This document shows positions 1-64,000 of a stretch of 64,000 nucleotides of DNA, piece by piece. The notes below the pieces were generated by a model. It saw nothing but the letters and a program-made list of their open reading frames with translations, did no database searches and was not told the DNA's origin. This DNA comes from Planomicrobium sp. YIM 101495 (lineage in GTDB: Bacteria; Bacillota; Bacilli; Bacillales_A; Planococcaceae): positions 496,001 through 560,000 of the forward strand of contig NZ_WLZW01000001.1 in assembly GCF_009707665.1 (NCBI RefSeq), given 5' to 3'. How positions within the stretch are numbered: the stretch's first letter is position 1; each line of letters begins with the position of its first letter. The translations under genes and the position numbers were made by a program.

Positions 1-422
1 GTCATTTTCCCTGCAAGTGCAACACCTACAGCATGAGGAACTTGTGTCGTAACTGGTGATGAACCAGTCAAGATACGGTTTTTCTTCTGTCCGAAGTGAC
101 CTGGCATTTGACGTCCGCCAGAGTTCGGGTCTTCTGCTTTAGCGAATGCCGAAAGCATCAATTCCTTCGGTGTCATTCCGAAATGAAGAACAACTCCAAG
201 GTCACGGTAATACGGTGCAATATAATCTTTCGTGTTATCCAGTGCGTAAGCCGCTCCCACTTGTGCCGCTTCTTGTCCTTGGCACGAAATGACGAATGGA
301 ATCTTACCTGCACGGTTCAATAGCCACATACGCTCGTCGACACGGCGCGCTGTCAGCATCGTTTCATAAATGTTCAGCAAGTCTTCTTTTGTCAAACCTA
401 CTTCTTCATGTTTTGTTGCCAT
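1..422 (-). CDS. bkdAA: Branched-chain 2-oxoacid dehydrogenase E1 alpha subunit (partial)
   Basis: N-terminal ~140 residues of a thiamine-diphosphate-dependent E1 alpha subunit; the gene runs off the left edge. The E1 component decarboxylates the 2-oxoacids derived from Leu, Ile and Val and passes the acyl group to the lipoyl E2 in the cytoplasmic BKD complex. Visible family features are the LLNRAGKIPF and SCQGQEAAQVG segments, the APYYRDLG loop and the start of the GRQMPGHFG region. The start is ATG at 422 behind a good AAGGAGGAT site, 11 nt after the lpdV stop. Its place downstream of lpdV and bcd identifies it as the BKD rather than the pyruvate dehydrogenase subunit. The family assignment is firm; substrate range is inferred from context. 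Confidence 0.9.
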   Translation of the reverse strand, partial: MATKHEEVGLTKEDLLNIYETMLTARRVDERMWLLNRAGKIPFVISCQGQEAAQVGAAYALDNTKDYIAPYYRDLGVVLHFGMTPKELMLSAFAKAEDPNSGGRQMPGHFGQKKNRILTGSSPVTTQVPHAVGVALAGKM

Positions 423-433
423 GCTAATCCTCC

Positions 434-1864
434 TTAGTTGTGAATCGCTTTTCCATCGACTGCAAGTGCTGCTTCGCCGATGACTTCCGATAGGGATGGG
501 TGTGGGTGAATTGTATCTGCCACTTCCCAAGGTGTTGCATCCAATACCATCGCCAGACCCGCTTCGGAAATCATATCCGTCACGTGAGGCCCGATCATAT
601 GGACGCCGAGAATATCGTTCGTCTTCTTGTCAGCGATGATTTTCACGAAACCATCAGACTCACCGTAGACGAGTGCTTTCCCGATCGCTTTGAAACTGAA
701 TTTACCCGTCTTCACTTCGAAGCCACGCTCTTTCGCCTGGTCTTCTGTAATGCCGACGCTTGCCGCTTCTGGACTTGAGTACACACAGCGGGAAACGTTT
801 TCATAAGCGATTGGCTCCGGCTTGCCGCCATGGATGTGCTCGACCGCTTTGATGCCTTCGTGTGAAGCGACGTGTGCCAGCTGAAGTCCACCGATGACAT
901 CACCGATTGCGTAAATGTGGGATTCTTTCGTCTGGAAGGTGTCTTTCACTTTGATGAAGCCTTTTTCGATCTCGATATCTGTGTTCTCGATCCCGATGTT
1001 TTCGACGTTCGCCTGACGGCCGACAGAAACGAGCATCTTCTCCGCTGAAAACGATTTCTTTTCACCATTCATTTCGGCTTGGATCGTCACGCCGTCTTTG
1101 CTAGTTTCAAGCGTATCCGCCAAAACTTTTGCATTAACTGCAAAGTTGACGCCTTTTTTCTGCAGAAGCTTCTGCATCTCTTTCGAAACGTCTTTATCTT
1201 CAGTCGGTAGAATGCGGTCTGCGTATTCGATGACCGTCACTTCTACACCGAAATCGTTCAACATGGATGCCCACTCGATTCCGATCACGCCACCACCGAC
1301 GATGATCATCGATTTCGGCAATTCTTTCATTTCAAGCGCTTCGTCTGAACTCATGACGAATTCGCCGTCGATCGTCAAACCAGGCAATGTCCGTGGACGT
1401 GAGCCTGTCGCAACGATGACGTTGTTCGGGATCAGCATTTCGTTCTCTTCACCGTTCGCCAGCTCGACCGAGATCGTTCCTGGGTTCGGAGAGAAGATGG
1501 AAGGTCCGAGAATTCTGCCGATGCCGTCGTACACATCGATCTTTCCTTTCTTCATCAGCCCTTGAACGCCGGCGTGCAAACCGTCGACTACGCTTTGCTT
1601 GCGCTTTTGGACTTGAGTGAAATCAAGTGAAACATCACCTGTGATAACACCGAAGTCTGCCGCTTTATGTTTTGCCGTCGCAAATACTTCCGCACTTCTA
1701 AGAAGGGCTTTGCTCGGAATACAGCCTTTATGTAAACAAGTGCCGCCAAGCTTCCCTTTTTCAACGATCGCCGTCTTCAAGCCCAATTGAGCTGAACGGA
1801 TCGCAGCGACGTATCCGCCGGTACCGCCTCCAAGAATGACTACATCATAGTTTTGAGCCATCAT
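434..1864 (-). CDS. lpdV: Dihydrolipoyl dehydrogenase (E3) of the branched-chain 2-oxoacid dehydrogenase complex
   Basis: FAD-containing E3 that reoxidises dihydrolipoamide with NAD+. The N-terminus has the FAD motif GGGTGGYVAA, followed by the redox disulfide GGTCLHKGCIPSK. A second Rossmann motif (IIVGGGVIGIE) binds NAD, and the C-terminal interface carries the catalytic HPHPSLSE. Full length, about 476 aa. Two adjacent ATGs (1864 and 1861) follow a GAAGGAG site; codons further upstream are GTG/TTG and less likely. It lies between bcd and bkdAA. In B. subtilis buk lies between bcd and lpdV, but here no butyrate kinase gene is present in that gap. Probably co-transcribed with bcd and bkdAA. 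Confidence 0.95.
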   Translation of the reverse strand: MMAQNYDVVILGGGTGGYVAAIRSAQLGLKTAIVEKGKLGGTCLHKGCIPSKALLRSAEVFATAKHKAADFGVITGDVSLDFTQVQKRKQSVVDGLHAGVQGLMKKGKIDVYDGIGRILGPSIFSPNPGTISVELANGEENEMLIPNNVIVATGSRPRTLPGLTIDGEFVMSSDEALEMKELPKSMIIVGGGVIGIEWASMLNDFGVEVTVIEYADRILPTEDKDVSKEMQKLLQKKGVNFAVNAKVLADTLETSKDGVTIQAEMNGEKKSFSAEKMLVSVGRQANVENIGIENTDIEIEKGFIKVKDTFQTKESHIYAIGDVIGGLQLAHVASHEGIKAVEHIHGGKPEPIAYENVSRCVYSSPEAASVGITEDQAKERGFEVKTGKFSFKAIGKALVYGESDGFVKIIADKKTNDILGVHMIGPHVTDMISEAGLAMVLDATPWEVADTIHPHPSLSEVIGEAALAVDGKAIHN

Positions 1865-1925
1865 CAACACTCCTTCTATTCAATCTTTCTTACTATCACA
1901 TACAACTACAGCTCTCCATAAAAAC

Positions 1926-1996
1926 AGCGGATGCAGAATTGATTCCAGATCCTGCTTCAGTCGGCAAGGGAGTGAAAAATCCATTCTGCATTCGCT
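1926..1996. other. Intercistronic inverted repeat between bcd and lpdV
   Basis: Fourteen-base arms (AGCGGATGCAGAAT at 1926-1939 and ATTCTGCATTCGCT at 1983-1996) pair with one mismatch around a 43-nt loop. No U-run follows on the minus strand, so it does not look like an intrinsic terminator. It could be an mRNA processing or stability element separating bcd from lpdV-bkd, or the remnant of a deletion of buk. Function is unknown. Confidence 0.5.
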
Positions 1997-2041
1997 TGTT
2001 TGTTAGGTTGCTGGCCGGAACCGGTCGCCCGGTTCAAGCGA

Positions 2042-3136
2042 TCAGCGTCTGCTTAAGATGTCGTGTCCGTTCGTCAAGAATTGCTTTCTTGATTTTGCCA
2101 TGCGTGCAATGCGTTCTTCAGCCATACGCTCAGCAGCGATGTAGCTTGGTACACTGTCACGTTTTGAAATAGCGAAGATCCGTGTGATGCTGTCATAGAT
2201 CGTTTCAACGCGCTTCATCGCACGCTCATTGTTGTAGCCGTACAATTCATCCGCTACGTTGATTACGCCGCCTGAGTTGATGACGAAATCCGGAGCATAT
2301 ACGATGCCGCGTGCTTCAAGCTCATCACCGTGACGGTCTTCTTTCAATTGGTTGTTCGCTGAACCAGCAACAACTTTCACTTTCAATTGAGGGATCGTCT
2401 CGTCGTTGATGATCGCGCCCATCGCACATGGTGCGAAGATATCCGCTTCTTGTGAGTAGATCGCATCCGGTGCAACAGCTGTAGCACCGAAATCATTGAC
2501 TGCACGGTCGACAGAATCTTGGTTGATGTCCGTAACGATCAATTCAGCGCCTTCTTCGTGAAGGTACTTACATAGTGTGTAGGCAACGTTCCCGACACCT
2601 TGGACTGCGACTTTCTTGCCTTTCAGGGAATCATCGCCGAACGCTTCAAGCGCTGCAGCTTTCATTCCGATGTAGATGCCGTATGCAGTGACCGGAGATG
2701 GGTTTCCTGAAGAACCGAATGCAGGAGAGATTCCTGTCACGTAGTCTGTTTCTTCGTGGATCAAGTCCATGTCTGCAACTGTCGTCCCGACATCTTCTGC
2801 AGTGATGTAGCGGCCGTTCAAGCCTTGGATGTAGCGGCCGAATGCACGGAACATCTCTTCATTCTTATCTTTACGTGGATCACCGATGATGACCGTTTTA
2901 CCGCCACCCAGGTTCAAGCCTGCTGCTGCGTTTTTGTATGTCATGCCTCTTGCAAGACGGATTGCATCTTCAATGGCTTCTTCTTCTGTTTCATAGTTCC
3001 ACATGCGCGTCCCGCCAAGTGCCGGACCGAGAGTTGTGTCATGTATGCAAATGATGGCCTTCAGACCAGAAGTTTTGTCTTGGCAAAATACCAATTGTTC
3101 ATAATCGTGTTGTTCCATGCTTTTGAAGATTTCCAT
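2042..3136 (-). CDS. bcd: Leucine dehydrogenase
   Basis: NAD-dependent amino-acid dehydrogenase that reversibly deaminates Leu, Val and Ile to the 2-oxoacids used by the BKD complex. The 364-aa length is typical. The N-terminal catalytic domain has the GPALGGTRM loop and the catalytic lysine in [13 protein letters not shown]. The C-terminal Rossmann domain has [13 protein letters not shown], and the conserved [13 protein letters not shown] segment is present. ATG start behind GGGAGGTAATTTTA. It is the first gene after bkdR and probably the first gene of the catabolic operon, so its upstream region should hold the operon promoter. ptb, which precedes bcd in B. subtilis, is not present. Confidence 0.95.
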
Positions 3137-3254
3137 TAAAATTACCTCCCGAATTATGTTGAGACTCCGATTCGTCTCATGAGTTCATCAGTTTCGTAAA
3201 TCTTAAATTGTTTCTCTCTCTATTAAAGCAGATAAAACATAAAATAATAAGAAG

Positions 3255-3268
3255 TGAAAGCGCTTTAT
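3255..3268. promoter_or_regulatory. Candidate cre (CcpA) site upstream of bcd
   Basis: TGAAAGCGCTTTAT matches the catabolite-responsive-element core (TGWAARCGYTWNCW) at 12 of 14 positions, with a perfect AAAGCGCTTT centre. It lies about 120 nt upstream of the bcd start, between the tandem BkdR-like operators and the gene. This would couple branched-chain amino acid catabolism to carbon repression. It is a sequence match only. Confidence 0.55.
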
Positions 3269-3287
3269 TGACATTAAAAGTAATTAA

Positions 3288-3326
3288 ACCATGCAAATTA
3301 TTGCAAAACCATGCAATGATTTGCAT
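3288..3326. promoter_or_regulatory. Tandem 20-bp-spaced palindromic operators, probable BkdR sites
   Basis: Two 19-bp direct repeats (ACCATGCAAATTATTGCAA and ACCATGCAATGATTTGCAT) start at 3288 and 3308, exactly 20 bp apart, i.e. about two helical turns. Each contains an inverted repeat of form ATGCAA-N4-TTGCAT; the second is perfect and the first has one mismatch. They lie just after the bkdR stop and 150-190 bp upstream of bcd, the usual distance for enhancer-binding regulators. Assignment to BkdR is inferred from position. Confidence 0.6.
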
Positions 3327-3330
3327 ATCC

Positions 3331-5376
3331 TCACATTAAGCCATATTTCTCTAATTTGTAATACAGTGTCCGGAGTGAAATTTGTAATTGTTTGGCAGTC
3401 CTGGACTTGTTTCCGTCATGCTGTTTGATCGCCTGCTGCAAAATACTGCGCTCCAAACTGTCCATTTGCTCCTGGAGTGGCAACGTCGGCTCCACAAGCA
3501 GACCATTCCGGCTGTTCTGTCCTTGCAGCATGTTTTTCGGGATATGCTCTTCAGTCAGCATCGAATCATTGACGTTCATGAAGATCATCGCGCGTGACAG
3601 GACGTTCTCAAGCTCCCGCACGTTCCCCGGCCAATCATACACCCGGAGCAATTGCAGCGCCTTGTCCGTCACTTCGACAACATTGCGCCCATACTCCTGG
3701 TTCAGCTTCATCAGTAGGCGGTTGACCATCGACGGAATGTCTTGCTTACGGCTCCGGAGCGGTGGAATCAAGATCGGCATCCGGTTGAGCCGGTAATACA
3801 AGTCCTCGCGGAACCTTCCTTCAAGCAATGCCTTCTCCATATTGGCATTTGTCGAAGCAATGACCCGCACATTGACTGGGATCGGTTTCGTCCCGCCGAT
3901 GCGGACCGTTTCATGCTCCTGCAGTACACGCAGCAACTTGCTTTGCACGTGCGCGCTCAACTCGCCGATCTCATCGAGGAAAATACTGCCGTTATTCGCT
4001 TCCTCGAACATGCCTTTCTTCTCTCCTGTTCGCACATCTTGCAGTGCGCCTTCCTCATAGCCGAACAATTCACTTTCAAGTGATTCCTCCGACAATGCCG
4101 CACAGTTGACCCGCACGAACTTGTCGAATTTCCGCTCACTGGCACTATGGATGGCATGTGCGAACAGTTCCTTACCAGTTCCGGACTCTCCGCGCAGTAG
4201 CACGGTGACATGCGTTTCAGCCGCGAGCTTCGCCTGTTGCAGCGACAATTGCGCTTCAGCCGAATCTCCAGCGATGTCCTCGAATGTGTACTTCGTTTCG
4301 AGTGTCCGGATGATCGAACGTGCCCGGTCGAGCTCTTTCATCAATGAATGGATTTCAGTCGTGTCATGAATGACGCCGACACTTCCTTTTAGCCGGTCAT
4401 CAACGATGATCGGCGCGACGTTAACGATGACTTCGCGGTTCGCCGGTCCAACTTTCAAGTTGACACCCCGGACAGGCTTACGCGTCTGTAGCGCCTTCAA
4501 GTGCATACTTTCCCCTTCGGAAATATCGGCAGTGGCCGGCTTCCCGAGTACATCTTCCATCTCGAGTCCCGTCAAACGTGTGTATGCGGGGTTCACAAGA
4601 ATGCCCATGCCGTCTTCATCGACGACTGATATGGCATCGTCACTGGAAGAAATGATGGCTTCGAGCATCGTCTGGATCTCTTTCAAATCGGTGATTTCTT
4701 CAGCCAGCGCCATGATGTCCGAAATATCTTTGAAAACGGAAAAGGCACCGATCGTCTCACCATGCTCATCGATCATTGGAAAACGTGATGCGACGATCTT
4801 CAATTTGTTCTGCAGCTCAAGCTCCCGGTTCAGTTCGGGCTTGCCTGTCTCAAAAATACGCGGCAGCTCACTGGAAGGGATCAAATCATGGATGGCCCTG
4901 CCCATCGCATCCTCTTCATCGACACCGAGCATGCGGAGCGCACTGCGGTTGACGAACATGACTTCGCCGTGCCGATCGATTCCGACCATCCCTTCTTCGA
5001 TGGAATCGAAAATGATCCGCTGCTTATGGCCTTCTTCACTGAATCTCGTGATGTAATGTTCCTTTTCGTGGAGGAGCCTGACGAGCACATTGGCGATGCT
5101 TCCCGGGATGATGACGGTCTGTTCGGAAAAGTGTCTCGTCAATTGCCCGTGCACTTGTTTGTTGCCAGTGACATCGAAGACGATATCGATTTGTGTGGAA
5201 TCGAATGAACGGAAATCCCGCGATGTCTCCACACCGTTCTTAAGCGCAATTCCGATCGCCGGCGCATCATCCCGGATGTCCGCAACGCCAGAAACATGCA
5301 GGTAGTCAGATTCCAGCAACAACCGCAAAATTGCGGTTCCTCCGCCCCCTCCACCTATAATCAAAACGTTTTGCAA
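3331..5376 (-). CDS. bkdR: BkdR-type AAA+ transcriptional activator with altered GAFTGA motif
   Basis: Regulator of the adjacent branched-chain catabolic genes, 681 aa. Residues 1-75 form a Rossmann-like domain with [11 protein letters not shown]. Two PAS domains follow (about 120-220 and 235-345). The AAA+ domain has Walker A GESGTGKE (396-403) and Walker B IFLDEI (465-470), and [10 protein letters not shown] carries the Arg finger. A Fis-type helix-turn-helix ([20 protein letters not shown]) is at the C-terminus. The loop that contacts sigma-54, normally GAFTGA, reads GALQDV (443-448), so sigma-54 dependence is doubtful. The start is TTG at 5376 with an AAAGGGG site about 11 nt upstream; a later start would remove the GxGxxG motif. 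Transcribed towards bcd but separated from it by ~190 bp of regulatory DNA. Confidence 0.88.
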
Positions 5377-5501
5377 TTTTCTTCAAACCCCTTTTTCACT
5401 TTCTGCAACATCTTGCATAATACAAGCGTACATCAGCAGCGATTTCTTGACAACTCCTATTCTTTTCGCAACAATATACTTATAGAAGGAGTGGAATTGG
5501 A

Positions 5502-5735
5502 TTGGGTCGTTTACTCGCATTTATTGTCCTGCTGATCCCGGGCATCATGGCTGCATATGGAATTAAATTGACGCGTGATACATTGTTCAATGAATTGATT
5601 TCACCGTTTCCGGCTTTATGGCTGCAATTTGTCGTTGGTGTCATTTTCGTCGTCATCGGCATCGGATTCTTTGCAGGCTTCCTTTTGAATAGAGACCGTA
5701 AAAAAGGCACAGTGTCTGAGAGGTTCCAAAAATAA
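5502..5735 (+). CDS. yqzF: DUF2627 (YqzF-like) small membrane protein
   Basis: A 77-aa protein with two hydrophobic helices (residues 4-22 and 40-62) and a basic tail (NRDRKKGT). It resembles the DUF2627 family, which lies beside bkdR in Bacillus; the function is unknown. The start is TTG at 5502, ten bases after an AGAAGGAG site at 5484-5491. It is divergent from bkdR and convergent with spo0A, with a bidirectional terminator after it. Confidence 0.75.
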   Translation: MGRLLAFIVLLIPGIMAAYGIKLTRDTLFNELISPFPALWLQFVVGVIFVVIGIGFFAGFLLNRDRKKGTVSERFQK

Positions 5736-5782
5736 AAAAGTTGCCCGACCTTCATCATTCATGACGGTTGGGCAACTTTTTT
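5734..5782. terminator. Bidirectional terminator between yqzF and spo0A
   Basis: A 17-bp stem (AAAAAAGTTGCCCGACC with its complement) flanked by A-run and T-run, serving both convergent genes. Confidence 0.9.
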
Positions 5783-5803
5783 CATTCACTGACAGAGATG
5801 TTG

Positions 5804-6541
5804 TCATTTCTTGTGCTTGATGCTATCGACTGCCATCGCGATGAAGCGGGAATTCGAAGGCTTCGAAGCCAAGCGGTCATCGCTGTAGCTGAATGCTGCG
5901 GCGATTGTCTCGATCTCTTCATTCTTCCAAACAAGATCGATTGCATGCCGGATAGATCGTTCCACACGCGTCGCTGTTGTACTGTACCGATCCGCGACTG
6001 CCGGATAAAGCCGTTTCGTTATTTTCTCCAAAAAGCTTTCGTCTTCATGGACGAACGTGATGGCCTGCTTCAAATAAGTAAACCCCTTGATATGAAGCGG
6101 AATGCCGACAACACGCAGGAGCTCGACCACTTGTTCTTCGATGGTTCCTGTTTTCACCTCATTCTCTGAACCGGTCAAATGATTGATTTGCTTAATCAAA
6201 TATTCGAGCTCGAACGGCTTCATCAAAAAATACGATGCTCCGTACTCCGCTGCGCGCTGCATGATTGCTTCCTGACCGAACGCTGAGAGCATGATGACGT
6301 GTATTTCATTCGAAGCAGCCTTTTCCTTGATGCTGTCCAATACAGCGATGCCATCAAGGTAAGGCATGATAACATCAAGGATCAAGACGTCGATATCGAC
6401 ATTTTCGATCACCTCCATGCAAGCTCTTCCGTTGTATGCAGTGGCGACAACTTCCATATTCGGTTGCAGATTGATGTACTCTTCCATCAAACTGACCAAT
6501 TCTCTATTGTCGTCCGCCATTGCGATTTTCGTTGTTCTCAT
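5804..6541 (-). CDS. spo0A: Spo0A, stage 0 sporulation response regulator (divergent C-terminus)
   Basis: Response regulator of 245 aa. The receiver domain has the acidic pocket D10/D11, phospho-acceptor D56 in LILDVIMP and the invariant Lys in LMKPFE. The Spo0A C-terminal DNA-binding domain is recognisable from HIKGFTYLKQAI and the recognition-helix region TRVERSIRHAI. Two departures from B. subtilis are visible. The inter-domain linker is much shorter, and the loop after the recognition helix, which in B. subtilis contacts sigma-A, reads AAFSYSDDRLASKPSNS instead of a LFGYTVxxxKAKPTNS-like sequence. The start is ATG at 6541 (MRTTKIAMADD) after GGGGGAACTTTTT; longer upstream reading does not resemble the family. 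spoIVB, normally between recN and spo0A, is absent. The role may be vegetative or biofilm-related. Confidence 0.9.
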   Translation of the reverse strand: MRTTKIAMADDNRELVSLMEEYINLQPNMEVVATAYNGRACMEVIENVDIDVLILDVIMPYLDGIAVLDSIKEKAASNEIHVIMLSAFGQEAIMQRAAEYGASYFLMKPFELEYLIKQINHLTGSENEVKTGTIEEQVVELLRVVGIPLHIKGFTYLKQAITFVHEDESFLEKITKRLYPAVADRYSTTATRVERSIRHAIDLVWKNEEIETIAAAFSYSDDRLASKPSNSRFIAMAVDSIKHKK

Positions 6542-6563
6542 AAAAAGTTCCCCCAGTTCGCAT

Positions 6564-8270
6564 CTATCGGTTCGTCTCCATCGCGCGCTTCCGGTCTTTT
6601 GCCAGTGCCAATAATTCACTTGCATGCTGGAGCGTCAAGTCCGTGATTTCTGCACCGGACATCATCCTGCTCATTTCTTCGGTCCGTTCTTCGCCATCCA
6701 ATTCGCTGACAGCTGTCGTGGTCCTTTGTTTTTCAACATGCTTTTCGATGAATAGATGCTGATCTGCCATGGCTGCGACAGGTGGAAGGTGGGAGATACA
6801 TAACACTTGCGAATTCATTGAGATGGCTGCAATCTTATCGGCAATTGCCTGAGCGACGCGGCCGCTCACTCCGGTATCCACTTCGTCGAAGATAATCGAA
6901 GTGATGCCTTGGTGTTTGGAGAAGATGGTTTTCAACGCGAGCATCGTGCGTGAAAGTTCCCCGCCAGATGCGACTTTCGCAAGCGGCTTGAGCGGTTCCC
7001 CCATATTCGTTGAAATAAGGAACGATACACTTTCCCGTCCGTTCGCATCGAACTTCTCTGCAGCGAGTGGTGTGAATTGCACCTCGAATGAAGCTTTCTC
7101 CATATAGAGAGCTTTCAGCTGCTCCATGATGGCAGCTGACAGATCTACTGCTGCTTGCTTCCGTAGTATCGAGAGCTCTTCCGCTTCGACTTTCAGGTCT
7201 TCCGCCAATTCGTTGAGCTTTTCCTGATCAAGCTGAAGTCGTTTATCCCGGTTCAGCAATTTATCGAGCTCTTCGGACTGTTGCTCCGCATAAAGTAAGA
7301 TTTCTTCGACGGAAGATCCGTATTTCCGCTTCAGTGTCTGAAGTTGTGCGAGCCGGTCCTCGATTTCATTGAGACGGGCCGGGTCAAACTCCATGACATC
7401 GATCATACGCTTGATTTCTGCTGCGCTATCCTGAAGTTGATAGAAAGCTGAAGATACCACTTCCGCAGCCGATTTGAATTCCTCATCCACAGCTGCAGCC
7501 TGATCCAGTTCGTCCATGGCGCTTCCAACCCAGTCCAAGCCTTTCGTTTCGCCTTGGATCGCTTCATGTGCTGCAGCGATCGACGAGTAGATCTTATTGA
7601 AGTTTTGAAGGCGCTTCCGTTCTGCCTGCAATTCCTCTTCTTCCCCGGCAATCAGCCCGGCTTCCTCGATTTCCCGCAATTGGTACGAAAGCAGATCGAT
7701 GCGCTGGGCGATCTGCTGCTCGTTTTCATTATAAGATGAAAACTCCCGCTTCAATTTCATATATTTGTTATACGTATTGGCATAGCTTTCCTTCGGCTTT
7801 TTCAGCGACTCCCCCGCAAATTGATCCAGGAGGAAAAGATGCTTACGTTCATTCATCAATTCCTGCGTTTCATGCTGCCCATGAATATCGATCAAGGTCG
7901 CACCAATTTCACGCAAAATCGAAATGGTGACCAGCTTGCCATTGATCCGGCAAACGTTCCGCCCTTTTTCATTCAGCTCACGTCGGAGGACGATATCCCC
8001 CTCCGACGATTCGATGCCGAATTCCGTCAGCTTTCGGAACACCGGATGAAGTGGGTCATCGATCGTGAAAAGTCCTTCGATTTCCGCCTTCTTGGAACCG
8101 TGGCGGATAAACTCCTGGCTTCCCCGTCCACCAGCTAAAAGATGGACGGCGTCGATGATAATCGACTTTCCGGCACCCGTTTCACCTGTCAGTACGGTCA
8201 TGCCTTCTGAAAAACTGACGGATAATGTGTCGATAATGGCAAAGTTGCGGATGTCCAGTTCTCGAAGCAT
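6564..8270 (-). CDS. recN: DNA repair protein RecN
   Basis: SMC-like ATPase acting early at double-strand breaks. The N-terminal head has Walker A GETGAGKS (residues 29-36), followed by a coiled-coil middle (about 150-390). The C-terminal head carries KVASGGELSRTMLALK (ABC signature) and the Walker B segment IIFDEVDTGVSG. Length 568 aa, normal for the family. Start ATG after GAGGG. It lies 17 nt downstream of argR and 22 nt upstream of spo0A, probably in one transcript. Confidence 0.95.
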   Translation of the reverse strand: MLRELDIRNFAIIDTLSVSFSEGMTVLTGETGAGKSIIIDAVHLLAGGRGSQEFIRHGSKKAEIEGLFTIDDPLHPVFRKLTEFGIESSEGDIVLRRELNEKGRNVCRINGKLVTISILREIGATLIDIHGQHETQELMNERKHLFLLDQFAGESLKKPKESYANTYNKYMKLKREFSSYNENEQQIAQRIDLLSYQLREIEEAGLIAGEEEELQAERKRLQNFNKIYSSIAAAHEAIQGETKGLDWVGSAMDELDQAAAVDEEFKSAAEVVSSAFYQLQDSAAEIKRMIDVMEFDPARLNEIEDRLAQLQTLKRKYGSSVEEILLYAEQQSEELDKLLNRDKRLQLDQEKLNELAEDLKVEAEELSILRKQAAVDLSAAIMEQLKALYMEKASFEVQFTPLAAEKFDANGRESVSFLISTNMGEPLKPLAKVASGGELSRTMLALKTIFSKHQGITSIIFDEVDTGVSGRVAQAIADKIAAISMNSQVLCISHLPPVAAMADQHLFIEKHVEKQRTTTAVSELDGEERTEEMSRMMSGAEITDLTLQHASELLALAKDRKRAMETNR

Positions 8271-8287
8271 ATCATTCCCTCATTCCA

Positions 8288-8737
8288 TTAAAGCATTTCG
8301 ATCAAACGTTGTTTTAGTACGTCACAGTCTTCGGTCTTTCTGCAGATGATCAAACATGTATCGTCTCCGCAAATCGTCCCTAAAATCTCTTCCCAGTCCA
8401 GATGGTCGATCAATGAACCGATGGCATGCGCATTCCCTGGCAACGTTTTCATGACAAGGAAATGGCTCGCGCCGTCGATTGAAACGAACGCATCCGTCAA
8501 CGCCCGGTGCAATTTTTGCATCGGGTTGAAGCGCTGGTCAGCTGGAAGGCTATATTTGTAACGTCCATCCTGCAAAGGTACTTTGACAAGGTGCAATTCC
8601 TTGATATCACGCGAAACGGTCGCTTGTGTCACTTCGTACCCTGCTGCTTTCAATAAATCGACTAACTCGTCCTGCGTCTCGATTTCGCGTCTGGAAATTA
8701 AGTCACGGATTTTGATATGTCGCTGTCCTTTATTCAT
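8288..8737 (-). CDS. argR: Arginine repressor ArgR/AhrC
   Basis: Hexameric arginine-dependent regulator of arginine biosynthesis and catabolism. The 149-aa protein has a winged helix-turn-helix ([16 protein letters not shown]) and a C-terminal arginine-binding domain with the [13 protein letters not shown] motif, whose Asp pair contacts arginine. ATG start after CAGGAGGCC. Located in the conserved tlyA-argR-recN order. A palindromic ARG-box-like sequence lies just upstream, suggesting autoregulation. Confidence 0.95.
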
Positions 8738-8753
8738 AAAAGGCCTCCTGTAG

Positions 8754-8768
8754 TGAATAATTATTCTA
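8754..8768. promoter_or_regulatory. ARG-box-like palindrome upstream of argR
   Basis: TGAATAATTATTCTA matches the AT-rich palindromic half-site of Bacillus ARG boxes and lies 17 nt upstream of the argR start. Sequence match only. Confidence 0.55.
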
Positions 8769-8810
8769 TATGCTTTATATCGTACCTTTTCTTTGCTTCA
8801 AATACAACAT

Positions 8811-8838
8811 AAAAACACACCCCTAAGGATGTGTTTTT
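8811..8838 (-). terminator. Terminator after tlyA
   Basis: Stem AAAAACACA/TGTGTTTTT overlapping the tlyA stop codon, with an A/T-rich run on the minus strand. Confidence 0.7.
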
Positions 8839-9659
8839 AGTTGCTTATGTGCTTCGGAGACGATTTGCGCGGCTCCTTCTGCGGTAATGCCTTCGATCGT
8901 TTCAATCTCTTCAGCGGAGCGCAGGTGGAAAAGGAATTCAATATTGCCTTCTCCGCCCGTAATCGGTGAAAACGTCATGGTCTTCACATGGAAGCCCGCT
9001 TTCGTCGCGTAATCCGCAACATCGAGCAATACTTGTTTGTGGACCTTCGGATCACGGACGATCCCTTTTTTCCCGATCTGCTCACGCCCTGCCTCGAATT
9101 GAGGTTTCACGAGTGCGATGACGTCCCCGCCTGGCACGATGACGGTCTTCAAAACTGGTAAAATGATCCGGAGCGAAATGAAAGACACATCGATGGTCGC
9201 GAATTCAGGGAGTCCTTCGGTGAAATCTTCCGGCTTCGAGTGCCGGAAATTGGTGCGTTCCATGACCGTGACACGTTCATCTTGTCTAATCTTCCAGGCT
9301 AACTGGTTGTACCCGACGTCCAGCGCATAACAATGCACAGCACCGTTTTGCAATGCACAATCCGTGAAGCCTCCTGTGGAAGACCCGATATCGAGCATCA
9401 ATTTGCCATCGACGGAAAGATCAAAATCAGCTAATGCCTTCTCCAGCTTCAAGCCGCCGCGACTAACATAACGCGAGCCGCCGCCTTTCACATGAAGCTG
9501 CGCATCCACTGCGATTTTCTCGCCTGGCTTATCGAGACGCAGATCACCGGCATAGGCAAGCCCAGCCATGATCGCACGTTTCGCTCCTTCACGCGTTTCG
9601 CAGATGCCCTGCTCCACAAGCAGGACATCCACACGCTCTTTTTTCACTTTATCCGTCAT
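8823..9659 (-). CDS. tlyA: TlyA-family 16S/23S rRNA (cytidine-2'-O)-methyltransferase
   Basis: A 278-aa protein. The N-terminal S4 RNA-binding domain ([20 protein letters not shown]) is followed by an FtsJ-type SAM-dependent methyltransferase fold with [16 protein letters not shown] as motif I and a conserved KPQFE segment. TlyA proteins methylate rRNA ribose and are often misnamed hemolysins. The ATG at 9659 overlaps the dxs stop by 4 nt (ATGA), indicating translational coupling in the dxs-tlyA operon. Confidence 0.93.
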
Positions 9660-11563
9660 GCGTTCCGTTCAACTTTCCCCGTCTTTTGGACAAGCTTAGA
9701 AGCTGCCTGCACGACATGCTCGCTGTTAAAATCAATTTCATCAAGCAGCTCAGAAACCTCGCCGTGCTCGATGAAGTGATCCGGTAATCCGAGACGTTCA
9801 ACGACGACATCGTGGTAGCGGTTGTCATGAATGAACTCCAACACAGCGCTGCCGAATCCGCCTTGTAGAATCGCTTCTTCAATCGTGATGATCGGTACGT
9901 TCCGCTGCATGATGTCATGAAGCATCGCTTCGTCCATCGGTTTGATGAAACGCGCGTTGACAACTTCTGCAGAGATGCCGAGGTTCTCAAGTTCCCCAGC
10001 TGCTTGAAGCGCCATCGGAATCGTCGTTCCGAATGTTAGGATGACTACGTCTTCACCTGGTTTCAACACTTCCCATGAACCGATCGGCAGTGCCGTCAAT
10101 TCTTCGTCCATCGGTACGCCTAGTCCGTTGCCCCGCGGATAACGTAGTGCGATCGGGCCGGCATTGTAATCGATAGCAGTCTTCACCATGTGTTGTCCTT
10201 CATTTTCGTCTTTCGGCATCATGATGACCATGTTCGGCAAATTGCGCAGGAAGGCAATATCGAATACACCTTGATGGGTTTCCCCGTCCGCTCCAACAAG
10301 TCCCGCACGGTCGATTCCGATGAAGACGTTCAGTTTTTGACGTGCTATATCGTGGACGACTTGGTCGTACGCACGCTGCAGGAATGTCGAGTAAATCGCC
10401 AGGAATGGCTTCATCCCTTGAGTCGCCAGGCCAGCCGCCATCGTTGCAGCATGCTGCTCGGCGATTCCGACATCAAACATACGGTCCGGGAATTCGGATG
10501 CAAACCCTTCCAGTTTCGAGCCGACTGGCATCGCAGGTGTAATCGCGACGATGCGCTCATCTGTGCGCGCCATCTTACGAACGGTCTCTGCGACAAGCCC
10601 GCTCCAGGAAGGTGCTTTCGATGAGGACTTCACTAGGTCTCCAGTATCGATTTTGTATGGGCCAGTTCCGTGCCAAATGCCGATCTTGTCTTGCTCAGCA
10701 GGGAGGAAGCCTTTCCCTTTTTTCGTCAAGACGTGCAAAAGCACCGGTCCATCTATTTTCTTCGCATAGCGGAGGTTGTTCTCGAGATCTTCAAAATCAT
10801 GTCCGTCAATCGGGCCAAGATATGTGAATCCAAGCTCTTCAAAGAAGACGCCGCTGACAAGCAAGTATTTCAAGCTGTCTTTCACGCGTTCTGCCGTGTC
10901 TGCAAGCTTACCACCGACAGCTGGAATTTTCCGCATCAAATACTCAAGGTCATCTTTCGCTTTGTTGTACTTGCCTGCTGTACGCAAACGGCCGAGGACG
11001 TTATGCATCGCGCCAACGTTCGGTGCAATCGACATTTCGTTATCGTTCAAAATGACGATCATGTTCGTTTTCTCGGAACCGATATGGTTCAATGCTTCGA
11101 AAGCCATCCCACCCGTTAATGCACCGTCTCCGATAATCGGGATGACATGACTGTCTTCTTTCTTCAAGTCGCGGGCTGCCGCCATCCCCATCGCTGCCGA
11201 TAAGGAAGTGGAGCTATGTCCCGTCTCCCATACATCATGGTCGCTCTCATCACGTTTCGGGAAACCACACAGTCCCTTATGCTGGCGAAGCGTGTCGAAT
11301 TGATCCGCTCGTCCCGTCAAGATTTTATGGACATACGACTGGTGCCCTACATCCCAAATCATTTTGTCGGCCGGTGAATCGAATACACGGTGAAGTGCGA
11401 TCGTCAGTTCAACCACACCCAGGTTCGGACCGATATGGCCGCCTGTTCTCGACAAATGTTCAATCAAAAATCTTCGGATATCTTCACTTAAAAGAGAAAG
11501 CTGGTCTTCATCCAGCTCTTTTACGAAAGATGGACTAGTAATCGTTCGAAGATCCATTGCCAT
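9656..11563 (-). CDS. dxs: 1-deoxy-D-xylulose-5-phosphate synthase
   Basis: First enzyme of the MEP isoprenoid pathway: condenses pyruvate and glyceraldehyde-3-phosphate using thiamine diphosphate. About 635 aa. The TPP-binding motif GDGALTGG with downstream NDN is present, as are the VGHQSYVHK active-site loop, the transketolase-like central domain ([14 protein letters not shown]) and the C-terminal transketolase domain. An AAAGG site precedes the ATG at 11563. It lies downstream of ispA with a short gap. ispG and ispH of the same pathway are also in this window. Confidence 0.96.
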
Positions 11564-11652
11564 CACACACCTTTAAAAATTATTTGGTTATCTCATACAG
11601 ATGGTTCTATTATATCAATTGATGGCCAATGCACAAATAGGAGCACTGCAAA

Positions 11653-12537
11653 TCAGTTTTTTCTATTGACAATCAGCTGGGTCAATTGTTCCAGACGTTC
11701 CTGGTTGCCCCCGATCTCACGCAGTGCCGCCATCGCTTCGGCCGCATGGTGATCCAGTTTTTCCTGTGCACCTGACAAGGTCAACAAACTTGGATACGTG
11801 CTTTTTTCACTCGATTCGTCTTTGCCGGCAGTTTTTCCGAGTTCTTCGGAAGTTCCTGTGACATCCAGAATATCATCTTGGATCTGGAAAGCGATTCCGA
11901 TATGGCGGCCGAATTTGCTGTATGCTACCATCTGTTCAGGCGTCGCCTCACCGAGAATCGCACCAGCAAGAATACTGAACGTCAGCAATGCACCCGTCTT
12001 CAAGCGGTGTACTTGCTCAAGTTCAGCCAATTCCAGCTGCTTTTCTTCCCCTTCGATATCGAGCACCTGCCCGCCGACCATTCCTTCAGCACCTGCTGAC
12101 AGACTCATCAAGTCGATCAATCGGATTTTATCAACGCTCGAGACATGCTCAAGACGTGCGATGATACCAAAACTATAAGTTAATAATGCATCTCCTGCAA
12201 GTATTGCGACTGCTTCGCCAAACACCTTATGGTTCGTCGGCATACCGCGGCGCAAGTCATCGTCATCCATGCTCGGCAAATCATCGTGTACGAGTGAGTA
12301 CGTATGAATCATTTCGATCGCTGCAGCAACGCGGTAAGCGTCGTCATGTTCTTTCTCGAGTCCTTCAAGCACTGCGAGGAGAAGTAGCGGACGGATGCGC
12401 TTGCCACCAGCCTGCAGAGAATAGTGCATCGATTCCTTCAAGGACATCGGAATCTCCAGCTGCTGGATCAACAATGCCAATTGTTCCTGGATCATGATTT
12501 CTTTCGTCTTCCGGAAATCACTAAGCGTCACGGTCAT
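11653..12537 (-). CDS. ispA: Polyprenyl (farnesyl) diphosphate synthase
   Basis: Cytosolic trans-prenyltransferase extending IPP/DMAPP to geranyl and farnesyl diphosphate. Both aspartate-rich motifs are present: the first in LVHDDLPSMDDDDLRRG and the second in QIQDDILDVTG. The GGKRIRPLLL motif binds IPP. Length 294 aa is standard. The start overlaps the xseB stop by 4 nt. The chain-length assignment follows family and operon position. Confidence 0.93.
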   Translation of the reverse strand: MTVTLSDFRKTKEIMIQEQLALLIQQLEIPMSLKESMHYSLQAGGKRIRPLLLLAVLEGLEKEHDDAYRVAAAIEMIHTYSLVHDDLPSMDDDDLRRGMPTNHKVFGEAVAILAGDALLTYSFGIIARLEHVSSVDKIRLIDLMSLSAGAEGMVGGQVLDIEGEEKQLELAELEQVHRLKTGALLTFSILAGAILGEATPEQMVAYSKFGRHIGIAFQIQDDILDVTGTSEELGKTAGKDESSEKSTYPSLLTLSGAQEKLDHHAAEAMAALREIGGNQERLEQLTQLIVNRKN

Positions 12538-12767
12538 TGTTCTTCACCTGCCCCGTCTGCAATCGTTCCTTCCGCATCATTCATCATCGTCACCAATTGC
12601 TTTTCTGCACTTTGCAATTTGCCGTGGCAGATTTTCGATAATTCCATTCCCCGCTGATATAGCGTCAACGCTTCTTCAAGCGGGACATCCCCTTGTTCCA
12701 ATTGACGGACGATTTCTTCCAATTGTTCCATTGCTTCGTTGAATAAAATCTCTTTTTCAGCCATCAT
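12534..12767 (-). CDS. xseB: Exodeoxyribonuclease VII small subunit
   Basis: A 77-aa helical protein with the family motif LEEIVRQLEQGDVPLEEAL and YQRGMELSKIC. It assembles with XseA into ExoVII, which degrades single-stranded DNA. ATG-ATG start after AGGAG, overlapping the xseA 3' end by 11 nt; its stop overlaps ispA by 4 nt. Confidence 0.93.
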   Translation of the reverse strand: MMAEKEILFNEAMEQLEEIVRQLEQGDVPLEEALTLYQRGMELSKICHGKLQSAEKQLVTMMNDAEGTIADGAGEEQ

Positions 12768-14118
12768 TCGGTTCTCCTTTATGTTCGAAATTGATCTCTG
12801 TCACTTTTGCATGGACATTCCCGTCACTCATGCGGATCGTCAGTTCATCATCTACATTGAGCGCCGCCGCTTTGTTGATGACTTGCTCATTCTGATACGT
12901 AATGGAGTAGCCGCGGTCCATGATTTTCAGTGGACTGAGCGCATCGAGCGTTCTCATCGCGGACGACAACGCCTGCGCATTCGTCCGGAATGTGTTTTGT
13001 GTTAAAAATTCCAGGCGACCAGCGAACCGGCGCACATCCGCTTCCGCTTTTGCGATGCGGTCTCGGGGGATGCGGCTCTGCAATTGACTTTCCAGCCGTG
13101 TAAACCGGTCTTTCCGGCGCATCAACTGTTGTCCCACTTCCCGCTGGAGTGATTCATCAGCACGATTGATACGCTCGATAAACGGCCGGTAAAGGCGTTC
13201 CGGGTACGCAAGCGGATAGGAATCCTGCAAGCGCTTGAGCGAACGACGTTCATCCGTGATTTTTGATGCGGTCAAACGATACAGAACTGTTCTTGCATTC
13301 ATCAGCCGGTTCATCAATTCTCCACGGTCAGGCACTGCGAGTTCTGCTGCTGCTGTCGGCGTCGCCGCTCTCAAGTCTGCGACAAAATCCGCAATCGTCG
13401 TATCTGTTTCGTGTCCGACTGCCGAGATGATTGGAATCGCTGACTGGAAAATCGCACGTGCCACTTGCTCTTCGTTGAACGCCCATAAATCTTCGATGGA
13501 GCCGCCTCCACGTCCGACAATTAAGACGTCGAAGTCGTTGCGGTTTGCAGCTTCGATTGATTTAACGATATCTTTGCCAGCTTCTTTCCCTTGCACGAGC
13601 GTCGGGATGAGCACGACTTCCGACAGCGGATAACGGCGTGAAAGCGTCGTCAAGATATCGCGCACAGCTGCCCCGGTCTGTGCCGTCACGACTGCAATGC
13701 GCCGCGGGAATCGCGGGAGCTGTTTCTTATGCTGCGGTGCGAAGAGCCCTTCCTGCTCGAGCTTCTTCTTCAATTGTTCGAACGCCAGGTAGTAATCCCC
13801 GATGCCGTCAGCTTGCATGGACTGTGCATACAGCTGATACTGCCCGCTCGATTCGTACACATTGACGTCTCCGCGGATCAATACGGTCATGCCGCTTTCC
13901 GGACGAAATTTGACGTTTTTCGCAGCAGTCGCGAACATCACACCCGGGAGCCTTGAAGATTGGTCTTTCAAGGTGAAGTAAATATGGCCGCTCGTATGGA
14001 TTTTGACGTTGGAAAGCTCCCCTTTTACGTAAACGTCACGCAAGTGGGGGTCCGCATCGAATTTCTTTTTTATGTATTTGGTTAATGCTTTTACGGAAAG
14101 GTACGGATCGGCTGTCAA
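12757..14118 (-). CDS. xseA: Exodeoxyribonuclease VII large subunit
   Basis: Catalytic subunit of ExoVII, 453 aa. It has an N-terminal OB fold (LRDVYVKGELSNVKIHTSGH), a catalytic domain with VVTAQTGAAVRDILTTLSRR, and the GRGGGSIEDLWAFN and SAVGHETDTTIADFVAD motifs. A long coiled coil follows and a C-terminal segment contacts XseB. Probable TTG start at 14118 preceded by a G-rich site. Operon folD-xseA-xseB-ispA, though a hairpin lies between folD and xseA. Confidence 0.93.
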   Translation of the reverse strand: MTADPYLSVKALTKYIKKKFDADPHLRDVYVKGELSNVKIHTSGHIYFTLKDQSSRLPGVMFATAAKNVKFRPESGMTVLIRGDVNVYESSGQYQLYAQSMQADGIGDYYLAFEQLKKKLEQEGLFAPQHKKQLPRFPRRIAVVTAQTGAAVRDILTTLSRRYPLSEVVLIPTLVQGKEAGKDIVKSIEAANRNDFDVLIVGRGGGSIEDLWAFNEEQVARAIFQSAIPIISAVGHETDTTIADFVADLRAATPTAAAELAVPDRGELMNRLMNARTVLYRLTASKITDERRSLKRLQDSYPLAYPERLYRPFIERINRADESLQREVGQQLMRRKDRFTRLESQLQSRIPRDRIAKAEADVRRFAGRLEFLTQNTFRTNAQALSSAMRTLDALSPLKIMDRGYSITYQNEQVINKAAALNVDDELTIRMSDGNVHAKVTEINFEHKGEPNDG

Positions 14119-14136
14119 TTTCTCAACCCCATTCTA

Positions 14137-14170
14137 AAATAAAAAGCTGTCTTTCTCACGAAAAACAGCT
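14137..14170 (-). terminator. Hairpin with U-run after folD
   Basis: AGCTGT/ACAGCT stem with pairing A/T extension followed on the minus strand by TTTTTATTTT. It probably terminates or attenuates transcription between folD and xseA. Confidence 0.7.
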
Positions 14171-14185
14171 CTATCCGAACTTATT

Positions 14186-15058
14186 TTACATGGAAACGGA
14201 CGGTTTGTCTTTCGGTACTCCTCGTTCCGCTGATAGAAGTGTGTTTTCCATCAGCATCGCGATGGTCATCGGACCGACTCCGCCTGGCACCGGCGTAATA
14301 TAGGATGCTGTCTCGAAAACTGCGTCAAAGTCGACATCGCCGCACAATTTCCCTTGTTCATCACGATTCATGCCGACATCGATGACGACAGCGCCCGGTT
14401 TGATGTATGATTCATCGAACATCTTCGCCTTGCCGATTGCAGCGATCAAAATATCCGCCTGTTTCGTGAAGGATTTCAAATCATTCGTTTTCGAATGGCA
14501 ATATGTAACGGTCGCGTCCTTTTGCAGCAATAATTGTCCGATCGGCTTGCCGACGATATTGCTGCGGCCGACGACGACTGCGTGCTTGCCTTTCGGATCG
14601 ATGCCATAAAACTGGAGCATCTTCATGATCCCATGCGGCGTACACGGCAGAAATGTATCATTCCCGATCATCATATTGCCGATCGAGACAGGATGGAATC
14701 CGTCGACGTCCTTCTCCGGAGAGATGGCATTGATGACTTTGAATTCATCGATATGGGATGGAAGCGGCAACTGGACGAGAATGCCGTGGATTTCAGGATC
14801 ATTGTTCAATTCAGTAATCACTTCTAGTAATTCCTTTTCTGTCAATGAAGCAGGATATTGCCGTAAATCAGAACGCATGCCAAGTGCCTCACACGTTTTC
14901 TTTTTGTTATTTACGTATGTCAACGACGCTGGATTGTCACCGATAATGATGACCGACAGACCAGGCACGATTCCCTGTCCGATCAATTCCTCCACGCGCC
15001 ATTTGATGCTTTCCTTGATCTTTCCACTTACTTCTTTACCGTCAATGATTGTTGCCAC
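14186..15058 (-). CDS. folD: Methylenetetrahydrofolate dehydrogenase / methenyl-THF cyclohydrolase
   Basis: Bifunctional one-carbon enzyme interconverting 5,10-methylene- and 10-formyl-THF. The family motifs [13 protein letters not shown] (catalytic Lys), VQLPLPSH, the NADP-binding [15 protein letters not shown] and the C-terminal [16 protein letters not shown] are all present. Length 290 aa. GTG start behind GGAGGGG. It follows nusB closely. Confidence 0.96.
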
Positions 15059-15074
15059 ATGAACCCCTCCACTA

Positions 15075-15467
15075 TTAGTTTGCTAGTTCGTCATTGAATT
15101 TCGATAGTACACCGTTCACAAAACGGCTCGACTTGTCGTCGCCATATGTCTTACTTAATTCGATCGCTTCGTTCATGATGACGCGCCCAGGTGCATCTTG
15201 CATGTAGACGAGCTCGAATACTGCCATGCGCAGAATCGTCCGCTCAATCTTCGGCAGGCGGTCCAGTGTCCAATTTTCAAGGTGCCTTTTCAAGCGCTCA
15301 TCGATCGCGGCCATGTTCGTGAATGTGCCGTGTACGAGCAACTCGTAAAACGAATCAGTCTCACCGTCCATGATGTGGTCGGCTGCTTGTTCGATTGACA
15401 TTTCCGTACCTTCTATTTGAAAAAGCGTCTGCAGGGCTTTTTCTCTTGCTTCGTGTCGTTTCAACAT
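15075..15467 (-). CDS. nusB: Transcription antitermination factor NusB
   Basis: A 130-aa all-helical protein that binds boxA of rRNA operons with S10. Family features are the basic N-terminus ([17 protein letters not shown]), [19 protein letters not shown] and the C-terminal [26 protein letters not shown] start behind AAAAGGAG. In B. subtilis it directly follows accC-yqhY; here it is separated from the asp23-like gene by about 1.1 kb of repeat DNA and a terminator, so it needs its own promoter. Confidence 0.95.
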
Positions 15468-15573
15468 TTTGCAATCTCCTTTTCACTGCTGATATTTGTT
15501 TATTATACAGGGAATAGCAGTGAAGTTCCATGTTTGTAATGTTCGGATAACACAAATGGGTGAAGGAAGTTCA

Positions 15574-15808
15574 GGGCGATTGGTGTGTGGGGAGTGAGCG
15601 GGGCGTAGTGTCAGTATCCGCTGCGTCGCTTCGGACAGGGCTCCCGTGATAAGCCGAGCTGAAGAACGCTCGTCTTATCACTCCGCCCAGTCCAAACCAG
15701 CTTCTCCGCTTTGGGTGTGGGTGAAGTGGTAGAGAGGAATCATTGGCATTTCATTCTATGTGATGGTGTTGGGATGAATGTTCAGGCGGCTGACTGCGTA
15801 GGCCGCTG
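15574..15808 (+). repeat. Composite repeat R1, module A (~235-nt structured unit)
   Basis: Homologous to the reverse complement of the 237-nt tandem units at 46431-47070. It contains a strong hairpin near 15645-15681 (GTGATAAGCCGAGC pairing with GCTCGTCTTATCAC, one mismatch) and ends with a second hairpin-forming block, GGCGGCTGACTGCGTAGGCC. No coding potential is evident. It sits between nusB and the asp23-like gene, which are contiguous in B. subtilis. Confidence 0.85.
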
Positions 15809-16187
15809 TGGTTCTAATTTGGTGAGTCGCAGGGTGAAATCAGTTATCGCAAAGGAGACCTCTTTTTACGTCAGAAGGACAAAAATAGGCATAGTTTTTA
15901 CCTCTATTTTGAAATTTGCGGGATTTCCGGCTCGAATAACAGGAATTTTTACCTTTATATCGTGGAAAGTCGTTCAATTTGCCATCTACGGAGCTAATAA
16001 GGGTATTTTTTACCCTTATTAGCTCTCATTTTGCTCATTCCTTCAAGATAAGAGGAATTTTTACCGTTAAGTGAAAGTACCGTAAATGGTACAGCACCAC
16101 TCATGCCAGCGCGGGATACGACTTTGCAACTTGAGGTGAGGCGTGTATGTTTGACTCGCCTGTTTTCAGGTACCAAGAAAAGTATTC
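15809..16187 (+). repeat. Composite repeat R1, variable phrase block
   Basis: Contains four degenerate copies of a 24-nt phrase built around GGAATTTTTACC. They begin at 15884, 15935, 15996 and 16047, with spacings of 51, 61 and 51 nt. Most copies can fold on themselves. The third copy is embedded in a perfect 15-bp palindrome. No gene is seen here. Confidence 0.75.
15991..16025. repeat. Perfect 15-bp hairpin inside the R1 phrase block
   Basis: GAGCTAATAAGGGTA and TACCCTTATTAGCTC are exact complements separated by five T. No U-run follows on either strand, so a simple terminator is unlikely. Confidence 0.8.
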
Positions 16188-16515
16188 CCGACTCAATCCA
16201 GAATGAGCATGAAATATGAACTCATTCACTACTGTGTGAGAACTTCTGCCTGACAGCGACGATGGCTGCTATGCTTCGATTATCCAAATCTTCAACATTC
16301 TATACCTTCCCCCTTCTCGAAGGAGCTGAGCCGGAATGGAAGAGCGAGCACGCTGGAGAATCAGAGTAGTGACGAGACCCCGCAGGTCGTCTTAGCGACC
16401 GAGGAGGCTCGGCGCTGCTCCTCTAGCGTGTGAAGCTCTGGAATGCAGGTCAGCCAGTTTCTAGTTAACTCATTCACCACAGGAAGAAAACTCTGTCACT
16501 CAGATCAGCCAGACT
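16188..16515 (+). repeat. Composite repeat R1, module C
   Basis: Homologous, in the opposite orientation, to 45848-46139. Shared blocks in order are CCAGAATGAGCATGAA, GCGACGATGGC, ATCCAAATC, CGAAGGAGCTGAGCCGGAAT with GGAAGAGCGAGCA, then CTCTAGCGTG with GCTCTGGAATGCAGGTCAGC. The two ends of this last part pair imperfectly to form a long hairpin (CACGCTGGAG/CTCTAGCGTG). The middle (about 16350-16420) differs completely between the two copies. Confidence 0.8.
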
Positions 16516-16530
16516 ACTTTCAAAAAATAG

Positions 16531-16565
16531 AAAAACGGCAGAAACATGAACGTTCCTGCCGTTTC
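16531..16565 (-). terminator. Terminator after the accB-accC-asp23 operon
   Basis: Stem AACGGCAG/CTGCCGTT with a T-run on the minus strand. It ends the acc operon before the repeat region. Confidence 0.85.
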
Positions 16566-16573
16566 ACTATTCA

Positions 16574-16969
16574 TTATTCGCCTTGCTGCGCATCAAAACG
16601 GATGCCTGTGATGTGGACGTTCACTTCCCGTGTGTGAAGTGATGTCATATTCTCAAGCGTCTGGCGGACTTGCTCTTGGATTTTCAGTGCTGTCTGTGGA
16701 ATGGAAACGCCATAATCCACGACGCAGTAAATATCGACTGCAAGGCCGTCTTCCATCGATTCCGTTTTGACGCCTTTGCCATGGACGGTTTTGCCGAGAC
16801 GTTCAGCTACACCAGAAGCGAAGTTCCCACGCATGCTTGCGACACCGCTGATTTCGGATGCGGCAATGCTTGCGACGATTTCCAGCACTTCCGGCGCCAC
16901 TTGGATCATCCCGAGCTGCTGGGAACCATTTGATTCCACTTGCACGTATGGGGCTGATTTTTCTGCCAT
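16574..16969 (-). CDS. yqhY: Asp23/Gls24 family envelope stress response protein
   Basis: A 131-aa Asp23/Gls24 protein (PEVLEIVASIAASEISGVASM, DIYCVVDYGVSIP, NVHITGIRF). In Firmicutes it is linked to accBC, and its loss in B. subtilis perturbs fatty acid synthesis; the exact role is not settled. ATG start after AAAGGAGG, 12 nt downstream of accC. Confidence 0.9.
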   Translation of the reverse strand: MAEKSAPYVQVESNGSQQLGMIQVAPEVLEIVASIAASEISGVASMRGNFASGVAERLGKTVHGKGVKTESMEDGLAVDIYCVVDYGVSIPQTALKIQEQVRQTLENMTSLHTREVNVHITGIRFDAQQGE

Positions 16970-16981
16970 CGTAATCCTCCT

Positions 16982-18334
16982 TTACTCTTGTTCCATCACA
17001 TTATAAAGTTCAAGGAATTTCGTATTGAAATCACCTGATTTGAAAACTTCATTGTCCATGAGTCGAAGATGGAACGGAATTGTCGTAAAGACGCCTTCGA
17101 TCGCAAATTCTTCCAACGCACGTTTCATTTTCGCAATGGCTTCGTCACGTGTTTCACCGTAAGTGATCAGTTTCGCGACCATTGAGTCGTAATATGGCGG
17201 GATGGAATAGCCTGGGTAGACTGCGGAATCGACGCGGACGCCGAGACCGCCCGGAGGCAAGTACATTTTCACTTTACCTGCTGAAGGCATGAAGTTCTTC
17301 AGCGGGTTTTCAGCATTGATGCGGCACTCGATGGACCAGCCTTTGAACTCGATCTCGTCTTGTTCAAATGCTAACTTCTCACCAGAAGCGACTTTCAACT
17401 GCTGTTTGATCAAGTCAATGCCAGTGATCATTTCTGTCACTGGGTGCTCGACTTGGATACGTGTGTTCATTTCCATGAAGTAGAATTTCTGGTTGACTGC
17501 ATCGAAAATGAATTCGACCGTGCCGGCACCGCGGTAGTTTACAGCAAGTGCAGCTTTTACTGCAGCATCACCCATCTGCGCACGGATCTCTGGTGTCAAC
17601 GCCGGTGATGGCGCTTCTTCCACGAGCTTCTGCATGCGGCGCTGGATCGAGCAGTCGCGCTCACCGAGGTGAACTGCGTTGCCGTGTGTGTCTGCAAGTA
17701 CTTGGATTTCCACGTGGCGGAAGTCCTCGATGAATTTTTCGATGTAGACGCCTGGGTTACCGAAAGCGGCAGCCGCTTCTTTCTGCGTCATGCGAAGGCC
17801 TGTGATGAAGTCTTCAGGTGTCCGTGCAACACGGATCCCTTTGCCGCCTCCACCAGCAGTCGCTTTGATGATGACCGGGAATCCGATCCCTTCTGCGACT
17901 TTCATGCCTTCTTCTTCGTTCGCAACGATGCCTGTCGAGCCTGGTACGACCGGTACGCCCGCTTCACGCATTGTTTCGCGTGCAACGTCTTTCGTCCCCA
18001 TCTTGGAGATGGCTGCAGCAGTCGGACCGATGAACGTGATGCCGCATTCTTCACAGAGCTCTGCGAAGTCCGCGTTCTCCGCCAGGAATCCGTATCCCGG
18101 GTGAATCCCGTCACAGTTCGTTAGTTTCGCGACAGAAATGATGTTCGAGAAGTTCAAGTAGCTGTCTTTGGAAAGTTTCGGTCCGATACAATATGCTTCG
18201 TCCGCTAATTCAACGTGAAGCGCTTCTTGATCCGCTTCGGAATAGACGGCAACCGTTTCGATACCCATCTCTTTACAAGCACGGATAATCCGGACTGCAA
18301 TTTCTCCGCGGTTCGCGATCAATACTTTTTTCAT
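16982..18334 (-). CDS. accC: Biotin carboxylase subunit of acetyl-CoA carboxylase
   Basis: ATP-grasp enzyme that carboxylates biotin on AccB using bicarbonate. Standard 450-aa length. Key elements are the N-terminal [18 protein letters not shown], the glycine-rich ATP loop [13 protein letters not shown], the [20 protein letters not shown] segment and the active-site [16 protein letters not shown] start after AAGGGGG, 16 nt downstream of accB. Confidence 0.97.
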
Positions 18335-18350
18335 TAGTAAGCCCCCTTCC

Positions 18351-18854
18351 TCAATTAATTTTTACGAGGAAGAGCGGCTGGCCATACTCGACAAGCTGAC
18401 CATCTTTCACAAGCACTTCAGCGATTTCCCCGTCCACTTCTGCTTCGATTTCATTGAATAGTTTCATCGCTTCAACGATACAAACGATTTGAGCGGCTTT
18501 CACTTGCGTACCTGCTTGCACGTAAGCCGGCTCTTCCGGTGATGGGGACTGGTAGAAAGTTCCGACCATCGGAGAAAGGATTTTATGTAGATTTTCCTGT
18601 TCAGCAAGGGATGCAGCTGGCACTTCTTCCGTCGCAGCCACTTCTGGTACAGCGGCTGGCGCTGGCGCAGCTGGTGATGGTGCTGCTGGTGTACTTGCTT
18701 GAGGTGCCTCAGTAACTGCAGGTGCTTCAACCACACTCGTAGATCCTTGTTTTTTCTTCAATTTAACTTTCGTACCATCCTCTTCGAATGTGAATTCATC
18801 AATTGATGAATGATCGATGAGTTTAATGATTTCTCTAAGTTCTTGGATTTTCAA
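18351..18854 (-). CDS. accB: Biotin carboxyl carrier protein of acetyl-CoA carboxylase
   Basis: A 167-aa carrier. The N-terminal domain is followed by a flexible Ala/Pro-rich linker (about 40-85) and the biotinyl domain, with the acceptor lysine in [16 protein letters not shown] start after GGGAGAAGG. First gene of accB-accC-asp23. In sporulating relatives the eight-gene spoIIIA operon lies between efp and accB; here only ~140 bp separate the two genes. Confidence 0.95.
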
Positions 18855-18941
18855 TGGAACCTTCTCCCTTTGTATGTAATTTTGAATGCGTCTCTACCAG
18901 TTTAGACGTTTTCCGATGATTTTGAAACCTCTCAAGTAAAA

Positions 18942-18980
18942 CAACTGCCGAAAAACTGAACTTCCAGCTTTTCGGCAGCC
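18942..18980 (-). terminator. Terminator after efp
   Basis: Stem CTGCCGAAAA/TTTTCGGCAG in the short efp-accB interval, with a T-rich tail on the minus strand. Confidence 0.8.
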
Positions 18981-18993
18981 TCTCTCCCCACCA

Positions 18994-19551
18994 TCATGCG
19001 CGGGAAACGTAAGAAGCGTCTGTTGTATTGATGACCAATTTGTCCCCTTCGTTGATGAAGAATGGAACTTGGACTACGAGGCCGGTCGAAAGTGTTGCCG
19101 GTTTCGAACCGCCACTTGCTGTATCCCCTTTAATCCCTGGATCCGTTGCAACGACTTCAAGTTCAACCGAGTTCGGCAATTCCACACCAAGTACTTCGCC
19201 TTGGTACTGGATCACTTGCACTTCCATGTTTTCCTGAAGGAACTTCAGCTCATACTCGATGCTTTTTTCCGGTAGTTCGATCTGGTCGTATGTTTCTGTG
19301 TCCATGAATGCGTGGGAATCTCCATTCGCGTACAAGTACTGCATTTTGTTGTTGTCGATCTGTGCTTTCGCGACTTTCTCGCCGGCACGGAATGTTTTCT
19401 CGTTGACGTTACCTGAACGCAAGTTGCGCAGTTTCGAACGGACGAATGCCGCACCTTTGCCCGGTTTTACGTGCTGAAATTCCATGACGCGCCAAATATC
19501 GCCGTCCACTTCGATCGTTACGCCTGTTTTAAAATCGTTTACAGAAATCAT
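18994..19551 (-). CDS. efp: Elongation factor P
   Basis: Three-domain, 185-aa tRNA-mimicking factor that relieves ribosome stalling at polyproline. The domain I loop [16 protein letters not shown] carries the modifiable Lys, and the C-terminus has the signature [20 protein letters not shown] start after GGAGGAAC. It lies 13 nt downstream of the Xaa-Pro peptidase gene, the conserved Firmicutes pairing. Confidence 0.97.
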
Positions 19552-19564
19552 ATTAGTTCCTCCG

Positions 19565-20635
19565 TTATGTTAAGATGCGTAGCTCTTTACTGGAATGAGT
19601 AAGACGCTCATTCCCGCTCTCCGTAATCAGTATATCATCTTCTATACGCACTCCGCCAACTCCCGGCAAATAGATGCCCGGTTCGACTGTTACAGCCATG
19701 CCCGGCTCGAGTTTCGTCTCCGAACGGAATGAGAGTCCTGGCGCTTCGTGGACTTCCATACCAATGCCATGCCCCGTCGAGTGACCGAATGCTTCTCCGT
19801 AGCCTTTTTCCTTGATGTAATCGCGTGTGGTCGCGTCCGCTTCGATGCCTGTCATGCCCGGTCCGATTTTCTCGACGCCGAGTTCCTGCGCCTTCAGGAC
19901 GATGTCGTATACTTCCTTCATTTTCTCGGAAGGTTCGCCGACTGCAACCGTGCGTGTGATGTCGGAAATGTAGCCTTGGTACAATGCGCCGAAGTCCATC
20001 GTCACCATGTCGCCAGTTTCAATGACTTTATCCGTCGCCACACCATGTGGCAGTGCAGAACGGATGCCGCTTGCGACGATGATGTCGAATGATGAAGAAG
20101 TCGCGCCTTGCTTACGCATGTAAAATTCCAGTTCGTTCGAAACTTCCAGCTCCGTCATGCCCGGTTTGATGAACGTACAGATGTATTCGTATGTGTCATC
20201 CGCGATTTTCGCTGCAGCCTTCAGGATTTCGATCTCTTCCGGAGTCTTGAACATGCGGATCTTCTCGATGATGCCGCTCACTGGTGTAAGCTCTGCTTCG
20301 AACAGCTCTTCATATTGCTTGAATGCCGTGTACGTGACATGGTCTTGTTCGAATGCGACTGACTTGATATCAAGCTTACCTGCTTGTGCTGCGACTTCTT
20401 GTGAAAGTCCTTTGTCCGCCTGGATGACATCGAAGCCGACCGCTTGCTTGCCTGCTTGCTCTGTGTAACGGAAATCGGTGATGAACAATGCATAGTCTTT
20501 CGTCACGAATGCCATACCTGAACTGCCTGTAAAGCCTGTGATGTAGCGTAAATTGTATGAGCTTGTGATAAGCAGTGCTTCAAGCTCCTGTGCTTGCATT
20601 TCTTCTCTTAATTTCTGGAGTTTCAACCTATTCAT
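19565..20635 (-). CDS. yqhT: M24-family Xaa-Pro aminopeptidase
   Basis: A 356-aa metallopeptidase cleaving X-Pro dipeptides or N-terminal X-Pro bonds. It has a creatinase-like N-domain and a pita-bread catalytic domain. The metal ligands lie in [19 protein letters not shown] (two Asp), [19 protein letters not shown] (His), VTVEPGIY (Glu) and [10 protein letters not shown] (Glu). The start overlaps the aroQ stop (ATGA). Probably co-transcribed aroQ-yqhT-efp. Confidence 0.93.
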
Positions 20636-21072
20636 CCTCTCTTCTGTTTAAGCAACAATGCCTGTAGCGCCAATTGATAAACGTCCTGGCCGAATCCGGA
20701 GATCTGTCCGGCAGCCACAGGGGCTATGTATGAATGATGCCGGAATTCCTCCCTTTTGTAAATGTTCGAAATATGCACTTCGATGACCGGTGTGCGGATC
20801 GAAGCGATGGCATCTCGGATTGCGACACTCGTATGTGTGTATGCCCCAGCGTTCAAGACAATGCCATCGAGTCCGCGGTCATCTGCCTGCTGGATCCAAT
20901 CGATCAAGTCTCCTTCTTGATTGGATTGCCTGCAGTCCAATTCCACTCCTTGGCTGAACGCGTACGTCCGCAGCTCCTCTTCTAGCTCCGCGAGCGTGAA
21001 TGTCCCGTAGGATTCCTTTTCACGCTTGCCCAACCGGTTTAAGTTGGGTCCATTCAAACATAGAACATGCAT
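20632..21072 (-). CDS. aroQ: Type II 3-dehydroquinate dehydratase
   Basis: Third step of the shikimate pathway. The 146-aa dodecameric type has the N-terminal CLNGPNLNRLGKRE, the catalytic Tyr loop (ESYGTFTL), the INAGAYTHTS-like segment (VLNAGAYTHTSVAIRDA) and VEVHISNIYKRE (VIEVHISNIYKREEFRHHS). ATG after AAGGAGAGG. aroK of the same pathway is at 29.1 kb. Confidence 0.95.
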   Translation of the reverse strand: MHVLCLNGPNLNRLGKREKESYGTFTLAELEEELRTYAFSQGVELDCRQSNQEGDLIDWIQQADDRGLDGIVLNAGAYTHTSVAIRDAIASIRTPVIEVHISNIYKREEFRHHSYIAPVAAGQISGFGQDVYQLALQALLLKQKRG

Positions 21073-21136
21073 CCCGTCGACTCCTCTCCTTTTGAGTTCT
21101 TTATTATTTTAGCATATCAGACTATTTTGCAAACAC

Positions 21137-21168
21137 AAAAAAGCGGAGCTTATTAGCTCCGCTTTTTG
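21137..21168. terminator. Terminator between nrdJ and aroQ
   Basis: Stem AAAAAGCGGAGCT/AGCTCCGCTTTTT with T-runs on both strands. It ends nrdJ transcription. Confidence 0.9.
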
Positions 21169-21177
21169 AACAATCTT

Positions 21178-23736
21178 TTATAGTCCGCACTTCAGCTGTG
21201 CGTTACAGTTCGTACATGTGTTACAACCGCCCATTTCTTCGACTGTTCCTTTACGGCACACCGGACAAGTGTCGCCGACTTCCGAACCGATCGTGACATT
21301 CGTCGAACGTAGATCCTGGATCGTATCGATCAGGACGATCGGCCGTTTCGTCGCGACTTCTTCCTGCGGCTTGTCGTCGAACGTGTTCTCTTCTGCTTTC
21401 AGTGTCAATACTTGTGAATCGCGGCTGCCGTCAACGTAGACCGTACCGCCTTTCGCTCCACCTTTGTATAGACGTTGATAAACACCTTCAACTTGCTCGA
21501 CTGTGTAGCCTTTTGGCGCATTAACAGTCTTCGAGATTGAAGAATCGATCCAGCGCTGGATGATGCACTGCACATCTGCGTGCGCTTCCGGCGATAGCTC
21601 CATTGAAGTGACAAACGCTTTTGGCAAGTTGTCTTCGTCAGCCTCCGGATTGTTCGCCAAGTAATCTTTGACGATGTCCGCTTTCACTTCGATGAATTTC
21701 CCTAGGCGTCCACTGCGGTAGTACGTGAACGAGTAGTACGGCTCAAGGCCAGTCGATACGCCGACCATCGTACCCGTAGAACCTGTCGGAGCAACTGTCA
21801 GAAGGTGCGAGTTGCGAATACCATTCTCAAGGATCGATTCGCGGATCGCTTCAGGCATGCCTTTCATGAAGCCTGTTTCCGTGAATGCTTTACGAAGTGC
21901 AGCTGTCTCTTCATCCGTCGATCCTTCTAGGAACGGGAAGCTTCCGCGCTCTGTAGCAAGCTCTGTTGATTGTTCGTAAGCTGCGACTGCGATTGTTTCG
22001 AATACTTTATCGACAAGCGCGTTTCCTTCTGGGGAACCGTATTCCTTGTCGCTGTATATCAACAAGTCTGCAAGACCCATGACGCCAAGTCCTACGCGGC
22101 GCTCACCAAGTGCTTGGATGCGGTTTTCTTCCAGGAAGTACGGAGTCGCGTCGATGACGTTATCTTGCATGCGGACACCTGTACGAACGGTTTCTTTCAA
22201 TGCTTCGAAGTCCACTTGCTTCGTGACAGGGTCAGCGAATTGTGCCAAGTTGACCGCCGCCAAATTACAGACGGAGTTTGGTGCCAGTGGCTGCTCACCA
22301 CAAGGGTTCGTTGCAACGACTTTTTGGCCGTATGCTGTCGCGTTCGTTTTGTCGTTCGCATTATCGATGAAGAAAATGCCTGGCTCAGCCGAATACGTCG
22401 CACAGACGTTGATCAAGTTCCAAAGATCACGCGCTTTGATCGTGCGGTATGTGCGAACGCCGAAGCCCATCGCTTCCCATTCACGCACGTCGCCGACTTC
22501 GTGCCACTTCTCGTTGTAGATCGCCATCTCTTCCGGTGTATACGTCTCGACAGCCGGGAAACGAAGATCGAAGTCTGCATCGTTCTCCACAGCTTGCATA
22601 AAGTCATCCGTCAATGTGATGGAAATGTTCGCACCTGTCAGGAATTCTTCGTTATGGACCGAATAAGTTCCACCATCACGCAATTTCGTCTCGGCATCAT
22701 TCATGATGCGTTCGTTGAATCCGCCCATGCCAGGAATCGTGCGGTAGTTCAAGATTCCTTGATACATCGCTTCTTCTTGCTCGGACAATTTCTTGAACTT
22801 CAATTTTTCGTTCGCTAGCTTCTTAATCATTTCGTCGTTTGTGTTTTCCACCAAGTAGCGAAGGATACGTGGGTTTTGCATCTTCGAGATGATGAATTCC
22901 GCGATATCCGGATGCCAGTCTGCAAGCATGATCATCTGGGCTCCGCGGCGTGATCCACCTTGCTCTACAAGATGTGTCAATTTCGCGATGTCGTCCAGCC
23001 ATGAAACGGAACCAGATGATTTGCCGTTAACACCACGTGCCAGCGTGTTGCGTGGACGAAGAGTCGAGCCGTTCGTTCCGACGCCGCCGCCGCGGCTCAT
23101 GATTTCCATGACTTGTTTGCGGTGATCTGAAATGCCTTCGCGTGAATCAGCCACGAATGGCATGACGTAACAGTTGAAGTACGTAACGTCCGTGTCTGCG
23201 CCCGCTCCGTATAGGACACGGCCAGCCGGGATGAACTTCAAGCTGACAAGCTGTTCGAAAAACTTCTGGAACCATTCTTTGCGTTTGTCTTCCGTCTTCT
23301 CTACAGCTGCAAGTCCGGTCGCATTGCGTTTTGCAACTTGCTCGTAGAAGACTTCCAGTGGCTTCTCGATGACATCCAGCGAGCGCGTCACGATGCCTGT
23401 CTCCAAATCTTTCGCATTGTCGATCGCGGAGCGGTAATCCTCTTCGATCCAGATATCCGCCTTGCCTGCATTCCGGTCGACCGAAACGATATAGCCGAGC
23501 CCACGTGCCGGGAATTTCGGATCTTCCTTGACCGTCAGGACGACGAAATCACCCGGTTTGAGTGTTTTCTTTTCCGTATCCTTGAACGCATACCGGTCGA
23601 TCATGACCAGTCGGGAAACCCCTTTATGTGTGATGTTCATATCTTCTGTAATCGGATGGACTTGGGGGAATTTCCCGATATCCTCGTTGAGTTGGTGAAT
23701 GTTCAATTGGTAAGATGAGTGCTTTATGATCGTCAT
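21178..23736 (-). CDS. nrdJ: Adenosylcobalamin-dependent (class II) ribonucleoside-diphosphate reductase
   Basis: An 852-aa class II RNR that makes deoxyribonucleotides with adenosylcobalamin as radical generator, independent of oxygen. The barrel motifs are present (NSTL-like NGSTLRPRNTLARG, NPCGEQPLAPNSVCNLAAVN and VAPTGSTGTMVGVSTGLEP). A C-terminal zinc-ribbon-like tail has CPVCRKGT and CNTCTNCNAQLKCGL. The start is ATG at 23736 after AAGGAGGAATTCTTC; the upstream reading is hydrophobic and not family-like. Two NrdR boxes precede it. It stands alone where B. subtilis has mntR, lipM and yqh genes. Confidence 0.93.
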   Translation of the reverse strand: MTIIKHSSYQLNIHQLNEDIGKFPQVHPITEDMNITHKGVSRLVMIDRYAFKDTEKKTLKPGDFVVLTVKEDPKFPARGLGYIVSVDRNAGKADIWIEEDYRSAIDNAKDLETGIVTRSLDVIEKPLEVFYEQVAKRNATGLAAVEKTEDKRKEWFQKFFEQLVSLKFIPAGRVLYGAGADTDVTYFNCYVMPFVADSREGISDHRKQVMEIMSRGGGVGTNGSTLRPRNTLARGVNGKSSGSVSWLDDIAKLTHLVEQGGSRRGAQMIMLADWHPDIAEFIISKMQNPRILRYLVENTNDEMIKKLANEKLKFKKLSEQEEAMYQGILNYRTIPGMGGFNERIMNDAETKLRDGGTYSVHNEEFLTGANISITLTDDFMQAVENDADFDLRFPAVETYTPEEMAIYNEKWHEVGDVREWEAMGFGVRTYRTIKARDLWNLINVCATYSAEPGIFFIDNANDKTNATAYGQKVVATNPCGEQPLAPNSVCNLAAVNLAQFADPVTKQVDFEALKETVRTGVRMQDNVIDATPYFLEENRIQALGERRVGLGVMGLADLLIYSDKEYGSPEGNALVDKVFETIAVAAYEQSTELATERGSFPFLEGSTDEETAALRKAFTETGFMKGMPEAIRESILENGIRNSHLLTVAPTGSTGTMVGVSTGLEPYYSFTYYRSGRLGKFIEVKADIVKDYLANNPEADEDNLPKAFVTSMELSPEAHADVQCIIQRWIDSSISKTVNAPKGYTVEQVEGVYQRLYKGGAKGGTVYVDGSRDSQVLTLKAEENTFDDKPQEEVATKRPIVLIDTIQDLRSTNVTIGSEVGDTCPVCRKGTVEEMGGCNTCTNCNAQLKCGL

Positions 23737-23771
23737 GAAGAATTCCTCCTTGTATTTTGGAAATGGAGTTG

Positions 23772-23819
23772 ACACTATATATAGTATATATACGATTCCC
23801 ATCATACTATATATTGAAA
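23772..23819. promoter_or_regulatory. Pair of NrdR boxes upstream of nrdJ
   Basis: ACACTATATATAGTAT (23772-23787) and ATACTATATATTGAAA (about 23804-23819) match the NrdR consensus ACACWATATATWGTGT. They are 32 bp apart, three helical turns, as is usual for NrdR. They imply ATP/dATP-responsive repression of nrdJ. No cobalamin riboswitch core was recognised. Confidence 0.8.
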
Positions 23820-24169
23820 CATTATCAAATGCTAAAAATCTGCGGGTACTCATGCCTTTCAGTGTCTAACCCTTGTCACATCGACACTTGTGCGATGCAT
23901 TCTGGTTAAAAAATAATTTGAAGTCACTTCGCTTGCATTTTTGTTGTCTCACCAGAATATTAGGACCCCATATGTATCGCGGTTTCAATAAGTTGTCTAA
24001 CTTGTCTGGTCTGTCAAAAAAACCTGAAAATCGGCGTTCTGCCGCCGCAGCGGGCAAGTTTTTATTATCAGTTCCGTTTCAATGAGCCGAAATCACCATT
24101 AAGTATGACAAATTCAGCGACGCCCCATTATGGAACCCGAGCGAATCCGCGTTCGTTCGAATCTAGTCA
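23820..24169. other. Intergenic stretch with no recognised feature
   Basis: About 350 bp between the nrdJ promoter and the yqhL promoter. Short open frames on both strands lack ribosome sites and family character. No riboswitch core, repeat or RNA gene was recognised. Confidence 0.5.
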
Positions 24170-24199
24170 TTGAACATAGGACCTGTTATCTTTTATAAT
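24170..24199 (+). promoter_or_regulatory. Sigma-A promoter for yqhL
   Basis: TTGAAC (24170-24175) and TATAAT (24194-24199) with an 18-bp spacer, 30 bp upstream of the GTG start. Confidence 0.75.
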
Positions 24200-24228
24200 G
24201 AAGAGAGAAAAGAAAGGGGCAAGATTTA

Positions 24229-24609
24229 GTGGAACTACTATATGTCATTCTCGGTGCGCTTCTCCTGATCCTCATTTTTGGGATCGTCAACTTCCTACGT
24301 GTCCGCAAAGCTGTGACGACGTTGTCACAAGAAGATTTCATTGCCGGGTACCGGAAAGCACAGCTCATCGATGTTAGAGAACCGAAAGATTATGCAGCAG
24401 GCCATATTCTCGGAGCACGGAACATCCCGCAAACACAATTCCGTCAGCGCTTTGCTGAGATCCGTCCGGACAAGCCGGTTTACTTGTACGACCAAAACGG
24501 CGCAAGAAGCGGCCGCTCCGCATTGTTCTTAAAGAAAAAAGGCTATGATCACTTGTTCGTTCTTGAAGGCGGCTTCAAGAAATGGACAGGCAAAGTGAAG
24601 TCGAAATAA
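24229..24609 (+). CDS. yqhL: Membrane-anchored rhodanese-like protein lacking the catalytic cysteine
   Basis: A 126-aa protein with one N-terminal transmembrane helix (residues 3-22) and a rhodanese domain (LIDVREPKDYAAGHILGARN, VLEGGFKKW). The active-site loop, normally YCxxGxRS, reads YDQNGARSG, with Asp88 at the cysteine position; the whole protein contains no Cys. It should therefore not act as a sulfurtransferase and may be a binding or scaffold domain. GTG start at 24229 after AAAGGGG. Own promoter upstream and terminator downstream; convergent with gcvPB, the same neighbour as in B. subtilis. Confidence 0.85.
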   Translation: MELLYVILGALLLILIFGIVNFLRVRKAVTTLSQEDFIAGYRKAQLIDVREPKDYAAGHILGARNIPQTQFRQRFAEIRPDKPVYLYDQNGARSGRSALFLKKKGYDHLFVLEGGFKKWTGKVKSK

Positions 24610-24640
24610 ACGAACCGGATGCTCTTGCAGCTCCTCACAT

Positions 24641-24684
24641 AAAACGGTCAAAGAAAAAGAACCACTTTTTCTTTGACCGTTTTT
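24641..24684 (+). terminator. Terminator after yqhL
   Basis: Long stem ACGGTCAAAGAAAAAG/CTTTTTCTTTGACCGT followed by a T-run. Confidence 0.92.
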
Positions 24685-24694
24685 GATTGCCTTC

Positions 24695-24737
24695 AAAAAA
24701 ACCGCGCCGAAGCTTCGTGAAAAGCATTCGGCACGGC
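24695..24737 (-). terminator. Terminator after gcvPB
   Basis: GC-rich stem (CCGTGCCGAA with TTCGGCGCGG) followed on the minus strand by TTTTTTT. Confidence 0.88.
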
Positions 24738-24742
24738 AATTT

Positions 24743-26206
24743 TTAGGCTTGTTTTTCGTAGCGGAGAACCGGCTTACGAGCGGCTTGCGCTTCATCCAAG
24801 CGGCTGATGACCGTCGTATGTGGCGCATTCTGAACGATTTCCGGATTGTCTTCCACTTCTTTCGCGATCTGGATCATCGCATCGATGAACGAATCAAGCG
24901 TCTCTTTCGACTCCGTCTCGGTCGGCTCGATCATCATCCCTTCCTCGACGTTCAACGGGAAGTAGATCGTTGGCGGATGGTAGCCGAAATCAAGCAGTCG
25001 TTTCGCCATATCAAGTGTGCGCACGCCGAGTTTCTTCTGGCGGCGGCCACTGAGGACGAATTCGTGCTTACAATGACGGTCATACGGCAAATCGAAATGA
25101 GGTGCCAGTCTGCGCATCATGTAGTTGGCGTTCAGGACAGCGTATTCCGTCACAGCTTTCAAGCCATCTGGCCCCATTGAACGGATGTACGTGTACGCAC
25201 GCACGTTGATACCGAAGTTGCCGTAAAACGGTTTGACGCGGCCGATGGATTGCGGACGGTCGTATTCGAATGTATAGATATCGTCTTTCTTCACAAGTAC
25301 CGGCTTCGGCAAATACGGAATCAGGTCCGCCTTGACACCTACCGGACCGGAACCAGGACCACCACCGCCGTGCGGGCCAGTGAACGTCTTGTGCAGGTTC
25401 AAGTGGACGACATCGAAGCCCATGTCGCCAGGGCGCGCTTTGGACATGACGGCGTTCAAGTTCGCTCCGTCATAGTAAAGCTTGCCGCCGACTCCATGGA
25501 TGATCGCAGCCATCTCAAGAATGTCTTCCTCGAATAAACCAAGTGTGTTCGGGTTCGTCAGCATCAATGCTGCTGTATCGTCTCCGGCTACACGTTTCAA
25601 GTCATCCAAGTCAACAAGCCCCTGGTCGTTCGACTTCACAGTAACCGTCTCGAAGCCAGCGACAGTCGCTGAAGCCGGGTTCGTACCGTGCGCAGAGTCC
25701 GGAACGATGACTTTCGTGCGGTGCGTATCGCCGTTCGCCTCGTGGAATGCGCGGATCATCATCAGTCCGGTCCACTCCCCTTGTGCACCAGCTGCAGGCT
25801 GAAGTGTCACTTCGTCCATTCCCGTGATTTCTTTCAGATGTTCTTGCAGATCATACATCAATTCCATTGCCCCTTGGACAGTCGACTCATCCTGTAGCGG
25901 GTGGATGTTCGCGAAGCCAGCGAAACGCGCAACGTTTTCGTTCACTTTCGGATTGTATTTCATCGTACAAGAACCGAGCGGATAGAACCCTGAATCGACA
26001 CCGTGGTTACGGTTCGACAATGCCGTATAGTGGCGCATGATATCGAGTTCCGATACTTCAGGAAGTTTCGGTGCTTCTTCACGGATCAACCCTTTCGGCA
26101 ATAGGCTTTCCAAATCTACTTCAGGCACATCAAGTTCCGGTAGTCCGTAACCGATACGGCCTTCTTTCGTCAATTCAAAAATGAGCGGTTGATTGTCTTT
26201 ATGCAT
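24743..26206 (-). CDS. gcvPB: Glycine dehydrogenase (decarboxylating) subunit 2
   Basis: PLP-containing half of the split P-protein of the glycine cleavage system, 487 aa. The PLP lysine is in [18 protein letters not shown]. The segments [15 protein letters not shown] and [11 protein letters not shown] are conserved. With GcvPA it decarboxylates glycine and loads aminomethyl on GcvH. The start is ATG at 26206 ([12 protein letters not shown]) behind GTGGGGG, overlapping gcvPA by 8 nt. The in-frame ATG ten codons upstream would add a non-conserved leader. Confidence 0.96.
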
Positions 26207-27566
26207 GAGTAGCCCCCACTTCCTGCACGCTGGCACTTAATTGTTGTACAAAGGCATCAATTTCTTCTTTCGAACGGAGTTCCGTCACAGCAATCAGCAC
26301 GTGGCCTTCAAGCTCGCTGTAAGTACGGCCAAGTTCGTAGCCGCCGAGAATTCCTTGATCGAGCAAATCAGCATTCACTTTCTTCACAGAAATTCCGAGA
26401 TTCACAACAAGTTCGTTGAAATGCGCACCCTTGTAGGTGATATCGAAGCCTGCCGCTTCCAGTTGTTGTTTCATGTAATGTGTTTTCGTGATGTTCTGCA
26501 CAGCTATGTCACGGATCCCAACCTTACCGAACGCTGTCATCGCAACAGATGCTGCAAGAGCGTTTAGTGCTTGGTTCGAACAAATATTAGACGTCGCTTT
26601 GTCACGGCGGATATGTTGCTCACGTGCTTGCAATGTCAGAACAAAGCCGCGACGGCCGTCTTCATCGACCGTTTCCCCGACAAGACGCCCCGGCACTTTG
26701 CGCATCAATTTTTTCGTCACTGCAAAATAGCCACAGTGTGGTCCACCGAATGCTTCTGCGATACCGAACGGCTGTGCGTCACCGACTGTGATGTCTGCAC
26801 CGAATTTCCCTGGTGGTGTAAGTGCACCAAGAGATAGCGGGTTGGCGGAAACCGAGAACAACGCCCCTGCACCGTGGATGATTGCTTCAAGCGCACCGAG
26901 ATCCTCGACTTGCCCGAAGAAGTTCGGGTATTGGACCATGACTGTTGCCGTGTCTGCATCGATCATTTCTTCAAGTGCTTGCAGATCCGTATGGCCGTCT
27001 CTCAATGGCACTTCGACCACTTCGATCGATTGGCCAAGTGCATATGATTTCACAACATCGCGAGTTTCCGGATGGACAGCTGCTGACACCAGGATTTTCT
27101 TACGACGTGTATGTCCTGCAGCGAGCATGCCGGCTTCCGCCAGTGCCGTGCTGCCGTCATACATCGAAGAGTTCGCAAGGTCCATGCCCGTCAATTCACT
27201 GATCATCGTCTGGAATTCGAAAATTGCCTGCAATTCCCCTTGGGAAATTTCCGGCTGATACGGTGTATATGCCGTGTAGAACTCTGAACGGGAAATCACA
27301 TGGTCAACGATGACCGGTTTGTAGTGATCGTAGACGCCAGCGCCTAGAAACGATACATAATCGTTGCTGTTGGCGTTTTTCGCTGCCAACGCACTGAGCT
27401 CTTTCATCAAAGCCGTTTCAGTTTTCGCAGGCTTGATGTTGTATTCGCCTTTAAAGCGTACTTTTTCCGGAATATCCGAAAACAGATCAGCGATCGAATC
27501 GACACCGATCGCTTGGAGCATCTCTTTTTCATCTTGGGCAGTCATTGGTAAATAACGATGTTTCAT
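26199..27566 (-). CDS. gcvPA: Glycine dehydrogenase (decarboxylating) subunit 1
   Basis: N-terminal half of the split P-protein, 455 aa ([46 protein letters not shown]-like [20 protein letters not shown]). It pairs with GcvPB into the functional alpha2-beta2 enzyme. ATG after AAAGGGGAC, 24 nt downstream of gcvT. Confidence 0.96.
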
Positions 27567-27590
27567 CGGTAATGTCCCCTTTACGAATTA

Positions 27591-28688
27591 TTAGTTTGAC
27601 CGTTTATAAAACGGTGTTTCAACAAATTTCGCTTTCACGCGCTTGTTCCGGATTTCGATTTCCACTTCCGTGCCGAGTTCAGCGAATTCCGTCGCCACTA
27701 ATGCCAGGCCAATATTTTTCTTAAGTGTCGGTGATTGTGTACCCGTCGTAACCGAACCGATCAATTCATCCTGGTGATACACTAGGTATCCGTGACGCGG
27801 GATGCCTTTGTCGATCATCTCAATGCCGATGAGCTTGCGTGGGACGCCTTGCTCTTTTTGCGCGGCAAGTGCTTCTTTACCGTTGAAATCGTCTTTTGCA
27901 AGTTTCACGACAAAGTTTAAGCCTGCTTCAAGTGGAGTGATTGTCTCGCCAAGCTCCTGTCCGTAAAGTGCAAGACATGCTTCAAAGCGGAGTGTATCTC
28001 GGCAGCCCAGGCCAGCTGGAACAACGCCGTCTTCCTTCCCTTCTGTCAAGATTGCTTCCCATAAAGCGATTGCCGCTTCCGGAGATGCATACAATTCGAA
28101 GCCGTCTTCGCCTGTATAACCTGTACGTGAAAGAAGAACTTTCTGCCCGAAAATTTCGACGTCCTGTTCAAAACGGAACGGTTTGACTGAAGATAGGTCG
28201 AATTCCGTCAGCCGCTGCAACACTTCTTGTGCAAGCGGCCCTTGGAATGCAAGAAGTGCATATTCGTCGGACAAATCCTCGATCATGACGTCGTCCGTCT
28301 TGAAACGGTTCAGCCATTCAAGGTCTTTTTCGATATTCGCTGCGTTGACGACGAGCAAGTAGTCGTCTTCTGCCAGCTTGTATGTCAGCAAGTCATCGAC
28401 CGTTCCACCATCTTCATAGCACATCGCTGTATACTGTGCTTGTCCTTCTTTGATTTTCGAAATGTCATTCGTCATCATTTTCTGTAGGAACGGAAGGCTG
28501 CCGCTTCCTGTGACATGTACCTCGCCCATGTGGGAAACATCAAACAGTCCGGCTTTCGTCCGTACCGCTTCGTGTTCATCTTTGATGCCCGCGAATTGCA
28601 CTGGCAACTCCCAGCCGCCGAAATCGATCGTCTTCCCTCCGAAGTTCGCATAACTTTCAAACAATGGAGTGCGTTTTAATTCTCCCAT
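27591..28688 (-). CDS. gcvT: Aminomethyltransferase (glycine cleavage T-protein)
   Basis: Transfers the methylene group from aminomethyl-lipoyl-GcvH to THF, releasing ammonia. About 365 aa. Conserved segments are [46 protein letters not shown] and [19 protein letters not shown]. The start ATG at 28688 (MGELKRTP) follows GAAGGAGG; the upstream frame runs into the riboswitch leader. First gene of gcvT-gcvPA-gcvPB. Confidence 0.96.
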
Positions 28689-28738
28689 CCTGATTCCTCC
28701 TTCGATTATGAGAAACACCGATCCGCTTGCCAACACCC

Positions 28739-28945
28739 AAAAAAGGACAGAGACCCCCCTTTCGGTTGGGTCTCTGTCCTGGTACCTGAAAGTTTACCGG
28801 TATGTTGCCCCGGCTTTCCCCGTTGGTAGCTGCAAGCAGCATTCTCCAGAGATGCGTCCTGTACGAGTCTTTTTGCCTGAGAGATTCATAAGTCCAGCTT
28901 ATTTGCTCCTTCGGCGACGCAAAAATCGCGTTCTCTCCCCGTACA
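28739..28945 (-). ncRNA. Tandem glycine riboswitch with intrinsic terminator
   Basis: The leader of gcvT holds two consecutive glycine aptamers. The first has GGAGAGAACG, GCCGAAGGAGCAA and GAATCTCTCAGGCAAAAAG. The second has CGGGGAAAGC and AAACTTTCAGGTACCAGG. A terminator follows at 28739-28780 (stem AGGACAGAGACCC/GGGTCTCTGTCCT plus T-run). Glycine binding is expected to let transcription continue into gcvT, as in B. subtilis. Confidence 0.95.
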
Positions 28946-28978
28946 TTCATCCGCTCAAGTGATCGAATTGTCAAAAAC

Positions 28979-28996
28979 GTTATACGAACGTATAAC
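28979..28996. promoter_or_regulatory. Perfect 8-2-8 palindrome near the gcv promoter
   Basis: GTTATACGAACGTATAAC is a perfect inverted repeat with a 2-bp centre. It lies immediately upstream of a TTGACA hexamer (minus strand 28974-28969) that would place a transcript start near the first aptamer; the matching -10 is weak. It looks like an operator for an unidentified regulator. Confidence 0.5.
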
Positions 28997-29088
28997 TTTG
29001 ACTATATCCTAACATTAATACGAGCGGAAGCGCAATCTTTTTTCATACAGCGCATTTAACACGAACGATAATAACGAAAACGCATCAT

Positions 29089-29601
29089 TCATTCGCCTTT
29101 AAGCCGTTTCACTTGGAATGCAGCATATTGTGTAATTTGCCGCAATGTCCGGAATTCCGTCCGAATCGCCACATGCGCAGATTTCTTATAGCGCGGATAT
29201 CGTTTCTTGAACAACGCTTCAATTTCCTCACGCGTCGAACTTTGGACGATCGGGCGGTTCGTGTCCTTATGGATCCTCTTCCAGATTTCCTTGAACGGCG
29301 CATCAAGGAATAAGACTAATCCTGATTGTCTCATCAATTTACAGTTGATCGCGCGGATCGCGACACCGCCACCTGTTGCAATGATGCATTCATCGTCCTG
29401 GAACGTCTTCAGGAATTGGGTCTCCAAATCCCTAAAATACTTTTCACCGTGCTTCTCAAAAATCTCAGGGATCGTCATACCTTCCCTGCGTACGATTTCC
29501 TTATCCATGTCGTAGAACGGCAGCTTCAATAAAAAGCTCAGCCTTCGTCCCACTGCGCTTTTCCCACACCCCATAAAACCAACTAAATATACCTTTTTCA
29601 T
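29089..29601 (-). CDS. aroK: Shikimate kinase
   Basis: Phosphorylates shikimate in aromatic biosynthesis. P-loop GFMGCGKSAVGRRL, DMDKEIVRREG, and ATGGGVAIR before the LID (RIHKDTNRPIV). About 170 aa. ATG at 29601 has a weak GGGTGAT site; an in-frame GTG lies three codons upstream. It starts 18 nt after comGG and may be transcribed with the comG operon. Confidence 0.93.
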   Translation of the reverse strand: MKKVYLVGFMGCGKSAVGRRLSFLLKLPFYDMDKEIVRREGMTIPEIFEKHGEKYFRDLETQFLKTFQDDECIIATGGGVAIRAINCKLMRQSGLVLFLDAPFKEIWKRIHKDTNRPIVQSSTREEIEALFKKRYPRYKKSAHVAIRTEFRTLRQITQYAAFQVKRLKGE

Positions 29602-29619
29602 AGTGATCACCCATGCTGC

Positions 29620-29823
29620 CTACTCTGAATTTTTGTTTTGTTCGATTTCCATTAGTAGTTGTATAGTAGCACGACTATGCAAATTTTCCAAACTATCCAA
29701 CGCACGATAATGAATTGTGTAGAGTGAAAAATAATGGGTGATGATGATCAAGGCCGTTAAAAAGAAGAGGAGAGACAATGGATAAAGCGCCCCCCGGCTA
29801 TTCGACAAATAAGGTAACCGCAT
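29620..29823 (-). CDS. comGG: ComGG-like competence pseudopilin
   Basis: Short protein (about 67 aa from ATG at 29823) with an RGALYPLSLLFFL hydrophobic helix near the N-terminus, as in minor competence pseudopilins. It is the last gene of the comG operon. The 29823 start has AAAAGG at suitable distance; in-frame ATGs at 29832 and 29847 are alternatives. Sequence conservation of this family is poor, so the name rests mainly on position. Confidence 0.7.
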   Translation of the reverse strand: MRLPYLSNSRGALYPLSLLFFLTALIIITHYFSLYTIHYRALDSLENLHSRATIQLLMEIEQNKNSE

Positions 29824-30241
29824 ATTGTTCATCCTTTTCCAGTCCATTCGTAAAAATCACGCGGACGGCTAAATAACCGTCTTGCAATTCGAAGCGGCAC
29901 TCTTTCACTCCTGTCAGCATAATTTCATGTCCTTTCTCGAACCTCTGCTTCCGAATAAGCTGCTCGTATTGTCCGATTGCAAATTCATCTTCACCTCGTA
30001 CCGTCCGGATGCCCGTGCCACGATTGATCACTTCGATCGATTCCACATCGTTCAAATAGCTCCGGAAGTCCGCAGTGAACAATTCCCATTCGAGCTGTTT
30101 TGGGTCGAGCGCTTCTGAAATGGAGCCGGCCACCAGAAAGAACAGGGTGATGAGCGGCAGCAACAGCAAGAGAATCATCAACTCCGTCAAGCTGGACAAA
30201 AACGTGAATCCTTTTTGGGAACACATCAAGGATCTGCACAT
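29798..30241 (-). CDS. comGF: ComGF competence pseudopilin-like protein
   Basis: A 147-aa protein with a prepilin-like leader (SQKG before FTFLSSLTELMILLLLL) and a soluble C-terminal domain with FEKGHEIMLTGVKECRFELQ. A minor component of the transformation pseudopilus. ATG at 30241 is preceded by AAGGGGAGAGG and overlaps the comGE 3' end. The Glu lies at +9 rather than +5 of the mature sequence if cleavage is after the Gly. Confidence 0.8.
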   Translation of the reverse strand: MCRSLMCSQKGFTFLSSLTELMILLLLLPLITLFFLVAGSISEALDPKQLEWELFTADFRSYLNDVESIEVINRGTGIRTVRGEDEFAIGQYEQLIRKQRFEKGHEIMLTGVKECRFELQDGYLAVRVIFTNGLEKDEQYAVTLFVE

Positions 30242-30525
30242 ATGGTTTCCCTCTCCCCTTGATATGTCTCATAGGAAACGCAAAGCACCGGCTCCGCCTT
30301 CCATTCATAGACAACAGTATCCACTCGTCTTGTGCCACTCCGCACACCCCGCTGCTTCATCTCTTTCACCGCTTCGTGCAGAGTTTCGTATGCATCTACC
30401 TGCTCCTGTTTCAGTTCGAGCGACTCGTGCATCTGCTGCATCGCGGGAAGCAGCGTACCAAAAATGGAAAAGGCGATGAACAAGGAGACGACCGTTTCCA
30501 TCCAGGAAATGCCGCGTTCATTCAG
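30226..30525 (-). CDS. comGE: ComGE competence pseudopilin, probable CTG start
   Basis: A minor competence pseudopilin of about 99 aa. The class 3 prepilin motif is clear: NERG followed by ISWMETVVSLFIAFSIF, with Glu at +5. No ATG, GTG or TTG lies in frame between the GGTGGT segment and this motif. The next downstream ATG (30498) would remove the cleavage site. The next upstream ATG (30621) would add a 37-residue leader inside comGD. Initiation at CTG (30525), overlapping the comGD stop, is therefore the best fit. Confidence 0.65.
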   Translation of the reverse strand: MNERGISWMETVVSLFIAFSIFGTLLPAMQQMHESLELKQEQVDAYETLHEAVKEMKQRGVRSGTRRVDTVVYEWKAEPVLCVSYETYQGERETICADP

Positions 30526-31006
30526 AAAGCACCACCCGCCCTTTCCCGAGATGGACAACGAGACTGCGCTTTCCTGTACTCGTGTCGAAATGAATCGTTC
30601 CTGACGCGGAAATACTGCCATTTGATGCGAAGTAAATCGATGTTAAATTGCTCGAAGCCGACAGTTTGACCGATTCCGGAAACGGCCGAATCTCGACTTT
30701 CCCGTGAAAACTGTGGACGATGTCATAACTATTGAGGCTTCCCCGAAAATTAATGCCTGTAGCACTGCCATTGGCATAACTTTCACTTTGCGTGGCATAT
30801 ATATCGTGCATGAGCTTCTCGAAAAATCGCCGCTCTTCTTGTTCTTCCGCATAGCCCTTATAAGCAGGGATGGAAATGGCAACGACTGTCATGACAACCG
30901 CCAGGACCAGCAGCATTTCCAAAAACGTAAAGCCCCCATCCTTCCTTACGGCTCGGAAGAAACGACACCTTGTGCAGAAATCGCGACTGTTTTGCCGTTC
31001 GGACAC
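30518..31006 (-). CDS. comGD: ComGD competence pseudopilin
   Basis: Pseudopilin with the cleavage motif KDGG before FTFLEMLLVLAVVMTVV (Glu at +5). It has the helical spine and a beta-rich C-terminal domain. The only conventional in-frame start is GTG at 31006, giving a 25-residue leader and a 61-nt overlap with comGC. Homologues have a leader of about 10 residues, so the true start may be a rarer codon near 30950. Confidence 0.8.
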   Translation of the reverse strand: MSERQNSRDFCTRCRFFRAVRKDGGFTFLEMLLVLAVVMTVVAISIPAYKGYAEEQEERRFFEKLMHDIYATQSESYANGSATGINFRGSLNSYDIVHSFHGKVEIRPFPESVKLSASSNLTSIYFASNGSISASGTIHFDTSTGKRSLVVHLGKGRVVLSE

Positions 31007-31257
31007 GTCGTCTCACCGTCTTTCAAATAACCTTCCGTTACGAGGTCTTCCATACTCGGAATTTTCCGCTCGTCCATCCGGTATGATTCGACTTGCCCCT
31101 GGACCATTGAGACGAATGCAACGCACCCTTTCTCATCGACCGCAGAAGTCTGCTTCGAAACATTCGGAATGGCAATGGCGATCAGCACAGTAATAATCAG
31201 CATAACGATGAGCATTTCGATCAAGGTAAATCCTTTTTTATTGTTGAGATAACGCAT
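30946..31257 (-). CDS. comGC: ComGC major competence pseudopilin
   Basis: Major subunit of the transformation pseudopilus, about 103 aa. Prepilin motif NNKKG before FTLIEMLIVMLIITVLIAIAI, Glu at +5. Two Cys (KGCVAFV and TTCPNGK) probably form the intramolecular disulfide known for ComGC. ATG at 31257 after TTAGGAGGCG. Confidence 0.92.
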   Translation of the reverse strand: MRYLNNKKGFTLIEMLIVMLIITVLIAIAIPNVSKQTSAVDEKGCVAFVSMVQGQVESYRMDERKIPSMEDLVTEGYLKDGETTCPNGKTVAISAQGVVSSEP

Positions 31258-31268
31258 ATGAACGCCTC

Positions 31269-32312
31269 CTAAATTGTATGGACCAGATTGTACATCGGCA
31301 GCAAAATCGCTAAATAAGCCCCGATGATGCACATGGCAATGATCAGGAAAAAGGTTGGTTGAATCACTTTCATGAGCGCTTGCACTCGTTGTTCGATCCG
31401 TTCCATCAACAGCTCACTGTACAAAACCAGCTCTTTACCGAGGTACCCGGCCGCTTCCCCTTGCTGGGCGAAAGAGGCCATGTCTCCCTCGAAGAAATCG
31501 TGTCGGCTGATGGCAGTGGACAGCGGCAGGCCCATCACGACTTCATTGCGTATGTGACCTGCCATATATTGGATCGTCAAGTTATAGCGCTGCTTCTGCA
31601 AAAGTTCGAGCGACTCCTGTAATGACACGCCGCTATGGAGAAGCGTTCCGAGTTCACGCGCAAAGGACTGCGACCAATAGAGACGGACGAATCCTTTTGT
31701 GATGGGAACGGAAAGCTGCCAACTGATTTGCACATCCGGAGGACGCGTCGCAAGGAGCTTCCGGTACAAAACGACAAGCACAGCAAATAAAACGAAGAAC
31801 CCGATGAACAAATCCGGCAAACTCAATAGGTAAGCAGGCACTGCATTCGATTCTTCCCCTCTTTGCATGGAACTCATCAACTCCGTCAAATTCGGAACAT
31901 AGCTTGTCCGGAAAAACAGGAACAACGCGGCAGTCAGCAAGAGCAAAGACACCGGATATAAAAGAATGTTCTTCAGTTTCTTCCGAATCTGTTCGGATCG
32001 AGAAAAGCTGTAGGCGATGGCTGTGATCGATTCACCAAGCCTGCCGTGGTAATCCGCAATCTCGATCGGGAACAGCACTTGCTCTTTGAAGCCAAGGAAG
32101 CGGAGGATTTCAGCCGCACTCCCCCCTCCCCTCAAGATGGCCGTCACGCCTTCAATCGCCTCACTCGGCTGCTTCGTATGCATCGGTAACAACAGTGTCA
32201 AAGCAGTCGGCAGTAAATAACCCTCGTTCATCAATACCGACAAACGCTTCAAGAAGCTTTGACGGTTAGACAAGGTAATCTTTAGCGGATGTTTCCGCGG
32301 GCTCAATTGCAC
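31269..32312 (-). CDS. comGB: ComGB competence pilus membrane platform protein
   Basis: Type II secretion F-family protein of about 347 aa. Two GspF-type repeats and three main membrane spans (near 120-140, 165-190 and 315-340) are seen. It forms the inner-membrane platform for pseudopilus assembly. The GTG at 32312 overlaps comGA by 47 nt. A TTG at 32273 overlapping the comGA stop is an alternative start (LSNRQSFLKRL). Confidence 0.88.
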   Translation of the reverse strand: MQLSPRKHPLKITLSNRQSFLKRLSVLMNEGYLLPTALTLLLPMHTKQPSEAIEGVTAILRGGGSAAEILRFLGFKEQVLFPIEIADYHGRLGESITAIAYSFSRSEQIRKKLKNILLYPVSLLLLTAALFLFFRTSYVPNLTELMSSMQRGEESNAVPAYLLSLPDLFIGFFVLFAVLVVLYRKLLATRPPDVQISWQLSVPITKGFVRLYWSQSFARELGTLLHSGVSLQESLELLQKQRYNLTIQYMAGHIRNEVVMGLPLSTAISRHDFFEGDMASFAQQGEAAGYLGKELVLYSELLMERIEQRVQALMKVIQPTFFLIIAMCIIGAYLAILLPMYNLVHTI

Positions 32313-33309
32313 CGATCTTCACCCCTTCCCTGTACTGACCAGCAAAGGATAAAGATTCAGGCAATGCGTATGGGACTTGGCGCTTCGCAGACAGGAGTGC
32401 TTCCTCCAATCGCTCACCGTGCAAGATTTCGTACAATGCTTTATGGACAGCCTTGTCTTCCCCGATTTCTGGATAAACGGGAACGATGCGCTGTGCCGCG
32501 ACTGCGATGAGTGTCTGGGTCATCTCCTCGTGTGACACACCGAGGTCGTGCAGCCGGTAGAGCGAGCCGACGGAATGTCTCGCATGGATCGTCGAAAAGA
32601 CGAGGTGTCCAGTGAGCGCCGCCCGTACAGCAATCTGTGCGGTATCGGTGTCCCGGATCTCCCCGATCATGATGATGTCCGGATCATGCCGAAGGATCGC
32701 CTTTAATCCGGTGGCATAGCTGAGGCCGGCGCGTTCGTTCACTTGGATCTGTAAAATGGCATCGTTCTTCCGTTCGACGGGATCCTCGAGTGTGATGATG
32801 TTCCGGTTAAGCCGTTCGTTGCAATGCTTAAGCAGCGAATACAGTGTCGTGGACTTCCCGCAGCCGGTCGGACCGGTCAATAAAATAAGCCCCTGCCTGG
32901 ATTCAGCGAGCTTCTCAAGCAGACGTGCAGAATCGCGAAAAGCAGCCAGTTCATGGATTGAACGGGCGGTGGATTCCGGCATGACGCGGATGACAATGCT
33001 CTCCCTCGCCAAGACGGATGGCAGCGTGGAGATGCGAAAATAATACTGATGGACTTCAATCGGAAATTGGAATGAGCCTGTCTGGGGTTTTCTTTTCTCG
33101 CTCATATCCAGTAAGGAAAGATATTTGAAATAGGCGATCATGCGATCACCGAGTTCAAAGGGGATTTGCGCCACTTGCCGCAAGCTCTGGAAACTGCGGA
33201 AAGAGACGGTGTAAGTTGTTTTGTCGGGTTTGATATGGATGTCGGTTGTTGCGGAGTCCACTGCGTCTTTCAGCAGTTTACTACAGCGGCGTTCGATAAG
33301 TTCCTGCAT
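32266..33309 (-). CDS. comGA: ComGA competence traffic ATPase
   Basis: Type II/IV secretion ATPase powering pseudopilus assembly, 347 aa. Walker A GPTGCGKSTT, Asp box ITLEDPVE, Walker B ILRHDPDIIMIGEIRD and His box LTGHLVFSTIHA are all present. ATG at 33309 follows AGGAGGTGGCT; a GTG two codons earlier sits on the ribosome site. First gene of comGA-comGG. A -10-like TATAAT lies upstream, but no convincing ComK box pair was seen. Confidence 0.93.
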   Translation of the reverse strand: MQELIERRCSKLLKDAVDSATTDIHIKPDKTTYTVSFRSFQSLRQVAQIPFELGDRMIAYFKYLSLLDMSEKRKPQTGSFQFPIEVHQYYFRISTLPSVLARESIVIRVMPESTARSIHELAAFRDSARLLEKLAESRQGLILLTGPTGCGKSTTLYSLLKHCNERLNRNIITLEDPVERKNDAILQIQVNERAGLSYATGLKAILRHDPDIIMIGEIRDTDTAQIAVRAALTGHLVFSTIHARHSVGSLYRLHDLGVSHEEMTQTLIAVAAQRIVPVYPEIGEDKAVHKALYEILHGERLEEALLSAKRQVPYALPESLSFAGQYREGVKIGAIEPAETSAKDYLV

Positions 33310-33416
33310 AGCCACCTCCTGGAAATAGTATCGTGAACGGGGACCGCTTCCCGCTCCACTCCATTATAACTCAGAATTTTCAGAATGGAAGAGAGAAGAA
33401 ATAATTTTTCGTCTTC

Positions 33417-33442
33417 TTCACTTTGTCACAAAGTAAAGTGAA
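33417..33442. promoter_or_regulatory. Nested palindrome between comGA and yqgY
   Basis: TTCACTTT-N10-AAAGTGAA encloses ACTTTG-TCA-CAAAGT. It lies between the divergent comGA and yqgY promoters, close to the yqgY -35 at 33450. Probably an operator; the regulator is unknown. Confidence 0.5.
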
Positions 33443-33449
33443 CTAGCTG

Positions 33450-33479
33450 TTTACACATTCAAGCTTCATCCTATATAAT
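33450..33479 (+). promoter_or_regulatory. Sigma-A promoter for yqgY
   Basis: TTTACA (33450-33455) and TATAAT (33474-33479), 18-bp spacer, 41 bp before the ATG. Confidence 0.75.
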
Positions 33480-33519
33480 GAATAAGAGATTACTGTGTAT
33501 TGGCAAAGGAGGGTTACCC

Positions 33520-33762
33520 ATGGATAAAATGTTTAAGTTAATGGGATGGTGGACCGGGATTTTCGCAATTCTCTTCTATGTAGGAGACATGACAGCAGTA
33601 GCATTAATTATGGTTGCTAACACTGGTTTCTTTATTCTTCTTGGATTCTTGAATATTTCTGAACGCATGTACATGTACGTCTTCGGAGCCTACTTGACAA
33701 TTTTCTTTGTCGGATTTACGTATTATACGACGTTCATCCACTTACCAGGCGGCATGCACTAA
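33520..33762 (+). CDS. yqgY: DUF2626 family small membrane protein (YqgY-like)
   Basis: An 80-aa protein with two or three hydrophobic helices and a WWTGIFAILFYVGDMTAVAL segment, similar to the DUF2626 family found beside comG in Bacillus. ATG at 33520 behind AAAGGAGGG; the upstream in-frame ATG lacks a ribosome site. Function unknown. Confidence 0.8.
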   Translation: MDKMFKLMGWWTGIFAILFYVGDMTAVALIMVANTGFFILLGFLNISERMYMYVFGAYLTIFFVGFTYYTTFIHLPGGMH

Positions 33763-33774
33763 TCGCATGACACA

Positions 33775-33805
33775 AAAAAACGGCTTCCCTCGGGAAGCCG
33801 TTTTT
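33775..33805. terminator. Bidirectional terminator between yqgY and yqgX
   Basis: Stem AAAAACGGCTTCC/GGAAGCCGTTTTT with a 4-nt loop and T-runs on both strands. Confidence 0.93.
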
Positions 33806-33814
33806 GCATTCACT

Positions 33815-34447
33815 TCACTTAAGGAACGGATTCGCCGCCGCTTCCCGTTCAGGTGTCGTATCGAGGCCGTGTCCCGGGAACAGGAATGTCCCATCCGGCA
33901 GCGTCAATAAAGATTCGCGGATCGACTTCAGTAAGCGATCCGTATTCCCTCCGACAAGATCGGTCCTGCCGATGCTTCCCTGGAACAACGTATCGCCGAC
34001 GATGGCGAAATGGTCATCACGGAAAACAAATGACACACTACCAGGTGAATGGCCCGGCGTATGGTAAAGCTCCATCGAGAAGTCCCCGATCGTCAATACT
34101 TTTTCATTCGACAGTAAAACATCCGCATCCTTCAAACAGTAATCCGGTAACGCCGGATATTTTCCTGATCCGTTCAAGTTCGCATTGCTGAGCCATTCTT
34201 TCTCTTGTTCATGCAAGTAGACAGGGACACTATATGCGTCACGCAACTCATCCACCGCTCCGATGTGATCGAAATGCGCATGTGTCAGCAGGATTGCCAC
34301 AGGCTTCAAGTTTTTCTGTTTCAAGAGCTTTTTGATGCGCTCGCTCTCCTCACCTGGATCAAAGATCAAACACTCTTTGTTTTGATTGGAAACGATATAG
34401 CAATTCGTTTGTACCGGTCCAAGTTCCAGCCGATCGATTTTCAGCAT
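33815..34447 (-). CDS. yqgX: Metallo-beta-lactamase-fold hydrolase (YqgX, glyoxalase II-like)
   Basis: About 210 aa. Zinc ligands are in THAHFDHIG, HTPGHSPGSV, GDTLF and the C-terminal FPGHG. Related to hydroxyacylglutathione hydrolase-type thioesterases. ATG at 34447 behind GAGGTGAGG; a GTG three codons earlier overlaps that site. Substrate not determinable from sequence. Confidence 0.85.
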   Translation of the reverse strand: MLKIDRLELGPVQTNCYIVSNQNKECLIFDPGEESERIKKLLKQKNLKPVAILLTHAHFDHIGAVDELRDAYSVPVYLHEQEKEWLSNANLNGSGKYPALPDYCLKDADVLLSNEKVLTIGDFSMELYHTPGHSPGSVSFVFRDDHFAIVGDTLFQGSIGRTDLVGGNTDRLLKSIRESLLTLPDGTFLFPGHGLDTTPEREAAANPFLK

Positions 34448-34635
34448 TATCCTCACCTCTCCGCTATTATATCATGACTCCGGAAGCATCAAGCATCTGA
34501 TCCTTTTGCCATTCGCACAGTGTCACTCGTTTGCCATGAAGTGAAAATATTAACGCTCGACAAATTAGTTAAGATTCATTACAATTAAAGAGAACGAAAC
34601 GGCACTGGCTGTTATTGTTGAAGGGAGTGTCAACC

Positions 34636-34815
34636 ATGAGCTGGATTTTAATGGTCATCTTTGGTCTGGTTGCGGTTTTCGCTGCAATCGGCACTGTACA
34701 AACATTAAAGCAAAAAGATTTGCTCGGATTAGTTTTCAACTTCGGGACATTGGTCGTATTCGGCGGTTTTACTGTCGCAACATTGATCACACAAGGTTAC
34801 CCGCCTGGACTATAA
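34636..34815 (+). CDS. yqgW: DUF2759 family small membrane protein (YqgW-like)
   Basis: A 59-aa protein with two hydrophobic helices and the tail TQGYPPGL. It resembles the DUF2759 family at the same place in Bacillus. ATG at 34636 after GAAGGGAG. Function unknown. Confidence 0.75.
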   Translation: MSWILMVIFGLVAVFAAIGTVQTLKQKDLLGLVFNFGTLVVFGGFTVATLITQGYPPGL

Positions 34816-34821
34816 TGAGCC

Positions 34822-34855
34822 AAAAAAGAGCTGTCCCAAAATGGGCGGCTCTTTT
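34822..34855 (+). terminator. Terminator after yqgW
   Basis: Stem AAAGAGCTGTCCC/GGGCGGCTCTTT with T-run. Confidence 0.88.
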
Positions 34856-34867
34856 TCCTTCTAAACG

Positions 34868-34903
34868 CAAAAGCTGCCTTCCATTATGGAAAGGCAGCTT
34901 TCT
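34868..34903. terminator. Terminator after the LtaS-type gene
   Basis: Stem AAAGCTGCCTT/AAGGCAGCTTT with A/T runs on both sides; it touches the stop codon of the minus-strand gene. Confidence 0.85.
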
Positions 34904-36790
34904 TTATTGACCGGAGTTCATTTCTGTCGCGTCGGTTTCGTAAAATCGTAACAGGTCTCCGTTAATGATCGTCTCGGAATAATCCAGCTCTGTGTATGCC
35001 TGCTCGATGAACGGTTCACAGAGAGCGAATTCCACTTCCTCACCGGTCTCGAAGTCATGACACACATTGTCCGTAAAGACGTACTCATCTGTCACGAATC
35101 GGCCGTCTCGGAAAATGACGAATTCCTCGTGTTCGTCTGAGAACAAGTCCCCACCGAACTGTAGATCTTCCGAAGACTCGATTCCAAGTAAATGGAGGAT
35201 GGTCGGGCGGATATCGATCTGTCCACCGATTTCTTCTTCCACATAGCCTTTATCCGATCCCGGAATATGGACGAAGAATGGAACGCGCTGCAGTTGTGCC
35301 GAAGTGAATGGTGTCACTTCTTCACCCAAGTACTGACTCATCGCAGCATTGTGATTTTCGGAGATTCCGTAATGGTCGCCGTACATGACGATGACGGAGT
35401 TCTCATATAGGCCTTGCTCCTTCAATTCCTCGAACAGCACACGGACCGATTCATCCAAATAACGTGCCGTCTGGAAATAACGGTTCAATGTACCTGAGTT
35501 GGAATCGTAAGGATCAATGAACATGTCCTCTTCATCCAAGTAGAACGGGTGGTGGTTCGTCAACGTAATCAACCGTGAATAATACGGCTCCGGCATTTCT
35601 GCCATGTGATCGACCGTCTGCTCGAAGAACGGGATATCCTTCAAGCCCCAGTTGACTGCCTGTCCTTCCTCTACCGTAAAGCTCTCCAAGTCCTGGAACT
35701 CCTGGATCCCGAGCGACTCATACATCATGTCGCGATTCCAGAAGCTCTTCGTGTTGGCATGCTGGACGTTCGTATGATAGCCGTTCTCGCCCAGCTTCTC
35801 AGCCATCGAATTGAACGTGTTGCCGCTATGCGTGAAGAATACAGCACCGCCGCTCAGTGGATATAACGAGTTCTCGAACAGGAACTCGGAATCCGATGTT
35901 TTCCCAAGTCCTGTTTGGTGATAGAAGTTTGGGAAATAGACGGTATCTTTGTCTTTTGTCAGCTCATTCAGGAATGGGGTAATCGTCTGGCCATTCATTT
36001 CGTTGTTCAAAACGAACGTCTGGAGCGACTCAAGCGTCACGACGATCAAGTTGCGCCCTTCAGCTGCACCGAACATCTCAGGAGATGGCTCAGCGTAGTT
36101 GGCACGAACATAGTTGCCGATCTCGACAAGCTCTGAACCATCCGCTAATGCTCGCTGCGCTTGGGATCTGGACTGGATGTAGACGTCATACAGATGATAG
36201 TTGTACATCCCTAGGTTCTTGACAAGCATTTCTCGGTCAAAGCTGCGCGTCAATAGTTGCGGGCGTTCCATCTCCGCGAGTCCGAGATTCAGGAACAATA
36301 CCGCTGCCGATAGGACAAAATATGCTTTTCGATGTTGCAATGCAGTTTTTACTGCTGTATTTTTTAATGGAATAAATTTTATCGCAAGCAAGATCAACGC
36401 GAAGTCGACGAAATAAAAGACGTCACTCCAGTAGATGCTCGCCAGTGCACTCGATCCGACATCCCCGAAGTTCTCTTTTTGGAACAATACCGGCAATGTG
36501 ATGAAATCACTGAAGAAGCGATAAAACACGACGTTCGAATAGAGCACGATTGAAGCAACCAGCGACACCGCCACAATGTACCGGTTTTTCGCCTTCTCGC
36601 TCTTGAAGAACAATGCAATGCCAAAAACAAACAGAAGCAATGCCAACGGGTTCAAAAACAGGATGAACTCTTGCATCACATTCTCGATTTTGATGGAAAA
36701 GCTCGTCTTATAGGTGATATATGTCTTGAACCAAGTCGCTATGATGGCGATTGCCAGGATAGAATGTTTAGGCCATTCTTTTTTCATCAT
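34904..36790 (-). CDS. Lipoteichoic acid synthase-family phosphoglycerol transferase
   Basis: A 628-aa LtaS-type protein. Five N-terminal transmembrane helices (residues 1-175) are followed by an extracellular sulfatase-fold domain. The catalytic Thr298 is in GLGKTSDSEF, with VVTLESLQ, FWNRD and the metal-binding MYGDHYG motif. It polymerises or primes glycerol-phosphate chains of lipoteichoic acid from phosphatidylglycerol. It corresponds in position to B. subtilis YqgS. Whether it is the main LTA polymerase or a primase paralogue cannot be told here. Confidence 0.9.
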   Translation of the reverse strand: MMKKEWPKHSILAIAIIATWFKTYITYKTSFSIKIENVMQEFILFLNPLALLLFVFGIALFFKSEKAKNRYIVAVSLVASIVLYSNVVFYRFFSDFITLPVLFQKENFGDVGSSALASIYWSDVFYFVDFALILLAIKFIPLKNTAVKTALQHRKAYFVLSAAVLFLNLGLAEMERPQLLTRSFDREMLVKNLGMYNYHLYDVYIQSRSQAQRALADGSELVEIGNYVRANYAEPSPEMFGAAEGRNLIVVTLESLQTFVLNNEMNGQTITPFLNELTKDKDTVYFPNFYHQTGLGKTSDSEFLFENSLYPLSGGAVFFTHSGNTFNSMAEKLGENGYHTNVQHANTKSFWNRDMMYESLGIQEFQDLESFTVEEGQAVNWGLKDIPFFEQTVDHMAEMPEPYYSRLITLTNHHPFYLDEEDMFIDPYDSNSGTLNRYFQTARYLDESVRVLFEELKEQGLYENSVIVMYGDHYGISENHNAAMSQYLGEEVTPFTSAQLQRVPFFVHIPGSDKGYVEEEIGGQIDIRPTILHLLGIESSEDLQFGGDLFSDEHEEFVIFRDGRFVTDEYVFTDNVCHDFETGEEVEFALCEPFIEQAYTELDYSETIINGDLLRFYETDATEMNSGQ

Positions 36791-36940
36791 CCTGTCATCC
36801 TCCTAATTCCGAAATCTTTTACATAGATTTTACCATATATGAATACTGACTATATAAACAGTATGTATACTTGTCTATGTCTCAACATCCACTTTACCCT
36901 TATTTAAGACGTTTGAAACCTCGGGAAGTTTCACTTTTCT

Positions 36941-37132
36941 TCATTTTTTTCGGTTGCGCTCTTGCAGAAGGACCATCCGTGCCGATGCGTATTCCTTCGG
37001 TGTGATGAACTGCATGGCGTACAATTCCTTCAGCTCATCCTCCATCAAGTCCAGATCATGCTGAAAATCCCCGGTATAGATGAATGTCCCGTACTTCTTC
37101 AGCAGTTGCATGATATCGTACAGGGTATTCAT
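36941..37132 (-). CDS. yqgQ: YqgQ family protein (DUF910)
   Basis: A 63-aa helical protein with the family sequence LLKKYGTFIYTGDFQHDLDL and LMEDELKELY. The ATG overlaps the stop of the cyclo-ligase gene by 4 nt. In Bacillus it neighbours gluP and glcK, neither of which is present here. Possibly nucleic-acid binding; function not established. Confidence 0.88.
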   Translation of the reverse strand: MNTLYDIMQLLKKYGTFIYTGDFQHDLDLMEDELKELYAMQFITPKEYASARMVLLQERNRKK

Positions 37133-37701
37133 TCCGTCACCAACGTATCGATGAATTTCGTTTCCGTATAGATGCCGCCGACCGGCAGATCATGCGCTTC
37201 GACCGGAACGTCCGTGCGCAGCTGCAGATCGAATGCAAGCGATCTTGTAATACCTTGATAATTTACGAGGAAGCGGTCATAGTAACCGCCGCCGAAACCC
37301 ACCCGGTAGCCCTTTTCAGAAAAAATTACACCAGGGACGAGCAGGAAATCGATCGATGCAGAAGAAACAGACTCCGTCACCGATTCGATCGGCTCGCGTA
37401 ATTCCATATAGACGACTTCCAATTGCTCGAAGTCGTTGATCAAGCGGAAATCCATCTGCCGTGTTTTCGCTTTACACTTGGGTACCGCCACTTTCTTCCC
37501 TTCACGCCAAGCGCGCTCGATCAATTCAAGCGTGTCGACTTCCGGAAAGGCTGAGACCGTGATACCGATCGTTTCTGCCTGCTGAAATAGCGGGTCTGCG
37601 AAAAGACGGTCATGGATCGCCCGCGAATGCTGTTCATATTGTAGTCGCTCCATCTGTTTCAATTGGCCGATCATCGTTTTTCTCATTTCTTTTTTTTCCA
37701 T
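37129..37701 (-). CDS. yqgN: 5-formyltetrahydrofolate cyclo-ligase
   Basis: Converts 5-formyl-THF to 5,10-methenyl-THF with ATP, 190 aa. Conserved MEKKEMRKTM N-terminus, VPKCKAKTRQMDFR, the LLVPGVIFSEKGYRVGFGGG segment with YYDRFL, and AFDLQLRTDVPVEAHDLPV are present. ATG start. It lies downstream of rpmG, separated by a terminator. Confidence 0.93.
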   Translation of the reverse strand: MEKKEMRKTMIGQLKQMERLQYEQHSRAIHDRLFADPLFQQAETIGITVSAFPEVDTLELIERAWREGKKVAVPKCKAKTRQMDFRLINDFEQLEVVYMELREPIESVTESVSSASIDFLLVPGVIFSEKGYRVGFGGGYYDRFLVNYQGITRSLAFDLQLRTDVPVEAHDLPVGGIYTETKFIDTLVTE

Positions 37702-37747
37702 GATATCCGCTCCTTTGCCACCAAAAGCTGATGCAGTCCATAATGAA

Positions 37748-37776
37748 AAAAAGCCAAAACCTTTTCAGGTTTTGGC
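37748..37776 (-). terminator. Terminator after rpmG
   Basis: Stem GCCAAAACC/GGTTTTGGC followed by TTTTTTT on the minus strand. Confidence 0.9.
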
Positions 37777-37786
37777 ACGCCGCTCA

Positions 37787-37936
37787 TTACTTTGTTTCAC
37801 GGTGAAGAGTCATTTTTTGTTCACGTGAGCAGTATTTTTTCATTTCAAGGCGCTCAGGGTTGTTGCGCTTATTTTTAACAGTGCTGTAATTACGTTCGCC
37901 ACAGTCTGTGCAAGCTAATGTGATATTAACACGCAT
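37787..37936 (-). CDS. rpmG: 50S ribosomal protein L33
   Basis: A 49-aa L33 ([17 protein letters not shown]... HRETK). The first CxxC pair of the zinc ribbon is intact, but the second reads CSRE, leaving three Cys, so zinc binding is probably weakened or uses another ligand. ATG at 37936 after GGGAGGG; upstream codons belong to the leader. Confidence 0.95.
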
Positions 37937-38085
37937 CGGTATCCCTCCCATTTCTTTCAAAAGATCAGTATTACATGTAAACATGATTTATACGACTTTA
38001 TTATTATAGCATATTCCCCTTGAAAGTCTACAGAAAATATACAGACAATATGCGAGATATTTTCAAGCCACGAAAAAAGACAAAT

Positions 38086-38121
38086 AAAGAGAGAGGAAGG
38101 CGACTTGCCTTTCTCTCTTCC
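38086..38121 (-). terminator. Terminator after phoU
   Basis: Stem GAGAGAGGAAGGC/GCCTTTCTCTC, A-rich on the distal side (T-rich on the minus strand). Confidence 0.8.
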
Positions 38122-38138
38122 GCTCCATTAATGATCGT

Positions 38139-38798
38139 TCAAGAGTTGAGGTCGTAACGTTTTCCGCGGACCAAGTAAAACAATTGCTCCGCAATATTCG
38201 TTGCATAGTCTGCAGAACGTTCCAAATAGCGGCAAATGAACGCCAGTTGTGTCACTTGGTTCATTCTTTCCGGATCCTCCGCACCGCTACGCATCAGTTG
38301 ACGGATGGCTTGCCCATACAGATCATCCACTTGATCATCGATTTCGGCAATCTCTTTCGCTTTGATGATGTCTTCAGCGATGAATGCTTCGATCACTTGA
38401 TGAAGCATCTTGCTCGCCATTTCGTGCATTTCCTGAAGCAATGTAATCGGTGGCAAATGCTCTTGCTTGCCGATCCGGATCGTTTCCTTCGCGATGTTCA
38501 CCGCATAGTCTCCGACACGCTCAAGGTCAGCTGCTACTTTCAACGTGACAACCAAGCGGCGCAGATCTGTTGCAACAGGCGACTGCTTCGCGATCATCAA
38601 GATGACGTGCTGGTTGATTTCTTCTTCCATCCGGTTCAAGGCTGCGTCGTCTTCGATGATTTCAAGTGCTGTATCGATGTCGTGATTCATCAACGCATCC
38701 ATCGAGCGGTTGAGTGCGGCAATCGCGTAATCACTCATCTCGATCAATTGTTCTTGTGTTTCGTTTAATTCCAAATCGAATCTTTCACGGATTGACAT
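38139..38798 (-). CDS. phoU: Phosphate signalling/transport regulator PhoU
   Basis: A 219-aa protein made of two three-helix PhoU repeats, each with an E/DxxxD metal motif (RVGDYAVNIAKE and RSADYATNIAEQ). It couples the Pst transporter to the PhoPR kinase and limits phosphate uptake. ATG after GGGAGGAGG, 19 nt after pstB. Confidence 0.95.
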   Translation of the reverse strand: MSIRERFDLELNETQEQLIEMSDYAIAALNRSMDALMNHDIDTALEIIEDDAALNRMEEEINQHVILMIAKQSPVATDLRRLVVTLKVAADLERVGDYAVNIAKETIRIGKQEHLPPITLLQEMHEMASKMLHQVIEAFIAEDIIKAKEIAEIDDQVDDLYGQAIRQLMRSGAEDPERMNQVTQLAFICRYLERSADYATNIAEQLFYLVRGKRYDLNS

Positions 38799-38817
38799 GC
38801 TTCATCCTCCTCCCTGA

Positions 38818-39630
38818 TCAGCCGAAACGGCCGGAAATGTAATCTTCAGTACGCTTGTCCGCGGGGTTCGAGAAGATCGAATCCGTCTTGTCGAACTCCA
38901 CGACTTCCCCGTTCAGGAAAAATGCTGTCTTGTCCGAGATACGTGATGCCTGCTGCATGTTGTGCGTCACGATGATGATGCTGTAGTCTTTCTTCAGTTC
39001 CTGGACGAGTTCTTCCACCTTCAACGTGGAAATCGGGTCAAGTGCAGAAGTCGGCTCATCCATCAAGATGACATCCGGCTCGATTGCCAGTGCACGTGCG
39101 ATACAAATACGTTGCTGCTGTCCGCCCGAGATGCCGTAAGCATTCTCGTTCAGACGATCTTTTACTTCGTCCCAGATGGCAGCGCCGCGCAGGCTTTTCT
39201 CAACAATTTCATCAAGAATTTTCTTGTTCTTGATGCCGTGGATGCGTGGGCCGTAAGCGATGTTGTCATAAATTGATTTCGGGAACGGGTTCGGCTTCTG
39301 GAACACCATACCGACACGTGTGCGAAGTTCTTCGACACGGTAATCCTTGTCGAAGATGTTGCGTTCACGGTAAAGGATCTCCCCTGAAGTCTTGACCGAC
39401 GGCACAAGTTCGACCATGCGATTCAATGTTTTGATGTATGTGGATTTTCCGCAACCAGATGGTCCGATGATCGCTGTCACTTCGTTCTCCATGATTTTCA
39501 TGTCGATATTTTTCAAGGCATGGTTGGCACCGTACCATAAGTTCATTTGCTTTGTTTCATAGACGATGTTCGATGACGCTGCTGTGTTTTGATCGTTTGC
39601 GACCGTGTTGTTCATCAGTGAGACAGTCAT
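38818..39630 (-). CDS. pstB: Phosphate ABC transporter ATPase PstB
   Basis: A 270-aa ATPase. Walker [13 protein letters not shown], signature [18 protein letters not shown], Walker [14 protein letters not shown]. It energises the PstCA permease. ATG after AAAGGGGATTCACA, in the pstS-C-A-B-phoU operon. The first ~25 residues form a non-conserved extension. Confidence 0.96.
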
Positions 39631-39657
39631 TGTGAATCCCCTTTCCCTTCAAACAAA

Positions 39658-40536
39658 TTAATAACGTTTATCGTACTTGTTGCGAATGGCTACTGCGATG
39701 GAGTTCATGATAATCAAGAATGCCATCAAGATGATGATTCCAGCTGCCGCCACCATTTGGAACTCTTGCTGTGGTCGGCTTGACCAGTCGTAAATCTGCA
39801 TCGGAAGCGCGGTGAATGTATCCATGACACCTTTCGGCAAGAACTGGATGATGACCGGTATACCGATGACGATCAGCGGAGCAGTCTCCCCGATAGCCCG
39901 TGATAACGCCAAGATACTTCCTGTCAAAACGCCTGGAATCGCTGCTGGTAAAATAATCTTAACGATGGTTTGCCATTTTGTTGCGCCCATCCCGTAAGAT
40001 GCATCGCGCAATTCTTTCGGAACGGAACGGATCGCTTCCTGCGCTGCGACGATGATGACCGGCAAGATCAATAGACTCATCGTGAAGCCCGCTGCAAGAA
40101 TACTATTGCCAAGTGACAACGTACGGACGAAAATCGTCAAACCGAGAAGACCAAAAACGACAGATGGTACACCGGCCAAGTTCGCGATGTTCGTCTGGAT
40201 GAACGTCGTGAGCCTTGATTTCTTCGCATACTCTTCCAAGTAGACGGCTGAACCGACACCCAAAATGATTGAAGTCGGAGCGACGACCGCCATCAACCAG
40301 ATCGAACCGATGAGGGCGGCTTTGATTCCAGCCTTTTCCGGGAACCGTGACGCAAAATTCGTCAAGAAGTCGATGGACAAGTGTCCAGCCCCTTGTGTAA
40401 CGATTCGATAAAGCAAAATGACTAACGCCAATAAAGCGAGCGATGTTGCAAAAATGAAGAACCCTTTGAATACTTTGTTGACCACCATTCGGCTGTTCAT
40501 CCGTTTTACTACGGCATCATGTTCGATATATCTCAT
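39658..40536 (-). CDS. pstA: Phosphate ABC transporter permease PstA
   Basis: About 292 aa with six transmembrane helices and the permease EAA-like loop (VPKELRDASYGMGATKWQT). ATG at 40536 (MRYIEHDAVV) after GGGAGG, one base downstream of the pstC stop; the earlier in-frame ATG lies in pstC. Confidence 0.95.
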   Translation of the reverse strand: MRYIEHDAVVKRMNSRMVVNKVFKGFFIFATSLALLALVILLYRIVTQGAGHLSIDFLTNFASRFPEKAGIKAALIGSIWLMAVVAPTSIILGVGSAVYLEEYAKKSRLTTFIQTNIANLAGVPSVVFGLLGLTIFVRTLSLGNSILAAGFTMSLLILPVIIVAAQEAIRSVPKELRDASYGMGATKWQTIVKIILPAAIPGVLTGSILALSRAIGETAPLIVIGIPVIIQFLPKGVMDTFTALPMQIYDWSSRPQQEFQMVAAAGIIILMAFLIIMNSIAVAIRNKYDKRY

Positions 40537-40537
40537 C

Positions 40538-41464
40538 TCAATATTCCTCCCTGAAGCGTTTGGATACATACTGCGCCAGAATGTTCATCAACATCGTGAA
40601 GATGAATAGCGTGAATCCTACCGCGTAAATGGAATAATAGATGGTCGTTCCATATCCTGCGTCACCTTTTGAAACCTGGACGATATAAGCCGTCATCGTT
40701 TGGATGGAATCAGTGAAAGTGCCGTCGAATTTTGGCGTCGAACCCCCAGCGAGAGAAACGATCATCGTCTCACCGATCGCGCGCGATACTGCCAATACGA
40801 CAGAAGCAACGATACCAGAGACTGCTGCTGGAAGAATGACTTTGATGGCCACTTCGAACTTCGTGGAGCCGAGTGCCAGCGCCCCTTCACGAATATGCTT
40901 CGGCACAGAGCTCATCGCATCTTCAGATAAGGAAGCGATCATCGGGATGATCATGATCCCGACGACGATGCCTGGTGAGATCGCGTTGAAAATCTTCACT
41001 TCCGGAAAGAATGTCTGCAAGAGTGGTGTAACGAACGTGAGTGCGAAGAATCCATAGACGATTGTCGGGATTCCGGCAAGCACTTCCAGGATTGGTTTGA
41101 TGATCCGGCGCACACGCTCACTTGCATATTCGCTCAAATAAATCGCGGCGGAAATACCGATCGGCACAGCAACGATGACGGCAATCAGCGTCACTTTCAA
41201 CGTGCCGACGATCAATGGCCAGATTCCGTAAAGCTCCTGCTTGTTTGAGAATGGCAGCCACGTCGTACCGAACAGGAAGTCCGTGACCGATACTTTCGTA
41301 AAGAATGTGATCGTCTCGACGATCAAGGTCATGATGATTCCGATAGTCGTCAGTACGGATACCGACGCAATCAAAAATAGAATCACCGGAATCAGTTTTT
41401 CGATAAACCTCTTGTTTTTCTTGCCTTTTGACTGCGCGATTAAATCTTGCACAGAAGTCCCCAT
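40538..41464 (-). CDS. pstC: Phosphate ABC transporter permease PstC
   Basis: About 308 aa, six transmembrane helices, with the EAA-like loop VPKHIREGALALGSTKFEV. ATG at 41464 (MGTSVQDLIAQ) after AAAGGGG; the longer frame runs into the pstS-pstC gap. Confidence 0.95.
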   Translation of the reverse strand: MGTSVQDLIAQSKGKKNKRFIEKLIPVILFLIASVSVLTTIGIIMTLIVETITFFTKVSVTDFLFGTTWLPFSNKQELYGIWPLIVGTLKVTLIAVIVAVPIGISAAIYLSEYASERVRRIIKPILEVLAGIPTIVYGFFALTFVTPLLQTFFPEVKIFNAISPGIVVGIMIIPMIASLSEDAMSSVPKHIREGALALGSTKFEVAIKVILPAAVSGIVASVVLAVSRAIGETMIVSLAGGSTPKFDGTFTDSIQTMTAYIVQVSKGDAGYGTTIYYSIYAVGFTLFIFTMLMNILAQYVSKRFREEY

Positions 41465-41533
41465 AACGAATCCCCTTTCAATCCGAAAAGGTGAGCAGAT
41501 ACTGCTCACCCGGTAAAGTCATCTCAGTCAGCC

Positions 41534-42517
41534 TTAACGCAACGCTTCAAGATCTGCTAAACCTTTGTCGTACTCTTCTTGCGGCAATGCTACGTAACCA
41601 ACTGATTCAGCCATTTCACCAGCATTTTCCACTGTGTACTTCAAGAAGTCGAATACTGCATCGTCTTCAGCTACTGCAGTGTTGCTCGCATAGACGAATA
41701 ATGGGCGCGATAGCGGAGAGTACTCTCCTGATTCAATCGAGTCATTCGTCGGCTCTACACCGTCGATCGATACAACTTTCAACGTATCCTGGTTCGCTAC
41801 ATAATATGCGTATCCGAAGAACCCGATTGCGTTCGGATCAGCTTGGATTCCTTGTACTAGGATGTTATCGTCCTCTGACAAAGTTGCAGAGCTTACAAGG
41901 TCCTCATCTTCAAGGATTACTTCGTTGAAATAGTCAAACGTTCCAGAATCCGTACCTGGTGCGTAGAAGACCACTTCTTCTTCCGGCCAATCAGGGTTGA
42001 TGTCTGACCACATTTTCGTTGATCCATCTTCTACCCAAAGCTTCTTCAAGTCTTCGACTGTCAAATCTTCCACCCAGTCGTTCTCTTGGCTTACGACTAC
42101 TGATAGGCCGTCATACGCCAGCAATAGTTCCGTATAGTCAACGCCTGCTTCTTCAAGGCTTGCAATCTCTTCATCTTTAATTGGACGGGATGCGTTCGAA
42201 AAATCCGTTTCGCCTTGAATGAATTTCTCAAAGCCTCCACCTGTCCCTGAAACACCGACAGTGACCTGGACATCCGGCTGAGCACCAGCGTACTCTTCAA
42301 CGACACCTTCCATGATCGGAGCTACTGTCGAAGAACCATCACCTGAAACAGAACCTTCAACCGCAGCTTCTTCATCGCCGGCAGTGTCTTGAGTCGTTTC
42401 TTCCGTGTCAGAACCTGGTTGATCTGCCGCAGTATCGTCTTCTGTGCTGCCGCACGCTCCGAGGATAAGTGCTGAACCTAAAATTGTTGAAGCCATTGCG
42501 AATTTCCAGTTTTTCAT
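41534..42517 (-). CDS. pstS: Phosphate-binding lipoprotein PstS
   Basis: A 327-aa lipoprotein: signal peptide, then lipobox LGAC (Cys22), an acidic linker (about 25-55) and a PBP-II phosphate-binding fold. Ligand motifs are GDGSSTVAP, GVSGTGGGFEKF, SNASRPIK and APGTDSGTFDYF. First gene of the pst operon, directly behind the PHO boxes. Confidence 0.96.
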   Translation of the reverse strand: MKNWKFAMASTILGSALILGACGSTEDDTAADQPGSDTEETTQDTAGDEEAAVEGSVSGDGSSTVAPIMEGVVEEYAGAQPDVQVTVGVSGTGGGFEKFIQGETDFSNASRPIKDEEIASLEEAGVDYTELLLAYDGLSVVVSQENDWVEDLTVEDLKKLWVEDGSTKMWSDINPDWPEEEVVFYAPGTDSGTFDYFNEVILEDEDLVSSATLSEDDNILVQGIQADPNAIGFFGYAYYVANQDTLKVVSIDGVEPTNDSIESGEYSPLSRPLFVYASNTAVAEDDAVFDFLKYTVENAGEMAESVGYVALPQEEYDKGLADLEALR

Positions 42518-42560
42518 TTCTGTGTTCCCCCTAAAAGATTATGTTTTGTTTACAGTCCTA

Positions 42561-42614
42561 ACTATAGACCTCCAATATTGAGGACATATAAAGCGAATGT
42601 TAAGAAAGTGTAAA
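42561..42614 (-). promoter_or_regulatory. PHO boxes and -10 of the pst operon
   Basis: Three TT(A/T)ACA-type hexamers on the minus strand, TTTACA, TTAACA and TTTATA, start exactly 11 bp apart (plus-strand positions 42609, 42598, 42587). A TATAGT -10 lies downstream at 42566-42561. This is the arrangement for PhoP-activated promoters and implies phosphate-starvation induction. Confidence 0.85.
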
Positions 42615-42744
42615 GACGTTTTCCATCTCTCCATAAAGGGAATATGGCGGTGCTGTCATCACTAGAAAAGCAGAGAAACAGCGTCAAGAATGCATTGGCG
42701 AAGATGTTCTTTCTATTCCTATATTCATCGGCTTTTCGGGAAAT

Positions 42745-42795
42745 TAAAAAAGCTACCCCGCAACATCATGATTCATGACGTTCGGAGCAGCTTTT
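42745..42795 (-). terminator. Terminator after the pbpA-like gene
   Basis: Imperfect stem AAAAGCT..CCCG with CGGAGCAGCTTTT, followed by a T-rich tract on the minus strand. Confidence 0.65.
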
Positions 42796-42799
42796 GTTA

Positions 42800-44983
42800 T
42801 TATTCGTCTCCTTCTTCAATGACAGAATCAGAGAATGGTTCACGGATTTGATCCGGTGATTCAGAGACTTTCTTATTCTTCAGTTCAAAGTATTTGTCCA
42901 GCGCTTCCCGAGCGATTTCGTTGCTTGCCGGTGGGACTTTGTTGTCGTTCGTCGTGATATAAGGAATCAAGACGGCATAGGCGACTTCCGGGTTATCGAA
43001 AGGCGCAAAACCGACGTGTGACGTATTGATCGATGTCTGACCGTTGTAGCGGCTCGAGCTATCGTAAAACGTCACCTGGGCAGTCCCAGTTTTCCCTGCA
43101 GCCGTATAACCGAGGTTCTCGAAGTAACGGCGTGCGGTTCCGCGGCTGCCCGTGTAAACGCGGCGCATCCCTTCCTTGACCCGGTCAATCTCTGCTTGGG
43201 AGTTATCGACACGGTTCAGAACACGTGGATCAATGATGCGATCGATAGCACCCAAATTAACACCATCTATAGAAGGTTGTCGAATCTCTTTCACGACGTG
43301 CGGTGCCATCCGGTAGCCATCATTGGCGATTGTCGAAACGTATTGTGCCAGTTGCAGCGTGGTATACGTATCAAACTGACCAATCGATAAATCGAGGAAT
43401 TTACCGGCCATCAAGTCCGTACCCTCATACCCTGTACCTTCATTCGGCAAGTCGATGCCAGTTTTGACACCAAGCCCGAACTGCGCGAATGAATTACGCA
43501 TTATGTTAAAGCTGCTGTCTGGAATATTAATTGGCTCACCGTATTGATAACGTGCACCAGCAAGACCAAGTGCAATTTTGAACATGTAAACGTTCGAAGA
43601 TAGTTCAATTGCAGTCAAGTCGTTGACCGGCACACGGTTAAACAACGTACGGTTAAAGAGCGATGCTTTCGGTCGGTCATTCCCGATTTTCAATGGTTCA
43701 TCAATCATGACACTATTCATCCCAATCGCGCCTTCAGAATATCCTGTCAAAATGGTTGCGCCCTTAATAGAAGATCCTACTTCATGCCCGGCCGTGAATG
43801 TGCCGTATGCATAGTCTAAAATTTCACGCTGACCGTTCTCATCTGGGTCGCTCAGTCGTTTGCCGACAAGTGATAAGATCTCACCCGTTCGCGGATCCAT
43901 CATGACAAGGTAAGCATCACGGACCAGCTGTGCATTCGGACCAGCTTTTAGCTGACGCAGTTTTTTTTCAACGATTTCTTCCATCGCTGCCTGCATCTCA
44001 CTGTCGATTGTCAGCACCAAGTCCTTGCCGGGTTCCCCCTCCTTTTCAGGGACAGTATCAATGACGCGGCCACGGCCATCGGTAATACTCTTCACGACGG
44101 ATTTCTGGCCTTGTAGCACGGATTCATACTGCTGCTCAAGGAAGCTTCGTCCGACACGGTCGTTCCGAGAATAGTCGCGGGACAAGTAATATTCGAGGTC
44201 ACTTGATGGAATGCCTTGTTCTGGAGTCGTCGTCGTGCCGAGGATCGTCAAGTCGCTTGAGCGGACACGTTCCCAGTCCGTTACGGTGTTGACGCCTTTC
44301 ATGTCGGGATCCGTCAACCGCTCGGACACACGGGCGAATTCTTCCGGTGTCACGTTCTCGTTTTTGATGATTTGCGGTGTCAGTGCATAGCCGGAAGTCA
44401 TTTCACGGTAGATCGCGAGAACTTCAAGCTCTTCAGACGTCAAGCTGGCCAATTCCTCATCCGTGATGCGGTCGCGGATGAGCGTATCAAGCTTACGCTG
44501 CTTCTCTTTTTCTGTAATGTCTTCATTTTGGATTGCCAGGCGTTCTTCTTCTGATACTTTTTCATTCGCCGCCTCAAGGTTGAGGGAAATGTAAAAATCC
44601 TGTTTGTCACGTGGCGTCACTTTATCCGGTTCTTTCTCAATCAATGTCGCCAGCTTTGCTGCAACTTCCATCATTTCCGAACGCTTCGTCGTCTGCATCG
44701 GTGTGTACGTAATTGCATTTACAGGCTTATTGTCCACTTGGATCCGCCCTTCGCTGTCGAAGATGCGACCTCGTGGCACACTCGTATTGATCGCGACTTC
44801 TTCCGTACGCGCAAGCGCCAGCGTGAAGTCTTCGCCTTTTACGATCTGTAAATATCCCAAACGGAGGATCAAAGCGGAAAAAAGCAGGAAAATGGTAAAA
44901 AAGAGAATATTCATCCGAAAAATCGTATGGTTTTTAAGCTTCGCTTTCGCGAGAGAAACGCGTCGTTTCTGAGGGGTCTGCAT
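42800..44983 (-). CDS. pbpA: Class B penicillin-binding protein (PbpA-like transpeptidase)
   Basis: A 727-aa protein with a cytoplasmic N-terminus and one transmembrane helix (25-48). The PBP dimerisation domain (RGRIFDSEGR) carries a long insertion, and the transpeptidase domain follows. Catalytic motifs are SSIK (Ser404, Lys407), SSN (462-464) and KTGTAQ. It cross-links peptidoglycan, probably for rod-shape elongation as B. subtilis PbpA, which has the same neighbour sodA. Start after AGGAGAGG. Confidence 0.92.
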   Translation of the reverse strand: MQTPQKRRVSLAKAKLKNHTIFRMNILFFTIFLLFSALILRLGYLQIVKGEDFTLALARTEEVAINTSVPRGRIFDSEGRIQVDNKPVNAITYTPMQTTKRSEMMEVAAKLATLIEKEPDKVTPRDKQDFYISLNLEAANEKVSEEERLAIQNEDITEKEKQRKLDTLIRDRITDEELASLTSEELEVLAIYREMTSGYALTPQIIKNENVTPEEFARVSERLTDPDMKGVNTVTDWERVRSSDLTILGTTTTPEQGIPSSDLEYYLSRDYSRNDRVGRSFLEQQYESVLQGQKSVVKSITDGRGRVIDTVPEKEGEPGKDLVLTIDSEMQAAMEEIVEKKLRQLKAGPNAQLVRDAYLVMMDPRTGEILSLVGKRLSDPDENGQREILDYAYGTFTAGHEVGSSIKGATILTGYSEGAIGMNSVMIDEPLKIGNDRPKASLFNRTLFNRVPVNDLTAIELSSNVYMFKIALGLAGARYQYGEPINIPDSSFNIMRNSFAQFGLGVKTGIDLPNEGTGYEGTDLMAGKFLDLSIGQFDTYTTLQLAQYVSTIANDGYRMAPHVVKEIRQPSIDGVNLGAIDRIIDPRVLNRVDNSQAEIDRVKEGMRRVYTGSRGTARRYFENLGYTAAGKTGTAQVTFYDSSSRYNGQTSINTSHVGFAPFDNPEVAYAVLIPYITTNDNKVPPASNEIAREALDKYFELKNKKVSESPDQIREPFSDSVIEEGDE

Positions 44984-45044
44984 TCAGCGTTTCCTCTCCT
45001 TTCACTGAATTGCTCCATTCGTAAGTATAGCATCGAACGAAGAA

Positions 45045-45080
45045 AAGCACACACTTTTTAAGACGCAAAAGTGTGTGCAA
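45045..45080 (-). terminator. Terminator after sodA
   Basis: Stem GCACACACTTTT/AAAAGTGTGTGC with T-run on the minus strand. Confidence 0.88.
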
Positions 45081-45097
45081 AGTTGCTGCTTATTTAA

Positions 45098-45706
45098 TTA
45101 TTTTGCAGCTTCAAAGCGTTTTGAAACTTCATCCCAGTTAACAACATTCCAGAATGCATCAATGTAATCCGGGCGTCTGTTCTGGTAGTTCAAGTAATAA
45201 GCGTGCTCCCAAACGTCCAATCCAAGTAGAGGCGTTTTGCCTTCCATCAATGGAGAGTCCTGGTTTGGCGTTGAAGTGACTTCAACTTCACCGTTCGATA
45301 CTGCAAGCCACGCCCAGCCTGAGCCGAAACGTGTTTTCGCTGCTGCAGCGAATTTCTCTTTGAATGCATCAAAGCTGCCGAATTTGCTGTCAATCGCTTC
45401 AGCAAGTGCACCGGATGGAGCGCCGCCGCCATTTGGCGAAAGCAACTGCCAGAACAATGAGTGGTTCGCATGTCCGCCACCGTTGTTACGAACTGCAGTA
45501 CGGATATCCTCTGGAACTGCATCAAGATCTGCAATCAATTCTTCAACTGATTTAGAAGCAAGATCTGCGTGTCCTTCCAACGCTGCATTCACATTCGTCA
45601 CATAAGTGTTGTGGTGCTTCGTGTGGTGGATGTTCATCGTCTCTTTGTCGATGTGTGGTTCGAGTGCATCGTACGCGTAAGGTAGTTCTGGTAATTCATA
45701 AGCCAT
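45098..45706 (-). CDS. sodA: Superoxide dismutase [Mn/Fe]
   Basis: Detoxifies superoxide, 202 aa. The Mn/Fe ligands are in [38 protein letters not shown] and SGWAWLAV favour Mn. ATG after GAGGAGG. Downstream it is followed by the PBP gene; upstream it is separated from yqgC by repeat copy R2. Confidence 0.96.
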
Positions 45707-45735
45707 GAATAATTCCTCCTCGATTCTGTTTGTTC

Positions 45736-45751
45736 TACATTTCTTAATGTA
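45736..45751. promoter_or_regulatory. Palindrome in the sodA promoter region
   Basis: TACATT-N4-AATGTA is a perfect 6-4-6 inverted repeat about 30 bp upstream of the sodA start, near the expected transcription start. The regulator is unknown. Confidence 0.45.
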
Positions 45752-45847
45752 TCAAAGTTTTCAGACCGACACAAACAAAATGCACGCCGCCTGCCCATTT
45801 CAGACTTTTGGCTGAAGTTGAAGGAAGGATTGATAGAATTATGCAGC

Positions 45848-46139
45848 TTCCGGCTGATTTGCATGTTCCTTTTGAAGAATGAAATCATTAGTGTCCGGCT
45901 GACCTGCATTCCAGAGCTTCGCACGTTAGAGGCGCTGAGAAGATGTTGGCCGAATGAAATTCGGTCAATGTCTTTGCTTGCTCGCTCTTCCATTCCGGCT
46001 CAGCTCCTTCGATAAAGGGAGTGGTGTCTAATGCTGGTGATTTGGATGATCAAAACATATCCGCCATCGTCGCACTCTCACAGAAGGTATCGGATGATAG
46101 GTGGGGATTTTAGTCTTCATGCTGATTCTGGATTTAGTC
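45848..46139 (-). repeat. Composite repeat R2, module C
   Basis: Inverted homologue of 16188-16515. Conserved blocks on the plus strand run from GGCTGACCTGCATTCC (45897) through CATTCCGGCTCAGCTCCTTC (45991-46010), GATTTGGATGAT and GCCATCGTCGC (46063-46073) to TTCATGCTGATTCTGG (about 46117). A second, weaker copy of the GGCTGA-TGCAT motif is at 45852. The core 45930-45980 is unrelated to that of R1 and forms its own hairpin (GGCCGAATGAAATTCGGTC). Confidence 0.8.
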
Positions 46140-46430
46140 GCGACTCACAGATTTTAATCGTGACTCAGGCACTTGCAGTCGCGACTCAACACAAACTAGT
46201 CACGACTCAGATTTTTCACTCTTGAAAATGAGAGAGCAGGAGAATGAATGTTGTACCTCACGAGCTTGAAATCGTATCTCACTGCCGACAAGTAGTATCT
46301 CGTCCATTTTCAAGCTCGATTCGATGCCAAGTAATAACTCGAGCAACTTAAGTAATATCTCACGACTAAAAAGTACTAACTCGACAAAAACGGATCTCTC
46401 CCGCTCACTATTTTCTCTCCAAAATAAGAA
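46140..46430. repeat. Composite repeat R2, 21-nt-phased phrase block
   Basis: Two families of short phrases recur in strict phase. GACTCA with flanking GTCGC starts at 46142, 46162, 46183, 46204 (steps 20, 21, 21). TAYCTC/TAACTC starts at 46254, 46275, 46296, 46335, 46356, 46377 (steps 21, 21, 39, 21, 21). An inverted repeat CGAGCTTGAAA (46261-46271) / TTTCAAGCTCG (46308-46318) spans part of the second array. No coding potential. Confidence 0.75.
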
Positions 46431-46667
46431 CCCCAGCGGCCTACGCAGTCAGCCGCCAAACAAATATGAAACACCCGAATTAGAATGAAACGCTAGCTGC
46501 CACAACACCGCCACTTCACCCACACACCAGCGAAGTGGCTGGTGTGGACTGGGCGGAGTGATAAGACGAGCGATTCTCAGCTCGGCTTATCACGGGAGCC
46601 ATGTCCGAAGCCGCAAGCGAATTTCTACGCGACACCCGAATCACTTTTCCACACATCGGCACTAAAA
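46431..46667 (-). repeat. Composite repeat R2, module A unit 1 (237 nt)
   Basis: First of two almost identical tandem units (about four differences in 237 nt from unit 2), inverted relative to 15574-15808. It carries the hairpin GATAAGACGAGC/GCTCGGCTTATC and the CAGCGGCCTACGCAGTCAGC hairpin block. Confidence 0.9.
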
Positions 46668-46904
46668 CCCCAGCGGCCTACGCAGTCAGCCGCCAAACAA
46701 ATATGAAACACCCGAATTAGAATGAAACGCTAGCTGCCACAACACCACCACTTCACCCACACACCAGCGAAGTGGCTGGTGTGGACTGGGCGGAGTGATA
46801 AGACGAGCGATTCTCAGCTTGGCTTATCACGGGAGCCCTGTCCGAAGCCGCAAGCGAATTTCTACGCGACACCCGAATCACTTTTCCACACATCGGCACT
46901 AGAA
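46668..46904 (-). repeat. Composite repeat R2, module A unit 2 (237 nt)
   Basis: Second tandem unit, about 98 % identical to unit 1. The near identity indicates recent tandem duplication. Confidence 0.9.
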
Positions 46905-47070
46905 CCCCAGCGGCCTACGCAGTCAGCCGCCCAGACATTTACCTCAACTCCATCAATAGAAAGAAATGAAGATGATCACTCACTAACACTTCTCCCACAC
47001 TCTCAGCGGAGGAGATGGCTTATCACAGGAGCCCTGTCCGAAGCGACGAAGCGGATTCCTACACGCCCCC
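46905..47070 (-). repeat. Composite repeat R2, module A unit 3 (diverged, internally deleted)
   Basis: Starts with the same CCCCAGCGGCCTACGCAGTC, then diverges and lacks most of the central hairpin. Its far end (CTGTCCGAAGCGACGAAGCGG) is closer to R1 than to units 1 and 2. This is probably the ancestral unit of the array. Confidence 0.75.
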
Positions 47071-47087
47071 TCCCATTCAAAAACAAC

Positions 47088-47114
47088 AAAAAGAACACCA
47101 GTCTCCCGGTGTCC
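47088..47114 (-). terminator. Terminator after yqgC
   Basis: Stem AACACC/GGTGTC followed on the minus strand by TTCTTTTTGTTG. Confidence 0.7.
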
Positions 47115-47125
47115 TCACTCGCCAC

Positions 47126-47605
47126 TTATATTGTAAAGAAGAAAATCAAAACCATGACCACTTGCAGGATCCCTTTTGTGAATACCGACGTGATGAATCC
47201 GACAACCGAACCGACGCCCGACATGACTGCCTGCTTCAGCTTTGTCTTGTTGAAGATCAGCTCCGCCAAAATCGCACCCGCGAATGGGCCGATCAAGATA
47301 CCGAAAATCGGGATGATGAACGGGCCGAAGATCAAGCCGATCGTGCTCCCCCACATGCCGGCCTTCGAACCGCCGAACCGCTTCACCCCGAACAAGTTCG
47401 CAATCGTGTCCGCTCCAAACAGCAGTACCACGAACAAGGTTTGGATAAGCCAGAACCACCAAGGCAAATCTGCAAAACTATAGAACAGGCCATATACGAC
47501 AAATCCGCCCAGAATGAATAGGACCGCTGGAATGATCGGATAGATGAGACCGACAAAGCCGATCGCAAAACAAAGCAGGATGAGAATCCACGCTAGTATG
47601 TCCAT
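47126..47605 (-). CDS. yqgC: DUF456 family membrane protein (YqgC)
   Basis: A 159-aa protein with about five hydrophobic segments and glycine-rich repeats (FVGLIYPIIPAVLFILGG, GSTIGLIFGPF, GILIGPFAGAILAEL) typical of DUF456. ATG after GAGGAGG. In B. subtilis it lies next to sodA; here repeat R2 separates them. Function unknown. Confidence 0.88.
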   Translation of the reverse strand: MDILAWILILLCFAIGFVGLIYPIIPAVLFILGGFVVYGLFYSFADLPWWFWLIQTLFVVLLFGADTIANLFGVKRFGGSKAGMWGSTIGLIFGPFIIPIFGILIGPFAGAILAELIFNKTKLKQAVMSGVGSVVGFITSVFTKGILQVVMVLIFFFTI

Positions 47606-47623
47606 TCGTTTTCCTCCTCGATG

Positions 47624-47691
47624 TAAAAAAGAACTCCCTTTTATCGTGCCTTACCTAGTACCAAATGTAAAGCTGAAAGGGAGTTCTTTTC
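47624..47691 (-). terminator. Terminator after the Na/Pi transporter gene
   Basis: Stem AAAGAACTCCCTTT/AAAGGGAGTTCTTT with a ~35-nt loop and T-run on the minus strand. Confidence 0.75.
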
Positions 47692-47701
47692 TTCTATTTA
47701 A

Positions 47702-49333
47702 TTATGCGCGGTTGCCAAGAATCGATTCAGCGATGTTCACTGAGTGGTCACCGATCCGCTCAAGGTTGGAGACGATATCGACGAATACGATACCTGCCTG
47801 AGCAGAACAGCGGCCTTCGTTGACACGAAGAATGTGCTTCTTGCGGAATGTGCGTTCCATTTTGTCAATCAAGTCTTCCTGCTCAACGACTTCACGTGCC
47901 AATTCGTGGCTCGTCGTATCAAGTGCGCTCATTGCTTTACGGACTGTTTCGATCGTCAATGTGAACATTTCATCCAGATCCTTCATTGCATCATCCGTAA
48001 TCGAAACCCGGTTGTTCTCCTGATAATCGATCAGTTCGATGATGTTCTCGAAGTGATCCCCGATACGCTCAATGTCACGGACTGTTTCCATGAGCATCGT
48101 GTGACGCGTGGAATCCGCTGCGGAAATGGAGCCCGAAGAAATTTTCACCAAGTAATCGGTGATTTTCTGATCCAAGTTGTTGATCGCATCTTCAAACTGA
48201 TAGCCCATTTCTGCGCTTCGTTTGTTTTTCGTTTTCAGATAATCATATGTTTTTTCAAGTCCTTGGACTGAGAAGTCACCCATGCGAAGCACTTCTTCTT
48301 TCGCTTGACCGAGCGCGATCGATGGCGATTGTTCAATGAAGTGGACATCCAAATGTTTCGGCTTGAATTCGACCACTACTTCTTCGCCCGGAATCAGCTT
48401 CGTCACGAGAATCGCCCAGATCCCGATCAATGGGAATTGGATGATCGTGTTTGCTACGTTGAATGAACCGTGTGCAAATGCGATCTGCATTTTCGGTTCA
48501 AGCCCCAATATGGTCGAAAGCCAAAGTACATATGCTGTAAATGGTTTCAGGAGAAGCAAGAAAATGATACTTCCGAGAACGTTGAACAGCACGTGGACGG
48601 CGGCTGCACGGCGCGCGGCGACGGATACGCCAAGCGCCGCGAGAACTGCTGTGATCGTTGTTCCGATGTTGTCACCGAATAATACAGGTAAGGATGCCTG
48701 CAAATCTAAGATTCCCTCAGCATACAAACCTTGCAAAATTGCGACTGTCGCACTTGAGCTTTGGACGATCAATGTAAAGACCGTTCCGACTACTACGCCC
48801 AGGATCGGTAATTCACTCAATGAAATCGTCAATTCGAGGAACATTTCCGATTCCCTTAACGGCTTCATTCCATCGCTCATCAATTCGAGGCCATAGAACA
48901 AGCCCCCGAAGCCGAAGACGACTTCACCAAAGTTTTGAACTTGCTTTTTCTTGAAGAAAAAGATCAATAATGCCCCGAAAGCTAAAATAGGCAGTGCATA
49001 CGCACCGACGTCGAGACCGATAATGAAAGCAGTGACCGTCGTCCCGATATTGGCACCCATGATGACACCGATCGCTTGTCGCAATGTCATGAACCCTGCG
49101 CTGACGAGACTAACGACAATGACTGTCGTTCCGGAACTTGATTGGATCAAGACCGTTACAACAATCCCGACCAGAACCCCCATGAACGGATTGGTCGTAA
49201 AACGATCCAGAATTCCTCGGAGGCGGTCCCCAGCCGCTTTTTGAAGAGCATCCCCCATGAACTTGATGGAGAACAGGAAGAGCCCTAAACCTCCTAGAAA
49301 TGTGAAGATCATGATTTGCCAGTTTGTATCCAC
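47702..49333 (-). CDS. Na/Pi cotransporter family protein with PhoU-like C-terminal domain
   Basis: A 543-aa protein. Two inverted NptA-type membrane repeats each carry QSSS (VLIQSSSGTTV and LIVQSSSATVA) and NIGTT motifs (ANIGTTVTA, DNIGTTITA). A cytoplasmic PhoU-like domain follows (about 350-540, RIGDHFENI and RIGDHSVNI). Probably sodium-dependent phosphate transport. GTG start at 49333 with AGGAG rather far upstream (about 14 nt). It complements the high-affinity pst system in this window. Confidence 0.9.
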   Translation of the reverse strand: MDTNWQIMIFTFLGGLGLFLFSIKFMGDALQKAAGDRLRGILDRFTTNPFMGVLVGIVVTVLIQSSSGTTVIVVSLVSAGFMTLRQAIGVIMGANIGTTVTAFIIGLDVGAYALPILAFGALLIFFFKKKQVQNFGEVVFGFGGLFYGLELMSDGMKPLRESEMFLELTISLSELPILGVVVGTVFTLIVQSSSATVAILQGLYAEGILDLQASLPVLFGDNIGTTITAVLAALGVSVAARRAAAVHVLFNVLGSIIFLLLLKPFTAYVLWLSTILGLEPKMQIAFAHGSFNVANTIIQFPLIGIWAILVTKLIPGEEVVVEFKPKHLDVHFIEQSPSIALGQAKEEVLRMGDFSVQGLEKTYDYLKTKNKRSAEMGYQFEDAINNLDQKITDYLVKISSGSISAADSTRHTMLMETVRDIERIGDHFENIIELIDYQENNRVSITDDAMKDLDEMFTLTIETVRKAMSALDTTSHELAREVVEQEDLIDKMERTFRKKHILRVNEGRCSAQAGIVFVDIVSNLERIGDHSVNIAESILGNRA

Positions 49334-49514
49334 GATTAATATTCAACTCCTATTATACGTCTTCATACCTTCCTCATTATGAAGAGTTCTCTAAAGAAAT
49401 GTAAATACCTTTATTCAAAATTTACAATCCCGTAACAATCAGACGATAAATGCTGTCACAATCGTGATACGATAAGAAAGTCAACAACGGATTTTTGCTG
49501 AAAGGAGCTTGTTC

Positions 49515-50036
49515 GTGAATTTCTTCCAATTACTCAAAGCGAGTTTGATGGAACCGAAAAAACAGGCGGCTGCACGTATTTTACCGATCGGCCGGGTTTT
49601 GAGGTTCGTTTTTATTGTCATCGCGATATTGACTGTCCTGTCATTCGTCGAACTTGTCGGCAGCCTACAGCAGACAGCAGATGACATGAGTGGCCTTCTT
49701 GACTACATCAATGAAATCGAATGGATTCTCTATCCGTTTTCACTTCTTTCATTATTTGTTTCAACGACGCTCTACCAATTCATTTTGATTTCAGTATATG
49801 CATTCGCAGGGATGGCTTTCCTGAAGATGCGCAAGAAGCGCGGCGAATACCGGCACATGTGGCGCACCACTTCACTGGCGGTCACCGTCCCTTCATTTCT
49901 TGCTTTCTTCTATAGTTTCACGGGGGGCCCGGGAGCGATTGGGATACTAATCAGCTTGCTGACCGTCCTTTATTTATATGTAGCAGCAGGATATTACCCG
50001 AACTTGCCAGGAGTTAAAAAACCGCATCAATCGTAA
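49515..50036 (+). CDS. Integral membrane protein, possibly DUF1189/YqgB-like
   Basis: A 173-aa protein with four to five transmembrane helices (about 29-50, 75-100, 120-140 and 145-162). The N-terminus [20 protein letters not shown] resembles the DUF1189 proteins found near yqgC in Bacillus, but the similarity is too weak to be sure. GTG at 49515 after AAAGGAG. It is divergent from the Na/Pi gene. Confidence 0.65.
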
Positions 50037-50040
50037 TTCC

Positions 50041-50070
50041 TTGTCTTTTCAAGGGCGGCACTGCTAAAAT
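50041..50070 (+). promoter_or_regulatory. Probable promoter of ispG
   Basis: TTGTCT (50041-50046) and TAAAAT (50065-50070) with an 18-bp spacer. It would start transcription right at the structured leader. Confidence 0.55.
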
Positions 50071-50081
50071 AGCTATAGACA

Positions 50082-50143
50082 TTTGTCAGAGTCGGTCCTT
50101 CCGACCTTTAGAATTATGTCCGGAGAGTTCCTCCGCTGACAAA
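50082..50143 (+). ncRNA. Structured three-way-junction leader of ispG
   Basis: Outer stem TTTGTCAG (50082-50089)/CTGACAAA (50136-50143) encloses hairpins GTCGG-TCCTT-CCGAC (50091-50105) and CGGAG-N5-CTCCG (50121-50135). The outer stem ends next to the AAAGGAG ribosome site at 50145-50151. The shape suggests a cis-regulatory RNA, but no known class was recognised. Confidence 0.5.
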
Positions 50144-50161
50144 AAAAGGAGAGAATACTCA

Positions 50162-51283
50162 ATGAGTGAAGTTCTTCACCGTTCGAAAACACGCCCCGTC
50201 AAAGTTGGTAATTTGACAATCGGCGGCAGCAATGAATTGTTTATCCAAAGTATGGCAACAACAAAAACGCATGACGTCGATGCGACAGTTGCTGAAATCC
50301 TGCGTTTGGAAGAAGCCGGATGTCAAGTTGTCCGCGTCGCTTGTCCGGACGAACGTGCAGCTTTAGCTATCGGAGAAATCAAGAAACGCATCAACATCCC
50401 GCTTGTCGTGGATATCCATTTTGACTACAAACTTGCTCTGATCGCGATCGAGCAAGGTGCTGATAAGATCCGAATCAACCCAGGTAACATCGGACGCCGT
50501 GAAAAAGTCGAAGCGGTCGTTAATGCTGCTAAAGCGAAAGGCATTCCGATCCGTATCGGTGTCAACGCTGGTTCACTTGAGCGCCACATCTTGAAGAAAT
50601 ACGGCTACCCTACTGCTGAAGGCATGGTCGAAAGTGCTTTGCACCATATCAAGATCCTTGAAGACCTTGATTTCCACGACATCATCGTATCGCTGAAAGC
50701 ATCCGATGTCGGTCTTGCAGTTGAAGCTTACGAAAAAGCCGCAGAAGTTATCCCTTACCCACTGCACCTCGGGATCACTGAATCAGGAACATTGTTCTCT
50801 GGTACTGTGAAATCCGCTGCAGGTCTTGGAACATTGCTTTCAAAAGGGATCGGGAACACATTGCGCGTTTCCTTGAGCGCTGACCCAGTAGAAGAAATCA
50901 AAGTAGCACGTGAACTACTGAAAGTCTTCGGTCTTTCATCGAACGCAGCGACATTGATCTCTTGTCCAACTTGCGGACGCATCGAGATCGACTTGATTAA
51001 AATCGCGAACGAAGTGGAAGAATACATCTCGAACATCAAAGCACCACTGAAAGTGGCTGTTCTTGGATGTGCGGTTAACGGACCTGGTGAAGCGCGTGAA
51101 GCGGACATCGGGATCGCTGGAGCTCGTGGCGAAGGCCTTCTCTTCATGAAAGGGAAGACAGTCCGTAAAGTTCCTGAAGAAACAATGGTCGATGAACTGA
51201 AAATCGAAATCGACAAATTAGCACAGGAGTATTTCGATAAAAAAGCGGCTGAAGAAGCGGAACTTGCAGAGCAAAACAGCTGA
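50162..51283 (+). CDS. ispG: 4-hydroxy-3-methylbut-2-en-1-yl diphosphate synthase (GcpE)
   Basis: [4Fe-4S] enzyme of the MEP pathway converting MEcPP to HMBPP, 373 aa. TIM-barrel N-domain ([15 protein letters not shown]); the cluster cysteines are in SCPTCGR and [12 protein letters not shown] after AAAGGAG. dxs and ispH of the pathway are at 9.7 and 63.6 kb. Confidence 0.97.
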
Positions 51284-51299
51284 TTGAGGATGTGAGACG

Positions 51300-51881
51300 A
51301 TGAGATACCGTTTCGGAATCGATATAGATGGGACCGTGACATGTCCAACGTCACTTGTCCCCCACTTGAACCGTGCATTCAATAGTGAATTGACGCTTGA
51401 CGATATTAAAGAATACGATTTATCGAAAGCACTTCCCCATTTGACTCAAAAAGAAGTATACGAGTGGTTCCAAAAAGAAGAACCTTATATCTACTCGGTC
51501 TCCCCGATTTCGGAAAATGCCGATCTCGTGTTGAACGAGTGGAAAGATCGTTACGAACTTTATTACATTTCGGCCCGCAGTTCGAGTGTCCGTGATGTGA
51601 CATTCGATTGGTTCAAACAACATGCCATTGCGTTTGACCATATTGAATTGATCGGCACGCACAAGAAAATCAATGCAGCGAAAGAACATGGCGTCCACCT
51701 TTTCTTCGAGGATAAGCATGACAACGCTGTTGAGATCTCAGAAGAACTGGACATTCCAGTCATTCTGTTCGACACGCCGTACAACCGGATGTCAATTCCG
51801 GATGGAGTGGTCCGCGTCACCAACTGGCTTGAGGCAGATGCTTGGGTCCAAAAAGAATTCGGAACGAAAATAGAAGTATAA
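51300..51881 (+). CDS. yqfW: HAD-superfamily 5'-nucleotidase-like protein (YqfW)
   Basis: A 193-aa HAD phosphatase: motif I GIDIDGTVTC, motif II around YISARSS, motif IV FFEDKHDNAVEI. The family includes 5'(3')-deoxyribonucleotidases. ATG 16 nt after ispG, probably co-transcribed. Substrate unproven. Confidence 0.85.
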   Translation: MRYRFGIDIDGTVTCPTSLVPHLNRAFNSELTLDDIKEYDLSKALPHLTQKEVYEWFQKEEPYIYSVSPISENADLVLNEWKDRYELYYISARSSSVRDVTFDWFKQHAIAFDHIELIGTHKKINAAKEHGVHLFFEDKHDNAVEISEELDIPVILFDTPYNRMSIPDGVVRVTNWLEADAWVQKEFGTKIEV

Positions 51882-51883
51882 AA

Positions 51884-51917
51884 GAACCGCTCCCAGTCAT
51901 TTGGGAGCGGTTTTTTC
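51884..51917 (+). terminator. Terminator after ispG-yqfW
   Basis: Stem AACCGCTCCCA/TGGGAGCGGTT plus TTTTTT. Confidence 0.93.
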
Positions 51918-51933
51918 GTGCGACTTGTCCAGC

Positions 51934-51976
51934 AAAAAAGCTGTTTCAGGAATCCAACTTCCCAGAACAGCTTTTC
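51934..51976 (-). terminator. Terminator after zur
   Basis: Stem AAAAGCTGTT/AACAGCTTTT with T-run on the minus strand. Confidence 0.8.
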
Positions 51977-51977
51977 T

Positions 51978-52388
51978 TTATTTACAAGACGGACATCTGC
52001 CGTAGATTTCGAATTTATGACTGGCGATTTCGTATGCTGGCAGCGCCGATCCGAGCAAATCCATCGGGCACATCGGAATTTCCTTGATCTTGCCGCAGTC
52101 CATGCAGATGAAATGGTGATGATGGTGGTCGCTCTCGCACTGCATGCGGAAATGACGTTCCCCTGACAACTCCGTTTCCTCCAGGATGTCGAGCGATACG
52201 AACGTCGCCAAGTTCCGGTACACCGTATCGTAGCTCATTCCCGGGTAATCCTTCTGCATGACGTCCAGCAAGTCACGAGCGGTCAAGTACCGCTCGTCAT
52301 CTGCAAACAACTCCAAAATCTGTTGGCGTTTGGATGTTTCCTTGAATCCATTGGCCTTTAAAATCTCCCACGCTCTTTCGATATTCAC
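51978..52388 (-). CDS. zur: Zinc-responsive repressor Zur (Fur family)
   Basis: A 136-aa Fur-family protein with winged helix (YPGMSYDTVYRNLATF), the metal-sensing cluster CESDHHHHHFIC and two CxxC structural zinc pairs (CMDC and CPSC). Gene context with znuCB and a Zur box makes Zur the best assignment. The start overlaps znuB by 4 nt, so it is the last gene of znuC-znuB-zur and would be autoregulated. Confidence 0.92.
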   Translation of the reverse strand: MNIERAWEILKANGFKETSKRQQILELFADDERYLTARDLLDVMQKDYPGMSYDTVYRNLATFVSLDILEETELSGERHFRMQCESDHHHHHFICMDCGKIKEIPMCPMDLLGSALPAYEIASHKFEIYGRCPSCK

Positions 52389-53239
52389 GTAATTGCCCCC
52401 TTCTTCATTGAAAGCGAAAACTTCTTATATCCGATGACAACAAGTAATAGGAAAATCGAGGTGACGACAATTGTGCCGCCTGGTGCCAAGTTGAAATGGA
52501 ACGCTGTGAAAAGTCCCGTCAAAACAGAAACTTCCCCGAAAACAATCGACAATATAATCGTCTGTTTGAAACTTTTCGAAACGCGCATCGCAGCAGCAAC
52601 TGGAATCGTCATGAGTGACGATACAAGCAAAATCCCAACGATTCGCATGGAACCGGCAATGACCAGCGCTGTGACAATCATAAATAGGAAATGGATCCAT
52701 TTTGCCGGCAGGCCGCTCGCTTTCGCGTATTCACCATCAAACGACAGGACGAACAGTTCCTTGAAGAACAGCCGGATGAACAACAGGACAACCGCAGCAA
52801 TCGCAATGACGATGAAGAGGTCTTCCCGGCTGACTGCGGAGACCGAGCCAAATAAATAGCCGAACAAGTCATTCGAAAAGCCTTGTGCAAGCGAAATGAA
52901 AATCGCACCGAAACCGATGCCCGCAGACAGGATGATCGGAATCGCCAATTCTTCATAATGCTTATACAGTGACCGTAGCCGCTCGATCAGGACCGATCCT
53001 GCGACAGATGCGAAAATGCCGAGAAACAGTGGATTGAGCGTAGCGAACACGGCAACGCTCTGGCTCAGGAAGAGGCTTCCGGCGATTCCGGCAAGCGTCA
53101 CATGACTCAGTGCATCCGCGATGAGCGACAGCCGACGGACAACGATGAAGACGCCGAGAAGCGGTGCGATGGCACCAATGATGATGCCTGCTAAAAATGC
53201 ATTTTGCAAAAATTGATACGTAAAAATAGCTTCAAGCAT
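52385..53239 (-). CDS. znuB: Zinc ABC transporter permease ZnuB
   Basis: About 284 aa, eight or so transmembrane helices of the ABC-3 permease family (GVFIVVRRLSLIADALSHVT). ATG at 53239 (MLEAIFTYQF) after GGAGGAG; overlaps znuC by 8 nt. No substrate-binding znuA gene lies in this cluster. Confidence 0.92.
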   Translation of the reverse strand: MLEAIFTYQFLQNAFLAGIIIGAIAPLLGVFIVVRRLSLIADALSHVTLAGIAGSLFLSQSVAVFATLNPLFLGIFASVAGSVLIERLRSLYKHYEELAIPIILSAGIGFGAIFISLAQGFSNDLFGYLFGSVSAVSREDLFIVIAIAAVVLLFIRLFFKELFVLSFDGEYAKASGLPAKWIHFLFMIVTALVIAGSMRIVGILLVSSLMTIPVAAAMRVSKSFKQTIILSIVFGEVSVLTGLFTAFHFNLAPGGTIVVTSIFLLLVVIGYKKFSLSMKKGAIT

Positions 53240-54005
53240 GCTGCGAATCTCCTCCGTTATGATGAATTTTCCGGACGGAATGGCCATGCCATGCTTCTAA
53301 TTGTTCATCACTCATTGTTTCGAATTTCTCTTTGAATCCATGGAAATGGATGGTCTGGTTCAAACATGCCACATGGGTGATGCGGTCTGAAACACTGCCC
53401 ATGTCGTGCGTGACCAAAATCATCGTGATGTCATGGTCATGATTTAGATGCGCCAGCATATTATAGAATGCTTGGACATTTTCATGGTCGATGCCGACAG
53501 TCGGTTCATCGAGGATGAGCACTTTCGGTCTGGCGACGAGCGCACGCGCGATGAATACGCGCTGTTGCTGACCGCCGGACAACTCACTGATCCTCCGCTT
53601 CGCAAAAGCTGCCATGCCGACCGATGTGAGTGCGTCATTCGCAAGTTTCTTGGCATCTCTCGGGATGCGCTTGAAAAGTCCTGCTTTTTTAGCCAAGCCC
53701 CCGATGACGACTTCTTCCACCGTCGCCGGAAAACCGGAGTTGAAGGAATTGGATTTTTGAGAAACATAGCCGATCCATTCACGCTGTTTGAATTGCTTCG
53801 AATCCACACCGAACAGCTCCACTGTTCCGCTCGTCGGCTTGAGCAGCCCGAGCATGATTTTCAGCAGCGTCGATTTGCCCGAACCGTTCGGCCCGATGAT
53901 CGCCAAGAAGTCCCCTTCTCGTACGGTCAACGAAATATGATCCAGCGCTTTTGTCTGTTCATATGAATAACTGATATCTTTGAGATCAATTAACGGAGAT
54001 TCCAT
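53232..54005 (-). CDS. znuC: Zinc ABC transporter ATPase ZnuC
   Basis: About 257 aa. Walker A GPNGSGKSTLLK, signature ISELSGGQQQRVFIARAL, Walker B VLILDEPTVGID. ATG at 54005 (MESPLIDL); a GTG four codons earlier overlaps the G-rich ribosome site. First gene after the Zur box. Confidence 0.93.
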   Translation of the reverse strand: MESPLIDLKDISYSYEQTKALDHISLTVREGDFLAIIGPNGSGKSTLLKIMLGLLKPTSGTVELFGVDSKQFKQREWIGYVSQKSNSFNSGFPATVEEVVIGGLAKKAGLFKRIPRDAKKLANDALTSVGMAAFAKRRISELSGGQQQRVFIARALVARPKVLILDEPTVGIDHENVQAFYNMLAHLNHDHDITMILVTHDMGSVSDRITHVACLNQTIHFHGFKEKFETMSDEQLEAWHGHSVRKIHHNGGDSQHA

Positions 54006-54022
54006 TCCCCCGCCCACTTTCT

Positions 54023-54082
54023 AATTCAGAATGATTACGATTTACATTAGAATAGTATAGCGGACGCAAGGAGTAATGTAAA
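54023..54082 (-). promoter_or_regulatory. Zur-box-containing promoter of znuC-znuB-zur
   Basis: On the minus strand TTTACA (54082-54077) and TATACT (54059-54054) are 17 bp apart. Just downstream, 54043-54023 reads AAATCGTAATCATTCTGAAT, matching the Zur consensus left half AAATCGTAATNATTA and a degenerate right half. It implies zinc repression. Confidence 0.85.
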
Positions 54083-54160
54083 TATTTAAGTTGCAGTATG
54101 GACGATATTCCGCAAAACAGGTTCAAATAGGTATAATAGCAATCAAGGAGGCGGATGTGA

Positions 54161-54835
54161 ATGATTCGGATATTAGCAGTAGATGATGATATACATATGC
54201 TCGGGTTCGTAGCGGAGGAACTGCGTCAGGAAGGCTATGAAGTAGTGGAAGCTACTTCCGGCGAGCAAGCGCTCCAGCGGCTGGAATCCGAGACGGTCGA
54301 TTTGGCGGTCGTCGATGTGATGATGCCTGGAATTGACGGGTTCGAACTGACGAAAATTTTGCGCACGGATTATGCACTTCCGGTAATTTTGTTGACGGCA
54401 AGACATCATATTGAAGATAAAGAACGCGGATTTTTGGCCGGTTCCGATGATTATTTAGTGAAGCCTTTCGAGTCGAAAGAGCTCCTTTTCCGGATCAAAG
54501 CGATATTACGGAGATATGACCATCCGGATGACGACTTGTTGGCGCTCGGTTCTTTGCGTATCGATTTGAAAAGCTATGAAGTGAAATCGACGAATGGCAT
54601 TTTGCTCATTCCGCTCAAGGAATTTGAATTACTTGCACTTCTTGCATCACGCCCGAAGCAAGTGCTGAGCAGAGATTTGATCATCGAAAACATTTGGGGC
54701 ATCGATTTCCAGGGCGATGAACAAACGATCAATGTTCATATAAAAAGGCTGCGTCAGCGACTGGAACGTTTTGCGCCGGACGTCAAGATCATCACGGTGA
54801 GAGGCGTCGGCTACAAGATCGAGGTGCGAGGATGA
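54161..54835 (+). CDS. hssR: Heme response regulator HssR-like (OmpR family)
   Basis: A 224-aa response regulator, the same length as staphylococcal HssR. Receiver with Asp52 in AVVDVMMPG and Lys in YLVKPFE; winged-helix output domain (NVHIKRLRQRLERFAP). The next gene is the cognate kinase (4-nt overlap), and hrtBA lie downstream. HssR-like direct repeats precede two of the nearby genes. Assignment by this combined context is strong. Confidence 0.88.
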   Translation: MIRILAVDDDIHMLGFVAEELRQEGYEVVEATSGEQALQRLESETVDLAVVDVMMPGIDGFELTKILRTDYALPVILLTARHHIEDKERGFLAGSDDYLVKPFESKELLFRIKAILRRYDHPDDDLLALGSLRIDLKSYEVKSTNGILLIPLKEFELLALLASRPKQVLSRDLIIENIWGIDFQGDEQTINVHIKRLRQRLERFAPDVKIITVRGVGYKIEVRG

Positions 54836-56202
54836 GCTTGTATGTAAAATTCATCTGGTTTACGTTCGCCACGATGCTGATCAGCAGTGCTATTTCGTTT
54901 TTTTCCATGAACGCCTATTACGATCAATATTTAAAGGAAGAAAATAACGAAAAGAACATGGCGATCGCGCTCTCTTTCGCTGCTTATCTGGATGCGACCG
55001 CATCGGAAGACATCGAAGAAGCACTCGATGTGTTCGGTGATGCCGGGTATCAGCTGTATGTGACTGACGGCATGTCCGTCAAGCGTTACGGCGGAGAGTT
55101 CCGCGATGAATCAATCGACGGGGAAGATATTCAACAAGTGCTGGACGGCGTACCGTTCAACGGCATGAGCGACTTCCCACGTGAAATCTTCGTAACCGGA
55201 TTTTTCGCGAATGAGCTCGAAAATACGGTCGGGGTCTCGGTCGAACTGGACGGCAAGCGTCAAGCACTCTTTTTACGACCGAATATCGGGCTGCTGTTCA
55301 AAGAACTTCACCTGCTGTTCGGTGGATTGGCAGTCGGCATCGTTCTCTTGAGCTTCTTAGGGATGCTGCTTGTGGCACGCCTCTTAATCCAGCCGATTAC
55401 AGAACTAACGGAAGCAACGGAGAAAATGGGAACAGAAACGTTTGACGTCCCCCTCTCCATCGACCGGACTGACGAAATCGGACGACTGGCCGATCAATTT
55501 TTGATGATGCGCTCCCGGATTGAACAGTCTACTTTGAAGCGGAAGGAATTCGTCCATAACGTATCGCACGATATCCAGTCACCACTCCACACGATCCAAA
55601 GCTACTTGGCTTTACTTCAAAAAGAAGAGGTCAGTGAAAAAGAACGAGCACAATATTTTTCAATCATTCAAGAAGAGACGACACGACTCTCGCTTCTCAC
55701 GAATCAGCTGCTGACGCTGTCCTCGTTCGATGCGGAAGCGATTGACCCGCTCGAGACAGTCCCGGTCGATCAGCAGCTGCGTGAAACGCTGTTGCACTTG
55801 CGCCATGCCTTTGAAGAGAAAGAACTCGGGGTTTCCGCGCAACTTTCACCTGTCAACGTAAAAGGTAACGCTGTCCTCCTCCAAACCGTCTGGGAGAATG
55901 TCTTGACGAATGCGGTGAAGTACAGCGAACCAGGAGGAGCTGTCGATATCGAACTAACTGCGTCGGCTGATGGAATGGAATTAGTCGTACGCGATGAAGG
56001 AATCGGTATGTCCCCTGAAGATGTTCAGCATGCGTTTGAACGTTTTTACCGCGCAGACCATGCGCGAACCCGCTCGACGAAAGGCTCTGGCCTCGGCTTA
56101 TCGATCGTCCATGAAATCGTCGAGCTGCACGGCGGTACTGCTGAAATCGAAAGTGAAATCGATGCAGGCACTGCTCTACGCATCAAACTTCCAACGATGT
56201 AA
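54832..56202 (+). CDS. hssS: Heme sensor histidine kinase HssS-like
   Basis: A 456-aa kinase: TM1 (6-28), an extracytoplasmic sensor (30-155) with segments shared with HssS (FVTGFFANELENTVG, FLRPNIG), and TM2 (160-185). HAMP follows, then HisKA with His246 in VHNVSHDIQSPL and HATPase (NAVKYSEPGG, DEGIGM, GSGLGLSIV). It senses heme stress and phosphorylates HssR. GTG/ATG overlap with hssR. Confidence 0.9.
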   Translation: MSLYVKFIWFTFATMLISSAISFFSMNAYYDQYLKEENNEKNMAIALSFAAYLDATASEDIEEALDVFGDAGYQLYVTDGMSVKRYGGEFRDESIDGEDIQQVLDGVPFNGMSDFPREIFVTGFFANELENTVGVSVELDGKRQALFLRPNIGLLFKELHLLFGGLAVGIVLLSFLGMLLVARLLIQPITELTEATEKMGTETFDVPLSIDRTDEIGRLADQFLMMRSRIEQSTLKRKEFVHNVSHDIQSPLHTIQSYLALLQKEEVSEKERAQYFSIIQEETTRLSLLTNQLLTLSSFDAEAIDPLETVPVDQQLRETLLHLRHAFEEKELGVSAQLSPVNVKGNAVLLQTVWENVLTNAVKYSEPGGAVDIELTASADGMELVVRDEGIGMSPEDVQHAFERFYRADHARTRSTKGSGLGLSIVHEIVELHGGTAEIESEIDAGTALRIKLPTM

Positions 56203-56208
56203 CCAATC

Positions 56209-56228
56209 GTTCATCTTCCGTTCATGAA
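56209..56228 (+). promoter_or_regulatory. HssR-like direct repeat upstream of the small membrane gene
   Basis: GTTCATCTT-CC-GTTCATGAA matches the staphylococcal HssR box (GTTCATATT, N2, repeat). A TTATAT -10-like hexamer follows at 56233. The site lies between hssS and the 133-aa membrane gene. Confidence 0.7.
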
Positions 56229-56276
56229 GGGATTATATGCTTAAGGCATGAAGTCAATCCATTTAGGAGGATGTAC

Positions 56277-56678
56277 ATGAAACATCAAAAAGTTTGGAGT
56301 TTATGGCTTGTTCGGGCTGCTGCCGTCTTCGGCTTAATCGGTGCAGGCCTCGGTGCGCATATGGCGGGTTCAGGTGGCTATCAGTTCCGTGCAATCCATG
56401 CACACATCTTAGTGGTCGGCTGGCTCAGCCTATTCTCATGGGCAGCATATTACCGTCTGTTCTTCATCCGCTCGAAGAAAATCGCTGCACTTCACGTGTA
56501 TACCGCCCTCATCGGGACAATCGGTTTGACAGGCGGCATGTGGCTGGAATTCCTGAAACCCTTTCCACTGCCTGACATCGTCACCTTGCTGATCTACATT
56601 ATCGGCGGTTCAATCCTGCTGCTCAGCTTCTTCCTATTCCTGTTGACAACATTCTGGATCGGTGAAGAAGAAAAATAA
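56277..56678 (+). CDS. Small His-rich polytopic membrane protein in the heme-stress locus
   Basis: A 133-aa protein with four predicted transmembrane helices (about 10-30, 40-62, 72-92 and 100-127). His28, His41, His43 and His73 lie in or next to helices; FRAIHAHILVVGWLSLFSW recalls the heme-ligating helices of heme-copper oxidase and NnrS-like proteins. No firm family was recognised. ATG at 56277 after TTTAGGAGG; an ATG two codons earlier is too close to that site. It is preceded by an HssR-like box and followed by its own terminator, between hssS and hrtB. A heme-binding or heme-handling role is inferred only from this. Confidence 0.7.
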   Translation: MKHQKVWSLWLVRAAAVFGLIGAGLGAHMAGSGGYQFRAIHAHILVVGWLSLFSWAAYYRLFFIRSKKIAALHVYTALIGTIGLTGGMWLEFLKPFPLPDIVTLLIYIIGGSILLLSFFLFLLTTFWIGEEEK

Positions 56679-56689
56679 CATGTGTTTGA

Positions 56690-56722
56690 AGGGAATCCAC
56701 TCTGATGGATTCCCTTTTTTTC
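56690..56722 (+). terminator. Terminator after the small membrane gene
   Basis: Stem GGGAATCCA/TGGATTCCC followed by TTTTTTT. Confidence 0.93.
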
Positions 56723-56746
56723 GTTCTGACTGAAATGTCACTGCTC

Positions 56747-56779
56747 GTTCATGTTCCATTCATCTAGCCTGTTTAAACT
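56747..56779 (+). promoter_or_regulatory. HssR-like direct repeat and -10 upstream of hrtB
   Basis: GTTCATGTT-CC-ATTCATCTA (56747-56766) is a second HssR-box-like direct repeat, followed by TAAACT near 56774. It implies heme-induced transcription of hrtBA. Confidence 0.75.
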
Positions 56780-56809
56780 AAGGTTATCAAGTTGGTGGAG
56801 GCGTTCACA

Positions 56810-57844
56810 TTGAATATTGCATGGAAAGAAATCAAGAAAAACAAAGTTCGTTTCGCTATTTTAGGATCCATCATTTTTCTCGTCAGCTTTTTGACGTTCA
56901 TCATCTCGGGGCTGGCGAACGGCTTGTCACAGGACAACGCCGCTTTGATCAAAGATCTGACGGACGGACAATTTTATATGACAGCTGATGCAGAAGAAAC
57001 ATATAACTTATCTCGAATCGATACGGAAACACAGGAACAAGTGCTGGAACAACAGCCGGATGCGCTCGCTATGTCCATCCAGATGGGCTTCCTGAACGAC
57101 TCGGAAGACAAACAGCGGAGCGTGGCATTCGTCACGTCAACTGACAACGAGCTGTTCGGCTCTGTGAAGGAGGGAGAAATCATCTTGGATCGCTCGCTCG
57201 AAGGAGCAGGAATCCAAGTCGGTGACGTGCTGACGAACAACCAGTTCAGCGGTGAATTCGTCGTCAAAGGCTTTGTCGATCAACAGAAATACAGCCACGC
57301 ACCAGTGGCATTCATCCATATGAAAAACTACCAGGAAATGTACCGCGTGATGGAAATGCAGCTATTGTTCATCCCGGGAAGCAATGACCTACCAGCAATC
57401 GACGGGCTGCAATCTTTCACAAATGCAGAATTCCTTAACACCATCCCAAGCTATAGCGCGGAGCAACTGTCACTGAACATGATCGTCTGGTTCCTTGTTG
57501 TCATCAGCGGCATGCTGTTCGCCATCTTCTTCTACATGATGAATGTGCAAAAAATCGGCCTATATGGCATTTTAAAAGCGATTGGAGTCAAAACGAGCTC
57601 ACTGTTCAAAATGATGTGGAACCAAATGTTTTTCATCACGATCATCGCACTCGGACTTTCAATCGCACTGAGCCAAAGCTTCAATTTTATCGCACCTGAT
57701 GGTATGCCATTCAGCTTGACTGCTGTGACGACCGTTCAATTATCCATCGTATTTTTGATTATCGGATTCATCGGAGCGACATTGTCCGGCATTCAAATAA
57801 AAAATGTCGAACCGCTGCAGGCGATTCAACAAGGAGAGGTATAA
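56810..57844 (+). CDS. hrtB: Heme efflux ABC transporter permease HrtB-like
   Basis: MacB/FtsX-type permease of about 344 aa. TM1 near the N-terminus (IAWKEIKKNKVRFAILGSII), a large extracytoplasmic domain (45-225) and three C-terminal helices. Start TTG at 56810 (MNIAWKEIKKNK) eight bases after GGAGG; upstream codons would cover the ribosome site. With hrtA it exports excess heme from the membrane. Confidence 0.88.
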   Translation: MNIAWKEIKKNKVRFAILGSIIFLVSFLTFIISGLANGLSQDNAALIKDLTDGQFYMTADAEETYNLSRIDTETQEQVLEQQPDALAMSIQMGFLNDSEDKQRSVAFVTSTDNELFGSVKEGEIILDRSLEGAGIQVGDVLTNNQFSGEFVVKGFVDQQKYSHAPVAFIHMKNYQEMYRVMEMQLLFIPGSNDLPAIDGLQSFTNAEFLNTIPSYSAEQLSLNMIVWFLVVISGMLFAIFFYMMNVQKIGLYGILKAIGVKTSSLFKMMWNQMFFITIIALGLSIALSQSFNFIAPDGMPFSLTAVTTVQLSIVFLIIGFIGATLSGIQIKNVEPLQAIQQGEV

Positions 57845-57845
57845 G

Positions 57846-58520
57846 ATGACAATTTTTGCGACGCAACAAGTGAGAAAATCATTTACGAACGGAGAAGTTT
57901 CGGAAGAGATTTTGAAAGGCATAGACTTGAAGCTGGAGCAAGGAAAAGTGACGTCATTGGTCGGGGCTTCTGGATCCGGTAAAAGTACATTGCTGACGAT
58001 TGCTGCAGGACTCCAGCCAGCTTCCGGAGGGCAAATCCTTTTCGATGGTAAGAATATGACCGACATGAGCGCTGAACAAGTACGGAAAATCCGTGCGCGC
58101 GAATTCGGCTTCGTGTTCCAGTCCGCTCATCTCGTGCCTTTCTTGACGGTGGAAGAACAGCTCTTCCTTATGCTCGAAGTATCGGAAACGAAGATGAAGA
58201 AATCCGGGCAGAAGAAAGAAGTCGCCAATATGCTTGAGTTGATTGACATGTCGCACCGGAAAGATGCCTATCCTGCTTCCCTGTCCGGTGGTGAAAAACA
58301 GCGCGTCGCCATCGCACGCGCCATCATCCACAAGCCGAAAATGCTGTTTGCAGACGAGCCGACCGCTTCACTCGACTCGAAACGTTCGACAGACGTCATG
58401 ACGCTAATTCGTGAGCTGACGAAAACATTGAACATCACGACATTGATGGTGACACATGACGAAGAGATGCTGTCATTCGCCGATCATGTTGTCACGATGA
58501 AAGACGGGCTCATTGAATAG
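57846..58520 (+). CDS. hrtA: Heme efflux ABC transporter ATPase HrtA-like
   Basis: A 224-aa ATPase. Walker A GASGSGKST (40-48), signature SLSGGEKQRVAIARAI, Walker B MLFADEPTASLD. ATG at 57846 after AAGGAGAGG, one base after the hrtB stop. Confidence 0.9.
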   Translation: MTIFATQQVRKSFTNGEVSEEILKGIDLKLEQGKVTSLVGASGSGKSTLLTIAAGLQPASGGQILFDGKNMTDMSAEQVRKIRAREFGFVFQSAHLVPFLTVEEQLFLMLEVSETKMKKSGQKKEVANMLELIDMSHRKDAYPASLSGGEKQRVAIARAIIHKPKMLFADEPTASLDSKRSTDVMTLIRELTKTLNITTLMVTHDEEMLSFADHVVTMKDGLIE

Positions 58521-58531
58521 GTTCTACTATT

Positions 58532-58574
58532 CAAAAAGGGAGAGAAGCTGCAATCAGCTACTCTCCCTTTTTTC
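58532..58574. terminator. Bidirectional terminator between hrtA and fbp
   Basis: Stem AAAAAGGGAGAG/CTCTCCCTTTTT with T-runs on both strands. Confidence 0.9.
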
Positions 58575-60507
58575 AATCCATGTAGCGGTGTTCCCGCAGC
58601 TTGTTCAATGTGTCGATTTCCTGCAATAGCTCTTCCCCGATATTCGTCTCGCGGATTTTCTTCCGCTCCAGCTCTTCGTCCACTAGCCGTTTCACCGATA
58701 GGACGTCCGTGCCGTTCGCCAACACTTCTTCTTTCGAATTGAATAGTTTGTGGGCTGCCAACTGCATGCCGTACGAGTTGAATAGCAAGGTATATCCTGC
58801 GATCCCGGTCGTGGACTGATAGGCTTTCGAGAAGCCGCCATCGATGACGAGCATCTTGCCGTTCGCTTTGATCGGGTCTTCTCCGTCGATTTCTTTCACA
58901 GGTGTATGGCCGTTAATGATGTGTCCCTGGTCCGGATCCAAATCGAATTCTTCCAGCAACTTGCGGCAGACCTCTTCGTCTTCGCGCAAATAATAATACG
59001 GGTTTTTCCGTTCTTTATGCGTTTCTTTTTCTTTGATGAAGTAACGCTCGAACGTCGTCATTTCGCGTTTGCCGAACAGGGATGATTTCTCGCCTGTCCA
59101 CAAATACCAGACCATGTCTGTTGCAAAATCATCGGTCTTCTCTGGATGTGCAAAAGCATAGCGCAGCTGCCGTTCAAATACGTCGAGCAGCTCACGTCCT
59201 GCATATTCCTTGCCTTCGACTTCCATTTTCTCCATCTCGCCGTCCTCATCAAGCGGAATACAGCCGTGGATCAACAAGTTGCCGTTGTACTTCAAATACA
59301 AGCTTCCTTTTTTCATCAGGAAGTTCATGTGGCGTGCGAGTTTCTCCGAGTGCTGGATCGAGAACAGCAGCTTGTCGATCACTTGGGCTTCCTCTTCCAG
59401 CAGTTCTGTCGGATTCTCAGGATCGACCGTCGAGAAGCACGTGTTCTCAAGCTTGTACGTCTTGCCGTTCAACGTGATTTCATTCTTTTCGTAGTCCACT
59501 TCATCCAAAAGTAACCGGTCTTCCATATCGAAGCTTGGGCGACGCTTGATGATCGGGCATTCCAATTTGAATTGGATGATGGAAATTGCTTGGTGAATTT
59601 TGGTGATTTGCAGCTGCTCTTGCTCAGTCAATTTCTCATTCGAGATGATTTTCGGCCGGAACACCTTGTTGTCCTCGTAATATTTCTCAGCCAAGTTCAA
59701 CAACGGTCGTAAGTTGATGCCGTAGACGTCTTCGATGATATCCAAGTTGTTATAGCGTGCACAGATCCGGATGATGTTCGCCAAGCACACTTTGGAACCG
59801 GAAAAAGCACCGAGCCAAAGCGCGTCATGGTTGCCCCACTGGATATCGACGGAATGATAGCCGATGAGCGTGTCGACGATCTTGTGTGGATCCGGACCAC
59901 GGTCGTAAATATCCCCTACGACATGCAGATGGTCGACAACAAGACGCTGCGTCGTGTAAGCAAGTCCGATAAGAAGCTTATCCGCTTGTCCAAGGGAAAT
60001 GAGCTGATCGACGATTTTCGTATAGTAACCTTTTTTGTTTTTGAATTCATCTGTCTTATACAGCATCTCTTCGATGATGTAGACGAATTGCTTCGGCAAT
60101 GCCTTGCGCAATTTCGAACGGGTGTATTTCGAGGACGCGTAGGAAACGAGCTTCAACATCCGCTCGATGACGTCGATGTACCACTCGTGCAGCTGTTCTT
60201 CACTATTATAACTGCTTTTGATCATCCGGAGCTTTTCTTCCGGGTAATAGACCAATGTCGCAAATTCATTCAATTCATCTTCATTCAGCTCATGCTGGAA
60301 AAGGTCTTTGATTTTCACTTTCACATTGCCCGAACCATTACGTAGCACATGCTGGAACGCATGGTATTCGCCGTGCAGGTCACTCACGAAATGCTCTGTC
60401 CCTTTCGGCAGATCGAGTATCGCTTCCAAGTTAATGATCTCAGTGGCCACTTTTTCTTCACTATCGTATTTCTGCGCTAACAAATCCAAGTACTTCGAAT
60501 TCAACAT
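58573..60507 (-). CDS. fbp: Fructose-1,6-bisphosphatase, class III
   Basis: About 644-aa Firmicutes-type gluconeogenic phosphatase. The metallophosphoesterase motifs are split along the sequence: [35 protein letters not shown], and the C-terminal [10 protein letters not shown] and [13 protein letters not shown] at 60507 ([10 protein letters not shown]) after AAAGGGG; the ATG six codons earlier lacks conservation. Confidence 0.95.
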
Positions 60508-60607
60508 TGAACAATCCCCTTTCAACCGTACTACTTGAACCAGTTCTTATCTCTAATGTTACTATGAATCTCGTCAAAAGGAAGCAGAGTGAAAATTCTA
60601 AATCATT

Positions 60608-61054
60608 TTATTGGTACGGCATGATTTCGAACACTTTCCCCGAATCCGGAATGACCATCAAGGTGATCGGCTCCCCGGTTTCGGATGCCTCGGCTTCGAA
60701 CGCATAGGCCCAGCGCGGGTTGAAAGGATTCCACTCGCTCCCACCAGTCGTCGGAATAATATCCAGCTCCGTCAACGCCAGTTCCCCGTATTCGGCATGG
60801 ACCAGTTGCCGTGCTTCCTGCTGTGTGAATTCCGGCACCGACAAGGCAATGGCTGCGCCTAAGATCAACACGAAGAACAAGTACCGGAACCACTTCTTCT
60901 CCGGTACGAGCTGTGCAAAAACGACCACATGCGAGACCAGAAATGCAATCGGCGCCGTCAACGGCATGACGTTGTTAAAAACCTGTTGATTGACGATCAT
61001 TAAGATGACGAATACTGTAATCGAAAGAATGCTGCCAACTATGTATTTTTTCAA
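60608..61054 (-). CDS. Membrane protein of unknown function with C-terminal extracytoplasmic domain
   Basis: About 148 aa. Three hydrophobic helices (about 5-75) precede a soluble domain with RQLVHAEYGELALTELDIIP and ITLMVIPDSGKVFEI. The latter loosely resembles PepSY-like folds but is not firm. Probable TTG start at 61054, ten bases after GGGGAGG; the longer frame lacks a site. No operon partners. Function unknown. Confidence 0.65.
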   Translation of the reverse strand: MKKYIVGSILSITVFVILMIVNQQVFNNVMPLTAPIAFLVSHVVVFAQLVPEKKWFRYLFFVLILGAAIALSVPEFTQQEARQLVHAEYGELALTELDIIPTTGGSEWNPFNPRWAYAFEAEASETGEPITLMVIPDSGKVFEIMPYQ

Positions 61055-61170
61055 AGAATATAGTTCCTCCCCTGTTCCGCCAATTCGGTAGACTCCACTT
61101 TTATAAACACATCTTACCATTAACCGAAAATTTTGACCTACCCATTTCCAAAATTATTTTCGGGTATACA

Positions 61171-61201
61171 AAAACCACCAAGGGAATCGATCCTTGGTGG
61201 T
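61171..61201 (-). terminator. Terminator after nfo
   Basis: Stem CCACCAAGG/CCTTGGTGG followed by TTTTTG on the minus strand. Confidence 0.88.
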
Positions 61202-61210
61202 GAATCTTGC

Positions 61211-62119
61211 TTATCCGATTGTCAGAGCTGATAGGTTGCGTAGCTCTTCGATACGCTCGGGAGCGAATGACCCGCTCCGCAGCATGTCGATTTCGATCGA
61301 GTATGGAGGTTTTTTCTTCTTGGCATCTAAACCGACATACGGCGTTTCGAGAATTTTCGGCACGTGCATCAAATCAGGATGGTGTACGATACCGTGAAGG
61401 GCATCAAAGCCAATCTCTCCGAATCCGAGGTTTTCGTGACGGTCTTTCCCGGCACCGCGGATGTTTTTACTGTCGTTGATGTGAAGCACTTTGATGCGGT
61501 CAATCCCGACGATGCGGTCGAACTCAGCTAACACACCGTTGAAGTCTTCCTTGACGTCATAGCCTGCATCATGCACGTGGCATGTGTCGAAGCAGACAGA
61601 CAAGCGCTCGTTGTTCGTAACACCGTCGATAATCTTCGCGATTTCATCAAAGCTGCGGCCACATTCTGTGCCTTTGCCTGCCATCGTCTCAAGCGCGATC
61701 TGTACAGGGAAATCCTGTGATAGCACTTCGTTCAGGCCTTCGACGATTTTCGCGATGCCTGCATCCGCTCCAGCGCCAACATGTGCGCCTGGGTGCAAAA
61801 CAATTTGCCGTGCTCCTAGAGCAGCCGTACGCTCGATTTCGGTTTGCAGGAACTCTACGCCGTGTGCGAATGTATCCGGCTTCAGTGTGTTCGCGATATT
61901 GATGATGTACGGAGCATGGACAACGATGTTCGAGAGGCCATTTTCTTTCATATGTGCCTGCCCCAATTCAATGTTCAAGTCCTCAATCGGTTTACGGCGT
62001 GTATTTTGCGGTGCGCCTGTGTAAATCATAAATGTAGTTGCTCCATAAGAAGCTGCTTCCTCGCTCGCTGCAAGCAACATCTTTTTTCCACTCATAGAAA
62101 CATGTGATCCTAATAGCAT
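61211..62119 (-). CDS. nfo: Deoxyribonuclease IV (endonuclease IV)
   Basis: AP endonuclease of the xylose-isomerase-like TIM-barrel fold, 302 aa. Trinuclear zinc ligands appear in [51 protein letters not shown] and [12 protein letters not shown]. It cleaves DNA at abasic sites in base excision repair. Start 12 nt after cshB. Confidence 0.96.
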
Positions 62120-62131
62120 GGCTGAAACTCC

Positions 62132-63430
62132 TTACTTCTTTTTTCGGTTTTTGCGCCGTTCCACTTTTTTGATTTCGTCCATCTTCCACTTCATCTTCTT
62201 CTTATACATCGGCTTGACGTTTTTCGGCTTACGGACCATCGTTTTCACCTTAGCGTCCACTTCCGATTCGCCAGCGACACGGTTCTTCCTGCTGTGGCGT
62301 TCTTTCAGCTCTTTGAACTCACCGTTCACGATATCTTTCCGTTCGAACGGAATTCCCATCCGCTCGATGCGCACCAGTGCATCCTCATCTTCCGGTTTGT
62401 AAAGCGTGATGGCAAGTCCTTTCAGACCCGCACGTGCTGTACGTCCGACGCGGTGGATGAAGAATTCCAAGTCTTCCGGAAGCTCATAGTTGATGACATG
62501 GCTGACACCTTGAATGTCGATGCCGCGTGCTGCAAGATCCGTTGCTACAATGTATTTGTATTCAAGGTCACGGATCTGCTTCATCATTTTCGTACGTTCA
62601 CGTGGTGCCAGGTCCCCGTGGATCCGGCCGGCTTTGATCCCTTGCTTTGCCAGCTGGTCTGCTACGTAGTCCGCGTTAGTCCGCGTGTTGACGAAGATGA
62701 TTGCCAAGTATGGGTTGATAATTTCAAGCACTTCCACCAATTTCTCGACTTTCTTTTTGCTTCGTGCAGGAACCAAGTAGAAATCAAGGCCATCCGCTGT
62801 CGATTGGCGTGAATCGATCTTGATGAATTCCGGCGCTTCCATGTACTTGTTCAAGAAAGGCTTGAGCTTTTCAGGAATTGTCGCAGAAAAGACGAACATT
62901 TGAAGCGGGCTCATCATTTTCGATGCGACTTGGTCGATCTCCTCGATGAATCCCATGTCGAATGCCAGATCCGCTTCGTCGACAACAAGCAGATTCGCCG
63001 TATGGACGAACAATGCACGCTCATTGACCAAGTCTTTCAGGCGGCCCGGCGTTCCAATGACGATATGCGGCTGTGTCTTCAGTTTTTGGATCGATCGTTT
63101 TTTGTCGGTGCCGCCGATGAACAGTTTCGCTTCAATGTCGGACCCTTCGATCAGCTTCAGCATTTCTGCATGGATCTGCAAGCCCAACTCTCTTGTCGGG
63201 ACTGCGATGACCGCTTGTACTTCCGCGCGTGCCGTGTCGATCCGTTCAGCAATCGGGATGATGAAACTATGTGTTTTCCCTGTTCCTGTATGGGACTGGC
63301 CGATGGCGCTCTTCCCTTTTAGAACAAGCGGAATCATTTGTTGTTGGATCGGTGTGGGCTCAGTAAACCCAAGTTTCTCTACCGCCTCTTTCAGGAACGG
63401 CTTTAATGATAATTCGTTGAATGTTTTCAC
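62132..63430 (-). CDS. cshB: DEAD-box RNA helicase CshB
   Basis: A 432-aa helicase: Q motif (FTEPTPIQQQMIPL), motif I SHTGTGKTHSF, motif Ia PTRELGLQI, motif II VVDEADLAFD (DEAD), motif III FSATIPEK, motif VI HRVGRTARAG. The basic C-terminal tail (KMKWKMDEIKKVERRKNRKK) binds RNA. It acts in ribosome assembly and cold adaptation. Operon cshB-nfo as in B. subtilis. Confidence 0.95.
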   Translation of the reverse strand: MKTFNELSLKPFLKEAVEKLGFTEPTPIQQQMIPLVLKGKSAIGQSHTGTGKTHSFIIPIAERIDTARAEVQAVIAVPTRELGLQIHAEMLKLIEGSDIEAKLFIGGTDKKRSIQKLKTQPHIVIGTPGRLKDLVNERALFVHTANLLVVDEADLAFDMGFIEEIDQVASKMMSPLQMFVFSATIPEKLKPFLNKYMEAPEFIKIDSRQSTADGLDFYLVPARSKKKVEKLVEVLEIINPYLAIIFVNTRTNADYVADQLAKQGIKAGRIHGDLAPRERTKMMKQIRDLEYKYIVATDLAARGIDIQGVSHVINYELPEDLEFFIHRVGRTARAGLKGLAITLYKPEDEDALVRIERMGIPFERKDIVNGEFKELKERHSRKNRVAGESEVDAKVKTMVRKPKNVKPMYKKKMKWKMDEIKKVERRKNRKKK

Positions 63431-63497
63431 GGGACGTTCTCCCTCCTTACGCTTCCGACATTATAGCACAAAAGAGGGGTCCCGCGCGATAGATGTT

Positions 63498-63526
63498 TTG
63501 TAAAGCGGCGCTGTCTCGTCTATAAT
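63498..63526 (+). promoter_or_regulatory. Sigma-A promoter for ispH
   Basis: TTGTAA (63498-63503) and TATAAT (63521-63526) with a 17-bp spacer, 29 bp upstream of the start. Confidence 0.75.
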
Positions 63527-63554
63527 GAAAGTATGATTTCGAAAGGAGTGCGGG

Positions 63555-64000
63555 ATGATGAAAGTACAGAAGATATCACCTAGGGGTTATTGCTACGGTG
63601 TAGTCGATGCAATGGTCATCGCGAAAAACGCAGCCATGGATACAACACTTCCACGGCCGATCTATATACTTGGTATGATTGTGCACAATAAACACGTAAC
63701 GGATGCTTTCGAGGAAGATGGAATCATCACACTTGATGGCAGCAACCGACTTGAGATTTTGGAGAAAGTCGATAAAGGAACGGTGATCTTCACGGCACAC
63801 GGCGTTTCACCGCAAGTGCGTGAACTCGCGAAGCGCAAAGGATTGGTGTCGATCGACGCTACTTGCCCTGACGTCACTGTGACACACACATTGATCGAAG
63901 AGAAGACAGCGGAAGGCTACGACATCATCTACATCGGGAAGAGCGGCCATCCTGAGCCTGAAGGGGCGATCGGTGTTGCTCCGGACAAAGTCCACCTTGT
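63555..64000 (+). CDS. ispH: 4-hydroxy-3-methylbut-2-enyl diphosphate reductase (partial)
   Basis: N-terminal ~148 residues of the last MEP-pathway enzyme, a [4Fe-4S] reductase giving IPP and DMAPP. The first cluster Cys is in SPRGYCYGV and the second in IDATCPDVT; the conserved VHNKHVTD and FTAHGVSP substrate-binding His segments are present. Tandem ATGs (63555, 63558) follow GAAAGGAG. It runs off the right edge. Confidence 0.95.

What the first reader, a model, noticed from the sequence alone, without database searches (positions are those of the whole stretch)
15574..16515. Large composite non-coding repeat (copy R1) breaking the acc-nusB gene cluster
About 940 bp without genes lies between the asp23-like gene and nusB, which are contiguous in B. 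subtilis. It consists of a ~235-nt structured module A, a phrase block and a ~300-nt module C. The same modules in the same order occur as the inverted copy R2 at 45848-47070. Module A and C blocks of 10-36 nt are nearly identical between the copies, although the middle parts are not. Two insertions into otherwise conserved gene neighbourhoods, with no ORF, suggest a non-autonomous mobile or amplifying element, or a family of structured RNAs. No named family was recognised.
Basis: partly seen in the sequence, partly recalled or inferred. Interest (0 to 1): 0.88.

Follow-up and report, generated by a model that had tools for sequence, protein, structure and literature searches.

The report
Mosaic hairpin repeats between bacterial genes
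The 940-base gap without genes is one of at least 39 copies of an apparently unnamed repeat built from interchangeable hairpin modules, a large relative of known bacterial 'mosaic' repeats whose parts look swapped and, in related species, even turned round in place.

Summary
R1 (15615-16488) and R2 (45869-47057) share the order module A, middle block, module C. At least 39 such loci lie in the 2.93-Mb genome; 33 carry A followed by C or part of it. Both window sites lack A and C in the 29 congeners examined for each, of 45. No match above threshold was found in Rfam, plasmid or phage records, nor in viral contigs with two exact patterns.

The family is wider than this genome. A compact A hairpin occurs in 46 of 46 genomes of the genus and 100 of 261 of the order, all hits in one family; its stem is kept by compensatory changes. 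The C core is spread through Bacilli. The middle block repeats every 21 nt.

Copies are mosaics: R2 shares A at 97% with one locus whose middle and C are not especially similar. In congeners the content of occupied sites differs between near-identical flanks, in 2 of 5 sites in opposite orientation. I read this as a BOX/BIME-like mosaic repeat, spread without genes of its own and reshuffled by recombination between copies. Insertion mechanism and host function are not shown.

The parts
15615..15827 (+). R1 module A (one unit); core hairpin at 15616-15724
   Evidence: HMM hit, 220.9 bits; covariance model hit, 113.3 bits (this copy was among those the model was built from)
15828..16183 (+). R1 middle (phrase) block, with recurring TTTTTACC phrases
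   Evidence: lies between the A and C hits; best partner L031, 77% identity
15990..16026 (+). terminator-like 16-pair hairpin inside the R1 middle block
   Evidence: consensus scan; not evidence of function
16184..16488 (+). R1 module C (long imperfect hairpin)
   Evidence: HMM hit, 297.4 bits; consensus fold
16492..16515 (+). probable partial repeat of the C tail
   Evidence: read by eye; similar partial C tails were HMM hits in other copies
15075..15467 (-). nusB, downstream neighbour
   Evidence: found at the same place in the 29 congener loci; gene name from the finding
16574..16969 (-). asp23-like gene, upstream neighbour
   Evidence: 46 of 46 genomes of the genus match; gene name from the finding
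16532..16565 (-). terminator-like hairpin after the asp23-like gene
   Evidence: consensus scan
46897..47057 (-). R2 module A, first unit (internally deleted)
   Evidence: HMM hit, 126.2 bits; gap in the alignment
46660..46860 (-). R2 module A, second unit
   Evidence: HMM hit, 186.1 bits
46415..46623 (-). R2 module A, third unit
   Evidence: HMM hit, 188.7 bits
46146..46414 (-). R2 middle block: array of ~21-nt phrases
45869..46145 (-). R2 module C, inner hairpin replaced by another nested module
   Evidence: HMM hit, 216.8 bits; alignment

Best explanation
R1 is a long form, so far seen in full only in this genome, of a family of mosaic intergenic repeats of this genus and family. Each copy is made of palindromic modules: tandem A units (one to three), a middle array with 21-nt phrases, and C hairpins with replaceable inner parts. 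SHOWN: many dispersed copies, fixed module order, stem pairing kept through compensatory changes, R1 and R2 sites without A or C in the congeners examined, mosaic relationships between copies, and different or inverted content at fixed sites in close congeners. INFERRED: copies spread without genes of their own; once seated between genes they are reshuffled by recombination or gene conversion with other copies, the repeated hairpin arms serving as homology, while A units and phrases expand and contract; this gives many genomes their own type. The A hairpin is constrained in a single-stranded form. Its mismatches point to the strand read from C to A, so a hairpin in a read-through transcript or in a single-stranded DNA intermediate is likely. 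Which of these, and the insertion machinery, are unknown.
For: At least 39 own loci; 33 of 39 have A then C (or part of C), 6 have A only, none C only. R1 and R2 sites without A or C in 29 of 29 congeners each. A hairpin in 46 of 46 genus genomes and 100 of 261 order genomes. Pairing: 13 of 19 pairs with double changes in a structure-free alignment of 35; in 122 distinct rows from congeners 96.8% of cells paired and 323 double-change cells against 82.8 shuffled, 0 of 500 shuffles reaching it. Strand: A-C against G-U mismatches 38:13 in congeners, 42:7 in the own genome. Mosaic: R2 and L042 share A at 97%, but middle 46%, C 60%, flanks 54% and 57%, all at or below the medians of all pairs; the two halves of C give uncorrelated distances, r = -0.002, while the two halves of A do correlate, r = 0.31. 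Same-site change: L176 and L184 keep the content (A 99%, cargo 96%) while L181, with flanks 92-98% like L176, has A at 86% and a cargo of another length. Inversion: L139/L175, same content (cargo 97%) turned round; L168/L178, other content in the opposite orientation. Nearest neighbour in the same genome for 53 of 53 own and 39 of 39 G009 A units. Phrase period 21 nt, z = 12.2 against letter shuffles.
Against: A and C distances do correlate weakly (r = 0.23, p = 0.028, 24 elements), so some spread as whole units is likely. L022/L026 share A and middle at 94% and 91%, which fits a recent unit copy as well as a long conversion tract. In the close group G005/G007/G049 the nearest A unit is in another genome for 20 of 28, and in G014 for 5 of 21, so genome-specific types do not hold everywhere. 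The C hairpin shows a weak strand sign opposite to that of A (49 G-U against 30 A-C, p = 0.04). At sites shared by the own genome and congeners, A units are no more alike than other pairs, which fits repeated insertion too. The rows were aligned to the model, some of them helped to build it, and 4 are weak reverse-strand echoes; relatedness is not controlled. Gene conversion itself was not observed.
Confidence: 0.7

Rival explanations
1. A MITE moved in trans by a transposase: the long form is a non-autonomous transposon whose ends have decayed. (Not exclusive of later reshuffling.)
For: Compact congener copies carry matching ends TATATAAGTTGAAC (up to one mismatch): 18 matches against 5 for the control in G005 and 18 against 6 in G007, among them seven facing pairs about 290-510 nt apart. 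R1 and R2 sites lack the element in the congeners examined.
Against: Own genome: 6 matches against 6 for the control; G049: 5 against 4. No conserved termini seen at the 39 own loci (by eye). No facing pair with a transposase-sized gap in the four genomes tested. No target duplication could be defined. Not AT-rich: G+C of R1 0.474 and R2 0.495 in a window of 0.485, where MITEs are described as AT-rich (PMC3049150, passage).
Confidence: 0.3
2. A dispersed family of regulatory or small RNAs kept for function; the hairpins act in transcripts of the C-to-A strand. (Not exclusive of the mosaic origin.)
For: Compensatory pairing; the same strand sign of mismatches in own and congener sets.
Against: Neighbouring genes are in all orientations: on mechanical ORF loci with both neighbours opposed to A-to-C, 10 with both along, 6 divergent and 4 convergent, R2 being one wrong pick. 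Copy number runs from 3 to at least 84 per genome (90 in G009 when more candidates were scored). No promoter-like site in the R1 region, but that scan also missed the nusB promoter-like region, so this is weak. Single-stranded DNA folding would give the same pairing.
Confidence: 0.3
3. REP-type elements spread by a RAYT (Y1 transposase).
For: Y1_Tnp in 29 of 46 genomes of the genus, in 22 of these one copy; genomes with it have somewhat more A hairpins (p = 0.043, relatedness not controlled).
Against: The own genome has no Y1_Tnp match. None of the 6 Y1 loci examined holds an A hairpin; three of them show another repeat (AATTGTGTG..GCACAGGGAC) beside the gene, by eye.
Confidence: 0.03
4. Ancient ordinary intergenic sequence.
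For: Two further own sites (codY-rpsB and argF) carry an A hairpin in some congeners in the same orientation.
Against: R1 and R2 sites lack A and C in 29 of 29 congeners each; tens of copies in the genome.
Confidence: 0.02

Closest known systems
BOX elements of Streptococcus pneumoniae and S. suis (passages of PMC3049150)
   Same: Composite of end modules and a middle part, tandem units in variable number, predicted stem-loops, non-autonomous, found nested with other repeats; can form reading frames.
   Different: Here the A unit (spacing about 239 nt) and a 21-nt phrase repeat in tandem; copies span 166-1194 nt; BOX ends resemble those of ISSpn2, while no such ends were found on the own copies. 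Sequences were not aligned to BOX.
BIME/REP mosaics (start of the abstract of PMC2817692 in a search listing; further details recalled)
   Same: Intergenic mosaics of palindromic units in many copies.
   Different: BIMEs have regularly spaced REPs in alternating orientation; here A and C keep one orientation within a copy, and no RAYT link was found.
Correia elements of Neisseria (passages of PMC3049150 and PMC10969869)
   Same: Dispersed non-coding repeats; inversion has been reported for Correia elements, as seen here for compact congener copies.
   Different: Correia have 26-bp inverted repeats around up to 156 bp of internal sequence; no such ends were seen on the long form.
bcr1 of the Bacillus cereus group and stem-loop families such as Bhal-1 (table passages of PMC2267715)
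   Same: Dispersed structured repeats of Bacillales.
   Different: Short units (167 nt for Bcr1, 74 for Bhal-1 in that table); sequences were not compared here.

Membership tests
BOX element | composite in fixed order with a tandem module in variable number | tested here: met
   33 of 39 own loci A then C or part of C; one to three A units
BOX element | boxA/boxB/boxC sequence | not tested
   no box sequence was aligned
BOX element | terminal repeats like those of a resident IS | tested here: inconclusive
   no conserved ends seen at own copies by eye; one end pattern not above control; IS of the genome were not surveyed
MITE | terminal inverted repeats | tested here: inconclusive
   above control in G005 and G007, not in G049 or the own genome
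MITE | target-site duplication | tested here: inconclusive
   ends could not be placed to the base; flanks too diverged
MITE | autonomous partner with the same ends | tested here: inconclusive
   none seen in four genomes at up to one mismatch
MITE | AT-rich | tested here: not met
   G+C 0.474 (R1) and 0.495 (R2), window 0.485
REP/RAYT system | Y1 transposase gene flanked by the repeat | tested here: not met
   no Y1_Tnp match in the own genome; no A hairpin in the 6 congener Y1 loci examined
Rfam 15 RNA families | match above gathering score | tested here: not met
   none in R1 or R2; 8 further loci gave only a T-box in L199, not at its A array
Insertion sequence | own transposase gene | tested here: inconclusive
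   one ORF of 90 codons or more inside R1 (15711-16022 +, 103 codons, TTG start); not searched against protein families

The most novel reading that the evidence does not exclude
A chromosome-wide exchange system: fixed intergenic docking sites hold hairpin cassettes that are swapped and inverted by a dedicated, still unknown mechanism acting on folded single strands, comparable to a dispersed shufflon, with the 21-nt phrase arrays as protein binding sites.
Probability: 0.08. Interest if true: 0.85.

Novelty: new variant of a known kind. Interest (0 to 1): 0.56.

Why it matters
It appears to be an unnamed repeat family that covers a whole genus and reaches other genera of its family, larger and more modular than the BOX and BIME elements it resembles. 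Because many congeners are sequenced, one intergenic site can be followed while its content is swapped, inverted or expanded. That makes an old question testable: whether bacterial mosaic repeats spread by transposition or are remade in place by recombination. The strand bias of stem mismatches and the 21-nt phrase period give concrete handles for function.

Tried and rejected
RAYT/REP explanation: the own genome has no Y1_Tnp match, and the six congener Y1 loci examined hold no A hairpin. Named RNA family: none above threshold; in the permissive scan the best match by bits in the R1 region (27.6, gathering 90) covers the asp23 terminator. Plasmid and phage records: no match; viral contigs: two exact patterns, no match. 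An exact 21-mer of A in genome contigs gave one stretch, in a Gemmiger record; by eye a chance match in what looks like a gene; records near the own genome may be left out of that scan. Peptide coded by the phrases (21 nt = 7 codons): stop-free runs exceed Markov-shuffled ones modestly (z = 2.85 on the + strand, 1.84 on the -); the later positions of the unit vary without clear codon pattern; not pursued. Replication-orientation bias: by hand count, assuming that base 1 is the origin, 31 of 43 A clusters of G009 run against the leading strand, but 12 of 28 in G014; not general.

Shared sites: at codY-rpsB 5 of 29 and at argF 11 of 29 congeners have an A hairpin. The next gene was not found in 3 and 6 of these 29 loci, and two codY loci had little or no gap sequence to search. 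Several codY-rpsB gaps of 460-640 nt hold no A or C and were not explained. L028 and G009's L192 lie next to the same gene but with different genes on the other side; three further pairs lie near, not at, the same site. Retention and repeated insertion could not be told apart.

Papers: six searches were run. Those by repeat name, sequence word or genus listed nothing that I recognised as this family; only open-licence papers are held and few print sequences.

Limits of counts and dropped rows: one search scored 40 of 60 candidates, at most 84 per genome, at most 14. Locus L047 matched only the middle block and is not among the 39. Searches used the 53 A and 27 C hits with model spans over 185 and 235 positions; one search used the 24 elements with both. 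One search left out 4 weak reverse-strand echoes of A3, which are still in the rows. One search left out 4 C copies with a replaced inner hairpin. One search left out copies of 130 nt or more and duplicates. Loci were returned for 30 of 46 genomes and for 30 of 41, the own genome included.

Full report
OBSERVATION. R1 (window 15615-16488, +) and R2 (45869-47057, -) each contain module A, a middle block and module C in that order. R1 has one A unit; R2 has three, one internally deleted. A search of the window's own genome with R1 gave 104 matches (40 of 60 candidates scored). After fetching the surroundings, profile searches gave 72 A hits and 47 C hits, which cluster into 39 loci. Clusters were broken wherever the strand changed; still, 33 of 39 contain A followed by C or part of C, six have A only and none has C only. 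A is about 213 nt and occurs in tandem with a spacing of about 239 nt.

SITES. All 46 genomes of the genus have the asp23-like gene and sodA. Among the 29 congeners returned as loci for each site, none has A or C there: gaps of 137-242 nt (28 of 29; one of 627 nt, with other nested modules read by eye) against 1106 nt in the own genome at R1, and 110-154 nt against 1419 nt at R2. In the congener asp23-nusB gaps printed I see by eye a terminator-like hairpin and a promoter-like region; R1 lies between the counterparts of these, so the boundary between transcription units probably predates it.

FAMILY. A covariance model of the A core hairpin found it in 46 of 46 genomes of the genus, 3 to 84 copies each (at most 84 candidates were scored; 90 in G009 with more scored), and in 100 of 261 genomes of the order, in 5 of 19 genera. 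All hits are in the own family; the non-matching genomes shown are of that family too, so the sample may hold no other. The model was not run beyond the order. The full R1 sequence matched the own genome and 19 of 23 congeners, and none of 16 other genera of the class; in congeners it matched only the A core and a 45-nt core of C. The C core of a congener is found in 39 of 299 genomes of the class, 16 of 118 genera. No tool named the genus. In congeners I saw a compact form (A hairpin plus a C-like shell with nested cargo, about 300-500 nt) and arrays of A units followed, in some, by phrase arrays and tandem C-like units. No match was found in 72,556 plasmid and 50,697 phage records or, with two exact patterns, in viral contigs, and no Rfam family matched above threshold.

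STRUCTURE. In a MAFFT alignment of 35 A cores 13 of 19 predicted pairs show a change on both sides. In 122 distinct rows from congener loci (aligned to the model, some of them used to build it, 4 being weak reverse-strand echoes) 96.8% of cells are paired, 15 of 19 pairs show double changes, with 323 such cells against 82.8 in shuffles; none of 500 shuffles reached this, and sliding the partner destroys the signal. Relatedness is not controlled. Where pairing fails, A-C exceeds G-U on the A-to-C strand: 38 to 13 in 84 distinct congener stems, 42 to 7 in 41 own stems. On the other strand these are G-U pairs, so the constrained single strand is probably the one read from C to A. Cells are not independent events, so p values are only indicative. 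Module C is a long hairpin with a replaceable inner part; its mismatch sign is weak and opposite. The middle blocks of 33 own loci show a sharp 21-nt period, z = 12.2 at lag 21 and 8.2 at lag 42 against letter shuffles; 36 units picked by a motif share a core in their first half and vary in the rest.

MOSAICS. Own copies are not clones of one another. R2 shares an A unit at 97% with L042, while their middles (46%), C modules (60%) and flanks (54%, 57%) are at or below the medians of all 741 pairs; L042's middle is closest to L053 (82%), R2's middle to L052 (73%); R1's middle is closest to L031 (77%), but its A unit matches L033 (85%) better than L031 (79%). Distances measured on the two halves of C are uncorrelated (r = -0.002, p = 0.49), those on the two halves of A correlate (r = 0.31, p = 0.007), and A against C correlate weakly (r = 0.23, p = 0.028; 24 elements). 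Some pairs, such as L022/L026, share A and middle together.

IN-PLACE CHANGE IN CONGENERS. Five sites could be compared between congeners. L139 (G049) and L175 (G005) carry the element in opposite orientation between flanks 94% identical, with A 92% and cargo 97% identical: the same element turned round. L168 (G005) and L178 (G007) are opposite between flanks 95-99.8% identical, but with A 89% and cargo 78%, so other content; L185 (G049) at that site has the orientation of L168 and a longer cargo. L176 (G005) and L184 (G049) agree (A 99%, cargo 96%), while L181 (G007) has A 86% and a cargo of 226 against 142 nt. L169/L177 and L066/L182 keep orientation. So 2 of 5 sites show opposite orientation. 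Two own sites outside the window carry an A hairpin in congeners too: codY-rpsB in 5 of 29 and argF in 11 of 29, in the same orientation as in the own genome (gene names recalled from the protein sequences). At argF these 11 have one or two A units, and G009 has four. At such shared sites own and congener A hairpins are no closer than the average pair of those genomes, so common descent with homogenisation and repeated insertion cannot be told apart.

INTERPRETATION. The data fit a non-autonomous mosaic repeat of the BOX/BIME kind that sits between genes and is remade by recombination among copies. The nearest A unit is in the same genome for 53 of 53 own units and 39 of 39 of G009, but for only 8 of 28 in the close group G005/G007/G049. 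Known parallels: BOX elements are modular, nest with other repeats and can form reading frames (PMC3049150, passages), and Correia elements have been reported to invert (PMC10969869, passage). A transposase partner is not excluded: compact copies in G005 and G007 have matching ends. A RAYT is not supported for this genome. A function in RNA is possible; no transcript data were available, and the mix of neighbouring gene orientations (mechanical ORF calls) argues against a dedicated cis-regulator.

LIMITS. Gene calls around own copies were mechanical, so I do not claim that all 39 loci are intergenic; neighbours were checked against congeners for R1, R2, codY-rpsB and argF only. Element ends could not be set to the base. 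Counts per genome are lower bounds where candidates were capped.

Noticed in passing
window 28855-28950 (-): Glycine riboswitch aptamer, 74.1 bits (Rfam RF00504), upstream of the 27591-28736 (-) ORF.
   Followed up: no
L218, L219, L220 (congeners G009, G018, G011): Y1 transposase genes with a short repeat AATTGTGTG..GCACAGGGAC on their flanks, a REP/RAYT-like arrangement read by eye; Y1_Tnp is in 29 of 46 genomes of the genus, with no match in the own one.
   Followed up: partly
L139/L175 and L168/L178: Compact elements in opposite orientation at the same site between 94-99.8% identical flanks.
   Followed up: yes
L097 (G010, asp23-nusB gap, 627 nt): A different nested module (GCTCCTGCATCGCT..GCTTCGTCGCAAAGA) occupies the R1 site in one congener, in several copies by eye.
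   Followed up: no
L025 and L053 left ends; inside C of R2, L031, L034, L045: The same kind of nested module sits beside A in two own copies and replaces the inner hairpin of C in others; read by eye.
   Followed up: partly
L148 (G017) about 2270-2990: Four tandem C-like units follow an A array and a phrase array, by eye.
   Followed up: no
G000:C2:199853-199965 and G000:C4:48959-49074: C-core matches in the own genome outside the 39 composite loci.
   Followed up: no
L047 (G000:C2:53741-53928): A locus that matches only the middle block of R1, without A or C hits.
   Followed up: no
middle blocks of own elements: Of 54 successive phrase pairs under 60 nt apart, 42 are spaced by a multiple of 3 and 41 of these are stop-free in that frame, giving heptads such as ESRLQVP; probably incidental.
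   Followed up: partly
G009 A clusters: 31 of 43 A clusters (hand count) run against the leading strand if base 1 is the origin, and none lies between 1.57 and 2.33 Mb.
   Followed up: partly
L235, L238, L227, L229, L233 and others (codY-rpsB gap): Gaps of about 460-640 nt without A or C in several congeners; what fills them was not looked at.
   Followed up: no
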